Positions 1 through 50,192 of a DNA stretch of 50,192 nucleotides are shown here, piece after piece. The stretch is from an uncultured Blastocatellia bacterium. Its GTDB lineage: Bacteria > Acidobacteriota > Blastocatellia > Chloracidobacteriales > Chloracidobacteriaceae. Position numbers and translations under genes: made by a program. The notes below the pieces were generated by a model. That model saw only the letters and a program-made list of their open reading frames with translations, was not told the origin of the DNA and made no database searches. The DNA lies in assembly GCA_937934745.1 (NCBI GenBank), contig CALGZC010000032.1, positions 35,001-85,192 of the forward strand, given 5' to 3'. The number at the start of each line of letters is the position of its first letter. Within the stretch, counting starts at the first letter, position 1.

Positions 1-1237
<1,237 letters not shown>

Positions 1238-1279
1238 AAAATTTGTCGAATGCGAACTACCCCTCTGGGGTTGTGGTTT

Positions 1280-1396
<117 letters not shown>

Positions 1397-1400
1397 TTAC

Positions 1401-1434
1401 GAGCGAAGCTTGTTAGCTTCGCTCTTTCTCTTTT
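1401..1434 (+). terminator. Rho-independent terminator of the rRNA operon
   Basis: A perfect 10-bp stem (GAGCGAAGCT at 1401-1410 and AGCTTCGCTC at 1415-1424) with a TGTT loop is followed by TTTCTCTTTT. It begins five bases after the 5S 3' end, and the next gene converges from the other strand, so this ends rrn transcription. Confidence 0.93.
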
Positions 1435-1479
1435 CAGCATCCAACTTCTCGGCAGGCACGTGGGTTTGCCTTGTCCGAA

Positions 1480-3429
1480 TTACCGGGCCACTGCCTGAGA
1501 TGTTGCCGCCTCCTGCTGCGGCAGTCCAGCTTCCTGCAAAATCCATTCCGGTACATCACGAAACTGGAGCTTGTAAAGCTTTTTGTACAAGCCATCCCGT
1601 GCCAACAGCTCTGTGTGTGTGCCCTCCTCAAATACACGCCCATGTACCAGGACCACAATGCGTGTTGCACGCTGAACGGTGGAGAGCCGATGGGCAATGA
1701 CAAATGTTGTCCGTCCTTCCATTAACACATCGAGGGCTTCCTGAACATAACGCTCGGACTCGGAATCAAGTGAACTGGTCGCTTCGTCCAGAATGAGAAT
1801 GCACGGGTCTTTGAGCAGTGCCCGTGCAATAGCAATGCGTTGCCGCTGTCCACCGGAGAGCTTGACACCACGTTCGCCCACAATGGTTTGATAGCCCTGT
1901 GGGAACGCCATAATAAAGTCATGGGCGTGGGCGGCGCGGGCAGCGCGCTCAACCTCTTCCAATGTTGCGTCAAGACGGCCATAGGCAATGTTTTCATAGA
2001 CGGTGCCGCTAAAAAGCGTTGTCTCCTGGGGAACGATACCAATGTTATGCCGCAGGGCGGCAAGCGACCACGTGCGTACATCCTGGCCGTCCACGCGAAT
2101 GGCACCGGCAGTCACGTCGTAAAAGCGCGGAATGAGGGAAATCAAGGTGGACTTCCCTGCACCGCTCGGGCCAACCAGCGCAATGACCTCACCCGGACGT
2201 GCCGTAATCGTTACACCATCCAGTGCTGGGTCTGTCCGGCTGGGATAAGTAAACTGGACGTTTACGATTTCAACCAATCCCTGTACCTTTGTCGGCGTAA
2301 CAGGATTTGGCGGCTCTTGAAGAGATGACTTCGTATCAAACAGCTCGACAACGCGCCGCGAAGCACCGATTGTCTGATTAAACTCACCATAGTATTCCGC
2401 TAACGTCCCTAGGGCACCTCCCACCCACGCCGCGTAGAACAGAAACTGGATAAGCTGTTCAGCCGTCAGCTTGCCTGCCAACACTTGGTTGCCGCTGTAC
2501 CAGAGTAGACCGACAAAGCCTCCGAAGAGCACAAACACAATGGCAGCGTTGAAGAGACCGCGGGCTAGCGCACGCCTCAGTGCCTCTTGCAAAGCGCGTG
2601 TGATGTGTGATTCATAGCGGTTGACCTCATAGGGTTCACGGGCAAAGGACTGGACTGTGCGAATGCCGGCAATGGTCTCCTCGAGAATTGCTGTCGCCTC
2701 TGCGAGGGCATCCTGCACACGTGTACTGCGGCGGCGGATACTGCGTCCAAAAAATGCGAAACTGACGACCAAAACCGGAATCAGGCCCAGCAGCAAACAG
2801 GCTAACCGCCAGTCAATCCAGAATAGAAACGCCGTCCCACCAACAAACACAATTACCTGTCGCAAGGCCTCTGCCAAACTTAGTGTTACACTGTTCTGAA
2901 TAGCAGTGACATCCGAGGCAATGCGTGAGGTCAACTCACCTGTCCGTCGGTTAGCGAAAAACGCGACGTCAAGCGACAGCAGATGCTTGTACAGGTCACG
3001 TCGCACGTCTGCGATCAGTTTTTCGCCGACGTAGTTGAGTAAATAGGTTCGTCCAAAACTGAGCCCTGACTGAACAATCAGAATAGCCGCCAACAACGCC
3101 AGTACCGGGTCAAGGGGCGACAGGTGATATCCTGGAAACAATTGCTCTAGCAGATTTGAGACGATGTTCAGAACCGGAGCGAGCGCGGAAGACTGATCCG
3201 GCGCAAAAATGGAGCCAAAGAGTGTGCCGACAAACAGCGGGTAAACAAGCGCCAGACTACCCGCACCAAGCAAACAGAAAAAGGCTAGGGCGAAGTAGGT
3301 CAGATACGGCGCACCATACTTGATCATTAAGCGGGCAGTGTCTTTAGCCGCCGCTTTCTTGTCGAATTTCTCTTTCCGCTCGTCACGAACAGAAAGCGGT
3401 GCAGTCGAAACAGCTTGGGCATCAGACAT
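1480..3429 (-). CDS. MsbA-like ABC exporter (fused permease and ATPase half-transporter)
   Basis: A 649-residue half-transporter expected to work as a homodimer in the inner membrane, exporting a lipid, drug or peptide. The N-terminal 40 residues are charged (KEKFDKKAAAKD), followed by a six-helix ABC transmembrane domain (about 40-350) with the NRRTGELTSRIASDV coupling region near 160. The ATPase domain (about 385-630) shows Walker A GPSGAGKST (420-428), Q-loop Q468, signature LSGGQ (524-528), Walker B ILILDE (544-549) and H-loop H580, all intact. It lies 35 bp downstream of lgt on the same strand and is probably co-transcribed with it. The company of envelope-lipid genes fits a lipid flippase of the MsbA group, but multidrug exporters look the same, so the substrate is inferred. 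Confidence 0.93.
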   Translation of the reverse strand: MSDAQAVSTAPLSVRDERKEKFDKKAAAKDTARLMIKYGAPYLTYFALAFFCLLGAGSLALVYPLFVGTLFGSIFAPDQSSALAPVLNIVSNLLEQLFPGYHLSPLDPVLALLAAILIVQSGLSFGRTYLLNYVGEKLIADVRRDLYKHLLSLDVAFFANRRTGELTSRIASDVTAIQNSVTLSLAEALRQVIVFVGGTAFLFWIDWRLACLLLGLIPVLVVSFAFFGRSIRRRSTRVQDALAEATAILEETIAGIRTVQSFAREPYEVNRYESHITRALQEALRRALARGLFNAAIVFVLFGGFVGLLWYSGNQVLAGKLTAEQLIQFLFYAAWVGGALGTLAEYYGEFNQTIGASRRVVELFDTKSSLQEPPNPVTPTKVQGLVEIVNVQFTYPSRTDPALDGVTITARPGEVIALVGPSGAGKSTLISLIPRFYDVTAGAIRVDGQDVRTWSLAALRHNIGIVPQETTLFSGTVYENIAYGRLDATLEEVERAARAAHAHDFIMAFPQGYQTIVGERGVKLSGGQRQRIAIARALLKDPCILILDEATSSLDSESERYVQEALDVLMEGRTTFVIAHRLSTVQRATRIVVLVHGRVFEEGTHTELLARDGLYKKLYKLQFRDVPEWILQEAGLPQQEAATSQAVAR

Positions 3430-3464
3430 AGTGGGAGCAGAGGGTCGAAAACGACGACATGTCT

Positions 3465-4328
3465 TTAGAGTTCGGGGGGAAGAAAAGTTGTGGCCGGAGG
3501 GGTCGGCGCAGTAGATGTCCCTGGCAAAGACGCGGTCGCCTGATGATTGCAGGTAGCACCAGAACGCCGGCGCACCACCCAGGCGATAGCGGCAAAGGCG
3601 GCGCAGCCCAACGCAATGAACTGCGAGGTGGACAACGGTCCAACAGCGCCACGTGGATCATCGCGCCATATCTCGATGACGAAGCGAATGACAGCATAGC
3701 CGAACAAATACGCCAGGATGACCTGCCCGTAAAAACGGCGGCGCGCAAAAAGCCATGCCAGCGCCAAGCCCAGAGCTAACGTAGCAGTGCTTTCATACAG
3801 TTGGGTTGGATGAAGCACCACACCCCAGGGGACACCGGTCAACTCGTGGGCGCGTTCAGAAAAGCGCACACCCCACCAGGCGTTCGTTGGACATCCCCAG
3901 CAACAACCGGCGGCAAAGCAGCCCAGGCGGCCGAAAAACTGCCCAAGTGCAATCCCTGGGGCACAGGCATCCGCGACACGCCACCAATCGAGCCGGTACC
4001 AACGGACAAGGAAGACGCTGGCGAAGAACGCTGTGAGGAGGCCGCCGTAAAACACACCGCCAGAACGCAGAACATCCAGTGAAAAGACATACCGCCAGTC
4101 GCGCCGGAAAGTTTCCCATTCAACCAGGACCAGCAGCAGTCGCGAGCCGACCAAAGAAGCAACCAGTGCGTATAAGATAATGTCGAGCACGGCGCCACGC
4201 GGCAGACCATCGCGTACGGCAAACCGCCCGGCCAACCACATACCGCCCAAAAACCCGACGGCAAGTAAAACACCGTAGGTGTGGATGACAAAGCCGGTGC
4301 CAGGAATTTCAAACAGTTCAGGATACAT
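3465..4328 (-). CDS. lgt: Prolipoprotein diacylglyceryl transferase
   Basis: It transfers diacylglycerol from phosphatidylglycerol to the lipobox cysteine of prolipoproteins in the inner membrane. The 287-residue length, seven predicted membrane helices, GSRLL (61-65), GRLGCFAAGCC (133-143) and HPTQLYES (173-180) identify the family. The loop that reads SFHGG in E. coli reads VFYGG here (92-96), placing Tyr where the essential His103 of the E. coli enzyme would be. I recall similar GRLGC-type Lgts in other phyla, so this looks like a lineage variant rather than a dead enzyme. The ATG at 4328 has a GAGGA ribosome-binding site eight bases upstream. Its substrate phosphatidylglycerol is made by the PgsA pathway encoded about 2 kb upstream on the same strand. 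Confidence 0.96.
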   Translation of the reverse strand: MYPELFEIPGTGFVIHTYGVLLAVGFLGGMWLAGRFAVRDGLPRGAVLDIILYALVASLVGSRLLLVLVEWETFRRDWRYVFSLDVLRSGGVFYGGLLTAFFASVFLVRWYRLDWWRVADACAPGIALGQFFGRLGCFAAGCCWGCPTNAWWGVRFSERAHELTGVPWGVVLHPTQLYESTATLALGLALAWLFARRRFYGQVILAYLFGYAVIRFVIEIWRDDPRGAVGPLSTSQFIALGCAAFAAIAWVVRRRSGATCNHQATASLPGTSTAPTPPATTFLPPEL

Positions 4329-4630
4329 TCTTTGTCCTCACCCGTGGGATTATCTCGGAAAGTTGCCGGAACGCCAATGTCCGAATGCAGTCCGCAGGAG
4401 CACCATCACCGCGGCGCAGAGGGCAGAAGGTTGCCACCCACCCAAGGATTGTGCCGGACGTGTACAACGGCTGACACACCAGGGGCTACAACCACAAGCC
4501 GCCCCCGTCGTGACCGGATAACGCTTGTTCCCAGAGGGTAGAACTCAAGGCCGTCCCCCTGACACCCCGGAGAAGCTACGGCAAAATCGGTGGGTGAAAG
4601 TCCGTCTGCAGCCGTTCTTGTCCGGCAGGG
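4329..4630. other. 302-bp gap between the DUF4149 gene and lgt
   Basis: Both neighbours are on the minus strand, so this should hold the lgt promoter. I see no open frame that looks coding and no U-tailed hairpin. On the plus strand, 4586-4604 (ATCGGTGGGTGAAAGTCCG) faintly recalls the core of a cobalamin riboswitch, but no downstream B12 box or properly oriented gene accompanies it. Confidence 0.6.
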
Positions 4631-5185
4631 TCAGCGGGACGACCACATGCGGTACAGGATCACCAGCACCAGCGCTGCCAGTATGTTGCCGGCCATTAAC
4701 CACACAGAATACTGATGCCAGGTGGCAAACAGAAACCGCGTCGGGTCATCCAGGGGTAACTGCTCGATGTCGCTGCCGAGGGCTGCGCGTAACGCAGCCA
4801 GTCGCGCTGAGACGACAAACTTTGACAGCGCAACGTTACACGTCATCAGTGCCGGCAGTATGAGAAGCATGCGCCCTCTCCAGGCGCCGAGCATCCCGTT
4901 GTGCCACAGTTGAAGGGATTGTAGCCCAAGCAAGAGCAAGCCACACACCAGTCCCAACCATTCGAGTTGACCAAGGATGCTGTTGACCAGCGCTCCGGCC
5001 AGTGCGCGCGTCGGTAAGACGGCGAAGGCACTCGGTGCAACCGCTGCACTGAACAAAACCATTCCCCCAAACCAAAGGCCGAGAACGAGCGTGTGTGCCG
5101 CATCCAGCGCCCGATCAACAAGCCGCGTGCGTATGGTTTGTGTGTATGTCGGCACCGCCGGCGCCGACACATCGGCAACTGTCAT
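4631..5185 (-). CDS. DUF4149 (TMEM205-like) membrane protein
   Basis: A 184-residue integral membrane protein. After a short N-terminal region it has about four hydrophobic helices: residues 30-55 (LGLWFGGMVLFSAAVAPSAF), 70-95, 105-125 and 160-182. The LWFGGMVLF start, the long polar loop and the late FATWHQYSVWLM segment match the DUF4149 family as I know it, whose biochemical role is unknown. Its ATG overlaps the stop of the permease gene in an ATGA tetranucleotide (5182-5185), making it the last gene of a translationally coupled four-gene operon with an antiporter, PgsA and an AI-2E-type permease. That context points to an envelope role, by inference only. Confidence 0.82.
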   Translation of the reverse strand: MTVADVSAPAVPTYTQTIRTRLVDRALDAAHTLVLGLWFGGMVLFSAAVAPSAFAVLPTRALAGALVNSILGQLEWLGLVCGLLLLGLQSLQLWHNGMLGAWRGRMLLILPALMTCNVALSKFVVSARLAALRAALGSDIEQLPLDDPTRFLFATWHQYSVWLMAGNILAALVLVILYRMWSSR

Positions 5186-6471
5186 AGAGCAGAAGTCGTG
5201 ACAGCCGGCGGTGCTTCCTGCGGTGCCGGCGATGGATTGGAAACACCAGGTCTCGCGCTGATCTCCTCCGGTGGAAAGCCGCAGCGGTAAAACGCCGATT
5301 GCTCGTAATACTCAACGGCGATGATGGTCAGTACTTTTCCGGCCGCCAATGCCGGGACGGTCAGCACGACTCCTAAAATTCCGAGCAAATGATGCCCAAC
5401 CAATAACCCGACGATCACCAGAAAGGGATGTAGATCAAGCCGTTCCCCCAACACAAACGGCGTCAGGTAAAAGCTTTCAATGCTCTGAACAACAACGTAC
5501 ACACCGATAACCAAACCCAAATACAACCATGAGGGATCGTCTGCTAACGCCAGAGTACAGGTCAAAAGACCGGCCAAAATGGTTCCAATGTAGGGGATAA
5601 GATGCCCAAAACCTGAAAGAAAGCCGAGCGAGAATGACGAGGGTACACCCAATAAGCTAAATCCAATCACATACAGCACACTCATCGTGAAGCACACTAG
5701 CAGTTGCCCACGCACAAAGCTGCCTAGCGCCGCATCAATCTTTGCCACAACATCCGAAATGGTTGGCCGGTATCGCCAAGGAACGAGCTGCAGCAATCGG
5801 CTTTCCAACCTACCACCGTCCTTTAGGATGTAATACACGAAGAACGGGATGAGGAAGAGGTTGATCAGATTCGTAGCCACACCGATCGCATTGGTAAAGG
5901 TCGCACTCAAGCCTGCTAAAACCGGTTCAATCAACGCCGCCGGGTCGGCCAATCGTTCCCGTAAGTTCTCCTCGATCTGGGCGTACTGCAACGGATAGCG
6001 GCGTTTCAGCTCTGCGAGTACCGGTTGGGCTACGGCAACGACCTTCTGATAGCCCGCCGGTAATTTCTGCACCGCATGGGTCAGCTGGCGCACCAAGCTC
6101 GGGACGACGACAAAGAGGATCACGCCCAAGCCCAGGATGGCAACCATCATCGCCGTCAGAACGTTGAGCGTGTGCCGTATCGGTTCCCGCCGAATCCAAC
6201 GTGCAGTCAGGGCATCGAGCCAATCCACCAGGGGCTTGAAGAGGTAGGCCAGGGCCCCTGCAATCAACAGCGGCACAAACACCGGCTTGAACAGGTAGGA
6301 AATCCAAGCGGCGACGCCTGATACCAACCAGCCCACGACCACCACCAGGCCCACCACAACCAGCGAGGGCAACCAGCGCACCCACCGCAGTTGCCGCCAA
6401 GACGCCAAGGGCGGCACCACTGCGGCCTCCCCAGGCTGTCCCCCAGTGTGGGTCGGTTCTAACGTAGTCAT
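5182..6471 (-). CDS. AI-2E family transporter (PerM/YdiK-like permease)
   Basis: A 429-residue polytopic membrane protein of the AI-2E/PerM family, whose members are reported as autoinducer-2 exporters, Na+/H+ antiporters or general permeases; the substrate here is unknown. The characteristic C-terminal half is present: LIPFFVYYILKDGG, then FLSGFGHLIPYIGTILAG, then the HPFLVIVGLLVGHHLLGILG region. The open frame extends upstream to 6975, but that extension is the shadow of pgsA. The start at 6471 is supported because its ATG overlaps the pgsA stop as ATGA (6468-6471) and gives a normal family length. The C-terminal tail after about residue 395 is Pro/Ala rich and probably cytoplasmic. Its own stop overlaps the DUF4149 start. 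Confidence 0.92.
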   Translation of the reverse strand: MTTLEPTHTGGQPGEAAVVPPLASWRQLRWVRWLPSLVVVGLVVVVGWLVSGVAAWISYLFKPVFVPLLIAGALAYLFKPLVDWLDALTARWIRREPIRHTLNVLTAMMVAILGLGVILFVVVPSLVRQLTHAVQKLPAGYQKVVAVAQPVLAELKRRYPLQYAQIEENLRERLADPAALIEPVLAGLSATFTNAIGVATNLINLFLIPFFVYYILKDGGRLESRLLQLVPWRYRPTISDVVAKIDAALGSFVRGQLLVCFTMSVLYVIGFSLLGVPSSFSLGFLSGFGHLIPYIGTILAGLLTCTLALADDPSWLYLGLVIGVYVVVQSIESFYLTPFVLGERLDLHPFLVIVGLLVGHHLLGILGVVLTVPALAAGKVLTIIAVEYYEQSAFYRCGFPPEEISARPGVSNPSPAPQEAPPAVTTSAL

Positions 6472-7076
6472 GACGAATGCCCTACCTGACGACGAAACTG
6501 ACGCACTTCCTGCGCCACAAACCAGATATAATGTAGGCCAGAATACACCGTTATAACAAAAACCACCGCAATCCCCCACGGGAGCACCGGACGCAACACG
6601 GCCACTGACTGCGCCAGCAGATAAGCGACGATGAGCGACACTTGGCAGAACGTGCTGATTTTTCCGGGCAGCGACGGCTTGAAGTCGCGAAAGCCGGTGA
6701 GCTGGGCAATGATGGCTGCCGCCGTGACAATCCCGACGTCGCGCCCAATCACCAGCGCTGCCAACCACCAGGGCACCGGTATATTGGCGCCCGATGGAAT
6801 CGCCATGACGATGTAGCTCGACAGCATCAGCAGCTTGTCGGCGATGGGGTCGAGCGCTTGCCCGAGCTGACTCTGCGCGTTGAGCCGGCGCGCCAGCCAC
6901 CCATCCGCCGCGTCGGACAATCCGGCCAGCGCAAAGGCCGCCGTCGCCCACCAAAAGCATCCGCGCAGAAAACACACGACAAAAACCGGCACCAACACAA
7001 TCCGAAACAAGGTAACAACATTCGGAAGGGTGAGAATGTCGCGGTAGTGATCGTGTGAAGGCGCGCGGAATGTCAC
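6468..7076 (-). CDS. pgsA: CDP-diacylglycerol--glycerol-3-phosphate 3-phosphatidyltransferase
   Basis: It makes phosphatidylglycerophosphate from CDP-diacylglycerol and glycerol-3-phosphate, the committed step to phosphatidylglycerol and cardiolipin. The CDP-alcohol phosphatidyltransferase signature DG-x2-AR-x8-G-x3-D-x3-D is complete: it begins DAADGWLARR and runs to ALDPIAD (roughly residues 56-81). The 202-residue length and TLPNVVTLFRIVLVPVF start are typical, with about 14 extra N-terminal residues before it. The initiator is GTG at 7076, three bases after the antiporter stop, with GGAAGAAG upstream inside that gene's end. The product feeds the Lgt reaction encoded downstream. Confidence 0.95.
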   Translation of the reverse strand: MTFRAPSHDHYRDILTLPNVVTLFRIVLVPVFVVCFLRGCFWWATAAFALAGLSDAADGWLARRLNAQSQLGQALDPIADKLLMLSSYIVMAIPSGANIPVPWWLAALVIGRDVGIVTAAAIIAQLTGFRDFKPSLPGKISTFCQVSLIVAYLLAQSVAVLRPVLPWGIAVVFVITVYSGLHYIWFVAQEVRQFRRQVGHSS

Positions 7077-7079
7077 CGA

Positions 7080-9083
7080 TTACGCTTCTTCCACCCGGGC
7101 GACGTCGGTCGTCAGACTCTCCATCGCTTTTTCTAAACTCTCCGGTCTGCCTAGCAAGACAAAGACATCCCCGGCTGCGAGCCGAAAATCGGCGTCAGGG
7201 TTAACCACGGTTTCGGCGCCGCGCTGGATCGCGACCACCGTCACGCCAAACATCGGACGAAGCGCCAGTTCACGCAGCGACCGCCCCACGGCCGGCGAGT
7301 CGGCCGGCAAGCGCATGGCGGCCGTCGTCGCATTTTCAATGAGCGTTGCCAACTCGCCGATCAACATTTCCCGCCCCGGACAGGCCTCATCCAGCAAGCG
7401 ATACCCCTCCCGCCGAATCAACTCGACTTGCTGCCGAATGTACTGCTGTGACAGTCCGTATTCACGCAGTACACGGGCGAAAATCTCAAGGCTTGTCTCG
7501 AACTCCTCCGGGATGACCTGATTGACGCCCAGTGTATACAGTCCGTTCATTTCCGAAACAAAGCGCGTGCGCACGATGATGTGTAAATCAGGCTTCATTT
7601 CCCGCGCCAGCGCCGCGATGCGCCGGGTCGCCGTGGCATCGGAAATGGCGACGACCAAAATGCGCGCGCCCTCAATGCCGGCGGCATGGAGTACCTCGCG
7701 GCGCGTCCCGTCACCATAAATAATCGGTTCGCCCTGCTTTCGTCCCGCCCGGATGGACTCAATGTTGAGCTCAATGATGCGGTAGGGAATGCCTGCCGCC
7801 CGCAGCACACGCGCCAAGTTGCGCCCGTTGAGACCATAGCCGGCAATGACCACGTGGCCGCTGACCGGGGGCAACTCCATCGGTGCGACCTCCGGTGTGT
7901 CGGGCAAGCCGGTGAGACGGCAAACCTGATAGCCCACAGCCGGCGCGATACCAATCACCAACGGCGTCGCCAGCATCGTGACAATCGAAGCCGCCAGAAA
8001 GACTTGGTAATCCGATTCGCTCAACAGGTGCGACTCAGCGCCGACCTTGAGCAAGATAAACGAAAACTCGCCGATCTGCGCCAGTCCCAGCGCCGCCGTC
8101 AGCGCGACGCGCGTCGTCCGTCCCAGCGCCTTGATGGCCACGAACGCGGTCAGCGTCTTCACGACGACAATCAGCGCGACCAGAGCGGCGACCATCGGCC
8201 AGGCGTCCGCCAACACATTTAGCGACAACAACATGCCGACCGACACGAAGAAAATCCCGTTGAAGATGTCCCGGAAGGGCAGAATGTCGGCGACAATCTG
8301 ATGACTGTATTCCGACTCCGACAGGACGACGCCGGCGATAAATGCCCCAAGCGCCAGCGACAGCCCTGCCTGCGCCGTCAGCCACGCCGTCCCCAGGCAG
8401 GCCAGAACGGCAAAACTGACGAACACCTCGCGGCTGCGGAGCGTCACCAGCCACCGCAGAAAGAAGGGGAAAACGCGCCGGGCAACCACCACGATCAACA
8501 AGACGGCGATGACCGCCTTCGCCAGCGTCAAGAGCACGCCGCCCGCCGTCAGTTGCTGTTTACCGGCCAGCAGCGGCACGAACAGCATCATCGGAACGAT
8601 CAGCAAATCCTGCGACAACAGGATGCCAAAGGCGACGCGCCCATGGGGCGTGTCGGTTTCGGCGCGGTCGGCATAGGTTTTCAGCACAATCGCCGTGCTC
8701 GACAGCGCCACCACAAAGCCGGCAAAGGCCGCCTGCGGCCAGGCGAAGTCGGCGACGGCACGGGCCACAACTGCCCCGGCAGCAATCGTGAGCAGGACTT
8801 GCAGTCCCCCGCCCAATGTCACCACCCGCTGCATCGCGACCAGCTTTTCAAGCGAGAACTCCAAGCCAATGGTGAACAACAGCAGCACGACGCCGATTTC
8901 CGCCAGCGTTTCAACCGCCTGCACGTCATGCACAACGCGCAGCGCCGACGGCCCGATGATGATGCCGGTCAGCATGTAGCCGATGAGCGTCGGCAACCGC
9001 AGCCGCCCGCAGACGAAGACAATCGGCAGCGACGCGAGCAACAGCAACACCAAGTCCCGCAGCAGGGATGTTTCAATGTGCAT
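7080..9083 (-). CDS. KefB/RosB-type monovalent cation:proton antiporter with RCK domains
   Basis: A 667-residue CPA2 transporter. Residues 1-385 form the membrane antiporter domain, with LAEIGVVLLLFTIGLEFS (about 60-77) and SQDLLIVPM containing the CPA2 acidic residue D159. Residues 408-525 form a TrkA-N/RCK domain with the nucleotide-binding GYGLNG (415-420), and residues 585-660 form a TrkA-C domain. Ligand binding to the RCK part is expected to gate K+ or Na+ exchange for H+. The presence of both TrkA-N and TrkA-C separates it from simple Na+/H+ antiporters. Ion specificity cannot be read from sequence. It heads the operon antiporter-pgsA-permease-DUF4149 and lies 62 bp downstream of hisS. 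Confidence 0.92.
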   Translation of the reverse strand: MHIETSLLRDLVLLLLASLPIVFVCGRLRLPTLIGYMLTGIIIGPSALRVVHDVQAVETLAEIGVVLLLFTIGLEFSLEKLVAMQRVVTLGGGLQVLLTIAAGAVVARAVADFAWPQAAFAGFVVALSSTAIVLKTYADRAETDTPHGRVAFGILLSQDLLIVPMMLFVPLLAGKQQLTAGGVLLTLAKAVIAVLLIVVVARRVFPFFLRWLVTLRSREVFVSFAVLACLGTAWLTAQAGLSLALGAFIAGVVLSESEYSHQIVADILPFRDIFNGIFFVSVGMLLSLNVLADAWPMVAALVALIVVVKTLTAFVAIKALGRTTRVALTAALGLAQIGEFSFILLKVGAESHLLSESDYQVFLAASIVTMLATPLVIGIAPAVGYQVCRLTGLPDTPEVAPMELPPVSGHVVIAGYGLNGRNLARVLRAAGIPYRIIELNIESIRAGRKQGEPIIYGDGTRREVLHAAGIEGARILVVAISDATATRRIAALAREMKPDLHIIVRTRFVSEMNGLYTLGVNQVIPEEFETSLEIFARVLREYGLSQQYIRQQVELIRREGYRLLDEACPGREMLIGELATLIENATTAAMRLPADSPAVGRSLRELALRPMFGVTVVAIQRGAETVVNPDADFRLAAGDVFVLLGRPESLEKAMESLTTDVARVEEA

Positions 9084-9145
9084 GGGTAACCCGTAAGGCG
9101 CTTACGGCGATAGCGTTGACATACCACCCAACTGTGCGGCGTCCG

Positions 9146-10453
9146 CTAGGTTTCGTCGTTTCGCGAGATGTATTGCAGCCAAGCATCCGCTGGGACGGCG
9201 AATTGCTCGCCACGGATCAAATCGCGCAGCGTCCACTGCCCGGTTGCCAGTTCCGTTTCGCCCAGCAGCAGCGCATAGCGCGCACCGAGCTTGTTCGCCA
9301 GCCGCAGCGCACTCTTGATGCTGCGCGGCGTTACATCGAGCATCGCCGCGAAGCCGGCGCGGCGGGCGTCCCGCGCGACGCTCAGCGCCCGCTCAAAGGC
9401 GGCCTCGCCCAAGTGAACGATGAACACATCAGGGCGCGCTTCCGGCGCGCCGTCCTCCGGCATCGCCAGCACGACGCGGTCCACACCGAGCGCAAAGCCG
9501 AAGCCCTTGGTCGGCGGCCCGCCCAGCGTCTCCACGAGACCGTCGTAGCGCCCGCCGCCCGCCAGGGCGTTCTGCGCGCCGATGCCCGGCGCATGCGACA
9601 CGACTTCAAAAACCGTCTTCGTGTAGTAGTCCAGCCCGCGCACCAGCCGGGCATCCACAACGTAGGCAATGCCGGCCGCGTCAAGATACCGCCGGACGGC
9701 GTCAAAGTGCGCTCGGCAGTCGTCATCGAGGAAATCATAGATGGGGGGCAGAGTGGCAATCAGCGGTTGATCCTGCTCGGCCTTAGAGTCGAGAATCCGC
9801 AGCGGGTTCGTTTCCAAGCGCCGCCGGGAGTCGTCGGAAAGCTCCTCCCGACGGTCGGCGAGCGCCTGCTGAATCGCCGCCACGAAGCGTGCGCGCGTTT
9901 CGGCGTCTCCCACCGTGTTGAGGCGCAGCTCAAGGTTGCGCAGCCCGGCGTCGGCCAGAATGCCCATGACGAGTTCGATACCTTCCACGTCGAGCACTGG
10001 ATGATCGCCGACTCCAAGCGTTTCTGCACCGATTTGGAAAAACTGCCGGTAGCGGCCACGCTGTCCACGCTCACGCCGAAACTGCGGTCCGATATAGTAT
10101 AACCGAACCGTTTCCGCACGCTTCCACATCTGATGCTGAATGTAAGCGCGCACAACCGGCGCAGTGTTTTCCGGCCGCAGCGTAAGGCTTTCACCTTCGC
10201 CGTCGTCCCCGGCGCGGTCACGCCAGGTGTACATTTCCTTCGTCACAATGTCGGTTTCAGCGCCAACGCCACGCGCAAAAAGCTCGGTTCGCTCAAAGAT
10301 GGGCGTCCGAATTTCCTGAAACCCATAGCGACGAAACCAATCGCGGGCAATATCCTCAACAAACTGGAAACGGTGAACAAACGCCGCGGCATCACCGTCA
10401 CTTGACAGCGACGCCGGCAACAAGTCACGGGTGTAAGCAGCTGTACGAATCAT
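9146..10453 (-). CDS. hisS: Histidyl-tRNA synthetase
   Basis: A class II aminoacyl-tRNA synthetase that charges tRNA-His. Class II motif 2 is visible as [13 protein letters not shown] (126-138), preceded by [16 protein letters not shown] (90-105). The histidine-specific motif [13 protein letters not shown] is at 271-283, and the anticodon-binding domain covers about 335-425. The 435-residue length is normal. The protein has no HisZ-like loss of catalytic residues. Its start is 129 bp from the divergent pyrR start, so that gap probably holds two back-to-back promoters. Confidence 0.97.
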
Positions 10454-10582
10454 AGCTGCAATCTAAACCAGTCAACCGCAAAGACCAACCTGTCTACCGG
10501 CTTGCTTTTCAGGTGCCACAAGCGCCATGGTAACAAACAGCGGCCGTGTGCCGGTTCACTCCCACTGGTAGCCAGACTGTCT

Positions 10583-11158
10583 ATGGAGTTCATTGAGAAG
10601 GTTTGCTTGATGGACGCCGCCGCGATGCAGCGTGCGCTGGCGCGAATGGCGTCCGAGATTGTCGAACGCAACCGCGGTGTGGAAAACCTGATTATTGCCG
10701 GCATTCGCCGGCGCGGCGTGCCGCTGGCGGAACGCATTGCTTATGCGATTGAAAAGCTTGAGGGGGTGCGTCCCCAGTTAGGGGTGCTGGACATTACACT
10801 GTACCGGGATGACCTCTCACTTGTCGCGCCGAAGCCGGTCATCAACGCCACGGCCATGCCGGAGAACTTAGCACCGGCGACGGTGGTCATCGTGGACGAT
10901 GTCCTCTACACCGGACGAACGATTCGCGCTGCACTGGACGCCTTGTTCGATCTGGGGCGCCCGCGGCGCGTGCAGTTGGCGGTGCTGATTGATCGTGGGC
11001 ACCGCGAATTGCCTATCCATGCGGATTTTGTTGGTGAACGGATTCCGACCAAGGCAACGGAAATTGTCAAGGTCATGGTCGCCGACATTGACGGCGCGGA
11101 GCAAGTGCTGATTGTCGAACCGGTCACGACACACACCGGCGAAGCTGCATCATCCTAA
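10583..11158 (+). CDS. pyrR: PyrR: bifunctional pyr operon regulator / uracil phosphoribosyltransferase
   Basis: A 191-residue type I phosphoribosyltransferase. The PRPP-binding motif [13 protein letters not shown] is at about 101-113, and [10 protein letters not shown] near 40 matches PyrR rather than other PRTases. In Gram-positive bacteria PyrR binds nascent pyr mRNA and promotes attenuation when UMP is high; many PyrR homologues also have UPRTase activity. I chose ATG 10583 because the family starts about ten residues before the DAAAMQRAL helix; the frame itself is open from 10502. pyrB follows 17 bp downstream, as in classical pyrR-pyrB operons. I could not find the PyrR-binding loop consensus in the 129-bp leader, so RNA attenuation here is unproven. 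Confidence 0.94.
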
Positions 11159-11175
11159 GAGCGTTTCGTCCTGCT

Positions 11176-12249
11176 ATGAAAGACTTTCTCGACACCAGCG
11201 ATCTCACGCCCCAACTGGTCACCGACCTTCTCGACCGGGCCGAGCGATTTTTGCCGCTGACGACAATAGCGGATCAGCTTGGCGCCCCACTGCGCGGCAA
11301 GCACCTGGTCACGCTCTTTTCGGAAGCTTCCACCCGCACCCGGACGTCGTTTGAACTGGCGGCAAAGCGGCTTGGGATGAAGGTGGTCAATATCGTCGTC
11401 GGCATGTCGAGCCTAGCCAAGGGTGAAACCCTGCGCGACACCATCTTGACCCTAGATGCGATGATGCCGGATGTCGTGGTGGTGCGGCATGCTGTGGCCG
11501 GCGTCCCACACTTTATGGCGCGTTTCTCAAAGGCGCATTTCATCAATGCCGGCGACGGCGAACACGAGCATCCCACCCAGGCACTGCTTGACGCCTTCAC
11601 CCTCCGCCGCCATTTCGGGCGGCTAGAGGGCCTGGAGGTGGCCATCCTTGGGGACATCTGCCACAGCCGCGTCGCACGGTCGAACGTCCGATTGTTGGCT
11701 ATGATGGGTGCGCACGTCCGGCTGGGCGGTCCGCGCACCCTGCGCGCGCCCGGCATTGAACATTTCGCGAACGGTTGGTCGGGGACGGTGCAGGTGTCCG
11801 CTTCGCTCCGGGAAGCCCTGACCAACGCTGATGCCGTGATGGTCCTGCGCATCCAGCAGGAACGACTGGACGGAGCGTTCTTCCCTTCTCTCGGCGAATA
11901 CTTTGCGCATTTCGGACTGACCAGCGAACGATTAGCCTGGGCCAAGCCGAATGCCTTGGTCCTGCATCCGGGACCGATTAACCGCGAGGTTGAAATTGCT
12001 TCCGAGGTTGCCGACGGCGCGCAATCTGTGATTCAGAAGCAAGTAACACACGGCGTCGCCGTCCGCATGGCGCTTCTCGAGTGGTTAGTCCATCAGGAAG
12101 CGACACCACGTGAACCGGCTCTGCGCCAAACTCACGGTCAATCCGAAAGTGGACACCAAAACGCACCGGGCGGAGGCACACGTGCTGCCACCACGCCCAC
12201 CTACGCCGTCAGCGTGACGGAACGTGGGCAGCCAGCACACGGATTGTAG
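11176..12249 (+). CDS. pyrB: Aspartate carbamoyltransferase catalytic chain
   Basis: It condenses carbamoyl phosphate with aspartate in the first committed step of pyrimidine synthesis. The carbamoyl-phosphate loop STRTR is at 52-56 within LFSEASTRTRTSFELA, and HPTQALLD follows near 135. The catalytic domain ends around residue 307 (VAVRMALLEWLV). About 50 further residues, rich in Gly, Ala, Thr and His (HGQSESGHQNAPGGG), follow without homology I recognise; most family members stop near 300-315. No pyrI regulatory-chain gene is present, and pyrC does not follow, unlike many pyrRBC operons. The small gap after pyrR indicates co-transcription. Confidence 0.96.
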   Translation: MKDFLDTSDLTPQLVTDLLDRAERFLPLTTIADQLGAPLRGKHLVTLFSEASTRTRTSFELAAKRLGMKVVNIVVGMSSLAKGETLRDTILTLDAMMPDVVVVRHAVAGVPHFMARFSKAHFINAGDGEHEHPTQALLDAFTLRRHFGRLEGLEVAILGDICHSRVARSNVRLLAMMGAHVRLGGPRTLRAPGIEHFANGWSGTVQVSASLREALTNADAVMVLRIQQERLDGAFFPSLGEYFAHFGLTSERLAWAKPNALVLHPGPINREVEIASEVADGAQSVIQKQVTHGVAVRMALLEWLVHQEATPREPALRQTHGQSESGHQNAPGGGTRAATTPTYAVSVTERGQPAHGL

Positions 12250-12291
12250 CCAGGTACCTTGTGGAGTCCCGCCTCAGGCACAGTTTGGCCC

Positions 12292-12552
12292 CTAACACCC
12301 TTCTGTATGGGCTTCAAGAACACGTAGCAAGCGTTGCCGGTGATGAATGACCGCCTGCCGTGCGCGCCGAAAATCTTCGAGCGCCTGTTCGTCCGACGAT
12401 TTGGCGCGCAGCCGGCGCAGCGCATCACTGGCCGCCGTTCGGGCGCGGACTACTTCCCGCATCAGGCGGTCAAGCATCTGCACGGTGGTTCCTCCAAGCT
12501 GCTCCTCAAGCACTTTGAGGCGTGGATGCTTCCGAGACGTAGCTTTACCCAT
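12292..12552 (-). CDS. Small basic helical protein of unknown function (86 aa)
   Basis: I do not recognise this family. The 86-residue product is strongly charged and almost wholly helical by appearance, with long amphipathic stretches (VLEEQLGGTTVQMLDRLMREVV, then FRRARQAVIHHRQRLLRVLEAH, read here only in part), and could form a short coiled coil. Its ATG at 12552 has a well placed GTGAGGT ribosome-binding sequence about six bases upstream, which is the main reason to believe it. It is convergent with pyrB (42-bp gap) and divergent from mqnB (70-bp gap). A competing open frame on the plus strand (12334-12558) is basic and low-complexity and has no comparable ribosome-binding site. Confidence 0.6.
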   Translation of the reverse strand: MGKATSRKHPRLKVLEEQLGGTTVQMLDRLMREVVRARTAASDALRRLRAKSSDEQALEDFRRARQAVIHHRQRLLRVLEAHTEGC

Positions 12553-12622
12553 ACGTAAACCTCACTTGTATAACGCAGTTGGCGTTTGTAGTTGGTTTTG
12601 ATACCAGTTCATACGCGCAAGG

Positions 12623-13363
12623 TTGGAAAAAGTGCCCGAAATTTTCCGCTTTTCTCCCCTGTTAGTCGTCGCAGCAGTTGCAGCAGAAGTGCAGGATGCC
12701 TTCCCCACCTGGTTCGAGCACCCTCGCGAGACGCTCCCGGTCGGTCAATTCCTCCCCATCCGAACAGGCATGGGCCTCTTACTGACGGGCGTGGGCGCCA
12801 TCCGGGCCGCGGCCGCCGTCGCGCACGTGTTGGGACGCCAACATTTTGCAGCCGTTCTTCACGCCGGCATCGGCGGCGCTTACCCCGGAGCCCCGGTGCA
12901 AGTTGGGGATCTGGTCACTGCTGCTGGAGAATGTGACCCCCAGTCCGGCATCATGACCCCTGACGGTTACCGGGATTTGGGTGGACTTGGGTTTCCACTG
13001 ACCAATGCCTTTCCCAATCGCCTGGACTTGACCAGCGGGTGGGCAGACTGGGTGGCGCAGCAAGTCAGACCGGCTCCGCGCCTGCTCTTTGCGACGGTGG
13101 CCTGCTGTTCCGGCACCGACGCCGAAGCCGCTGCGATGGCGGCCCGCACCGGCGCAGCCGTTGAGAACATGGAAGGGTTGGCAGTCGCCTGGACAGCAGC
13201 CCAGTTCGGCGTTCCGTACGCGGCACTGCGTGCTATCAGTAACCTGACCGGCGACCGTCACCGCCAACAGTGGAACCTGCCTGCCGCCCGTGCCGCTCTT
13301 GCGCGTGGACTCACCACAATTCTGGAGGCTGTTCCCGTGGAAAACGGTCGGGATGATTCGTAA
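12623..13363 (+). CDS. mqnB: Futalosine hydrolase
   Basis: It hydrolyses futalosine to dehypoxanthine futalosine plus hypoxanthine in the alternative (futalosine) menaquinone pathway. The nucleoside phosphorylase/hydrolase fold shows AGIGGAY (81-87), ENMEG (181-185), which carries the active-site Glu, and RAISNLTGDR (203-212), whose Asp is the catalytic residue in this superfamily. The NLTGDR ending, rather than the SDxA of MTA/SAH nucleosidase, points to MqnB. The start is uncertain: TTG at 12623 or GTG at 12632. No other mqn genes are in the window. The 3' 53 bp overlap the end of the convergent glycerophosphodiesterase gene. Confidence 0.9.
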   Translation: MEKVPEIFRFSPLLVVAAVAAEVQDAFPTWFEHPRETLPVGQFLPIRTGMGLLLTGVGAIRAAAAVAHVLGRQHFAAVLHAGIGGAYPGAPVQVGDLVTAAGECDPQSGIMTPDGYRDLGGLGFPLTNAFPNRLDLTSGWADWVAQQVRPAPRLLFATVACCSGTDAEAAAMAARTGAAVENMEGLAVAWTAAQFGVPYAALRAISNLTGDRHRQQWNLPAARAALARGLTTILEAVPVENGRDDS

Positions 13364-14276
13364 ACACCGCATCCACACCCAGCTTATAGAGGAAATGCTC
13401 CATTTCGGCTGTAACGTCGGGAAAATTGCCGGTGTCACCTGACTTAAAGGTGTAAAGCGTCACAGAGAGTCCCGCTGCCCGCGCCCAGCGCACGACCTCT
13501 GGCGTTTTGGCAACAATCCGCTTTGAAGGGGCGACGCCGACGGCAAAACGCCGAATGCGGCGCATGCCGGCCGGCGAAATCCAGTTCCCCGGCGCTTCAT
13601 CGTCCACTAAAAACACCAGCGGTAACTGGCATCCAAGCCGTCGCAGGCGGCGCAAGCTGTCTGCATCAAAGGACTGAATAATGACTGGCGTGCGCGGGTC
13701 GGCGCCGGGGCGATCAAGGCCGTTGTTTTTGAGAACCTCCACCAAGCTCCGTGGCATGTCCAACCCAAGGGCGGCATAGCGCGCCGGGTGCTTCATTTCA
13801 GGATAAATCCCGGCTTTACCGCGCACAGCGTCTAGCATCTCTTGTAAGGTCGGAATGCGTTCGCCGGCGTACTGCGCACTGAACCAGGTACCGGCGTCGA
13901 GCCGTTTGATCTCTTCCAGCGTAAACTCGACGACCGGCCAGACGGTGCGCAGGTGTCCGTTGACCATCTCCACGCGCCCCCGGTCGGGATACACCTGCCG
14001 GACGTCGGTCGTGCGTTCCAGCGTCGCATCGTGCAGACAGACCAACACCCCATCTTTGGTTAGTTGCAAGTCTGGTTCGACATAGTCGGCTCCCTGCTCA
14101 ATCGCCAGCCGGTAGGCAGCCAAGGTATGTTCTGGAGCGTAAGCCGACGCCCCACGGTGGGCGATGTTGATCTTGCGGTGACGCGGATATTGTCCAAAAC
14201 CGGTCAGCGGCAGCACCGGCACAATTGCCGCCAGCAGCAGAGCTATCCCGGTAATCCGAAAAAATGAAACCAACAT
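13311..14276 (-). CDS. Secreted glycerophosphodiester phosphodiesterase
   Basis: It hydrolyses glycerophosphodiesters to glycerol-3-phosphate and an alcohol, probably outside the cytoplasmic membrane. The GDPD signature is complete: HRGAS (40-44) with APEHT after it, EPDLQLTKDG (67-76, the metal-binding Glu-x-Asp), HD (82-83), and a C-terminal DAVFTNHPDR. The N-terminal MLVSFFRITGIALLLAAIV is a signal peptide or anchor. I chose ATG 14276 over an upstream in-frame start at 14318 because GGAGA lies eight bases before it and the signal peptide begins there. The last 18 codons overlap the tail of mqnB on the opposite strand. Proximity to phoU-phoB-phoR (260 bp, divergent) fits a phosphate-scavenging role, by inference. 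Confidence 0.92.
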   Translation of the reverse strand: MLVSFFRITGIALLLAAIVPVLPLTGFGQYPRHRKINIAHRGASAYAPEHTLAAYRLAIEQGADYVEPDLQLTKDGVLVCLHDATLERTTDVRQVYPDRGRVEMVNGHLRTVWPVVEFTLEEIKRLDAGTWFSAQYAGERIPTLQEMLDAVRGKAGIYPEMKHPARYAALGLDMPRSLVEVLKNNGLDRPGADPRTPVIIQSFDADSLRRLRRLGCQLPLVFLVDDEAPGNWISPAGMRRIRRFAVGVAPSKRIVAKTPEVVRWARAAGLSVTLYTFKSGDTGNFPDVTAEMEHFLYKLGVDAVFTNHPDRFPREQPPELW

Positions 14277-14535
14277 CAGTTTTTCTCCAAAAATACGAAT
14301 TGCGCCGGTGACGAGCACATCGGAAACCTGTTCACCATAGCCTATGACAAAGTACCTTCATCCGAATTTACGACCATGTTACACTCGCGTAATAGGCGCT
14401 TCTTAGCCTAACCCGCGGTAAGTTTTTTGATTGAACGGCCTCTTGTGCAACGCTCATAGAGTGGTGGCGGTCAGAGGGTGTGCCGGTCGTGGTCTTTTGC
14501 AGGGTCTCTGAAGCGTCCACGGGAGGTATGAAAAA

Positions 14536-15216
14536 ATGGATACCTTGGTATTGGACGCACCGCTACAAGACTTGCGAGACAAAGTGCTGCTTCTGGGCGG
14601 GCAGGCAGAAGATGCCCTCTCACGAGCGCTTGGGGCGCTGATCCGCCGTAACTCCCCATTGGCCGAGCAGGTCATCCACAACGACGACACGATTGACTCC
14701 GTAGAGGTGGAGATTGATGAGTTGTGCGCCAGCCTATTGATGCGGGCTGCAGAGTTAGGGCCGGCGGATGTACGGTTTGTCATCGGTGTTCTCCGTACGA
14801 CGCCGATGATTGAGCGCATTGCCGATCATGCCGTCAACATCGCCCATCATGCGCTGCGCTTGAATGATGAGCCGGAGTTCAAGCTGTACATTGCCCTTCC
14901 ACACATGGCGACCCTGGTGCAAGCCCTGCTCACGGCTGCGCTGGATGCGCTGACCCAAAGTGATACGGCCAAGGCGCGGCAGACTATCCGGCGCGACAAC
15001 GAAGTTGACCTGCTGTATCGCCGGATGTTCGCCGAACTCACGGCGTCAATGACCAGAGACCCGAGCACGGTGACACGTGCTGCCGAACTGTTGTTTGTGA
15101 TCAAGCACCTGGAGCGCATTGCCGACTATGCGACCAACATCTGCGAGCAAGTCGTGTATTTGGTAGAAGGACGGTCCATCAAACATACCCCCGATGCCTG
15201 GCAACACCCTGATTAG
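14536..15216 (+). CDS. phoU: Phosphate transport system regulatory protein
   Basis: A 226-residue helical protein made of two homologous three-helix repeats (about 12-105 and 120-210), each with the Glu/Asp-x3-Asp metal-binding pattern; the second reads IKHLERIADYATNICE. PhoU links the Pst phosphate transporter to the PhoR kinase and keeps PhoR in its inactive state when phosphate is plentiful. GGAGGT lies eight bases before ATG 14536. The pstSCAB genes that usually accompany it are absent here; instead it is followed directly by the PhoB- and PhoR-like genes. Confidence 0.95.
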   Translation: MDTLVLDAPLQDLRDKVLLLGGQAEDALSRALGALIRRNSPLAEQVIHNDDTIDSVEVEIDELCASLLMRAAELGPADVRFVIGVLRTTPMIERIADHAVNIAHHALRLNDEPEFKLYIALPHMATLVQALLTAALDALTQSDTAKARQTIRRDNEVDLLYRRMFAELTASMTRDPSTVTRAAELLFVIKHLERIADYATNICEQVVYLVEGRSIKHTPDAWQHPD

Positions 15217-15288
15217 CCCTGTTAGCGATACGACCGGGTTGCGCACGCTACGGCGGCCATCGAAGTTTACCGAGGAGATACGTCGCTC

Positions 15289-16008
15289 ATGAAGCGCAGC
15301 ATTGTCATCATTGAGGACGATACCGACATTGCCCAATCCATTCGCTACAACCTCGAACAGGAAGGTAGCTTTCAAGTCACGATTACGACCACCGGGGAGG
15401 CCGGGCTGCGGACGGTGCTAGAACATCCGCCAAACCTCATTCTCCTCGATCTCAACCTGCCGCTGATGAACGGCTTTGAAATCTGCCGCCGGCTACGCCG
15501 CGAAGAGGCCACGGCACAGGTGCCTATCATTATGTTGACAGCGCGCACAGATGAAACCGACAAGATTCACGGGCTGGGTCTCGGTGCGGACGACTATGTG
15601 ACCAAGCCGTTTAGCGTCCGTGAACTCATGGCGCGCATCAATGCCATCTTGCGCCGGACCGAAGGCAGCGCGACCGCAGTCTATGACGACGGTACGCTGT
15701 TTATTGACTACAACCACTTTATCGTACGGTGCCGGGGTCAGGAAGTGACCCTTACGCGGAAGGAATTTGCCTTACTCAAGTTGCTGGCCCAAAGCAAAGG
15801 GCGCGTTCTGACACGCGAGTACCTGCTCGACCGCGTCTGGGGCATTGATTATGACGGGGAAACCCGGACACTCGACGTTCACATCCGGCGGGTACGTCAA
15901 AAGCTCGGCATCGATGGTTACATCGAAACTGCCGTCGGCATCGGCTACCGGTTTGTTGAAGCAGGTAAAGACGCCGTCAAATCGCCAAAACCTGCCAACA
16001 AGAAGTGA
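15289..16008 (+). CDS. phoB: PhoB-family response regulator (REC plus winged helix)
   Basis: A 239-residue OmpR/PhoB-type regulator. The receiver domain (1-120) has acidic D10-D11, phospho-acceptor D54 in ILLDLNLPLMNG, T84 and K106 (TKPF). The C-terminal winged helix (about 135-228) ends with the recognition segment RTLDVHIRRVRQKL. The GAGGAGATA ribosome-binding site is clear. Position between phoU and a cytoplasmic kinase with a PhoR-like core makes phosphate starvation the likely signal. The last ten residues are a basic Lys-rich tail (KSPKPANKK). Confidence 0.93.
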   Translation: MKRSIVIIEDDTDIAQSIRYNLEQEGSFQVTITTTGEAGLRTVLEHPPNLILLDLNLPLMNGFEICRRLRREEATAQVPIIMLTARTDETDKIHGLGLGADDYVTKPFSVRELMARINAILRRTEGSATAVYDDGTLFIDYNHFIVRCRGQEVTLTRKEFALLKLLAQSKGRVLTREYLLDRVWGIDYDGETRTLDVHIRRVRQKLGIDGYIETAVGIGYRFVEAGKDAVKSPKPANKK

Positions 16009-16076
16009 TGAAAAACCGTTTACTGGTGTCTTTCCCGGCGGTGGGCGCGGAGGCCCTGGAGGGCAGGGGTGGTCGA

Positions 16077-16121
16077 ATGACCGAACTGACATGCAACACT
16101 GACATGCAACGACGAACATGA
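16077..16121 (+). CDS. Possible 14-codon leader peptide overlapping phoR start
   Basis: A short frame of 14 sense codons (MTELTCNTDMQRRT) ends in a TGA that overlaps the phoR initiator as ATGA (16118-16121). A purine-rich AGGGGTGG precedes its ATG. The second copy of a 13-bp tandem repeat supplies an in-frame internal ATG. The geometry would couple translation of phoR to the leader. Expression is not demonstrated and the frame is short enough to be chance. Confidence 0.3.
   Translation: MTELTCNTDMQRRT
16085..16110 (+). repeat. Perfect 13-bp tandem repeat before phoR
   Basis: Two exact head-to-tail copies of ACTGACATGCAAC end seven bases before the phoR ATG. The CTGACAT core resembles half-sites of the enterobacterial Pho box (CTGTCAT), but the spacing is 13 rather than 11 bp. 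It could be a regulator site at the ribosome-binding region or a recent slippage duplication. Confidence 0.8.
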
Positions 16122-17185
16122 GTTTTCGATTAGATCAGTACTCGCAGCCTTTACTCGAGGCAGTGCTTGGCTCGTTGCGGGAAGGCATTATCGTCATTGA
16201 CCGGCAAACGGAGGTGGTGCTTTACAACCAGGCCGCCGTGGACGTGTTCAACCTCTCGCCGGTGATGACCGGCCCACTGCGCCTCATTGACATCACGCGG
16301 AACAAAGCCATTCACGACGGCTTTCAGCAGGTGCTGCGCGAGGGGCGTCCCTTTGACACCAATTTGGAGATTTTCGGTATTCAGGAGCGCACCTTCAGCT
16401 TTCGTGCGACACCGTTGCTGATGCCCTCGGCACACGAAGTCGTTGGGGCCATCGGCGTCTTTTTTGACGTGACGCAACTTGTCCGGCTGGAGCGTGTTCG
16501 GCGTGAGTTCTTTGCCAACCTATCGCACGAACTGCGCACGCCGCTGACGTCAATTCTGGCCTATGTTGAGACGCTGCTCAACGGGGCACTCTACGACCAG
16601 GAGAACAATCTTCAGTTCTTGCGCATCATCAACAAACACGCGATGCGCATGCAGAACCTGGTGCGTGACATCGCCGACTTGTCGGCTATTGAAGCGGGCG
16701 AGTTCAAACTCGACCCGGTCACGATCGAACTCAAGGGCTTTGTGGATAACTTGGCGGTTTTAGTGGCCCCGGAGGCGGCTGCACGGCAGGTAACGTTTCG
16801 GAACGAGGTGACGCCCGGCGTATATGTGCAGGCCGATCCGCAGGCGCTGGAGCAGATTCTGATGAATCTCATCATCAATGCCGTCAAGTTCAACCGCCCC
16901 GGCGGTGAAGTCGTTGTCACAGCCGGTTTTGAGGGCGACACACGGACGATCATCGCCGTTCGTGATACCGGAGTCGGCATCGAAGCCAAGCACTTGCCAC
17001 GTATCTTTGAACGACTGTACCGGGTGGATAAATCCCGGTCGCAAGAAGTCGGCGGAACGGGCCTCGGACTGGCCATTGTCAAGCACTTGGTCCTCAACCA
17101 CGGCGGGGATATTTCGGTGGACAGTACGCCCGGCGTCGGTTCAGAATTTCGTATTCGGCTGCCGCGTCCACCACTGCCCTCCTAA
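16118..17185 (+). CDS. phoR: PhoR-like PAS histidine kinase without membrane segments
   Basis: A 355-residue kinase. Residues 10-120 form a PAS domain (GIIVIDRQTEVVLYNQAA). The dimerisation and phospho-acceptor domain has FFANLSHELRTPLT with H137. The ATPase domain shows the N box with N250 and N254, G1 DTGVGI (283-288) and G2 GGTGLGLAI (312-320), all intact. The kinase core is of the PhoR subclass. No transmembrane helix is visible anywhere, so it is probably cytoplasmic and may read phosphate status only through PhoU or a ligand of the PAS domain. The upstream spacer holds a 13-bp tandem repeat and a possible leader ORF. Confidence 0.92.
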   Translation: MSFRLDQYSQPLLEAVLGSLREGIIVIDRQTEVVLYNQAAVDVFNLSPVMTGPLRLIDITRNKAIHDGFQQVLREGRPFDTNLEIFGIQERTFSFRATPLLMPSAHEVVGAIGVFFDVTQLVRLERVRREFFANLSHELRTPLTSILAYVETLLNGALYDQENNLQFLRIINKHAMRMQNLVRDIADLSAIEAGEFKLDPVTIELKGFVDNLAVLVAPEAAARQVTFRNEVTPGVYVQADPQALEQILMNLIINAVKFNRPGGEVVVTAGFEGDTRTIIAVRDTGVGIEAKHLPRIFERLYRVDKSRSQEVGGTGLGLAIVKHLVLNHGGDISVDSTPGVGSEFRIRLPRPPLPS

Positions 17186-17334
17186 CAGAGCCGACACCGT
17201 CTCCGTGCGCTACCCTCTTCCGAGGAGATAATGCAGTGCTGAGGCACGCGTCATGGCTGGTTTCGGATTCAGGCGCGCTCCGCCTGTCTGCGCCGACTCC
17301 CCGACGGCGTGTGTCTGTGAAGTACTGCGATAGT

Positions 17335-17370
17335 CTGTGTATCTTTGTCAGGCTGTGCATCTTTGTCGGC
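17335..17370 (+). repeat. 18-bp imperfect tandem repeat upstream of a sigma-54-like promoter
   Basis: CTGTGTATCTTTGTCAGG is followed directly by CTGTGCATCTTTGTCGGC, 15 of 18 positions identical. It lies about 190 bp before the -24/-12 element, within the range used by enhancer-binding activators, so it may be an upstream activating site. Confidence 0.6.
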
Positions 17371-17560
17371 AGCCCGCTTGTCAATGGCCCTCATTGCTGA
17401 TCAGACCGGTCGCCGATCGGAGCAGAAGGCCCGGTTTTGCCTTTGCCGTGGACTTCGCAAGCAACGCCGCCCGATGCAGACTCGGCTTGCCTGGTTTGAA
17501 AACATCATCCCACGCTTGTGACCTGCTTGAGAAAAAACGCTTGAGAAAAGCAGATCAATC

Positions 17561-17576
17561 TGGCACGCACATTGTT
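17561..17576 (+). promoter_or_regulatory. Sigma-54 (RpoN) type -24/-12 promoter
   Basis: TGGCACGCACATTGTT matches the consensus TGGCACG-N4-TTGCW with the full TGGCACG element, correct spacing, and one mismatch in the -12 box (TTGT for TTGC). A transcript starting about 12 bases after the -12 box would give a leader of about 29 bases ending at ATG 17615, with GAACGAAAGGG as the ribosome-binding region. Confidence 0.55.
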
Positions 17577-17614
17577 CCCAAGTTCAAGTAAACTGAACGA
17601 AAGGGCGCTTATCT

Positions 17615-18736
17615 ATGTCAACCGTTCTCATCGTAGACGACGAACAGTTTTTCCTGGACAGTGTTGTGAGTGGGTTATCGGCAATGCTGCCCGACATTAC
17701 CTTCATTCAGGCCAACCACGGCGAACAAGCACTGGAGAAACTCACACAGCAGCCGGTGGATGTTTTGGTGACCGACCTCAAGATGCCGGTGATGGATGGT
17801 TTCCAGCTCCTCAGCCGGTTGATGCAGTGGGAAACAACACCGGCTGTCATCGTCATGACTGCGTTTGGGACGGCCGACATCGAGCGGGATGTGCGCAATC
17901 TCGGCGCTATTGACTACATTGAGAAGCCGATTGACTTACCGACACTGACGAACAGCATTCGCCGCGCACTCGAGCGACGTGCTGGTGGCTACTTGCGCGG
18001 CATCAACCTCGCCGGGTTCTTGCAACTGCTTGTGCTTGAGCAAAAGTCTTGCCGCCTTGTGATCCGGCAGGGGCAGCAACGTGGGGAACTCTGTTTTGAG
18101 CAGGGAAACCTTGTTCACGCAGTTTTAGATGACCTCCAAGGGGAAGCAGCAGCTCATGCCATTGTCACCTGGGTCAGTCCTGAGATTGCTCTACATCCAC
18201 CGGTCAAAAACGTCCCCCAAACGATTCACACCTCACTGGACCAGCTCTTGCTCGATGCACATCAAATGCTGGACGAGCAACGGCGCGACACTTGGAAAGC
18301 GCTCGACCTCGAGATTTCCCCAGACGCAAGCTCTCACGCGCAATCTGTCCCTACGAAGGAAACCTACGACATGGGCAACATTAAAGAATCACTCATGGCG
18401 ATCATGGATATTGAAGGGTGTATTGGGGCTGCGCTCGCCGATTGGAAAAGCGGCATGTGCCTCGGCTCAATCGGCGGTACTTCTTCTTACAACCTAGAAG
18501 TTGCCGCAGCCAGTAATACAGAGGTTGTCCGCGCCAAAATGAAAGTTGTCGCGCACCTTAACCTCAAGGAAACCATCGAGGATATTTTCATCACCCTGGA
18601 CACCCAGTATCACATCATCTGGTTTGTCAAAAACGCCCCCAACCTGTTTTTCTATGTCGCCATCAGGAAAGGTCCCGGCAACTTAGCGCTTGCCCGCTAC
18701 AAACTGTCGCAAATTGAAAGCAATCTGACCGTGTAG
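17615..18736 (+). CDS. REC-DUF4388 (PATAN)-roadblock/LC7 fusion regulator
   Basis: A 373-residue three-domain signalling protein with no DNA-binding domain. Residues 1-122 are a receiver with phospho-acceptor D54 (VLVTDLKMPVMDG) and K104. Residues about 126-225 match DUF4388/PATAN (NLAGFLQLLVLEQKSCRLVI, then GELCFEQGNLVHAVLDD), a domain also found in cyanobacterial PatA. Residues about 253-370 look like a roadblock/LC7 (MglB-type) domain, starting MGNIKESLMAIMDIEGCIGA. Such domains regulate Ras-like GTPases. An in-frame ATG at residue 253 (18371) has AAGGA ten bases upstream, so the roadblock part may also be made alone. Output is therefore probably protein-protein, for example control of polarity or a GTPase. 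It follows a sigma-54-like promoter. Confidence 0.85.
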   Translation: MSTVLIVDDEQFFLDSVVSGLSAMLPDITFIQANHGEQALEKLTQQPVDVLVTDLKMPVMDGFQLLSRLMQWETTPAVIVMTAFGTADIERDVRNLGAIDYIEKPIDLPTLTNSIRRALERRAGGYLRGINLAGFLQLLVLEQKSCRLVIRQGQQRGELCFEQGNLVHAVLDDLQGEAAAHAIVTWVSPEIALHPPVKNVPQTIHTSLDQLLLDAHQMLDEQRRDTWKALDLEISPDASSHAQSVPTKETYDMGNIKESLMAIMDIEGCIGAALADWKSGMCLGSIGGTSSYNLEVAAASNTEVVRAKMKVVAHLNLKETIEDIFITLDTQYHIIWFVKNAPNLFFYVAIRKGPGNLALARYKLSQIESNLTV

Positions 18737-18738
18737 CC

Positions 18739-18764
18739 CAGTGGGCCGAGGCACAGGCCCATTG
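18739..18764 (+). terminator. Terminator-like hairpin after the roadblock gene
   Basis: CAGTGGGCC pairs with GGCCCATTG (9 bp with one G-U) around an 8-base loop, starting three bases after the stop codon. There is no U tract, so factor-independent termination is doubtful; it may instead mark the transcript's 3' end. Confidence 0.35.
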
Positions 18765-18878
18765 TCCAGACCCAACATCCGTACCTGCCGGGTGCTCATT
18801 GCAGCTCAGGCTGGATTTCGCTACAACGTAGCTGTTTCTATTCACAGGGAAAGCTTCCGCGCCAAGTTTTTGCCAAAC

Positions 18879-20090
18879 ATGAGCCTTATGAACAATCCTG
18901 CAGGGTTTCGTCCCGCCGAGCGGACCACAAACTATAACTATGCAATCCGTAACATTGTTGCAGCGGCCAAGGCCGTCGAAGCCGCCGGGCAGCCAGTGAC
19001 CTATCTCAACATTGGTGACCCGGTACTCTACGGTTTCCAGCCCCCAGGCTCGCTCGTGGAGGCGCTTGCGCGCGCCGTCCGCGATGGCGATAACGGCTAT
19101 GCTCCATCGGTTGGGACGCTGGCCGCCCGGGAGGCCATCGTCCGCGATGCCGAAAGACGCGGTGTGTATCTGACGCCGGAGGACGTAGTTGTGAGTTCCG
19201 GCGCATCTGAAGCGGCGGATATGCTGTTGAGCGCCCTTCTGGAGCCGGGTGACGACGTGCTGACGCCGTGTCCAACCTATCCGCTCTACACGGCGATCAC
19301 GGCAAAGCTAGGTGCCCGCGAAAACTACTACCGCCTCGACCCAGCGCAAGGATGGCAGCCGGACCCGGATGACATTCGCGCCAAGATCACACCCCGGACG
19401 CGCGCCATGGTCATCATTAACCCAAACAATCCCTGTGGCGCCGTCTATGACGCCCGACTGCTGCTGGAACTGCTGACCATTGCCGAGGAGCACAACCTTG
19501 TCGTCATTGCCGATGAGGTGTACTGCCGGTTGACGTATGGTCCGCCGCCCCCGCCGCTGGCGCAGCTGGCGGCCGGCATGGATGTGCCGGTTGTCACACT
19601 GGAAAGTCTCTCGAAGTCGCACCTTGTCCCCGGCTGGCGGGTCGGCTGGATGACCTACACGAATACCCACCGGTTTGGTGATGTCATTGCTGCCGTCCGT
19701 AAAATTGCGGAAGCGCGGATTTGCAGCCCGCTGCCGACCCAACAGGTGTTGCCGGCAGCGCTGGCCGACCAATCCCATCTACCGGCGCTGATCGAGGCGC
19801 TGCAGCTCCGGGCGGCCATCACCGTTGAGGCGCTCAATGCCGTGCCCGGCCTGCATTGTGTCGCTCCCCAAGCAGCTTTCTACGTGATGGGACAGGTCGA
19901 AGACCTGCACGGGCAGACGGATGAGGAATTTGTCCTGGCACTGTTACGTGCCACCGGCATTTTGTTTGTCCATGGGTCAGGGTTTGGTCTGGATCCAAAC
20001 GCCGGCTACTTCCGAATTGTCTTTTTGCCGCCGCCGGAGACACTGCGCGATGTCTATGCCCGCCTTGCCTCTTTTCTACGCCAATCCTAA
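18879..20090 (+). CDS. Class I PLP aminotransferase, AlaA/AlaT-like
   Basis: A 403-residue fold-type I aminotransferase. It has the NPNNPCG motif (181-187), DEVY (212-215) and the PLP-binding K246 in ESLSKSHLVPGWRVGW. The SLSK-x3-x-PGWRVGW pattern resembles alanine-type enzymes (AlaA, archaeal alanine aminotransferases) more than aspartate or aromatic ones, so alanine-glutamate transamination is the best guess. The frame is open from 18741, but the sequence before MSLMNN looks non-coding and the family starts near here, so ATG 18879 (or 18888) was preferred. It stands alone, 142 bp after the roadblock gene. Confidence 0.86.
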   Translation: MSLMNNPAGFRPAERTTNYNYAIRNIVAAAKAVEAAGQPVTYLNIGDPVLYGFQPPGSLVEALARAVRDGDNGYAPSVGTLAAREAIVRDAERRGVYLTPEDVVVSSGASEAADMLLSALLEPGDDVLTPCPTYPLYTAITAKLGARENYYRLDPAQGWQPDPDDIRAKITPRTRAMVIINPNNPCGAVYDARLLLELLTIAEEHNLVVIADEVYCRLTYGPPPPPLAQLAAGMDVPVVTLESLSKSHLVPGWRVGWMTYTNTHRFGDVIAAVRKIAEARICSPLPTQQVLPAALADQSHLPALIEALQLRAAITVEALNAVPGLHCVAPQAAFYVMGQVEDLHGQTDEEFVLALLRATGILFVHGSGFGLDPNAGYFRIVFLPPPETLRDVYARLASFLRQS

Positions 20091-20105
20091 CCCGTGAATG
20101 TGCCT

Positions 20106-20135
20106 TGCTCGGTGGACATCTGCTCGGTGAACATC
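20106..20135 (+). repeat. 15-bp tandem repeat upstream of sppA
   Basis: TGCTCGGTGGACATC is followed directly by TGCTCGGTGAACATC, 14 of 15 identical. It lies between the aminotransferase stop and the sppA start, about 85 bp before the latter. Confidence 0.75.
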
Positions 20136-20219
20136 AGCGACGAACACCAGACTAAAATGACCTCCGCCGTGTGAGGCTGCGTGCTGCGGTGCACGGCGAC
20201 GACTGAAGCGGGCATCAGT

Positions 20220-22040
20220 ATGCGAGAGTTTCTGAAGTACGTGTTTGCGAGCCTGACCGGTAGCTTGATTTTCTTTGCCCTCTTGCTGGGTGGGTTGCTC
20301 CTACTGGCCGCATCCATTGCCTCGCTATCCGGCGGGCGCGGACCCGAACCTGAAGTCCGTGACAAGACCGTCCTTGTTTTCGATCTCTCAACCACGATTG
20401 CCGACATCGCGCCGAGTGAAGACGGACGCGACGTGAACGTTCAGCGCCTCCTGCGTGGCAGCGGCGGACGGCTTCTGGCGTTGAGCACCGTGCTGGATTG
20501 TCTGGACAAGGCCGCCGCCGACAAACGCATTGTCGCTCTGTACTTGCAGGGCAACCTGTTGAGCGACGGCTACGGTTCCGGTTTTGCCGCTCTGCGCGAA
20601 ATCCGCGACGCCTTACTGCGCTTCAAGGCCGCCGGTAAACCGATTTACGCCTACAACCAGGTTTATAGCGAACGGGATTACTACTTGGCCTCGGTGGCGG
20701 ACAAGATTTTTCTCCACCCCTTTGGGGCGATTGAAATGAACGGCCTTGTCTCGGAAATGATGTTCTTTGGCGAGGCGTTCAAAAAGTACGGCGTAGGAAT
20801 CCAGGTGACGCGGGTCGGTAAATACAAGTCGGCCGTTGAACCGCTTATCCTCAACAAAATGAGTCCTGAAAGTCGGGAGCAAACGCAAAAGCTGCTGGAT
20901 GACGTGTGGGGGGAGTTTGTCGGCAACGTCGCCTCCAGCCGCCAACTGACGCCGGACGACCTGCACCGCCTGGCCAATGAAAAGGCCATTCTGACCGGCG
21001 AAGAGGCCGTTGCGGCTAAGTTGGCCGACCAAACGGCGTATTTCGACCAAGTGCTCGGTGAACTGCGCACAGTTTCCGGCGTGAGCGACCCGAACGCGCC
21101 TTTTCGGCAGGTGCATCTGACCAGTTACGCCCGGGTCTCGCGGCGCGCGCTGGGGCTTGAGCGCACCTCCCGCAATGTCATTGCCGTCGTGTACGCCGAA
21201 GGCGACATTGTGGATGGACAGGGCGATGACAACCAGATCGGTGGGGATCGGTTCGCCAAGGAAGTCCGTCGGCTGCGGCAGGACCGCGATGTCAAAGCCA
21301 TTGTGCTGCGGGTCAACAGTCCCGGTGGCAGCGCCCTGGCGTCGGAGGTCATTCGACGCGAACTGGCCGAAACGCGTGCGGCCGGCAAACCGGTGATCGT
21401 CTCCATGGGGAGCGTCGCGGCCTCGGGCGGCTATTGGATTGCCACTGCCGGCGACAAAATCTTTGCCGCGCCGAATACCATTACCGGTTCCATCGGCGTC
21501 TTCGGCGTTCTGCCGAACATCCAGAAACTCGCTGCCGATTACGGTGTGACGTGGGATACGGCCAAGACCAACCGCTACGCCGATCTTGGAACCCTGACAC
21601 GCCCCAAGACCGAGGATGAACTCAAGCTCATTCAGGCCAACGTGGATCGGATTTACGATGAGTTTCTGAAACGCGTTGCCGAAGCGCGCAAGCTCTCGAA
21701 GGAAGCGGTCCAGGAGATTGCCCAGGGCCGGGTGTGGTCTGGCGCCGAGGCCAAACGGCTCGGTTTGGTGGATGACTTTGGCGGTTTGGAAGTCGCCATC
21801 CGCGCGGCGGCCGAAACCGCTCGTTTAGGTGCGGACTGGAAGGTTGCTGAGTATCCAAAACGCCGCAGCTTGGCAGACCAACTGGCCAAACTCCTCGCAG
21901 ATGAGGATACCGACCGACTGGTGCAGAGCCCTCTCCGGCGCGAGTTGGAACGGGTCTGCACTGACGTGGCCGGACTGGCAGCCTTCAATGACCCACTGGG
22001 GGTTTACGCACGGATGCCCTTCACCCTCCGCTTCGACTAG
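20220..22040 (+). CDS. sppA: Signal peptide peptidase SppA, 67K type
   Basis: A 606-residue membrane serine protease that degrades cleaved signal peptides and possibly other membrane peptides. After a short cytoplasmic start, residues about 12-38 form a single transmembrane anchor (SLIFFALLLGGLLLLAASIA). Two S49 peptidase domains follow. The catalytic Lys is K203 in RVGKYKSAVEPL of the first domain and the nucleophile is S402 in VAASGGYW of the second, the same split dyad as E. coli SppA. I chose ATG 20220, which begins the anchor segment, rather than the 20181 extension. It is followed by the HD-GYP regulator 72 bp downstream. Confidence 0.95.
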   Translation: MREFLKYVFASLTGSLIFFALLLGGLLLLAASIASLSGGRGPEPEVRDKTVLVFDLSTTIADIAPSEDGRDVNVQRLLRGSGGRLLALSTVLDCLDKAAADKRIVALYLQGNLLSDGYGSGFAALREIRDALLRFKAAGKPIYAYNQVYSERDYYLASVADKIFLHPFGAIEMNGLVSEMMFFGEAFKKYGVGIQVTRVGKYKSAVEPLILNKMSPESREQTQKLLDDVWGEFVGNVASSRQLTPDDLHRLANEKAILTGEEAVAAKLADQTAYFDQVLGELRTVSGVSDPNAPFRQVHLTSYARVSRRALGLERTSRNVIAVVYAEGDIVDGQGDDNQIGGDRFAKEVRRLRQDRDVKAIVLRVNSPGGSALASEVIRRELAETRAAGKPVIVSMGSVAASGGYWIATAGDKIFAAPNTITGSIGVFGVLPNIQKLAADYGVTWDTAKTNRYADLGTLTRPKTEDELKLIQANVDRIYDEFLKRVAEARKLSKEAVQEIAQGRVWSGAEAKRLGLVDDFGGLEVAIRAAAETARLGADWKVAEYPKRRSLADQLAKLLADEDTDRLVQSPLRRELERVCTDVAGLAAFNDPLGVYARMPFTLRFD

Positions 22041-22112
22041 GACCTGGACGTGAGAGAACGTCGGGCCCGGCAACCGAAAACGCAGACGCACTTCTTTCTG
22101 AGATACAAGGCC

Positions 22113-23261
22113 ATGGATAACACCCGTATCCGAGACGCCAAGATTCTTGTGGTTGACGATCTCGAACTCAACATCAAACTGCTGGAAAATTTGCTCGCAG
22201 AGGCTGGTTATCAGAACGTCTACAGTACGACCGATTCCCGGCAGGTCGCGCAACTGTACCGGGAACTCTCCCCCGATCTGGTGATCCTTGACCTGCACAT
22301 GCCATACCGGGATGGCTTCCAAGTCATGGCTGACCTCCACGAAATCGAGCAGGATTCCTACATTCCGGTTCTTGTTCTGACCGGACTGCCCGACCATGCC
22401 ACGCGGCTTCGCGCCCTCGAGGCCGGCGCACGTGACTTCCTGAGCAAACCCTTTGAACACGTGGAAGCCCTGGCGCGCATTCGCAACATGATTGAAGTGC
22501 GCCTGCTGCACAATGACATCCGGGAACAGAACCGGTGGCTTGAGGAAAAAGTGCGCGAACGCACCCAACAGCTTCGGGAGACACAACTTGAAATCGTCCG
22601 GCGGTTGGGGCGTGCCGCGGAGTACCGCGACAATGTGACCGGCATGCACGTTATTCGGATGAGCCACTACTGCGCAGAGCTGGCCCGCGCCATCGGTTGG
22701 GATGAAGAAGCCTGCGAAATGCTCCTGCACGCCAGCCCGATGCACGATATTGGGAAGATCGGGATTCCCGACCGGATTCTGCTCAAGGAAGGGAAACTCA
22801 CGCCCGAAGAATGGGAAGTGATGAAGTCGCATGCCACCATCGGCGCGGAGTTACTGAGCGGCTCCAGTTCGCCGCTCATGCAAATGGCCATGGAAATTGC
22901 CCTTTCCCACCACGAGAAGTGGGACGGCTCCGGTTATCCACGCGGTCTCAAAGGCGAAGCGATCCCGATAGTCGGGCGGATTGTGGCGCTGTGCGATGTG
23001 TTTGATGCCCTGACGACAGAGCGCCCTTACAAACAGGCCTGGTCCGTTGAGGCGGTGATCGCCGAGCTGGAACGCCAGAGTGGAAAGCACTTTGATCCCT
23101 ATCTGGTGGAAACGTTTAAGTCAATTCTGCCTAAAATTTTGCAAATCCGTGAGCGTTACACGGAAAAAGCGGCTGTGGCCAGGCAGAGCGGCAGCCACCA
23201 CCAGCCACTTCTCCCGGACAACAAGCACCACCTGCCGCCGTACTTTCAACCCCAACCGTAA
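22113..23261 (+). CDS. Response regulator with HD-GYP domain (cyclic-di-GMP phosphodiesterase)
   Basis: A 382-residue RpfG-type protein. The receiver domain (9-125) has D15-D16, phospho-acceptor D60 (LVILDLHMPYRDG) and K112. A coiled-coil linker (about 130-162) leads into the HD-GYP domain (165-360). Metal and catalytic residues are complete: HD at 211-212 (MHDIGKIGIPD), HH at 266-267, and the GYP triad at 274-276 in DGSGYPRG, so it should hydrolyse cyclic-di-GMP. The His-rich C-terminal tail (SHHQPLL, KHHLPPYF) is unusual. The frame is open from 22050, but ATG 22113 has AAGG upstream and begins just before the receiver. No adjacent kinase is present. Confidence 0.93.
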   Translation: MDNTRIRDAKILVVDDLELNIKLLENLLAEAGYQNVYSTTDSRQVAQLYRELSPDLVILDLHMPYRDGFQVMADLHEIEQDSYIPVLVLTGLPDHATRLRALEAGARDFLSKPFEHVEALARIRNMIEVRLLHNDIREQNRWLEEKVRERTQQLRETQLEIVRRLGRAAEYRDNVTGMHVIRMSHYCAELARAIGWDEEACEMLLHASPMHDIGKIGIPDRILLKEGKLTPEEWEVMKSHATIGAELLSGSSSPLMQMAMEIALSHHEKWDGSGYPRGLKGEAIPIVGRIVALCDVFDALTTERPYKQAWSVEAVIAELERQSGKHFDPYLVETFKSILPKILQIRERYTEKAAVARQSGSHHQPLLPDNKHHLPPYFQPQP

Positions 23262-23302
23262 TCTCCATCCAACCGGCACGTGGCAGGCTCCACCCGCCCG
23301 CC

Positions 23303-23318
23303 GGCCACGGCGGTGGCC
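23303..23318 (+). terminator. GC hairpin downstream of the HD-GYP gene
   Basis: GGCCAC and GTGGCC form a perfect 6-bp stem with a GGCG loop 41 bases after the stop codon, in a 178-bp gap before yebC. No U tract follows, so its role as a terminator is a guess. Confidence 0.25.
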
Positions 23319-23439
23319 CTGCACGCCTTCCGACACAGGATGCGGGCGTCCCTGTCTATGGTAGAGTCACGGACACCAAGGCTGCTGATCGCAGGCCAAG
23401 TATGCTCTCGACACTGTTTTGCTGAGGAAGACCACCATC

Positions 23440-24186
23440 ATGTCTGGTCATAGCAAGTGGCACACCATCAAGCACAAAAAAGGCGCGCTGGATGCCAAGC
23501 GCGGTAAGATTACAACACGCCTTGTCAAAGAACTGACGGTGGCGGCGCGGGTCGGCGGCGGCGACCCGGCCGGCAACCCGCGTTTGCGCAAGGCCATCGC
23601 CGATGCCAAAGCCGAGAACATCCCCAATGACACCATCGAACGGGCGATCAAGCGCGGCACCGGCGAGATTGAAGGTGCCTCGTATGAGGAGATCATCTAC
23701 GAGGGTTACGGCCCGGCCGGCGTCGCCATCCTCATTGAGGCCGCAACCGACAATCGCAATCGAACGGTGAGTGAACTACGGCACCTCTTTTCTAAAAACG
23801 GCGGCAACTTGGGTGAAACCGGCAGCGTGAGCTGGCTCTTCGATCCGAAGGGGGTCATCACGCTTGAGAAAAGTGTGAAATCCGAGGAAGAACTGTTCGA
23901 GATTGCCGTCGGAGCCGGCGCAGAAGACCTGCGCGATCTGGGTGAGTACTGGGAAATCCAAACGCAGCCAGAAGCCTTTGACGACGTTCTGGCCGCACTG
24001 AAGGCAGCGAACATCCCGACCGTTTCTGCCGATCTGACGCGCGTTCCCAAAACCTACGTCAAGCTGGAAGGCAAGGATGCTCAGCAAATGCTCAAGCTGT
24101 ACGACGCGCTCGACGACCATGACGATGTACAGAAAATCTCGACGAACTTCGAGATAGACGATGCCGAATTCGACCGGCTGAAGTAA
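23440..24186 (+). CDS. yebC: YebC/PmpR family protein (TACO1-like translation factor)
   Basis: A 248-residue protein that begins with the invariant MSGHSKWHTIKHKK. Family members were annotated as transcription regulators; more recent work ties them to relief of ribosome stalling at proline stretches. Family hallmarks include AGNPRLRKAI, RAIKRGTG and YEEIIYEGYGP. The frame opens at TTG 23419, but ATG 23440 matches the family start and has GAGGAAG upstream. The alpha/beta hydrolase gene begins eight bases after its stop. Confidence 0.96.
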   Translation: MSGHSKWHTIKHKKGALDAKRGKITTRLVKELTVAARVGGGDPAGNPRLRKAIADAKAENIPNDTIERAIKRGTGEIEGASYEEIIYEGYGPAGVAILIEAATDNRNRTVSELRHLFSKNGGNLGETGSVSWLFDPKGVITLEKSVKSEEELFEIAVGAGAEDLRDLGEYWEIQTQPEAFDDVLAALKAANIPTVSADLTRVPKTYVKLEGKDAQQMLKLYDALDDHDDVQKISTNFEIDDAEFDRLK

Positions 24187-24194
24187 CACAGGGT

Positions 24195-25058
24195 ATGTCC
24201 TCACTGGCCGCACCACCCGTCAATGCACTGACTTCGGTCTGGTTGTGGCGCGGCCAGCGCATCCACTACGCCCGCCGTGGAGATGGCGACCCAGTCTTAC
24301 TCATCCACGGCATCAATGCAGCGGCATCCGCCTATGAAATGCGGAAGGTGTTTCTGGGGTTAGAAGATGCCTTTGAGGTGATTGCACCCGACTTGCCCGG
24401 TTTCGGGGCTTCCGAGCGGCGGCGAATGGATTACACGGCGACCCTGTACGTCGATTTCATCCACGACTTCTGCCGTGAACGCATCGGGACGGCCTGCCAC
24501 GTGATCGCCAGTTCGCTGGGTGCAGCGTATGTTATCCGCGCCGCCTATCTCGCTCCGGAGTTGTTTCGGAAACTGCTCCTCATTGCGCCGACCGGCATCC
24601 GCGCCCTCGCCGACGAACGTCCAACGTGCGGACGACGCTTGGCGCGTGACATCCTGTTCTCGCCCGTCGGGACGCTGCTGTTCCGCCTGCTCAGGACGCG
24701 GACTGCCATCCGGTATTTCATGACGACGCAGGGGTTTTATGACCCGCGCTGTTTGACACGTGCATACGAGGATTACCTATACCGTACCATGCGGGCGGCA
24801 AACGCCAAGTATGCGCCCATCGCCTTCCTGACCGGCATGGCAAACTGCAACATCAGTCTGGCGTTTGGGCGTTTGCCGATGCCGGTACAACTCGTCTGGG
24901 GGAAAGACGCGCGCACGACTCCGGCGTGGCAAGCAGAAGATTTTCTGGCGCGGAAACCGGATGCGCAACTGGTCCTGTTTGAACGGTGCGCCCTCCTGCC
25001 ACACGACGAGCAGGCGGACCGGTTCAACCAGTTGGCGAAACGTTTTCTACGCACCTGA
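24195..25058 (+). CDS. Alpha/beta hydrolase
   Basis: A 287-residue hydrolase of the alpha/beta fold. The oxyanion segment LLIHGINAAASAYEM (about 35-49) precedes the nucleophile elbow ASSLG, with S107 as nucleophile; Ala replaces the usual first Gly. The probable acid is in VWGKDARTT near 235, and the catalytic His in LLPHDEQADRF near 270. No signal peptide is seen. It lies between yebC (8 bp) and rsmI (5 bp), so it is co-transcribed. The fold and cap region resemble esterase/haloalkane-dehalogenase-type hydrolases, and the substrate cannot be inferred. Confidence 0.85.
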   Translation: MSSLAAPPVNALTSVWLWRGQRIHYARRGDGDPVLLIHGINAAASAYEMRKVFLGLEDAFEVIAPDLPGFGASERRRMDYTATLYVDFIHDFCRERIGTACHVIASSLGAAYVIRAAYLAPELFRKLLLIAPTGIRALADERPTCGRRLARDILFSPVGTLLFRLLRTRTAIRYFMTTQGFYDPRCLTRAYEDYLYRTMRAANAKYAPIAFLTGMANCNISLAFGRLPMPVQLVWGKDARTTPAWQAEDFLARKPDAQLVLFERCALLPHDEQADRFNQLAKRFLRT

Positions 25059-25063
25059 CACCG

Positions 25064-25918
25064 ATGCCGCTCTACGTTGTTCCAACACCGATTGGCAACT
25101 TGGAAGACCTAACGTACCGTGCGGTGCGCGTCCTGCGGGAGGCCGATCTGATTGCTTGCGAAGACACCCGCCGGACGCTCCAACTGCTACAGCACTACGG
25201 TATAGCCACCCGATTGGTGAGTTACCATACGCATAACGAACGTGGCCGGACACACGAACTCCTGGAGCTGTTGCGCAGCGGCCGGACGGTGGCGCTCGTC
25301 GCGGATGCGGGCACGCCCTTGGTTTCCGATCCGGGTGCTTATCTGGTACAGGCCGCCATTGCGGCACAGATACCTGTCATTGCCCTGCCGGGGGCCTGTG
25401 CCGCCGTGACGGCGTTGAGTGCGGCGGGGCTGCCGACGGACGGCTTTCGTTTCGTCGGGTTTCTTCCTGCCAAAGCTCAGGCGCGGCAGGCGGCCCTGAT
25501 GGCCCTTGCGGATGAACCGGTGACGCTTGTGTTTTACGAAGCTCCACATCGGCTACGGTCATTTCTCCAGGACGCTTGTGCCCTGCTCGGCGACCGGCCG
25601 GCCGTTGTGGCCCGGGAACTGACCAAACGGCACGAAACATACGTGCGCGGGACGCTGGACAGCTTAATGCGGCACTTCGCCACCGAATTACCACGTGGCG
25701 AGATCGTCGTGCTCATTGCCGGGAAGGTGGCTACGGCCCCCACGCCGCCGGATGACGCCGGCCTGGCGGATGAGATTGCACACTGTATTGCCGACCAGGG
25801 GCTGAGCCTCAGCGAAGCCGTAAAGCAAACGGCGCGCCGCTACGGATTGCCACGGCGCGACGTGTACCGGCAGTGGTTACACCACACTGCAGCTTCGGTT
25901 GCCAAAGGCAGGGCGTAG
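25064..25918 (+). CDS. rsmI: 16S rRNA (cytidine(1402)-2'-O)-methyltransferase
   Basis: A SAM-dependent tetrapyrrole-methylase-fold enzyme that 2'-O-methylates C1402 in the ribosomal decoding centre. The start MPLYVVPTPIGNLEDLTYRA and the ACEDTRRTLQLL segment are diagnostic, followed by VADAGTPLVSDPG and GFLPAK. The 284-residue length and C-terminal helical domain (LSLSEAVKQTARRYGLPRRDVYR) are typical. An upstream extension of the frame overlaps the hydrolase gene and was rejected. The partner N4-methylase RsmH is not in the window. Confidence 0.96.
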   Translation: MPLYVVPTPIGNLEDLTYRAVRVLREADLIACEDTRRTLQLLQHYGIATRLVSYHTHNERGRTHELLELLRSGRTVALVADAGTPLVSDPGAYLVQAAIAAQIPVIALPGACAAVTALSAAGLPTDGFRFVGFLPAKAQARQAALMALADEPVTLVFYEAPHRLRSFLQDACALLGDRPAVVARELTKRHETYVRGTLDSLMRHFATELPRGEIVVLIAGKVATAPTPPDDAGLADEIAHCIADQGLSLSEAVKQTARRYGLPRRDVYRQWLHHTAASVAKGRA

Positions 25919-26010
25919 CTGCTATGCGTTAGCTACCTCGACAACTCTGTTATTCGTGTTTGCCACTCCTTGCTTGCCACACACCAGTTGTGGGCAACGG
26001 CTGTGTGTTT

Positions 26011-27078
26011 ATGTACCACGCAATTGACGACGTCCGCATTCAAGCCTGTGAGCCAATCCCCACCCCAAACGAACTTCGCCAGGAACTACCTATCACACCC
26101 CGCGCGGCCGGAACGGTCTATCACACACGCGAGGCTATTAAGCGCATTTTGCGCCACGAGGATGACCGCTTGCTGGTCGTCGTCGGGCCCTGCTCGATTC
26201 ACGATCCAGAAGCGGCGCTGGAGTATGCATCCCGGCTGCGCCGGCTGTGTGAAACATACGCCGACGATCTGGTCATCGCGATGCGGGTGTACTTTGAGAA
26301 GCCACGTACCACAGTCGGATGGAAGGGTTTGGTCAACGATCCCGACCTGGATGGGACCTTCAACGTTCGGCGCGGACTGCACCTCGCGCGACGACTCCTG
26401 GTCGAACTGGCCGAGATGGGTGTTCCGGCCGGCAGTGAGTTTGTGGACTTGATTTCCCCACAGTACACAGCGGAGCTGGTCAGTTGGGGTGCCATTGGCG
26501 CCCGGACGACAGAGAGCCAATCACACCGGGAACTGGCTTCGGGCCTGTCCTGTCCGGTCGGCTTCAAGAACGGAACAGGTGGGACGATTCAGACCGCCGT
26601 GGATGCCGTCCGGTCGGCGCGTGAGCCGCATGCTTTCCTGTCACACACAAAGGACGGACGTTCAGCACTGTTCCGAACCAGCGGCAATCCCGACTGCCAT
26701 ATCATCCTGCGCGGCGGACGAGTGCCAAACTACGACCCCCACCACGTCGCCGAAGCCGTCCAACTGATGGAAAGCGCCGGCCTCTCCGCACGGATTATGA
26801 TTGATTGCAGCCATGCCAATTCAGGTAAAGACCACCGCCGGCAGCCGGTTGTTTGCCGGAACGTCCTTGCGCAAGTCGCCGGCGGCAACAGCGCCATTAT
26901 CGGGGTCATGCTGGAAAGCCACCTCGTGGAAGGAAGACAAAATCACGTCCCCGGACAACCGCTGATGTACGGGCAGAGCATTACAGACGCCTGTATCGGG
27001 TGGGAAGAAACAACGGTTCTGCTTGCAGAAACGGCACAGGCCGTCCGCGCCCGGCGGCAGGCGCGGACAAGCGCGTAA
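26011..27078 (+). CDS. aroF: 3-deoxy-7-phosphoheptulonate (DAHP) synthase, AroF/AroG/AroH type
   Basis: It condenses phosphoenolpyruvate with erythrose-4-phosphate in the first step of the shikimate pathway. The 355-residue protein aligns end to end by eye with the E. coli AroG family: MYHAIDDVRI at the start, VVVGPCSIHDP (about 56-66), KPRTTVGWKGL, GSEFVDLISPQY, GFKNGTGG, and IDCSHANSGKDH with metal ligands. ATG 26011 was chosen over an upstream TTG because the family begins with this segment. Type I alpha DAHP synthases are usually feedback-inhibited by an aromatic amino acid through the N-terminal region, but which one cannot be read here. A GNRA-capped hairpin follows five bases after the stop. 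Confidence 0.96.
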   Translation: MYHAIDDVRIQACEPIPTPNELRQELPITPRAAGTVYHTREAIKRILRHEDDRLLVVVGPCSIHDPEAALEYASRLRRLCETYADDLVIAMRVYFEKPRTTVGWKGLVNDPDLDGTFNVRRGLHLARRLLVELAEMGVPAGSEFVDLISPQYTAELVSWGAIGARTTESQSHRELASGLSCPVGFKNGTGGTIQTAVDAVRSAREPHAFLSHTKDGRSALFRTSGNPDCHIILRGGRVPNYDPHHVAEAVQLMESAGLSARIMIDCSHANSGKDHRRQPVVCRNVLAQVAGGNSAIIGVMLESHLVEGRQNHVPGQPLMYGQSITDACIGWEETTVLLAETAQAVRARRQARTSA

Positions 27079-27082
27079 GACG

Positions 27083-27098
27083 CAGGGCGAAAGCCCTG
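27083..27098 (+). terminator. GNRA-capped hairpin between convergent genes
   Basis: CAGGGC-GAAA-GCCCTG forms a perfect 6-bp stem with a GAAA tetraloop, right after the DAHP synthase stop and 19 bp before the end of a convergent gene. It could end transcripts from both sides, but neither strand has a U tract. Confidence 0.35.
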
Positions 27099-27116
27099 GC
27101 ACCACTACGGCGGCAG

Positions 27117-27491
27117 TTATTCCTTCGGCAGTAAGGAGCCAATTGTGCCGAAAATGCTGTCGGCAACCCCCTGAATTGTGTTTTCAACGGCTTTATCAAG
27201 CCCAAGTCGCGCTACCTGATCGGAAATCAGTTCGGTGCCCTCCAAGATGCCAAAGGGCCAGAGCATAAACAGGGCGACAAACGGCGTCGCCAGAATGGTG
27301 ACGCCCAGGCGGACCAAATCATTGCTTCCAAAGGGGGTGCCTTCGAGGAAGCGATAGGTTTCCTTGCCGGAGCGATAAATCCCAAGCAGCGGCGTGACCG
27401 GCAGCACCGTCATCGGATACACGAAGCCGGTAATCATCAAGTTAGTGAAGCCACGTTCAGTCACAGGAGGAAGGGCGGTAGTTTCGCTCAT
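27117..27491 (-). CDS. Small two-helix membrane protein of unknown function (124 aa)
   Basis: I do not recognise this protein. A polar N-terminus (MSETTALPPVTERG) is followed by two hydrophobic segments, about 17-40 (LMITGFVYPMTVLPVTPLLGI) and 60-83 (LVRLGVTILATPFVALFMLW), and a C-terminal amphipathic helical tail ending TIGSLLPKE. The frame extends upstream to 27686, but the extra part is Arg-rich and out of keeping; ATG 27491 begins the regular sequence. It is convergent with the DAHP synthase gene and divergent from the flavin reductase gene across a 270-bp gap in which I see no other gene. Confidence 0.7.
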   Translation of the reverse strand: MSETTALPPVTERGFTNLMITGFVYPMTVLPVTPLLGIYRSGKETYRFLEGTPFGSNDLVRLGVTILATPFVALFMLWPFGILEGTELISDQVARLGLDKAVENTIQGVADSIFGTIGSLLPKE

Positions 27492-27761
27492 AACAACTGC
27501 GTACCTCGCACGAAGAACTACACGGAAGAACCAACGGTCACATCTACGCGCGCCTTGCTTCGAGCCGGGATCACCGAAGCCAGTCTCGCGCCGGGTGCGA
27601 TTTTGGGTTGTGTCGGGGACGCCGTTTGAAAACGATAGGAATCGAGCAGATGGTGCCCCTAGCGTACTCAATCTACGCCCTGGCACACAACGAAAATCTT
27701 GCAGCGGTGTTCATGACGCCGTTGTTTCCAATCTCCCCACACGGCAAAGGATATACAGTCA

Positions 27762-28256
27762 ATGACCGAGACACTTCACGCAACCGACATGGCATCCATC
27801 GGCGCGGCGCTGGGGCGCATCTCCAGCGGCATTTTTATTTTGACGACCGGTGCAGGTTCGCAGGCCACCGGGATGCTAGCATCATTCATCAAACAGGTGA
27901 GCTTTCATCCCCCGATGGTGATGGCGGCCGTCCGGCAGGGGCGCCCCATCCTGACGCGCCTGCGGGAAAGTGGGGCATTTGCAGTCAACATTTGCCACAA
28001 GCAGAACGGCAAACTCGTCGCCCACTTCGCCAAGGGCTTTGCCCTGGACGAACCGGCCTTTGAGGGAATTGCGTACGAGTCGGCCGTGACCGGCGTGCCG
28101 GTCATCCCGGAGGCGCTCGCCTATCTGGATTGTGTCCTGCGGCAAGAAGTTGTTGCCGGGGACCACATTTTGTTTCTCGGTGAGGCGGTCGCCGGCAAGG
28201 TAACCCAGGATGCCGAGCCGATGATCAGAATTCGGAAAAACGGTTTCGACTACTGA
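27762..28256 (+). CDS. Flavin reductase family protein (FMN-binding split barrel)
   Basis: A 164-residue protein of the DIM6/NtaB flavin-reductase-like family, which binds FMN and uses NAD(P)H to reduce flavin or a partner. Family features are ALGRISSGIFILTTG near 16-30, GMLASFIKQVSFHPPMVMAAV (about 37-57), FAVNIC, and a C-terminal FLGEAV strand. It binds flavin within a homodimer. AAAGGA lies nine bases before ATG 27762. No monooxygenase partner is adjacent; a rubredoxin or oxygenase elsewhere is possible. The HD-domain gene starts 34 bp after its stop. Confidence 0.88.
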   Translation: MTETLHATDMASIGAALGRISSGIFILTTGAGSQATGMLASFIKQVSFHPPMVMAAVRQGRPILTRLRESGAFAVNICHKQNGKLVAHFAKGFALDEPAFEGIAYESAVTGVPVIPEALAYLDCVLRQEVVAGDHILFLGEAVAGKVTQDAEPMIRIRKNGFDY

Positions 28257-28290
28257 GCGGCCCCACACGCGCAGGAAAGGAAAGCAAACC

Positions 28291-29580
28291 ATGCCCCCGC
28301 GCCGGTACAGTGACCCGGTTCACGGTATCATCACCCTGGAGCGCAGCTCTGCGGCGGATGCACTCCTGATGGCGCTTATTGACACGCCGGAAGTACAGCG
28401 TCTGCGCCGCATTCGCCAACTCGGGCTGGCCTGTGTCGCTTTTCAGGGGGCGGAGCACAGTCGTTTCGCGCATAGTCTCGGTGTCATGCACACGATCACG
28501 CTGGCACTTGAGGCTCTACAGCGGAGCGGCGTGGGCCTCGATGCGGAGACTTGCCTGGTAGCGCGGGTCGCGGCGCTGCTGCATGACCTGGGCCATGGCC
28601 CGTTTTCGCACGTCATGGAGAAGGTTCTCCACCAACACCACGAGGACTGGACAATACGTATCCTGCGCGCGCCGGAGACGAACATTCACGCCCTGCTGAA
28701 CGGCTACGATCCGGCGCTGCCGGAAACGATTGCCACCCTGCTGGCAGGCACATTCCAACCGCGCTTTATCTCGCAGTTGGTGTCTTCCCAACTCGATTGC
28801 GACCGGTTTGACTATCTGCTGCGCGATAGTTTGATGACGGGCGTCAGCTATGGCCGCTATGATCTGCCCTGGATTCTCAACGCCCTGGCCGTGGACAGTA
28901 GCGACCGGTTGATCGTTCGGGCGCGCGGCGTCCTCGCCGTCGAAGAATATCTGTTTGCCCGTTACCACATGTTTCGCCGGGTGTATTTTCACCACGCGCT
29001 GCGTGCCGCCGAAAACATGCTGGTGGCGATGTTTCGGCGCGCCGTGGCGCTGGCGGCGCAGGGGGGGCTGGTGTTTCGGCTGCCGGAATCCGCCATGGAT
29101 AAACTGCTCACAGCCCACCCCCTGACGCCGCTGGAATATCTCAGCCTCGATGACGCCGACATGCTCTTTCATATCAAACGGTGGCAACACGAGCCGGACC
29201 CGACCTTGTCCGACCTGGCGCAGTGCTTTCTCCACCGCCGACTTTTTAAGTCACTTGATGTTTCCGAGCTGTCGGACGAACAACTGGACGACCTGCGCCA
29301 GACGCTCGCCGCAAGCTTGACGGCGCAGGGACTCGATCCAGAAAGTTACCTGCTAGAGGACAACGCCCAAGATATTCCCTATTTTGGTCCCTACACGCCA
29401 GACGCCCCTAACCGCTGCATCATTGTTGAGGACAGGCAGACGCAACCCTGTCTGCGTGAGATTTCCGAAGTATCAACGGCAGTTGCCGGCTTGCGCCCAT
29501 ACCGTTTGCGTCGGCTCTGTTTTCCACAGGCAGTCCGTTCTGTTGCCGACGACTTTATCTGCCGCATCCTTCCTGTTTAA
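28291..29580 (+). CDS. HD-domain phosphohydrolase, SAMHD1/dGTPase-like
   Basis: A 429-residue member of the HD superfamily close to SAMHD1-type dNTP triphosphohydrolases. It begins YSDPVHGIITLE, then QRLRRIRQLG, HSRFAHSLGVMH with the metal ligand H61, the HD motif in LLHDLGHGPFSH (98-99), and QLDCDRFDYLLRDS carrying the later Asp and the Tyr seen in this family. These residues support metal-dependent phosphohydrolase activity. Whether dNTPs are the substrate is inference from the family. AGGAAAGG precedes ATG 28291. Confidence 0.9.
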   Translation: MPPRRYSDPVHGIITLERSSAADALLMALIDTPEVQRLRRIRQLGLACVAFQGAEHSRFAHSLGVMHTITLALEALQRSGVGLDAETCLVARVAALLHDLGHGPFSHVMEKVLHQHHEDWTIRILRAPETNIHALLNGYDPALPETIATLLAGTFQPRFISQLVSSQLDCDRFDYLLRDSLMTGVSYGRYDLPWILNALAVDSSDRLIVRARGVLAVEEYLFARYHMFRRVYFHHALRAAENMLVAMFRRAVALAAQGGLVFRLPESAMDKLLTAHPLTPLEYLSLDDADMLFHIKRWQHEPDPTLSDLAQCFLHRRLFKSLDVSELSDEQLDDLRQTLAASLTAQGLDPESYLLEDNAQDIPYFGPYTPDAPNRCIIVEDRQTQPCLREISEVSTAVAGLRPYRLRRLCFPQAVRSVADDFICRILPV

Positions 29581-29735
29581 GGACCTTGGCGACAGGAAGG
29601 CAACAGAAATTCGACATTTCGGTGCTGTCAGGATACAGTTTGCTTCTGGCTTGGCGTTCCAAGCGGTCCTCATACACGTTCAAACAGAAAACTGATTCGT
29701 GGTTTCCTCACTACTGCCCGAAAGGACTGTGCCCT

Positions 29736-30254
29736 GTGTGCCGTGCCGTATATCCGGGGTCATTTGACCCGATTACCAACGGACATCTCGATATTATCCG
29801 GCGGGGCTGTACACTCTTTGACCACATCACCGTCGGCGTTCTCAACAATGACCAAAAGCGTCCGCTCTTCACCGTTGCCGAGCGCATTGAAATGATTCGG
29901 CAAGTAACGGCGCCGCTGGCAGAAGCCACCGGAACCCACATCGAAGTGGACAGCTTTGACGGACTTCTGGTTGATTTTGCCAAGCGCAAACGGGCGAATT
30001 GCATTGTCCGTGGGCTGCGTGCCATCTCCGATTATGAGTACGAGCTACAGATGGCCCAAATGAACCGTCACATGCAGCCCGATATTGAGACCGTTTTCCT
30101 GATGTCGGCGGATACGTACAGCTTTGTCAGCTCACGATTGGTCAAAGAGATTTTCTTCCTAGGACGATCGGTCGGGCAGTTTGTGCCGCCGATTGTCGAA
30201 GCGCGTCTCCAGGCCAAATCACAGCGCCAGACGGCTGAGGCCGAGCAGAGGTAA
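29736..30254 (+). CDS. coaD: Pantetheine-phosphate adenylyltransferase
   Basis: It makes dephospho-CoA from phosphopantetheine and ATP in coenzyme A synthesis. The nucleotidyltransferase motif TNGH (14-17) sits in YPGSFDPITNGHLDI, and VRGLRAISDYEYELQMAQMN and the TYSFVSSRLVKEI helix match CoaD. I propose GTG 29736 as start, with AAAGGA about ten bases upstream; it yields 172 residues, close to the usual 160, and the family begins a few residues before the YPGSFDP strand. The open frame extends to 29586, but that part lacks family resemblance. Confidence 0.93.
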   Translation: MCRAVYPGSFDPITNGHLDIIRRGCTLFDHITVGVLNNDQKRPLFTVAERIEMIRQVTAPLAEATGTHIEVDSFDGLLVDFAKRKRANCIVRGLRAISDYEYELQMAQMNRHMQPDIETVFLMSADTYSFVSSRLVKEIFFLGRSVGQFVPPIVEARLQAKSQRQTAEAEQR

Positions 30255-30603
30255 CCTGTTGTTCGCCTGGAAAGCTTCTACGGACCGCCCTCTCCAACTG
30301 ACACCCGGCGGCCGCACACCACCGGGCACGCTGCTGCCGTGCCCAGAGCCGGTGCAAGGGGAGCGTGTTGTTGTTCCCCCGCTGCTGAGAACAGAAGCCC
30401 TGGGGTGGGCAGGGCGCGAAGCTGAACCCAACTCGTTCTTTCCAGGCGCAGAGCATATCCGGTGACCGGCGGCGAAACCACCGCACCGTCGGCAGCGCCT
30501 GATCGGTGCTGCCTGATAGACGGCCCTGCCAGGGGTGTAGCCGGCCGCCGGAGCGACGTCTTCTGCCGCGAGTTAGCTACCGTAGAAGGGCGCTAGCAGG
30601 GTG
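30255..30603. other. 349-bp gap between convergent coaD and uvrA
   Basis: No coding frame stands out; the several overlapping ORFs on both strands are Arg/Pro-rich shadows. It contains an inverted repeat GGGCACG-7-CGTGCCC (30324-30344) about 70 bases after the coaD stop that could act as a terminator hairpin, although no U tract follows. I see no tRNA or known small RNA. Confidence 0.5.
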
Positions 30604-33504
30604 TTATGCAGCGACCACCGGGGGCGACTCGGCGGCAAGCAGTTTGCGCAAAAACCGCCCTGTGTGCGACGCCTCAGTTGCCGCAATGGCTTCTGGCGTT
30701 CCCACGGCCACGATTTCGCCGCCGGCAGCTCCCGCTTCGGGGCCTAAGTCAATGACCCAGTCCGCGACCTTGATCACGTCGAGGTTGTGCTCAATGACCA
30801 GCAGTGACGCCCCGCCGGAGACCAGGCGCTCAAACACGCCCAACAACACGGCGACATCAGCCGTATGCAAGCCTGTTGTCGGCTCGTCAAAAATCAACAG
30901 CGCGCCAGCAGCAGCGCCTTCGGCAATGTGTGCCGCCAGCTTGAGTCGCTGCGTCTCACCGCCGGAAAGCGTCGTCGCCGGCTGCCCTAACCGTACATAG
31001 CCAAGGCCGACGTCGTCCAAAACGCGCAGCCGCTCGGTCACCTTTCGAAAACCGGCGAAGTGTACCAACGCCTCGCGCACGGTCAGTTGCAACACGTCGT
31101 GAATGTTCTTGCCGCGAAAGCGAATCCCTAACACTTCCGATGTAAAGCGCATCCCGTTGCAGGTTTCACACGGCAGCTCGACATCGGCCAGAAACTGCAT
31201 TTCGACGGTGACAACCCCTGCCCCCTGACAATCTTCACACCGACCACCTGGCACGTTGAATGAAAAGTGCCCCGGACTCAAACCGGCCCGCTGTGCCTCC
31301 GGCGTCTGCGCAAAGACTTCCCGAATGGCATCGTACGCCTTGATGTAAGTCGCCGGATTTGACCGCGATGAACGTCCAATCGGCGACTGGTCAACTACAA
31401 TCGTTCGGGTGATGCGCTCGTGTCCCGCAATGGCGGTGCACACCGTAGCCGCGGCTTCCGGCGATGTCAGCGCCCGACACAAGACCTCATGAACCAGCGT
31501 GGATTTGCCCGATCCCGAAACACCAGTAATGCACGTTAGCACGCCCAGGGGGATGTCCACGTCAAGGTGCTTGAGATTATGGACGGCTGCGCCGCGCAGA
31601 CGAATTGCGTGCGTCCAGGCGCGACGTTTCGCCGGGACAGGAATTCGGCAGCTACCGCGCAGATAGGCGGCCGTCAGCGAACGTTCGTCACGCAGCAGCG
31701 CGTCGTAGCTTCCCTGAAACACGACCTCCCCGCCTTGCTCACCTGCGCCGGGGCCAATGTCCACAACATAGTCTGCGGCGCGGATCATCGCTTCGTCGTG
31801 CTCAACCACCACTACGGTGTTGCCGCCGTCGCGCAGGTGCGCCAGGGTCGCGACAAGCCGCGCCGTGTCGCGCGGATGCAGCCCGACGCTCGGCTCATCC
31901 AGAACGTAAAGCGCCCCGGTCAGTGCTGCGCCCAGGTGCGTGGCCAGTTGAATCCGCTGCGCCTCGCCGCCGGACAATGTTGATGCCATTCGGTCAAGGG
32001 TGAGGTAGTCCAGGCCGACATTGCTGAGAAACCGCAGCCGACTGCTAATCTCTTCCAGCAAGCGGGCAGCGATGGCGCGGGCCTCCGGGGGTAACTGCTC
32101 CGGTAGGGCCGTAAACCACGCCAGGGCATCGCGAATGGAAAGTTGCGTCACCGATGGTATATCGCGTCCACCGACCTGAACGGCGCGCGCCTCGCGGCGC
32201 AACCGACTCCCCTGACAATCGGCGCAGGTCGTGTAGCCACGATATTTCGCCAGCAACACCCGGACGTGCATTTTGTGCTTCTGCGTTTCCAGCCAATCAA
32301 AGACGCCGCGCACGCCACGCCATGCGCCCTGCGGATCACCTTCAATCACCAACCGCTGCTGTTCACCGGTAAGGTGGCGAAAGGGCACCCGCCACGGAAT
32401 TTGGTGCTGTTTGCAAACAGCGTGCAGTTTCTGTTTCGCCCAGGCCAGTTGCGGCTTTTCAAAGGCGTCCACGGCGCCGGCCGCAAGCGAGCGGCCGGCA
32501 TCGGGCACCACTTTGGCCAGGTCCAGGCCAATGGCACTGCCGAAGCCCTGACAGGTCGGACAGGCGCCGTATGGGCTGTTGAAGCTGAACAGCGCCGGTT
32601 CAGGCGTCGGGTAAGTCAGGCGGCAAACTTTGCAGGCGAACTGCTCCCCAAAGCGCAGGACGGTCGGGGTCGGACTCACCACGTGAATTGCCAGGTCGCC
32701 CTGTCCTTCGCAAAAGGCCATCTCGACGGAATCCGTCAGGCGCGTTCTGGCATCAGGGTGCACCACAAGCCGGTCGGCAATCACCTCAACGCCTTCCAGT
32801 GTCTCGCCTGGGAAGTCATCCGGGGTATTGAGTTCAACCACCTGTCCGTTGACGAGCAGGCGTCGAAAGCCGCGTTGCAGCAAGCTCATCAGGGATGCCG
32901 TCACCTGAACCCGCGCTGCCGCCCCGTCCTTCCTGCCGGAACGCTTGCGCCCGCCATCGGCCCTACTGGCTGCCACAGCTGACGACTCGACAGGGAAGGT
33001 CACGTATATGCGTGTCCCTTCAGGCAGGGACAACACTTCCTCAACTACCGACTGTGGTGTGTCGCGGCGCACCCGCGCACCGCACCGATAGCAAACAACC
33101 TCGCCTACGCGGGCATAGAGCAGCCGCAGGTAGTCATAAATTTCCGTTTGCGTGGCAACCGTTGAGCGTGGCTGCCGGGTCTGATGCTTCTGTTGCACGG
33201 CGATAGCCGGGCAAATGCCTGTTATCTCGTCCACATCTGGCTTCGGCAGGCGTTCCAAAAACTGCCGGGCGTAGGCTGACAGGGACTCGACATAGCGGCG
33301 GTAGCCTTCGGCATACAGCGTGTCAAAGGCCAGCGATGACTTCCCTGACCCACTGATGCCGGTCACCACCGTCAGTTTTTCGTGGGGAATGGAAACGGTG
33401 ATGTTTTTGAGGTTGTGGACGCGCGCGCCGCGCACCACCAGCGGTTCGGCGGCAGGTGCTGGCAAGGCGGCAGGAGCAGCACCGGAAGCAGCAGCGTCTG
33501 GCAT
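30604..33504 (-). CDS. uvrA: Excinuclease ABC subunit A (UvrA family)
   Basis: The DNA-damage recognition ATPase of nucleotide excision repair. The 966-residue protein has two ABC modules: Walker [10 protein letters not shown] (49-57) and GVSGSGKST in the second half, signatures LSGGEAQR and LSGGETQR, and Walker [12 protein letters not shown] and [11 protein letters not shown]. Cys pairs for zinc modules are visible (CKVC with CPTC; CEDC with CETC). The UvrB-interaction region contains a basic Ala/Arg/Gly-rich stretch ([15 protein letters not shown]) where canonical UvrA has a short loop, and [14 protein letters not shown] replaces the usual STVGTVTEIYDY. It may therefore be a divergent UvrA paralogue; a second uvrA elsewhere would decide. 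ATG 33504 was preferred to an upstream in-frame start at 33558, which would overlap msrA. Confidence 0.92.
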
Positions 33505-33511
33505 AGCACAG

Positions 33512-34057
33512 CTAGGACGACTTGACCTTGTCACAGAAACGTTTGCGAAACTTGGCAACCTTGGGGGCTACCACCGCCATACAGTATGGCTGGGACGGAT
33601 TTCGCGCAAAGTAATTCTGGTGGTAAGCCTCGGCCGGGTAAAAATTCCGCAGCGGCTCAATTTCGGTCACAATCGGCGCATCAAACACCTTTTGCGCGGT
33701 CAGTTCCGCCACCACAGCTTCTGCCGTCGCCCGCTGCTCCGGCGTCAGATAGTAAATGCCGGAGCGGTACTGCGTGCCGACATCTGCTCCCTGCCGATTC
33801 AGCGTCGTCGGATCGTGAATGACAAAAAACACGTCGAGCAACTCGCGGTATGAAACCACCTGCGGATCAAATGTGATCTCGACCGCCTCCGCATAGCCGG
33901 TTTCGCCAGAACACACCTGCTGGTAGGTCGGCTCGGGTGTGTGCCCATTGGCGTAGCCGGACACCACCTGCTCGACGCCACGCATCCCAAGATACACGGC
34001 TTCTAAACACCAGAAACAACCACCGGCTAGGACGGCAACTTCGCGCGAAGCGGTCAT
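33512..34057 (-). CDS. msrA: Peptide-methionine (S)-S-oxide reductase
   Basis: It repairs methionine S-sulfoxide in proteins. The catalytic GCFWC motif is at 13-17 (active Cys14), followed by [19 protein letters not shown] and [10 protein letters not shown], all standard for MsrA. The 181-residue length is normal. The conserved Glu and Tyr side chains around the active site are present in the [12 protein letters not shown] and QYRSGIYY segments. Its start overlaps the stop of the cation exporter gene in an ATGA (34054-34057), and uvrA starts seven bases after its stop, forming a CDF-msrA-uvrA operon that joins metal export with oxidative-damage and DNA repair. Confidence 0.97.
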
Positions 34058-34977
34058 CGGGACGTTTCCTCCACACTCAGGGCACCGGAAGCGGCCTCTT
34101 CAGCCGGCTCCAGGTGAATGGTGACATGGGCAATGGCATATACCTGCCGAATCTGCGCCTCCAGAAGGTCGCTGGTGGTATGGGCGCGGTGCAAGTCATT
34201 GTGCCGGAAAACCAGCGTGAGTTCGGCAAAACCATACGCTCCCCGCCCACGTGACCGAACCTGCCGCACATCCACAACGTCAGGGTGCTGGCGGGCCAGA
34301 TCGATCAGAGCGTTGCTATCAACGGCGGCGGTATCCATCAGGTCGCTGATCGCCGTCAAAAGCACCTGGTAGGCACCCCAGCCGACCACCCCAACAACAA
34401 CCAGCGCCACAATCGGATCGAGCCAGCCCCAACCAAACCACATCCCACCCAGGCCGGCAAGCACCCCCAGCGTCACGTACACATCACTCAGGGTATGTTG
34501 CGCATCGGCGAGCAGAAAGGAACTTCCCAACTGTTGCCCGGCGCGGCGTTCATACGCAACCACCAGGAGATTGACAATCAGTGTGCCGAGCAGGAGGGCA
34601 AAGGTGAGGGGATTGAGAGCAACCGGACTGACCGATCCCGACCAAAGGCGGAGCGCGGCTTCGCGCCCGATTTCATAGGCCATCAGGCCCATCAGCGCCG
34701 CCACGATAAACGCGCCCAGTGGTTCCAACTTGGCATGGCCGTAAGGATGCTCAGGGTCGGGCGGCTTGGCAGCAGCGCGGATCAACCAGACGCCAATCAG
34801 GTTGTTGGCGGCATCGGTCAGTGAGTGGACGGCGTCACTCAGAACGGACAGCGAGCCGGCGAGCCAACCCGCGACAGCTTTGGCAACGACCACAAGCAAG
34901 TTAGCGATGAGAATCGTCCAGAGGACACGCCGGACGGCAACCGAGGTCAGCGCAGGATGGGTGTTCACGGCAACCAT
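34054..34977 (-). CDS. CDF-family divalent cation exporter
   Basis: A 307-residue cation diffusion facilitator that exchanges Zn2+, Fe2+ or similar ions for protons in the inner membrane. Six membrane helices occupy about 25-205. The site A ligands are visible as [10 protein letters not shown] in helix 2 and [10 protein letters not shown] in helix 5, the HxxxD pattern seen in both zinc and iron members. A cytoplasmic C-terminal dimerisation domain follows (about 215-295). Translation could begin at ATG 34977 or at GTG 35007; neither has a strong ribosome-binding site, and I kept the ATG. The start is 348 bp from the divergent kinase start. Confidence 0.9.
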
Positions 34978-35325
34978 GGCACGACCATGAGGCCATGCCC
35001 GGCCCACAGTCGTCTATGCTGCCGTTTATGCTCCGGTATCCCGGCCGCCGCCAACACCACAGAAGCCACCCTGTAGACGCCTCCAGCACACACCCCATAG
35101 CGGCGCAGAGGCGCATTGCCGGCACCAACAGGTGATGCCAGCAGTAAGTAATACCTGCAACCACCTCCGCCCACGCCGAAGCGGCTTGTGCCGGTGCGCC
35201 ACGATTCCACCCGCCTGGCCGGGACCGTGGCGTTGCTCAAACACAACCCACCACGCCTGCCAAGGCTGTATTTTACTGATTTCAACCTAAAAAAGCCGAG
35301 GTTCAGGACTGAGTTGTCAGAAAGC
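34978..35325. other. 348-bp gap between divergent CDF and kinase genes
   Basis: It should carry both promoters. The final 70 bp before the kinase are AT-richer (TATTTTACTGATTTCAACC) than the rest. I searched by eye for metal-responsive riboswitch cores (yybP-ykoY, M-box) on both strands and saw none. No coding frame looks real. Confidence 0.5.
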
Positions 35326-37545
35326 ATGGGTTCGCGCAAAATAATACTTTACCCTGCACAGCCTTGTTTTTTGCGGAGACACCATACTTTGACGACGATC
35401 CCTGATCCCTTCATCGGTGTCATCCTCGATGGCAAGTATCGCCTTGATGCCAAAATCGGTGTCGGTGGCTTTGGCTCGGTGTATCGGGCGACACACCTAA
35501 ACCTCAACCGGCCGGTGGCCGTCAAAGTCCTGCACCACAACGTGCACAACACCACACCTGAAAACCTCGAACGCTTCCGGCAGGAAGGTGTCTCTGCTTG
35601 CTCGGTCTCACATCCAAATGCCGTTGCCGTTCTCGACTTCAGCATTACCCAGGATGGACATGCCTACTTGGTCATGGAGCTGCTGGACGGCCGGCCGCTG
35701 AGCGACGAATTGCAGGAACGATATGTGCTGCCACTCGAACGCTGTGTGGAAATCATCGTTCCGGTGTGTGACGTCCTGACCGAGGCCCACGCTTCGGGCA
35801 TCGTGCACCGCGACATCAAGCCGGACAACATCTTTTTGCACCGTACCCGACGCGGCGAGATTGTCAAGGTACTCGATTTCGGCATTGCCAAGCTGGCGTG
35901 TCCACCCAAGGAACCGGGCCGGCACAACTTGACGGCGACCGGCATCCTGATGGGAACACCGGAATACATGTCCCCGGAGCGCATGCGCAACAAACCCTAT
36001 GACGGCAAGGCAGATGTCTATAGTCTGGGCATCATGATGTACCAAATGCTCACCGGCCGGCTGCCCTTCGAGTCGCCCGAAAACGACTTCGTCGCCGTGA
36101 TGTGGATGCAGGTCAACGATCCGCCGCCTCCGCTGCGGTCCTACAACGCCACCATTCCGGTGGACGTTGAACGGGTCGTCCTGCATGCACTGGAGAAGGA
36201 TCCAGTCAATCGTCCGACGGCGGAAGAACTGTCGCGTGAACTGCTGGCAGCCGTCGGCGACACGACGTTTGGTTATTCGTCCGGCAAATTCACCCTCGGG
36301 GGGACACCGGCCTCTTCGGCGGCAGCGAGCCTCCCCGCTCTCACGGCTGAAGGGCCGGACATGCCACTGTTATTTGACCTGAGCGCTACCCTTGAGATTG
36401 TAACCCCTCCACTGCCCGAAGCAGCCAAGGGGATCTACAACGGCCCGCCCAAGCTCCAGGAAAAGCTCCAGGAAGTGCTGATCCCGCCGCAGTCTGAGCC
36501 GGAAAAGCAACATGAGCCGGAAAAAATCGGCGAAATTGCCGTCTTCACAGGACACACCTATCCAAACAGCATTGCCTTCTCACGTGATGGGCAGTTTTTT
36601 CATTCCGCACGTCGCGATCAAACCATTGGCATGTTTTCTACCGCAGACGGGCGGGAGATTACCCGGTTTGCCGCCGGACGAATGTTTCCCGTGCGCTGCG
36701 TCGCGCTCAGCCCTGACAACCGCATGGCGCTGTTCAGCGGCGCTGATGACAGTCTCCGCCTGCGCGATGCCCAGAGCGGAAGTGAGCTTCGCCGCCTGTT
36801 TGGGCACACGCTGGTCACCACCGTTGCTTTTTCCCCGGATGGTGCCTGGATTGTCACAGGGGGGCAGGACAAAACCGTTCGGTTGTGGGAAACCGCATCC
36901 GGCCGTGAACTACAACGCTTTACCCGACACGCAGATGAGATTGCCTGCGCTGCGTTCGCTCCCAACGGACAGTCGGTGATCGTGATGACCGTCGGCGGTG
37001 ACATCCACCTGTGGGAAACGTTGACCGGCCGCCATCTCCTGTACCTGCCGCCGGACGAAACAACCTATGACTCGTTAAGTGTTTCCATCTCAGATGACCG
37101 CCAGCGTCTGGTGGGCAGCGAACTCAAGCAGGTCAAGACAGCCGAGAGCGAAGGCCGCCGGCGCATCAAACGACTGGACGTCGGACAAATTCCATACGGC
37201 TCATCACAGGTGGTCTTTACACCGGACGGGCGGTACGTGGCGTCTGTGAACCTCGATTCCACCATTCGACTCTGGGAGGTTGCCAACGGCAAGGCGTTAC
37301 AGGTGTTCATCGGGCACGGTAACTACATCAACAGCTTGGCGATCTCAGCGGACGGCAAACGCCTGTTGTCGGGTAGCGACGACCGGACGGTGCGGCTCTG
37401 GGACATCGCGAGCGGCCACGAAATCATCTGCTTGACCGGCCATACAGATCGCGTTCACCACGTGGCGTTACATCCTGACGGCGTCCATGCTTTCTCGTGC
37501 GGACCCGATGGAACGGTGCGGCGCTGGGGTCTCCCGCCGGCCTGA
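35326..37545 (+). CDS. Ser/Thr protein kinase fused to a WD40 beta-propeller
   Basis: A 739-residue PknB-type kinase. The kinase domain (about 38-310) has the glycine loop GVGGFGSV (45-52), catalytic lysine K67 in VAVKVL, HRDIKPDN (161-168) with catalytic D163, DFG (184-186) and MGTPEYMSPE, so it should be active. A Pro/Glu-rich linker (about 310-405) leads to about seven WD40 repeats to the end, with clear examples such as SPDGAWIVTGGQDKTVRLWE. No transmembrane segment is visible, unlike many PknB kinases. The propeller probably recruits substrates or partners. The start may instead be TTG 35389 (residue 22), which has GGAGA upstream and begins at the conserved IPDPFIG segment. Convergent with mgtE. 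Confidence 0.92.
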   Translation: MGSRKIILYPAQPCFLRRHHTLTTIPDPFIGVILDGKYRLDAKIGVGGFGSVYRATHLNLNRPVAVKVLHHNVHNTTPENLERFRQEGVSACSVSHPNAVAVLDFSITQDGHAYLVMELLDGRPLSDELQERYVLPLERCVEIIVPVCDVLTEAHASGIVHRDIKPDNIFLHRTRRGEIVKVLDFGIAKLACPPKEPGRHNLTATGILMGTPEYMSPERMRNKPYDGKADVYSLGIMMYQMLTGRLPFESPENDFVAVMWMQVNDPPPPLRSYNATIPVDVERVVLHALEKDPVNRPTAEELSRELLAAVGDTTFGYSSGKFTLGGTPASSAAASLPALTAEGPDMPLLFDLSATLEIVTPPLPEAAKGIYNGPPKLQEKLQEVLIPPQSEPEKQHEPEKIGEIAVFTGHTYPNSIAFSRDGQFFHSARRDQTIGMFSTADGREITRFAAGRMFPVRCVALSPDNRMALFSGADDSLRLRDAQSGSELRRLFGHTLVTTVAFSPDGAWIVTGGQDKTVRLWETASGRELQRFTRHADEIACAAFAPNGQSVIVMTVGGDIHLWETLTGRHLLYLPPDETTYDSLSVSISDDRQRLVGSELKQVKTAESEGRRRIKRLDVGQIPYGSSQVVFTPDGRYVASVNLDSTIRLWEVANGKALQVFIGHGNYINSLAISADGKRLLSGSDDRTVRLWDIASGHEIICLTGHTDRVHHVALHPDGVHAFSCGPDGTVRRWGLPPA

Positions 37546-37586
37546 GGCGGTCACCACCGCTCCCGACCCAGGTCGCCGCTCTGGGA

Positions 37587-38957
37587 TTACACACCGAGCA
37601 ACCAGCGCGCTGTGCAGAAGTAAATAATCAAACCGGTAATGTCCACAATCGTCGTCAACGCCGGACTGGCCACCACGGCCGGGTCAAGCCTCAGGTACGC
37701 GGCGGTGAGCGGCAGCAGGGCACCAATCAGCGTTGCCGTCACCACCTGCACGGCAAGCGCCACGGCAATGACCAGAGCAATGTTGGCGAGCGACAGCCCG
37801 TGCGGCAGGTCAACCCCCTGGGACAGCCACATCACCTTCGCCCAGGCCAGCAAGGCAAGGGCCACGGCCAGAAACAGACTCACCTGAAACTCTTTGAGCA
37901 GTACGCGCCCGGTGTCGCGCGCAGTGATTTCGCGCAGCGCCAGCGCCCGCACAACAACCGTGGCAGATTGACTCCCGGTGTTGCCGCCCGTGTCGGCAAC
38001 CATAGGCATGTAGAGCGCAAGAATGATGACCTGCGTCAACGTGGCTTCAAACTCATGGATGATGACACCTGACACCAAGCCAAGGGCAGCAAGGGCCACC
38101 AACCAACCGAGCCGCTGCTGCACATGCTTCCAGAAGGACGTGCGGAGATAGCCATCCGTGCCCGTACTGCCGGCAATCGCCATAAAGCGCCGCATGTCCT
38201 CGGTGTGCTCCTGCGTGATGATGTCAATCGCGTCGTCGTGGGTGATGATGCCGACCAACGCACCGACTTCATTGACCACCGGCAAGGCAATGAGGTCATA
38301 CTTTTGAATCGTGCGTGCAGCGTCTTCTTGATCGTCGCTTGTGCGGGCGAAGATGACATCTTCGTGCATGATGTCCCGTACGGTGGCGTCGCGCCGCGCG
38401 AGGATCAAATCCTTGAGCGACACAAAACCCAGCAGGCGGCGGTCATCGTCCACGACATACGAGTAGTAGATGGTCTCCTTATCAGGCGCGATCTCCCGCA
38501 ACCGTTCGATGGCGGCGGCAACCGTCAGGTCGGGCGACAGCGTGGCGTAGTCAGACGTCATGACCGCGCCCGCCGTGCCGTCTTCATAGTCGGTCAAACG
38601 CCGAATATCTTCACGCTCGGCTTCGGCCAGCGCCGGCAGGACGGCGTCCCGGTAGTCTTCCGGCAGGCGCCGGAACAAGTCGGCCCGGTCATCGGGCGGC
38701 ATATCGGAAAGTAGCCGCGCCATGTCGGCGCGCGGCAGCGTCCCGACCATGTCCACTTGCAGATCGGGCGCCAGGTGGCTAAAGATCTCCTTGCGAATAC
38801 TCGGCGTGACGTCGCGGAGGACGGCCCACACAGCCGTCGCTTCTAGTTTGGACAGCGTCTCGGCGGCAACGGCAGGGTGGCTTTTTTCACACAACGTTCG
38901 CAATGCGTCCGCCGAATCGGGAACAGGCACTGCAGAATTGGTTTCTCTGGGTTTCAC
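37587..38957 (-). CDS. mgtE: Magnesium transporter MgtE
   Basis: A 456-residue Mg2+ channel/transporter. The order is an N-terminal superhelical domain (about 20-125, with LLSDMPPDDRADLFRRLP), two CBS domains (130-250), a plug helix, and five membrane helices (about 280-456) with the selectivity segment ADTGGNTGSQS (321-331). The cytosolic domains gate the pore according to internal Mg2+. The frame extends upstream to 39062, but GTG 38957 has GAGAGGTG seven bases before it and gives the usual family length, so I start there. I find no M-box riboswitch in the 186 bp upstream. Confidence 0.95.
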   Translation of the reverse strand: MKPRETNSAVPVPDSADALRTLCEKSHPAVAAETLSKLEATAVWAVLRDVTPSIRKEIFSHLAPDLQVDMVGTLPRADMARLLSDMPPDDRADLFRRLPEDYRDAVLPALAEAEREDIRRLTDYEDGTAGAVMTSDYATLSPDLTVAAAIERLREIAPDKETIYYSYVVDDDRRLLGFVSLKDLILARRDATVRDIMHEDVIFARTSDDQEDAARTIQKYDLIALPVVNEVGALVGIITHDDAIDIITQEHTEDMRRFMAIAGSTGTDGYLRTSFWKHVQQRLGWLVALAALGLVSGVIIHEFEATLTQVIILALYMPMVADTGGNTGSQSATVVVRALALREITARDTGRVLLKEFQVSLFLAVALALLAWAKVMWLSQGVDLPHGLSLANIALVIAVALAVQVVTATLIGALLPLTAAYLRLDPAVVASPALTTIVDITGLIIYFCTARWLLGV

Positions 38958-39143
38958 CGGAACGCACCTCTCATACAACCAGAGTTGTGCTGGCCCGGCG
39001 GCCTTGGTGTTGGCGCCGTGCAAAAAAGTGCGATTCTGGCCGCTGATCATGCAGGACGTCAAGGAAAAGTAGAGGTAACAGTACGAGTAGCAGTCCCACG
39101 CCGGGCAGTGCGCCTCGACTGCGGAAACGGGCCGCTCAGTTCC

Positions 39144-39869
39144 CTATTCGATTCGCAGGCTGCCGCGCGCAATGACGCGGCCTTGAGCATCGAGCCGCGC
39201 CGGCGACAGCACCACGACATACCCGCTCCCCGGACGGACGCAATCGAACACAAAGCGGTAGTTCTGCTCAAAGTCGCCGGCGTAGATGACCTCTTGCGCC
39301 GGAAAGACCAAGCGTTCGCCCTGGGCTTCCAGTTCCAGGAACAAGCCTTTCGGATTGACGGAAAAATGCTGCGTCAGGGCGTCAATGTGGCCCGTTCGCA
39401 GGCGTCCTCCGTAGCGCGCCACAATATCTGAAACCCGCTGATTTTCAAAGGCAGCGGTCGGCGATGGCGGCTGGGCAACCGCATCCGGCGGCGCCGGAAG
39501 CGATGTTGGCGCCGATGCCGTTGGGACCGACGCCGCCGCCAGCGCCTGAAACGGCTGGGGGGGTGTCTCCGGTGGCGTCAGCAACATCGAGAGCTTGCTT
39601 TTTAGGTAGTCCACCTCCCGCCGGAGTTCCTCAAGGCCTGGTTCTGGCCGGGGGGAGCCGTGGTTGGCCAGACGGCTGTTGACCGTTTGACACCACCCTT
39701 CGATTTGTTCGATCCGCGCCACCAATCTGTGCCACTGATCAATGTCTTTCGCCCGTTCGCGCTCCTGAACCTGGAGCGGACGAATCACAATCAGATACAG
39801 CGCCACGATGCCGAGTAGGCTCAAGAGCGCGACTGCCAGGGCCGTGAGCGCGAGTGCCTCCATGTCCAT
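39144..39869 (-). CDS. Single-pass membrane coiled-coil protein of the tubulin/actin-like operon
   Basis: I do not recognise this family. The 241-residue protein has one N-terminal transmembrane helix (about 5-28), a charged coiled-coil stretch (35-98), an Ala/Pro-rich linker (98-140), and a C-terminal domain (141-241) beginning NQRVSDIVARYGG with predicted strands (GLFLELEAQGERLVF, YRFVFDCVR, GYVVVLSPAR). The topology suggests a membrane anchor or scaffold that presents a C-terminal binding domain. I chose ATG 39869 because GAGGAGG lies just upstream; an in-frame ATG at 39908 would overlap the end of the preceding gene, and 39863 is also possible. It is the third gene of the operon, 31 bp after the actin-like gene. 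Confidence 0.8.
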   Translation of the reverse strand: MDMEALALTALAVALLSLLGIVALYLIVIRPLQVQERERAKDIDQWHRLVARIEQIEGWCQTVNSRLANHGSPRPEPGLEELRREVDYLKSKLSMLLTPPETPPQPFQALAAASVPTASAPTSLPAPPDAVAQPPSPTAAFENQRVSDIVARYGGRLRTGHIDALTQHFSVNPKGLFLELEAQGERLVFPAQEVIYAGDFEQNYRFVFDCVRPGSGYVVVLSPARLDAQGRVIARGSLRIE

Positions 39870-39900
39870 TCCCTCCTCGGCGCAACCGGCGTCGCCCACC

Positions 39901-42900
39901 TCACTCATACGTCATCACCTGCTGCCGGCGCGACTCCGGCTCGTCAGCGAGCGGCGGCTGGTCATCATAAAACCCGGCCTTGCGCGCCATATCTTCAATC
40001 ATCGGGTAAGGCTGATCCGGCAGGCTCGTCACTAGCTTGAGGTCCGGGTCGGCATAGAGCACGCCCGTCAGAAAGAGCGCCAGGGGGGTCAAGGCCGGAT
40101 AATGGCGGCCGCCGGCCAGGTAGCCGTTCACGGTCGCCCATTTTTTCTGCGGCATGAGGTCGGTTGACCCGCGCGAAGTAAACAGGGTCAACAGGTCGTC
40201 CAGTGGTTGAACTGTGCCGGGCGGCTGAATCTTCACCTGCCGAATGTCGGTATCCGGCTCCATCGCAAACAGGCGCTTCAGGTCCGCCTCGCTCCAGCGG
40301 TTGAACCACCACACCGGGCGCGCCGGCAACTCAGCCGCCCCATCGCTGACCACCACTCCCGGCAGGCTCGCGCCGGCAAACGGCGCTACGTGGCGGCTGA
40401 CGGTTTGCGCCGCCGACACCGCCAGCGCCCCGATTGGGACGTTGGTCTTGGCGCGGCTGATGTCGCCTTCGTTGAGCAATGCGACATCGTGAATGTGCAA
40501 GCCGTCCAAACAGGACTTAGCTTTGGGGGACAACCCGGCAGCGCCGCGCTGCTTGATCCGCGTCAGCAAGGCCTCAGCTTCCGCATGTAACGCTGCGCCA
40601 GAACGCTCGAAGTCCGCAAACAGGAGGAGTCCCCACGCGTTGCCACCCAGCACAAGCTGAATGCCGTACGGTAACTCCGCCGGCGTGAGGTTGCGCTCGA
40701 TAGCCGCGGCGGCTGCCTGTACTAATCCGTAGGCTAACAAATGCCGGAAAAAGAGCTGGGCGCAAAACCGCTGGTAGGCGTCGCGGTAACTCTCGTTTTC
40801 AGGCAGCGAATGGTCACGCTGCCGCTTGAGGATGGCCCGCTCGCGCTCCATGAATGTCTCCGTTTGCAACTCGTTGACGCGCAGCAGATAAAAGGTCGGC
40901 AAACTGAGGCCGTACTCACGGATGCCCGGCATATCGGCCACATCCATCTCGGCGAATGGGGCGTCGTCCGGGGCGAGGAGCAGACCCAGGTGGCGGCGAA
41001 ACACGCTCGCGCGGCGCAGCTTCAGGCGCGGCGAGAGGTTTTGTTCTGCCGTACGGAAAAACTGCCGTCCCGCCAGACGCAGGCTATCCAACAGCAAAAT
41101 TTCCGTTCCCCGCCGCACGGCGATGTCGGCCGTACCGCCCCCGACGTCAATGAACACATCCAGCCGCTCCCTGCTCGGTGGCAGATTGGCGCCGGCTGCG
41201 GCTGCCGCACTTTCGTCCACACCCCCTTGGTAGTGGGCAGCAGCGTTGAAGTTGCGCGCTCCGTGGCATAGCTGCTGAATCACGACGATGCTGTGTTGGT
41301 TCTGCCGGTGGAACACATCCCGGTCGGCCCTGCTCATCGCCAGGGGGAAGGTAAAGGTGTAGTTTGTTACACGCGCCCGCCGGTTGAAAAACAGCTCGGC
41401 ATGTGCGTATAGCAGGAGTAAACGCAGAAACAGCGCGCGGTAGGCGGACGTTTGCGGTTGATCCCACTTGAGACTGTCGTGCAGGTCCCAGGCGTTTGTT
41501 CCACTGCCGGCTGCCAGCATTCGGTTGAGGCCGTCGGCATAGAGGTTCGGGATGGCTGCCGCAAAGAAGTGCTCCACGGCGAGCGTTTCCGGCGTGACGC
41601 TTTGCAGGCTGGAGGCGCGGCGCGTCAGCAAGGTCGTTGAGAAATACCCCTTTGACCCGCCCCAGTTGAAGGGCGCGAAGCCGAGCCGATTCGCCCCGTC
41701 CCCGTTCCACAGGCGGAGCGGCGCCAGTGAGAACCGGAGCGTATCGGTGACGCCCGCTGCGCTAAAAGCCACCGAGGTGTTGCTCGTTCCGAAATCCACG
41801 GCGAGATGGGCTTCGGCGAGCGGTTGTGCGCCGGCATCGGGCAGCTTTGTCAGCCACACGACCCCGCGCTCGACATCGCGCCCCTGTACCGGCCACCCCC
41901 AACTTAGGGCGCGCGGCCGATTCCCCGCCGGACTGTCGGCCTCGGCGGTCTCCGGCGGCGTCAGCAGCGTGACATACTCATCCTGCGCCGTCCCCAGCTC
42001 GTAGACGTTCCCCAGGCGTCCCGCTTCATCCACCAGCCGCCAGCGTCCGGTGCGTTCGCGCACGCCCAGGCCATGGGCCGCATAAAAATGCCACCGGGGA
42101 TCGACTTTGGGCGGCCACAGCGACAACGAAGCCACCGTCAGATCGCGCGCCTCAAAGTAGCGCGCCCTCCACGGAACCTCCCGCCCGCAGAGCCGGAATG
42201 TCCACTCCACGCTTTGCCCGTCAAACGCCCACCGGGCGCGCAGGTCCACCCCATCTTCTGCCAGCAGTTCGGGGAAATACGCCAACAACCGGGTCGTCAC
42301 CGGAGCCAGACAAATGGCCACTTTGGAGGGGTCGAACAAGCTTTGCAACCGATGGACCGGATGAATGAGCGCCAGCCGCCGGTCATCGCCTGGATAATCC
42401 ACGCGCCCGGCGAAGTCGCTCAGAAAAAGGCTTGCCAAATCCACAATTTCATCCTGCGGCCCGAGTGAAAGCGTTTCCAACCGCCCACGAACCTCCACAC
42501 CGATGGTCTGCGGCGCTAACCGGCGGTAGCTCATCGGCGACGGCCACCCCGGCCCAAGCGCCGTCGTCATCCAGCTCGCCGGGGTCGGAAACTGATCCAC
42601 GAGAAAGTAGGTCCGTCCGCCGGCGGCATTCGGTTTCTGCAGGGGATACATCGCCAGCAGTTCTGCCGGCTGTGCTGGAGCGCGGACCGGCAGCCAGCCG
42701 GCCGGACTCGGCGACAAGCGGGGTATCTGCTCTAGGCCATAGGGTGGTGGGCCGAACACGGCATCGCACAACGCATCAAGAATTTTCCCGAAACTCAGCG
42801 GCAAGGCATCGCGCGCCACACATCGCAGATGGCGGTGGCAACGGTCGCGCTCGAGGCTGTCCGACAGCAAGACAGCTTGGGTCTGCTCCCAGGATAACTG

Positions 42901-43368
42901 CTCACCGCTCAGGTACGGACGCAGGTAGTTGTCACGCTGCCAACGGGAACGCGCCCGCGCCGGAAAGAAGATCACGTCGGGATAGATGCCGCCCACCGTC
43001 GTCGATCCAACGCTTAGAAATTGCGCTTCGCGGAACTGCCCCGGCTGCGGATGGGTCGTTTCCAAAGCCGGTTGCAACGCGAGCGGATACTCCCGCGCCA
43101 GCGTGGCGAGCGTCAGCGGCTCGGTCAAGTACGCCACGCCCATCGCATGCAGCACAAACAGCGTCAACCACTCCCGGCGGGCGGTTTCATCGCCTTGCTC
43201 CACAGCCTGCCGAAACCGATAAGCTGTCGCCCACACGGTCGGGAGCGTCTCAAAGAAGCGTGGATCAGGCGTCGGCGGCGTCACGCGATGCGGATCGATC
43301 GGAAAAAAGGTGCGCGGGCGAAACCCGCCGACTTCCCCTAACAAGCCCTGATTGATGAGTAATCCCAT
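39901..43368 (-). CDS. Actin/Hsp70-fold ATPase with a large N-terminal region (possibly SrfB-like)
   Basis: A 1155-residue protein. The ATPase core starts about residue 520: phosphate-1 loop VDFGTSNTS (524-532), phosphate-2 loop IDVGGGTAD (740-748) and an adenosine-type motif LVLGGNAWG near 905, in the order and spacing of the actin/Hsp70 superfamily but with large insertions. Residues 1-515 form a soluble region I cannot assign; it contains FGKILDALCDAVFGPP and SLWPPKVDPRWHFY. No membrane helix is visible. Large ATPases of this type include SrfB-family proteins, which is my best guess. ATG 43368 has GGGGA seven bases upstream; a TTG at 43386 is an alternative. It follows the tubulin-like gene by 23 bp and must act with it. 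Confidence 0.85.
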   Translation of the reverse strand: MGLLINQGLLGEVGGFRPRTFFPIDPHRVTPPTPDPRFFETLPTVWATAYRFRQAVEQGDETARREWLTLFVLHAMGVAYLTEPLTLATLAREYPLALQPALETTHPQPGQFREAQFLSVGSTTVGGIYPDVIFFPARARSRWQRDNYLRPYLSGEQLSWEQTQAVLLSDSLERDRCHRHLRCVARDALPLSFGKILDALCDAVFGPPPYGLEQIPRLSPSPAGWLPVRAPAQPAELLAMYPLQKPNAAGGRTYFLVDQFPTPASWMTTALGPGWPSPMSYRRLAPQTIGVEVRGRLETLSLGPQDEIVDLASLFLSDFAGRVDYPGDDRRLALIHPVHRLQSLFDPSKVAICLAPVTTRLLAYFPELLAEDGVDLRARWAFDGQSVEWTFRLCGREVPWRARYFEARDLTVASLSLWPPKVDPRWHFYAAHGLGVRERTGRWRLVDEAGRLGNVYELGTAQDEYVTLLTPPETAEADSPAGNRPRALSWGWPVQGRDVERGVVWLTKLPDAGAQPLAEAHLAVDFGTSNTSVAFSAAGVTDTLRFSLAPLRLWNGDGANRLGFAPFNWGGSKGYFSTTLLTRRASSLQSVTPETLAVEHFFAAAIPNLYADGLNRMLAAGSGTNAWDLHDSLKWDQPQTSAYRALFLRLLLLYAHAELFFNRRARVTNYTFTFPLAMSRADRDVFHRQNQHSIVVIQQLCHGARNFNAAAHYQGGVDESAAAAAGANLPPSRERLDVFIDVGGGTADIAVRRGTEILLLDSLRLAGRQFFRTAEQNLSPRLKLRRASVFRRHLGLLLAPDDAPFAEMDVADMPGIREYGLSLPTFYLLRVNELQTETFMERERAILKRQRDHSLPENESYRDAYQRFCAQLFFRHLLAYGLVQAAAAAIERNLTPAELPYGIQLVLGGNAWGLLLFADFERSGAALHAEAEALLTRIKQRGAAGLSPKAKSCLDGLHIHDVALLNEGDISRAKTNVPIGALAVSAAQTVSRHVAPFAGASLPGVVVSDGAAELPARPVWWFNRWSEADLKRLFAMEPDTDIRQVKIQPPGTVQPLDDLLTLFTSRGSTDLMPQKKWATVNGYLAGGRHYPALTPLALFLTGVLYADPDLKLVTSLPDQPYPMIEDMARKAGFYDDQPPLADEPESRRQQVMTYE

Positions 43369-43391
43369 GGCAATTCCCCAACCCAAAGCCG

Positions 43392-45095
43392 CTACACGCC
43401 GGCCCCTGCTTTGGCAAAGATTTGCGCCCAGACCAGTCGGGCGTAGTCACCGCGCTTGAACTCCGGCGGCGGCATCCAGCTGTAAAAGTCAAAGGAGGTC
43501 AGTTCGACTGCCGTATTCCCAAAGCGGAGCGCATCCTGCGGCGTGTTGTCGGTCGCCAACCCGAGCAGCCGCGTGCGCCGTTTCATGCGTTCAATCACCG
43601 TCTGCTCCACGCCGGGCGCTACGAGCCGGTCAAGACCAGCGCGCACGTCAGGACTCCAACCCAGCGTCCGGTCGGGTGACACCATGTCCACCATGGTGTC
43701 ACGGATGAGGTCCACTGCCGTTTGGTAGGCAAGCCGGTCGCGCTCCTGCCGCGCTGGGTCAAGCTGATAGAGCCGGCGCAGTCCACCGGGGTCGGCGCTC
43801 CAGCCGCGCGCGTCGGATGACCAATCAATCTGGTACTTCAGCAAGTGCACGAGGACGGCCGTCGCCAGAAAGACTTTCTCGGCATCCACGGGCCGGCCGT
43901 TGACCAGGTAAACGGGTAAGTCACAGAGGCGAAGTGTCCCCGCTGCCATGGTCATATCGCCCGACGCCAAACCATACTGCCGGCCGTCGCCGACGCGGTT
44001 GCCGGCAAAGTAGTTGAGCGCCGCGATAGCGGCGACGACTTCCGTCGCGTTGAGCGGATTGCGCTGGGTTTGTCCGCCGTTGCTCCAGCGTTCAAGCGCG
44101 TCCGGCTGCGGCTTGCCGATGAGGTACAGCTCGTCAAAGGTCGGCGCAAGGATGTCACGGTAATAGACCAGGCTGTGGCGCGACCGCAGCGGCAGGTCGG
44201 TCGGATCGGCGTAAAAGCCGGTCAGAATTTGACGCGCCAGCGCGATGCGCTCTTCATCGTTGAGGACGGCGAAGGCCTCGTGCGCGGCATACTGTTGCGC
44301 CATCCGGCGCGCCTCTTCATCCACATAGCGCGCATCCGCCTGTCGGTCTTCAGGCAGCGGATTGAAGGGCGGCGGCGGCGGCAGGAAGTAAGGCATCAGC
44401 AGGCAGCCGCCAATCGTCCAGCTCAGGTTGCCCCGCTGGCGCTCGCGGGCGAGAAACTGTCCGATGACGGGCAGGGCGCAGGCGCCTGTGCCGCCGTACA
44501 CGCTGCCGCAGATGAAAAACCGGATTCGGCTTTGGCGGAGCGTATTGAAGTCAATCTGGCTGCCGGCCGGCGAGTTCCGGTCGGTCAACGAGGCCGCAAA
44601 GGCGGCGATGACCGGCGAGCCGATAAAGGGCTTTTGGTAAAACCCCCGGTTGATCTTCACGTCCAGGTCTTTATCTTCATAGAAAGCGTGCAGCAGAGGC
44701 GTTCCGTCGCGCTTGCCCGGCGCCTGGGCCAGCAGCTCGCGCAGGGTTGAAATCGGCTTGTCGAAGCCCGGCAGCGCGAGCGGGTCAAAGTCCCGTATCT
44801 GGGTATTGATCGCCATCGCCCACGGGCTGTCCGCCAGGGCCGACACCCTCGGCTCGCCATCGCCGTCCTGCATTAAGTGCTGGATGTGGCGGTAACGGCG
44901 CAGTGTCTCGTTGAGGACGGTCAGCGCCCCGGAGCTGCGGTCGGGATCGATGCGCCAGATCTCAAGTTCATCGCCGGCGCTGGTCGGTTGTCCCCGCTCG
45001 TCAAGACCTGTTGGAAAGCCGACGGCCAGCAGCCTCACAAGGGCGTCGGCCACCCGCGTACCGTTGCCGCCGGTGACGATCATGATGTTTTTCAT
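43392..45095 (-). CDS. Tubulin/FtsZ-fold GTPase-like protein (Tubulin_2 type)
   Basis: A 567-residue protein. The N-terminal beta-strand and loop IMIVTGGNGTRVADALVRL (4-22) resembles the first nucleotide loop of the tubulin superfamily, and FICGSVYGGTGACALPVIG (194-212) is the tubulin/FtsZ signature loop GG-x-TG-x-G in the form seen in Tubulin_2 proteins. It is far longer than FtsZ and shares no other FtsZ feature I can see, so it is not the division protein. Tubulin_2 (FtsZ-like) proteins have been proposed from comparative genomics to work in membrane remodelling. It is the first gene of the operon with an actin/Hsp70-like ATPase and a membrane coiled-coil protein. No strong ribosome-binding site precedes ATG 45095. 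Confidence 0.85.
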   Translation of the reverse strand: MKNIMIVTGGNGTRVADALVRLLAVGFPTGLDERGQPTSAGDELEIWRIDPDRSSGALTVLNETLRRYRHIQHLMQDGDGEPRVSALADSPWAMAINTQIRDFDPLALPGFDKPISTLRELLAQAPGKRDGTPLLHAFYEDKDLDVKINRGFYQKPFIGSPVIAAFAASLTDRNSPAGSQIDFNTLRQSRIRFFICGSVYGGTGACALPVIGQFLARERQRGNLSWTIGGCLLMPYFLPPPPPFNPLPEDRQADARYVDEEARRMAQQYAAHEAFAVLNDEERIALARQILTGFYADPTDLPLRSRHSLVYYRDILAPTFDELYLIGKPQPDALERWSNGGQTQRNPLNATEVVAAIAALNYFAGNRVGDGRQYGLASGDMTMAAGTLRLCDLPVYLVNGRPVDAEKVFLATAVLVHLLKYQIDWSSDARGWSADPGGLRRLYQLDPARQERDRLAYQTAVDLIRDTMVDMVSPDRTLGWSPDVRAGLDRLVAPGVEQTVIERMKRRTRLLGLATDNTPQDALRFGNTAVELTSFDFYSWMPPPEFKRGDYARLVWAQIFAKAGAGV

Positions 45096-45316
45096 GGCGC
45101 ATCGTGTCTGTCGTGCAAGTCTGGTGGCTTGGTAGATCGCTCATCTTAGTCGTGGCCAGGCGATTTGCCTACCCATAGCCTTCGATGACCAAGGGATGCC
45201 GAGTCCGGCTGCCGACAACCCGCCCCCCTTCGGACGCGCTTCGGATCGGGGCCCGTGTGCCGGCTTTGGCAGCCACCGCCGCCCAGCCGGAGCGAGTGCG
45301 GGCAGCGCACGACGCG

Positions 45317-47209
45317 CTACGGCTTGTCCTTTCCTGCCGACTGACGGACGACTTCCAGGGCGGCGCGCGCCGGAGCAAAATCCGGGTCAAGACGCAAAGC
45401 AGACTCAAAAGCCTGCTCCGCACCCACATCATCGCCCTGCCGCAACAGGACGACACCGAGATTGAACCGTATTGTGGCCGTATCCACGCCGCGCGCCAGC
45501 GCGTCACGCAGCAGCTTGTCTGCATCACTCAGGCGTCCGAGCGTCACATAGGCGATGGCGCAATTGGTCAGCGCCGGTCCCTCCTGTGGGCCATACCGCT
45601 GCGCTTCGGCAATCTGCGCCAGTGCACCGGCGGCATCCTGGTGCAGGGCCAGCGTGCGGGCATACAGCGCATGGACCAGCGCCCAATCGGCATCCGTCGG
45701 CATCATCCCCGGCGGTTTAGCCGCGACCATCCCGGCCAGGGTGGTGTGCGCTTCCTCGACGCGCCCCTGACGTAGGTTAAGGTGCGCCAACCCCAGCAAC
45801 GCTAGAAAAAACGTCGGCTCCTGCGCCAATGCTCGCGTGTAGTAGGCCCGCGCTCGCTCCGGATCGGTCTGCTGACAGGCATTGGCCAGCATCGTGTACG
45901 GCAGTGGGTGCTCCGGGTCGGTTTCCAAAAAACGCGCAAACAAGGCGGTGTCGCTGCGCCAATCCAGGTTACGCCGCACCGTCCCGTAGGTATAGCTCAC
46001 CACAACGAGCGCCCCCAGCGCCGTACTCCCTACCAGACGCCAACGGGCCGCCGCCGCACCCTGTGGTGCACCCGGCCCAACCACAGCCCACCCAAACGCT
46101 ATTGCGTACCCCACCGACGGGACATACAGCCAGCGTTCGCCCAGAGGCGTCCAGAGCGGAACAAGCACGTTGCTCACCAACGCCAGGGTGATGAACCAAA
46201 ATCCTACGGCGAAGGTCAGCAGCGGCCGCCGGCGGATGGCAAGCACCGCGCCGGCAACCAGTCCGGCCGTTATCAGCGCGCCGCTGACAGTGCGCCAGCT
46301 CATTGTCGGCGTCAGGATCAAGTTGTGGCCGTCGTACCACGGTTTGAGGGGAAACCCCACGAAGGTCAGCCGATACCATTCCAGCGATGTCCCTGCCATC
46401 GTCACCAGACGCGCCCACAGCGGCTGGGCAGACATCGGATTGCCCGACAGCACCCCGACCGGACGAAACCCCTGCCCACTCGCCAGCCGCAACCCGATGT
46501 AGGGTAACCACGGCAGCACCAACCACAGGTACGGCAGCGTGAGCGGCTGCCAAACCGACCGGTCGCCCCTCCAGATGCGCCGCCGCCGCAACGCCTCGGC
46601 CAGCCACAAACCTGCCGGCAACACCACCATATTTTCCTTAGACAGCATGGCCGCCAAAGAGGCCGCCGCCGCGCCCAGACGCCACCACCCCACCCTGTCC
46701 GGCGACCGCTGCGCCCGCAGCCAGCTCCACCACATCAGCCCGCCGAAAAACATGCCGAGCAGTTCGGCGCGCCCGACGACATTGGCAACGGCTTCCGTAT
46801 GCACCGGATGCACGGCAAAGATCAGCGCCGCCAACAGCGCCATGGCCGGCGGCACGCGGTAGGCCCGCAGCAGGTAGCACAGCCAGCCGACGTTGCCCAT
46901 GTGTAGCAGGATATTCGTCAGATGATACCCAACGGGCCGAAGCCCCCATACGGCGTAGTCCACCGCTAAAGTCAAGCTCACCAGCGGACGGTAGTTACCG
47001 GCGTTGCTGCAGCGGTGATCCCAGTACCCACTCAGAAACAGGCGCGAAAGGTCGGTCAGCGACCGAATGGTGGGGTTGTTGACAACAATCGGCGTATCGT
47101 CATAGGTGAACCCGTTCGCCAGCGTGTTGGCATATACCAACCCCGCCAACCCGATGACAAACCCGGTGACAAGCGACGGGCGGTTGGCGAACTTGATTAC
47201 GGTTGGCAT
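45317..47209 (-). CDS. TMTC-like (GT-C fold) polytopic membrane protein with C-terminal TPRs
   Basis: A 630-residue protein with about ten membrane helices followed by TPR repeats (about 430-620). The early extracytoplasmic loop has FTYDDTPIVVNNP with the acidic pair D37-D38, and HPVHTEAVANVVGRAELL is at 134-151; both are hallmarks of TMTC/DUF1736 proteins, the eukaryotic members of which are O-mannosyltransferases. Bacterial members are unassigned, so glycosyl transfer to exported proteins is inference. The frame is open to 47461, but the extension overlaps the divergent zinc-ribbon gene; ATG 47209 starts just before the first helix. A 221-bp gap separates it from the tubulin-like gene, and I see no clear promoter or terminator there. 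Confidence 0.85.
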   Translation of the reverse strand: MPTVIKFANRPSLVTGFVIGLAGLVYANTLANGFTYDDTPIVVNNPTIRSLTDLSRLFLSGYWDHRCSNAGNYRPLVSLTLAVDYAVWGLRPVGYHLTNILLHMGNVGWLCYLLRAYRVPPAMALLAALIFAVHPVHTEAVANVVGRAELLGMFFGGLMWWSWLRAQRSPDRVGWWRLGAAAASLAAMLSKENMVVLPAGLWLAEALRRRRIWRGDRSVWQPLTLPYLWLVLPWLPYIGLRLASGQGFRPVGVLSGNPMSAQPLWARLVTMAGTSLEWYRLTFVGFPLKPWYDGHNLILTPTMSWRTVSGALITAGLVAGAVLAIRRRPLLTFAVGFWFITLALVSNVLVPLWTPLGERWLYVPSVGYAIAFGWAVVGPGAPQGAAAARWRLVGSTALGALVVVSYTYGTVRRNLDWRSDTALFARFLETDPEHPLPYTMLANACQQTDPERARAYYTRALAQEPTFFLALLGLAHLNLRQGRVEEAHTTLAGMVAAKPPGMMPTDADWALVHALYARTLALHQDAAGALAQIAEAQRYGPQEGPALTNCAIAYVTLGRLSDADKLLRDALARGVDTATIRFNLGVVLLRQGDDVGAEQAFESALRLDPDFAPARAALEVVRQSAGKDKP

Positions 47210-47281
47210 CGGTTCATTTGCAGTACGCTTCGCCGCTATGGCCGGGATATTTTTGCGCGGAAGAAGCACAAACCAGCACCT

Positions 47282-47527
47282 ATGAAACCTGTGATCTGCA
47301 CGTTCTGCAACTCTGAAATCTACACTTACGTCGGCCCTGAACCGGTCGAACTCAAAGCCGTTCACTTCAAACCAACCCGGCCTAATTGGCCTGCACCGAA
47401 GCCGGGCGACCCACTCTTCTGTCCGGTCTGCGGTAGCCGCTTCGTCGGCGTCTCCGTCCAAAACCGACAGCTCCGCATGGTGGTCAGTTCCGAATATGCC
47501 GGCTCAGGCAACGTCGGCAAGCTCTAA
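47282..47527 (+). CDS. Small zinc-ribbon protein of unknown function (81 aa)
   Basis: An 81-residue protein with two Cys pairs, CTFC near the start (residues 6-9) and CPVC (about 47-50), spaced like a rubredoxin-type zinc ribbon. Between them lies a Pro-rich acidic stretch (VGPEPVELKAVHFKPTRP). The family is unknown to me. ATG 47282 is the first Met of the Cys-containing part; the frame is open from 47015, but that stretch is the antisense of the membrane-protein gene. It is divergent from that gene by 72 bp and has no strong ribosome-binding site. Confidence 0.65.
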   Translation: MKPVICTFCNSEIYTYVGPEPVELKAVHFKPTRPNWPAPKPGDPLFCPVCGSRFVGVSVQNRQLRMVVSSEYAGSGNVGKL

Positions 47528-47557
47528 CTCTAAGTCAGCTCCCTCTAGGTCAGCTCC
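47528..47557 (+). repeat. 15-bp tandem repeat at the end of two convergent genes
   Basis: CTCTAAGTCAGCTCC is followed directly by CTCTAGGTCAGCTCC, 14 of 15 identical. The second copy contains the stop codon of the Nudix-MBL gene, and the first copy begins one base after the zinc-ribbon stop, so the duplication may have extended or reset one gene's end. Confidence 0.8.
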
Positions 47558-49098
47558 ACGCTGCCGTCTGCCCGCCAGGCGACCCGGCCCTCCCGCGCCA
47601 GCTTGATGAGGTGCGCCCGTACCGACCGTGCGGCCAGGGGTCGCAACGCCGGCGGCGTATCGGCGTACACTGCCGCGACCAGCGCCGCAATCGTGCCACA
47701 GCCCTCCCCCAGCGCCGCCAGAATGTCGGCTTCACGCTGCCGGCGGTGGGCAATGTAGCGTTCCACGACGGCATACGGCTCGGTGAGCGCCGGCCCGTGA
47801 CCGCCGGCAATGAGCTGCATCGGCAAACTCAATAAACGGTTCAGCGACGCCAAATAATCCCCCATGTCGCCTTCGTCCGGGTCAATCAGAACGCTGCCCA
47901 GCCCCACGACCATATCGCCGCTCAACAGCGTGCCGGTCGTTTCCTCAAGAAAACAGAGGTGGCCGCGGGCGTGGCCCGGCGTCCAGACAGCCCGGAGACG
48001 CCACCCGGGCCAGCGCATTGGCGCCGGCACCAGATCGGCCGACCCGGACGGCAAGTCACAGGTGTCTCCGTCGTGCAGCAACTGCGAGACCACAACACGC
48101 CCCTTCAGAGCTTGCGCCGTCAGCGGATGGGCAGCCACCGGCAGGTTCCAGCGCCGGCTCAGATAGGCAGCGCCGCCCACGTGATCCGGGTGATGGTGGG
48201 TCAACCAGATGGCCCGGAGCCGAGCGCCGGTCTGTGCCACACAACGCTCCAAATAAGCGTCTAGCCGCTCCTGTTCGTCGGGATCGGGTGACGCCGGATC
48301 GATCACCACCAGTTCCCGGTCGCCGACCACATAGCAGTTCGTATGAGTTGCCGGCGGCAGCGTCGGCGTGCGCACCGGCACCATAGCAATCCCGGGTGCC
48401 AGCTCAATGACTTCCGGCGGCCGACCGTGGGCAGCCGGATGGTCGTGCAACAGCCGGCACAGATGGTCAAAGTCGGCGCGCGCCGCCGCGCCCTCGACAA
48501 TCCAGCGGTACAGGCTGCGGACACTGTGGAGCGTCGGCGGAACAAGCCGCACCGCCCCGCGCGCCCAGGCGTCCAGGGCGTCGGCAGGCGTTGTCCAGAC
48601 GCCGTCCACCATTTCGGCCGGCCAGAGCTGGGGTTCTTGGTCGGCATCCAGGAGCGTGACAAAAAACGTCGTGTCGTACCGGCGCGGCACCCCGACCGGC
48701 GTCACCCACCGCCCGGCCGGCAGCAGCCGGCGCGCATCAATCCGAACGGCGAATTGGGCGCACACCTGCGCAAAGGTCAAGTGTCCGGCCATCAGCTCCG
48801 CCCGCACGGCCAGCCGCGTCTCGGTATCGGTCAGGGAACTTTCGGCCGGCAGGACGCCGGCTTCTTCAAACACCTCGCGCACCGCACAGACGCACTGGGC
48901 GGCATGTTCGGCGTCGGTTGCGTGCTGAACCGGAATATGACTATCTTCCGCATCGCGCCGTCCGCCGAGAAACGCTCGGTAGCCACCCAGAAACGACATC
49001 GCTTCGGCACGTTTAGCCCAGAAAAAGCGCCAGTTGCCGGTCTCATCCCGGCGCAGCAGAATGACCGCTGAGGCAAGTTGAGGCGTCATCGGTGTCAT
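47545..49098 (-). CDS. Fused Nudix hydrolase and metallo-beta-lactamase-fold hydrolase
   Basis: A 517-residue two-enzyme fusion. The Nudix domain (about 8-215) has a modified Nudix box: FLGGRRDAEDS near 44-52, then a longer than usual insert before REVFEEAGV (74-82), as in NUDT19/RNase-like Nudix proteins. The second part (about 228-435) is an MBL-fold hydrolase with the zinc motif HHHPDH (301-306), the later His in TPGHARGH, and LLSGDMVVG with the bridging Asp. A winged-helix-like tail (about 440-517, RSVRAHLIKLAREGRVAW) matches the LACTB2 C-terminal domain. LACTB2-type enzymes are endoribonucleases, and some Nudix members decap RNA or hydrolyse acyl-CoA, so RNA or CoA metabolism is plausible but unproven. 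Confidence 0.92.
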   Translation of the reverse strand: MTPMTPQLASAVILLRRDETGNWRFFWAKRAEAMSFLGGYRAFLGGRRDAEDSHIPVQHATDAEHAAQCVCAVREVFEEAGVLPAESSLTDTETRLAVRAELMAGHLTFAQVCAQFAVRIDARRLLPAGRWVTPVGVPRRYDTTFFVTLLDADQEPQLWPAEMVDGVWTTPADALDAWARGAVRLVPPTLHSVRSLYRWIVEGAAARADFDHLCRLLHDHPAAHGRPPEVIELAPGIAMVPVRTPTLPPATHTNCYVVGDRELVVIDPASPDPDEQERLDAYLERCVAQTGARLRAIWLTHHHPDHVGGAAYLSRRWNLPVAAHPLTAQALKGRVVVSQLLHDGDTCDLPSGSADLVPAPMRWPGWRLRAVWTPGHARGHLCFLEETTGTLLSGDMVVGLGSVLIDPDEGDMGDYLASLNRLLSLPMQLIAGGHGPALTEPYAVVERYIAHRRQREADILAALGEGCGTIAALVAAVYADTPPALRPLAARSVRAHLIKLAREGRVAWRADGSVELT

Positions 49099-49136
49099 GA
49101 GGCAACCCTACAGTCAGCGCCGGCAGCGCCGACCAC

Positions 49137-49163
49137 AACAATACACGTCAAAACAATACACGT
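49137..49163 (+). repeat. Tandem repeat (15-bp period) upstream of the TonB-domain gene
   Basis: Two exact copies of AACAATACACGT start 15 bp apart (49137 and 49152), ending 26 bases before ATG 49190, in the position expected for a promoter or operator. Confidence 0.7.
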
Positions 49164-49189
49164 TTCAGAGGCAGCTCGTCACCTGCCAG

Positions 49190-50053
49190 ATGTTATTTTG
49201 GCTGCTCGTTTGGTTGACGGTATTGCTCGGCGCCGCTCAGGCCCAATCCGCCGCAGCGTTTTCGGTCGCCGTCCTGCCGCCGCAGTCAGAGGATGCGTCG
49301 GACGATGCCGTGCCGGAGGCATTGTGGACCGCCCTGGAACAAGCCCTCCGGCGTGCCGGGCTGTCGGTGTTGCCGCGCGCGTGGGTGCAGTCAGCCGTCG
49401 GTAACCGGCCCCTCAACTTCAACCCGACCTGCGCCGAAGCCCATGCGGTCGGCGCGCGGGTCGGCAGCGCAGGCTATGTCCTGGCAGCCGTGCGCCGTGG
49501 CGCGCGCAGTATGCCCGACCGCCGCACCGTGACCGGCGGAACACTTCATCTGTTTGCCGTCGAAACCCGCACCGGACAGTTGCTAACCAGTGAACACCCT
49601 ACTTTCACCGAAGATGACCGTGGGTTTCACGCTGCCATCATCCCGTTGGTCGAAGCAGCGGCCGCGCGCTTTGCTACGGCCTGGCAGACGGTGCAGGCGA
49701 AGCACGCCGCTGCCGCCGGACAAGATGACGGCGATGCCGAGGCACTTGACCTGCGAACCGGTGCCGTTCCACCTGCTGTGACACCACCGGTTCCGCTGAC
49801 CCGCATCCAACCGCAGCCGACCGAAGCGGCGACACTTGCCGGCCTATCTGCCACGGTGCAGGCCGAAGTCCTGGTGACGGCCGGCGGTGTGGTAGCCGAT
49901 GTGCGCATTGTCCGCTGGGCCGGATACGGTCTGGAAGCCGCCGTTGAAACTGCGCTCAGAGCAACACGCTTTCGGCCGACCACACACCACGGTCAACCGG
50001 TGGCTGCGCGTTTGCTCGTGGAATTCAACTTTCGTCCCCAGAACCACCGGTAA
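49190..50053 (+). CDS. Secreted protein with TonB-like C-terminal domain
   Basis: A 287-residue protein. MLFWLLVWLTVLLGAAQA is a signal peptide with a likely cleavage after AQA (residue 18). The central region (about 22-190) starts FSVAVLPPQ and contains ALWTALEQALRRAGLSVL and GGTLHLFAVETRTGQLL, a pattern seen in periplasmic TolB-N/CsgG-like domains; this is a weak assignment. The C-terminal 65 residues (about 222-287: TVQAEVLVTAGGVVADVRIV, ALRATRFRPTTHHGQPV) match a TonB C-terminal domain, which binds TonB boxes or peptidoglycan in other proteins. No N-terminal TonB anchor or Pro-rich spacer is present, so it is not a TonB itself. ATG 49190 begins the signal peptide; an upstream in-frame ATG at 49097 overlaps the divergent gene's start. 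Confidence 0.8.
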   Translation: MLFWLLVWLTVLLGAAQAQSAAAFSVAVLPPQSEDASDDAVPEALWTALEQALRRAGLSVLPRAWVQSAVGNRPLNFNPTCAEAHAVGARVGSAGYVLAAVRRGARSMPDRRTVTGGTLHLFAVETRTGQLLTSEHPTFTEDDRGFHAAIIPLVEAAAARFATAWQTVQAKHAAAAGQDDGDAEALDLRTGAVPPAVTPPVPLTRIQPQPTEAATLAGLSATVQAEVLVTAGGVVADVRIVRWAGYGLEAAVETALRATRFRPTTHHGQPVAARLLVEFNFRPQNHR

Positions 50054-50136
50054 CCGTTCCGCAACACCTGTGCAAATCCGGTCATCACCAACGCCATCTG
50101 CCGCTTGCCGCCTGCTCCACCACAAACGGTTTCACC

Positions 50137-50152
50137 GCTGCCGCAAGGCAGC
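50137..50152 (+). terminator. GNRA-capped hairpin after the TonB-domain gene
   Basis: GCTGCC-GCAA-GGCAGC forms a perfect 6-bp stem with a GCAA tetraloop 83 bases past the stop, the same design as the hairpin after the DAHP synthase gene. No U tract follows. The remaining bases to the window end hold no gene I can see. Confidence 0.3.
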
Positions 50153-50192
50153 AACCCGGCACCGGACGCGCCACAGCCCTGCCTTCCGCCAG

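Follow-up and report, generated by a model that had tools for sequence, protein, structure and literature searches.

Side-by-side genes for a tubulin-fold protein and an actin/Hsp70-fold ATPase in a partly described bacterial gene cassette

Introduction

A tubulin/FtsZ-fold protein (A), an actin/Hsp70-superfamily ATPase (B) and a protein with one membrane helix (C) are encoded one after another in a 50,192-nucleotide stretch of DNA from an uncultured Blastocatellia bacterium of the phylum Acidobacteriota (hereafter the window). The three genes belong to a cassette of five, V-T-A-B-C, which travels as a unit and is found in at least seven bacterial phyla; V encodes a lipoprotein and T a small membrane protein. 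Proteins related to tubulin and to actin are mostly treated as distinct cytoskeletons, and here they are found side by side in seven phyla. The feature, set out in a preliminary description made from the letters of the window, is real and was read correctly at the level of folds, and it is part of a broader system that is partly described. A tubulin/actin-like pairing is known from Synechocystis (2021), and the FtsZl1 family and its link to von Willebrand factor A (vWA) proteins were reported in 2010. What appears to be new is the obligate pairing across phyla, the five-gene definition, the link to Zor-like stators and the mobility of the cassette, together with a bridge between the FtsZl1 prediction and the Synechocystis phenotype.

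Arrangement of the locus and the five-gene cassette

The three minus-strand reading frames were confirmed in the window (Table 1). The preferred starts are the ATG at 43368 for B and the ATG at 39869 for C, the latter preceded by a strong Shine-Dalgarno-like GAGGAGGGA; with these starts the intergenic gaps are 23 and 31 bp, as first described. By inspection, a protein kinase fused to WD40-like repeats is encoded at 35188-37545 (+), 1.6 kb past the end of C and in the opposite orientation.

Table 1. Positions of the genes and their main sequence features in the window.
Feature	Position	Strand	Details
Gene A, tubulin/FtsZ-fold protein	43392..45095	-	567 aa; Synechocystis counterpart Sll0445
A, T1-like loop GGNG (aa 9-12)	45060..45071	-	three glycines invariant, 51 homologues
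A, T4-like loop SVYGGTGA (aa 198-205)	44481..44504	-	S and GGTGA invariant, 51 homologues
A, Q-x-N...E block (aa 344-352)	44040..44066	-	Q344, N346, E352 invariant, 51 homologues
Gene B, actin/Hsp70-superfamily ATPase	39901..43368	-	1155 aa; Synechocystis counterpart Sll0446
B, ATPase domain (aa 517-992)	40393..41820	-	VIA alignment range
B, phosphate-1 motif DFGTSNT (aa 525-531)	41776..41796	-	D525, G527 invariant, 42 homologues
B, phosphate-2 motif DVGGGTADI (aa 741-749)	41122..41148	-	D741, G743, G744, D748 invariant, 42 homologues
B, adenosine motif LGGNAWG (aa 907-913)	40630..40650	-	G909 invariant, 42 homologues
Gene C, membrane helix, presumed coiled coil and C-terminal domain	39144..39869	-	241 aa
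C, membrane helix (~aa 8-30)	39780..39848	-	hydropathy

The triplet had been taken as the whole unit. The adjacency of A, B and C stands, but the unit is incomplete, as V and T also belong to it and are located elsewhere in this genome, next to each other on another contig, C15. The order V-T-A-B-C is kept in genomes from other families of the class, and the sister genomes G005 and G001 carry all five genes in one run, which in G001 has an insert of ~1.2 kb between A and B. In a further sister genome, G006, A is preceded by the TPR gene also seen in the window, which makes misassembly an unlikely cause of the unlinking; the separation of V-T from A-B-C probably reflects a true rearrangement. 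A and B are 1.2 kb apart in L023, and in L037 and L039 the next B-like frame begins 3.3-4.2 kb after A instead of the usual ~20 bp, as if by insertion.

V is a lipoprotein whose lipobox cysteine is invariant in 37 of 37 members; its DxSxS and TD motifs, of a pattern typical of vWA domains, are invariant too. The Pfam vWA profile matches one of the 37 and searches of V against the PDB returned no vWA match, so the vWA assignment rests on the motifs. The presence of V elsewhere in the window genome means that a putative counterpart to the vWA partner of FtsZl1 systems is there after all. T has ~3-4 predicted membrane helices.

The description of C as a membrane coiled-coil protein with an unassigned C-terminal domain agrees with our results. 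Its single strong hydrophobic segment falls within the first 30 residues (best 19-residue window aa 11-29, mean hydropathy 2.9), the charged helical stretch that follows has a coiled-coil look by inspection, and the C-terminal domain is common to relatives. Pfam gave no match for C; homologues lie directly 3' of B in the same genus and in four other genera. In several acidobacterial cassettes C is followed by large proteins with zinc-ribbon-like cysteine clusters (L016:9585-11378; L018:1-5140, in tandem; L019:1608-4061).

Folds of A and B

A is a divergent relative of the FtsZl1/Tubulin_2 family, with homologues outside the genus that are 42-44% identical. The tubulin-type GGTG loop reported for the first gene is the GGTGA at residues 201-205, and the conserved block further on lies where helix H7 is presumed to begin, making it a candidate T6/H7 region. 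Since the glycines and aspartates of the motifs do not vary among the 51 A and 42 B homologues, the motifs of both proteins exceed chance. An AlphaFold model of A built from 51 sequences (pLDDT 72) is good up to about residue 370, and all of its top 50 Foldseek matches are tubulins. In structural realignment the best match is FtsZ (VIA Z 16.7, 198 residues, 3.4 A), followed by Odinarchaeal tubulin, PhuZ and CetZ. The Tubulin_2 (PF13809) search proposed at the outset succeeded in part: A of the window scores 16.1 bits, below the cut-off of 27, and the homologues L020 (44.0) and L025 (40.7) score above it.

No invariant acid that could serve as the T7 catalytic residue was found past the presumed H7 in the 51 homologues, D392 being present in 39 of them. 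Hydrolysis by the FtsZ route is therefore putative, and with no T7 acid of the FtsZ kind recognised as conserved beyond H7, assembly switched by nucleotide would be likelier than a treadmilling tubulin polymer.

In B, the ATPase domain is preceded by an N-terminal extension of ~515 aa of uncertain fold. Both phosphate loops and the adenosine motif ascribed to the second gene were located (Table 1). Pfam matches MreB over 54 residues (E 7e-7), and comparison of the sequence profile with the PDB retrieved MreB (E 9e-8), an actin-family protein, Hsp70 and FtsA. The AlphaFold model of B is of moderate quality (pLDDT 61); Foldseek matched it to MreB (E 3.7e-8, probability 1.00) and also to Hsp70. 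When residues 517-992 were aligned with MamK, MreB, Hsp70 and actin, VIA Z ranged from 10 to 12, the values being 12.3 for MamK, 12.1 for the DnaK nucleotide-binding domain and 11.9 for MreB (275-301 residues). The tubulin and actin/Hsp70 folds read from the motifs are thus borne out by the models, which match FtsZ in the one case and MamK, MreB and Hsp70 in the other. An SrfB identity for B had also been suggested for checking, and it was rejected: the profile (PF07520) matches neither B of the window at E <=10 nor its relatives at E <=1.

Some cyanobacteria have a second B-like gene a few kb downstream (L030:17439-19631, L032:18350-20548, L045:17455-19680, L043:16925-19909). These second genes are mostly shorter, at 730-741 aa (994 in L043), and the short copy in comparable genomes aligns with no more than the last two thirds of the B profile. 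A lone 864-aa frame (G083:C24:8505-9293) resembles the ATPase part of B only, and A was not detected in that genome.

Distribution and co-divergence of A and B

A scan of species genomes with the A profile found at least 580 relatives. Locus counts were made on the best 80 of these, a sample biased towards the relatives closest to a cyanobacterial query; its members belong to Cyanobacteriota, Bacteroidota, Pseudomonadota (including SAR11), Acidobacteriota, Aminicenantes, Poribacteria and Clostridiales. Of the 79 loci in this set with room downstream, 76 have the start of B no more than 700 bp from A and 78 no more than 5 kb from it, the median gap being ~24 bp; where there was room upstream, 68 of 69 loci have V or T near A. 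An independent check of whole genomes agrees with the pairing in this biased sample. Among 247 genomes of the window's phylum, six have A and just these six have B, apart from one weak, partial B-like match. Among 194 cyanobacterial genomes, A is present in 18 and B in all 18, and B is absent from the 13 A-negative genomes that were checked; in two of the 18 the best B match lies on a different contig from A. The adjacency is therefore not a peculiarity of one strain, which had been named as an outcome that would speak against the feature, and the A-B pair is kept across seven phyla.

Pairwise distances of A and of B are correlated (0.955), and none of 2000 permutations reached as high a value. 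Their co-occurrence and parallel divergence mark A and B as obligate partners, from which we infer a physical complex. In the tree, the window clade forms a long, well-supported branch, and acidobacterial rows are scattered over several positions. This scatter suggests horizontal transfer of the cassette between lineages.

The Synechocystis counterpart

The preliminary description held that a dedicated actin-like partner had not been described. This does not hold, as the Synechocystis cluster sll0445-sll0447 is a precedent. Its products are annotated as Tubulin_2 (Sll0445), FtsA-like (Sll0446) and DivIC-like (Sll0447), and the genes were knocked out in 2021 (PMC9880817). As reported there, disruption of each of the three impaired phototaxis and altered photosystem II (PSII) fluorescence, and the proteins associate with the pilus proteins Slr2015 and Slr2018 (PMC9880817). 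The authors suggested a link to the thylakoid or plasma membrane (PMC9880817). Further studies place sll0443-sll0449 in one predicted transcription unit with a SyCRP1-type site (PMC2633013), with sll0443-sll0445 raised 4-6 fold in a lexA mutant (PMC4759255) and Sll0445/Sll0446 deregulated in a comFB mutant (PMC12313861).

The identity of this cluster was tested through the V-T-A-B-C locus of a near relative, L116. The published sll0445 primers fall in gene A of L116 (one mismatch in the forward and four in the reverse primer) and the sll0446 primers in its gene B, with two mismatches. By this comparison, sll0443-sll0449 of Synechocystis PCC 6803 is the same cassette. The order V-T-A-B-C, as in L116, and the pair of folds are common to both systems. 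The window copy differs in that it sits on a very divergent, long branch with V and T unlinked, and its C is not detectably homologous to the L116 protein at the Sll0447 position. In this model cyanobacterium, loss of either the tubulin-like or the actin-like relative is reported to impair motility (PMC9880817). With the two genes side by side and a motility phenotype at hand, cooperation between the two superfamilies becomes directly testable in Synechocystis 6803, Picosynechococcus and Hymenobacter.

Stators, accessory genes and mobility

Beyond the core genes, the accessory set differs strongly among lineages. MotA-like and MotB/OmpA-like genes follow the cassette in Hymenobacter, Bacteroidales, a Clostridiales genome and the acidobacterium L020, and several of these stator genes match ZorA/ZorB profiles. 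Stator genes are absent from many copies, including most cyanobacterial ones, and none was seen next to A-B-C in the window or next to V-T on C15. Some Bacteroidota copies include an Hsp70 gene and one (L076) a TerD gene.

The cassette was also found on cyanobacterial plasmids and on contigs filed as viral, two of which, L109 and L110, have genes that look relaxase- or recombinase-like by inspection; the phage records searched gave no match. A compact V-T-A-B-MotA-MotB run is present on the IMG/VR contigs L111 and L112, T in L112 being recognised by position only. Both contigs look like Bacteroidales elements. PilT was not found in four cassette hosts searched (two Hymenobacter, one Dyadobacter and one incomplete SAR11), and the window genome has several PilT homologues.

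Proposed function and alternatives

The best reading of the encoded proteins is that of a machine driven by nucleoside triphosphates (NTP) and anchored in the membrane, much as first suggested. We hold with about even confidence that the cassette encodes such a machine of the envelope, and that it serves type IV pili in Synechocystis. A and B would be its two cytoplasmic NTPases, A as a GTP-binding protein of tubulin fold and B as a predicted ATPase of actin/Hsp70 fold that carries a large additional domain at its N terminus. T and C, judging by their membrane helices, would keep the complex at the inner membrane, and the lipoprotein V, with its vWA-like metal site, would act in the periplasm or on the outer membrane. 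Cytoplasmic assembly or conformational cycling that depends on nucleotide could then be coupled across the envelope, so that a surface apparatus is built or operated. In Synechocystis the published mutants point to the type IV pilus used for phototaxis as this apparatus. The pilus effect may be indirect, since the mutants also change PSII fluorescence and the available part of the report describes neither complementation nor polarity (PMC9880817). Given that PilT was not found in the Hymenobacter and Dyadobacter hosts, pili cannot be the universal or sole client; the several PilT homologues of the window genome make a pilus role possible there. In Bacteroidota, with no PilT in the genomes checked, a MotA/MotB-OmpA stator often lies in the same operon instead, and in Hymenobacter it may supply the force. 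A bolder extension is less probable: a widespread, mobile, joint tubulin-actin engine in which one inner-membrane complex, with the lipoprotein and with or without a proton-driven MotAB-type stator, moves or assembles surface structures.

An anti-phage or conflict system, in which V/T or the stator would sense disturbance of the envelope and the GTPase/ATPase pair would assemble in response, is unlikely. Such a response would be akin to the use of ZorAB by Zorya, or to the GTPase-centred systems that were proposed to form NTP-dependent assemblies (Kaur et al., 2020). The patchy spread (six of 247 genomes in the phylum) fits it, as do the copies on plasmids and beside relaxase- or recombinase-like genes, and the TerD and Hsp70 genes of some copies. 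The ZorA/ZorB-profile stator genes found after B in several lineages are a likeness to Zorya, but no ZorC, ZorD or ZorE was matched among the core and stator proteins scanned, and the stator is missing from many copies, the window and most cyanobacterial ones included. The systems of Kaur et al. (2020), built around GTPases, have either a tubulin or an HSP70 theme, and the two are said not to overlap (PMC7159879). The GAP1 systems with such partners lend the defence reading some support, and the GAP1-N2 systems likewise have members of the tubulin and HSP70 families, with vWA proteins and membrane proteins as partners. However, they are centred on GAP1 and GTPases and occur in Bacillota and Actinobacteria, whereas here the tubulin and the actin/Hsp70 relative are always together, mostly in other phyla; no TRAFAC-type GTPase or GAP1 was recognised by eye in the core cassette. 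Moreover, PADLOC returned no match for A, B or C, and no nuclease or toxin was recognised in the core. Only a handful of the 146 flanking genes match defence models (1e-15), most being ordinary, which is weak without a matched control. The reported motility phenotype of the Synechocystis mutants arises without phage (PMC9880817), which also counts against the defence reading.

Membrane remodelling or vesicle biogenesis, with A and B as a scaffold that bends or constricts the membrane and with no dedicated pilus link, is still less probable. Makarova and Koonin (2010) defined the family FtsZl1, today's Tubulin_2, noted vWA, GTPase and OmpA-type proteins among its genomic neighbours and suggested a part in membrane remodelling; an actin-like neighbour is not mentioned in their main text (PMC2875224). 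The relation of A to this family, the lipoprotein and transmembrane partners, and the thylakoid/plasma membrane link suggested for Synechocystis are consistent with such a role. The cassette resembles FtsZl1 systems in its tubulin-fold protein and vWA-like partner and, in some copies, an OmpA-type (MotB) partner. It differs from them in its obligate actin/Hsp70-superfamily partner and in A, which has no extended coiled coil after the tubulin domain, the model showing a short helical tail. The literature found describes no membrane phenotype, and the evidence cited in it is gene context only. Through the cassette, the 15-year-old remodelling proposal can be tied to a specified set of genes and to an initial phenotype.

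Segregation of plasmids or chromosomes by a TubZ/ParM-like cytomotive pair, for which the plasmid-borne copies would speak, is highly improbable, as most hosts carry the cassette on the chromosome, it encodes a lipoprotein and transmembrane proteins with no recognised DNA-binding adaptor, and the Gloeothece plasmid already has ParA/ParB. As a separate observation on copy number, one Rhodospirillales contig (L083:1-15095) carries two V-A-B cassettes in tandem.
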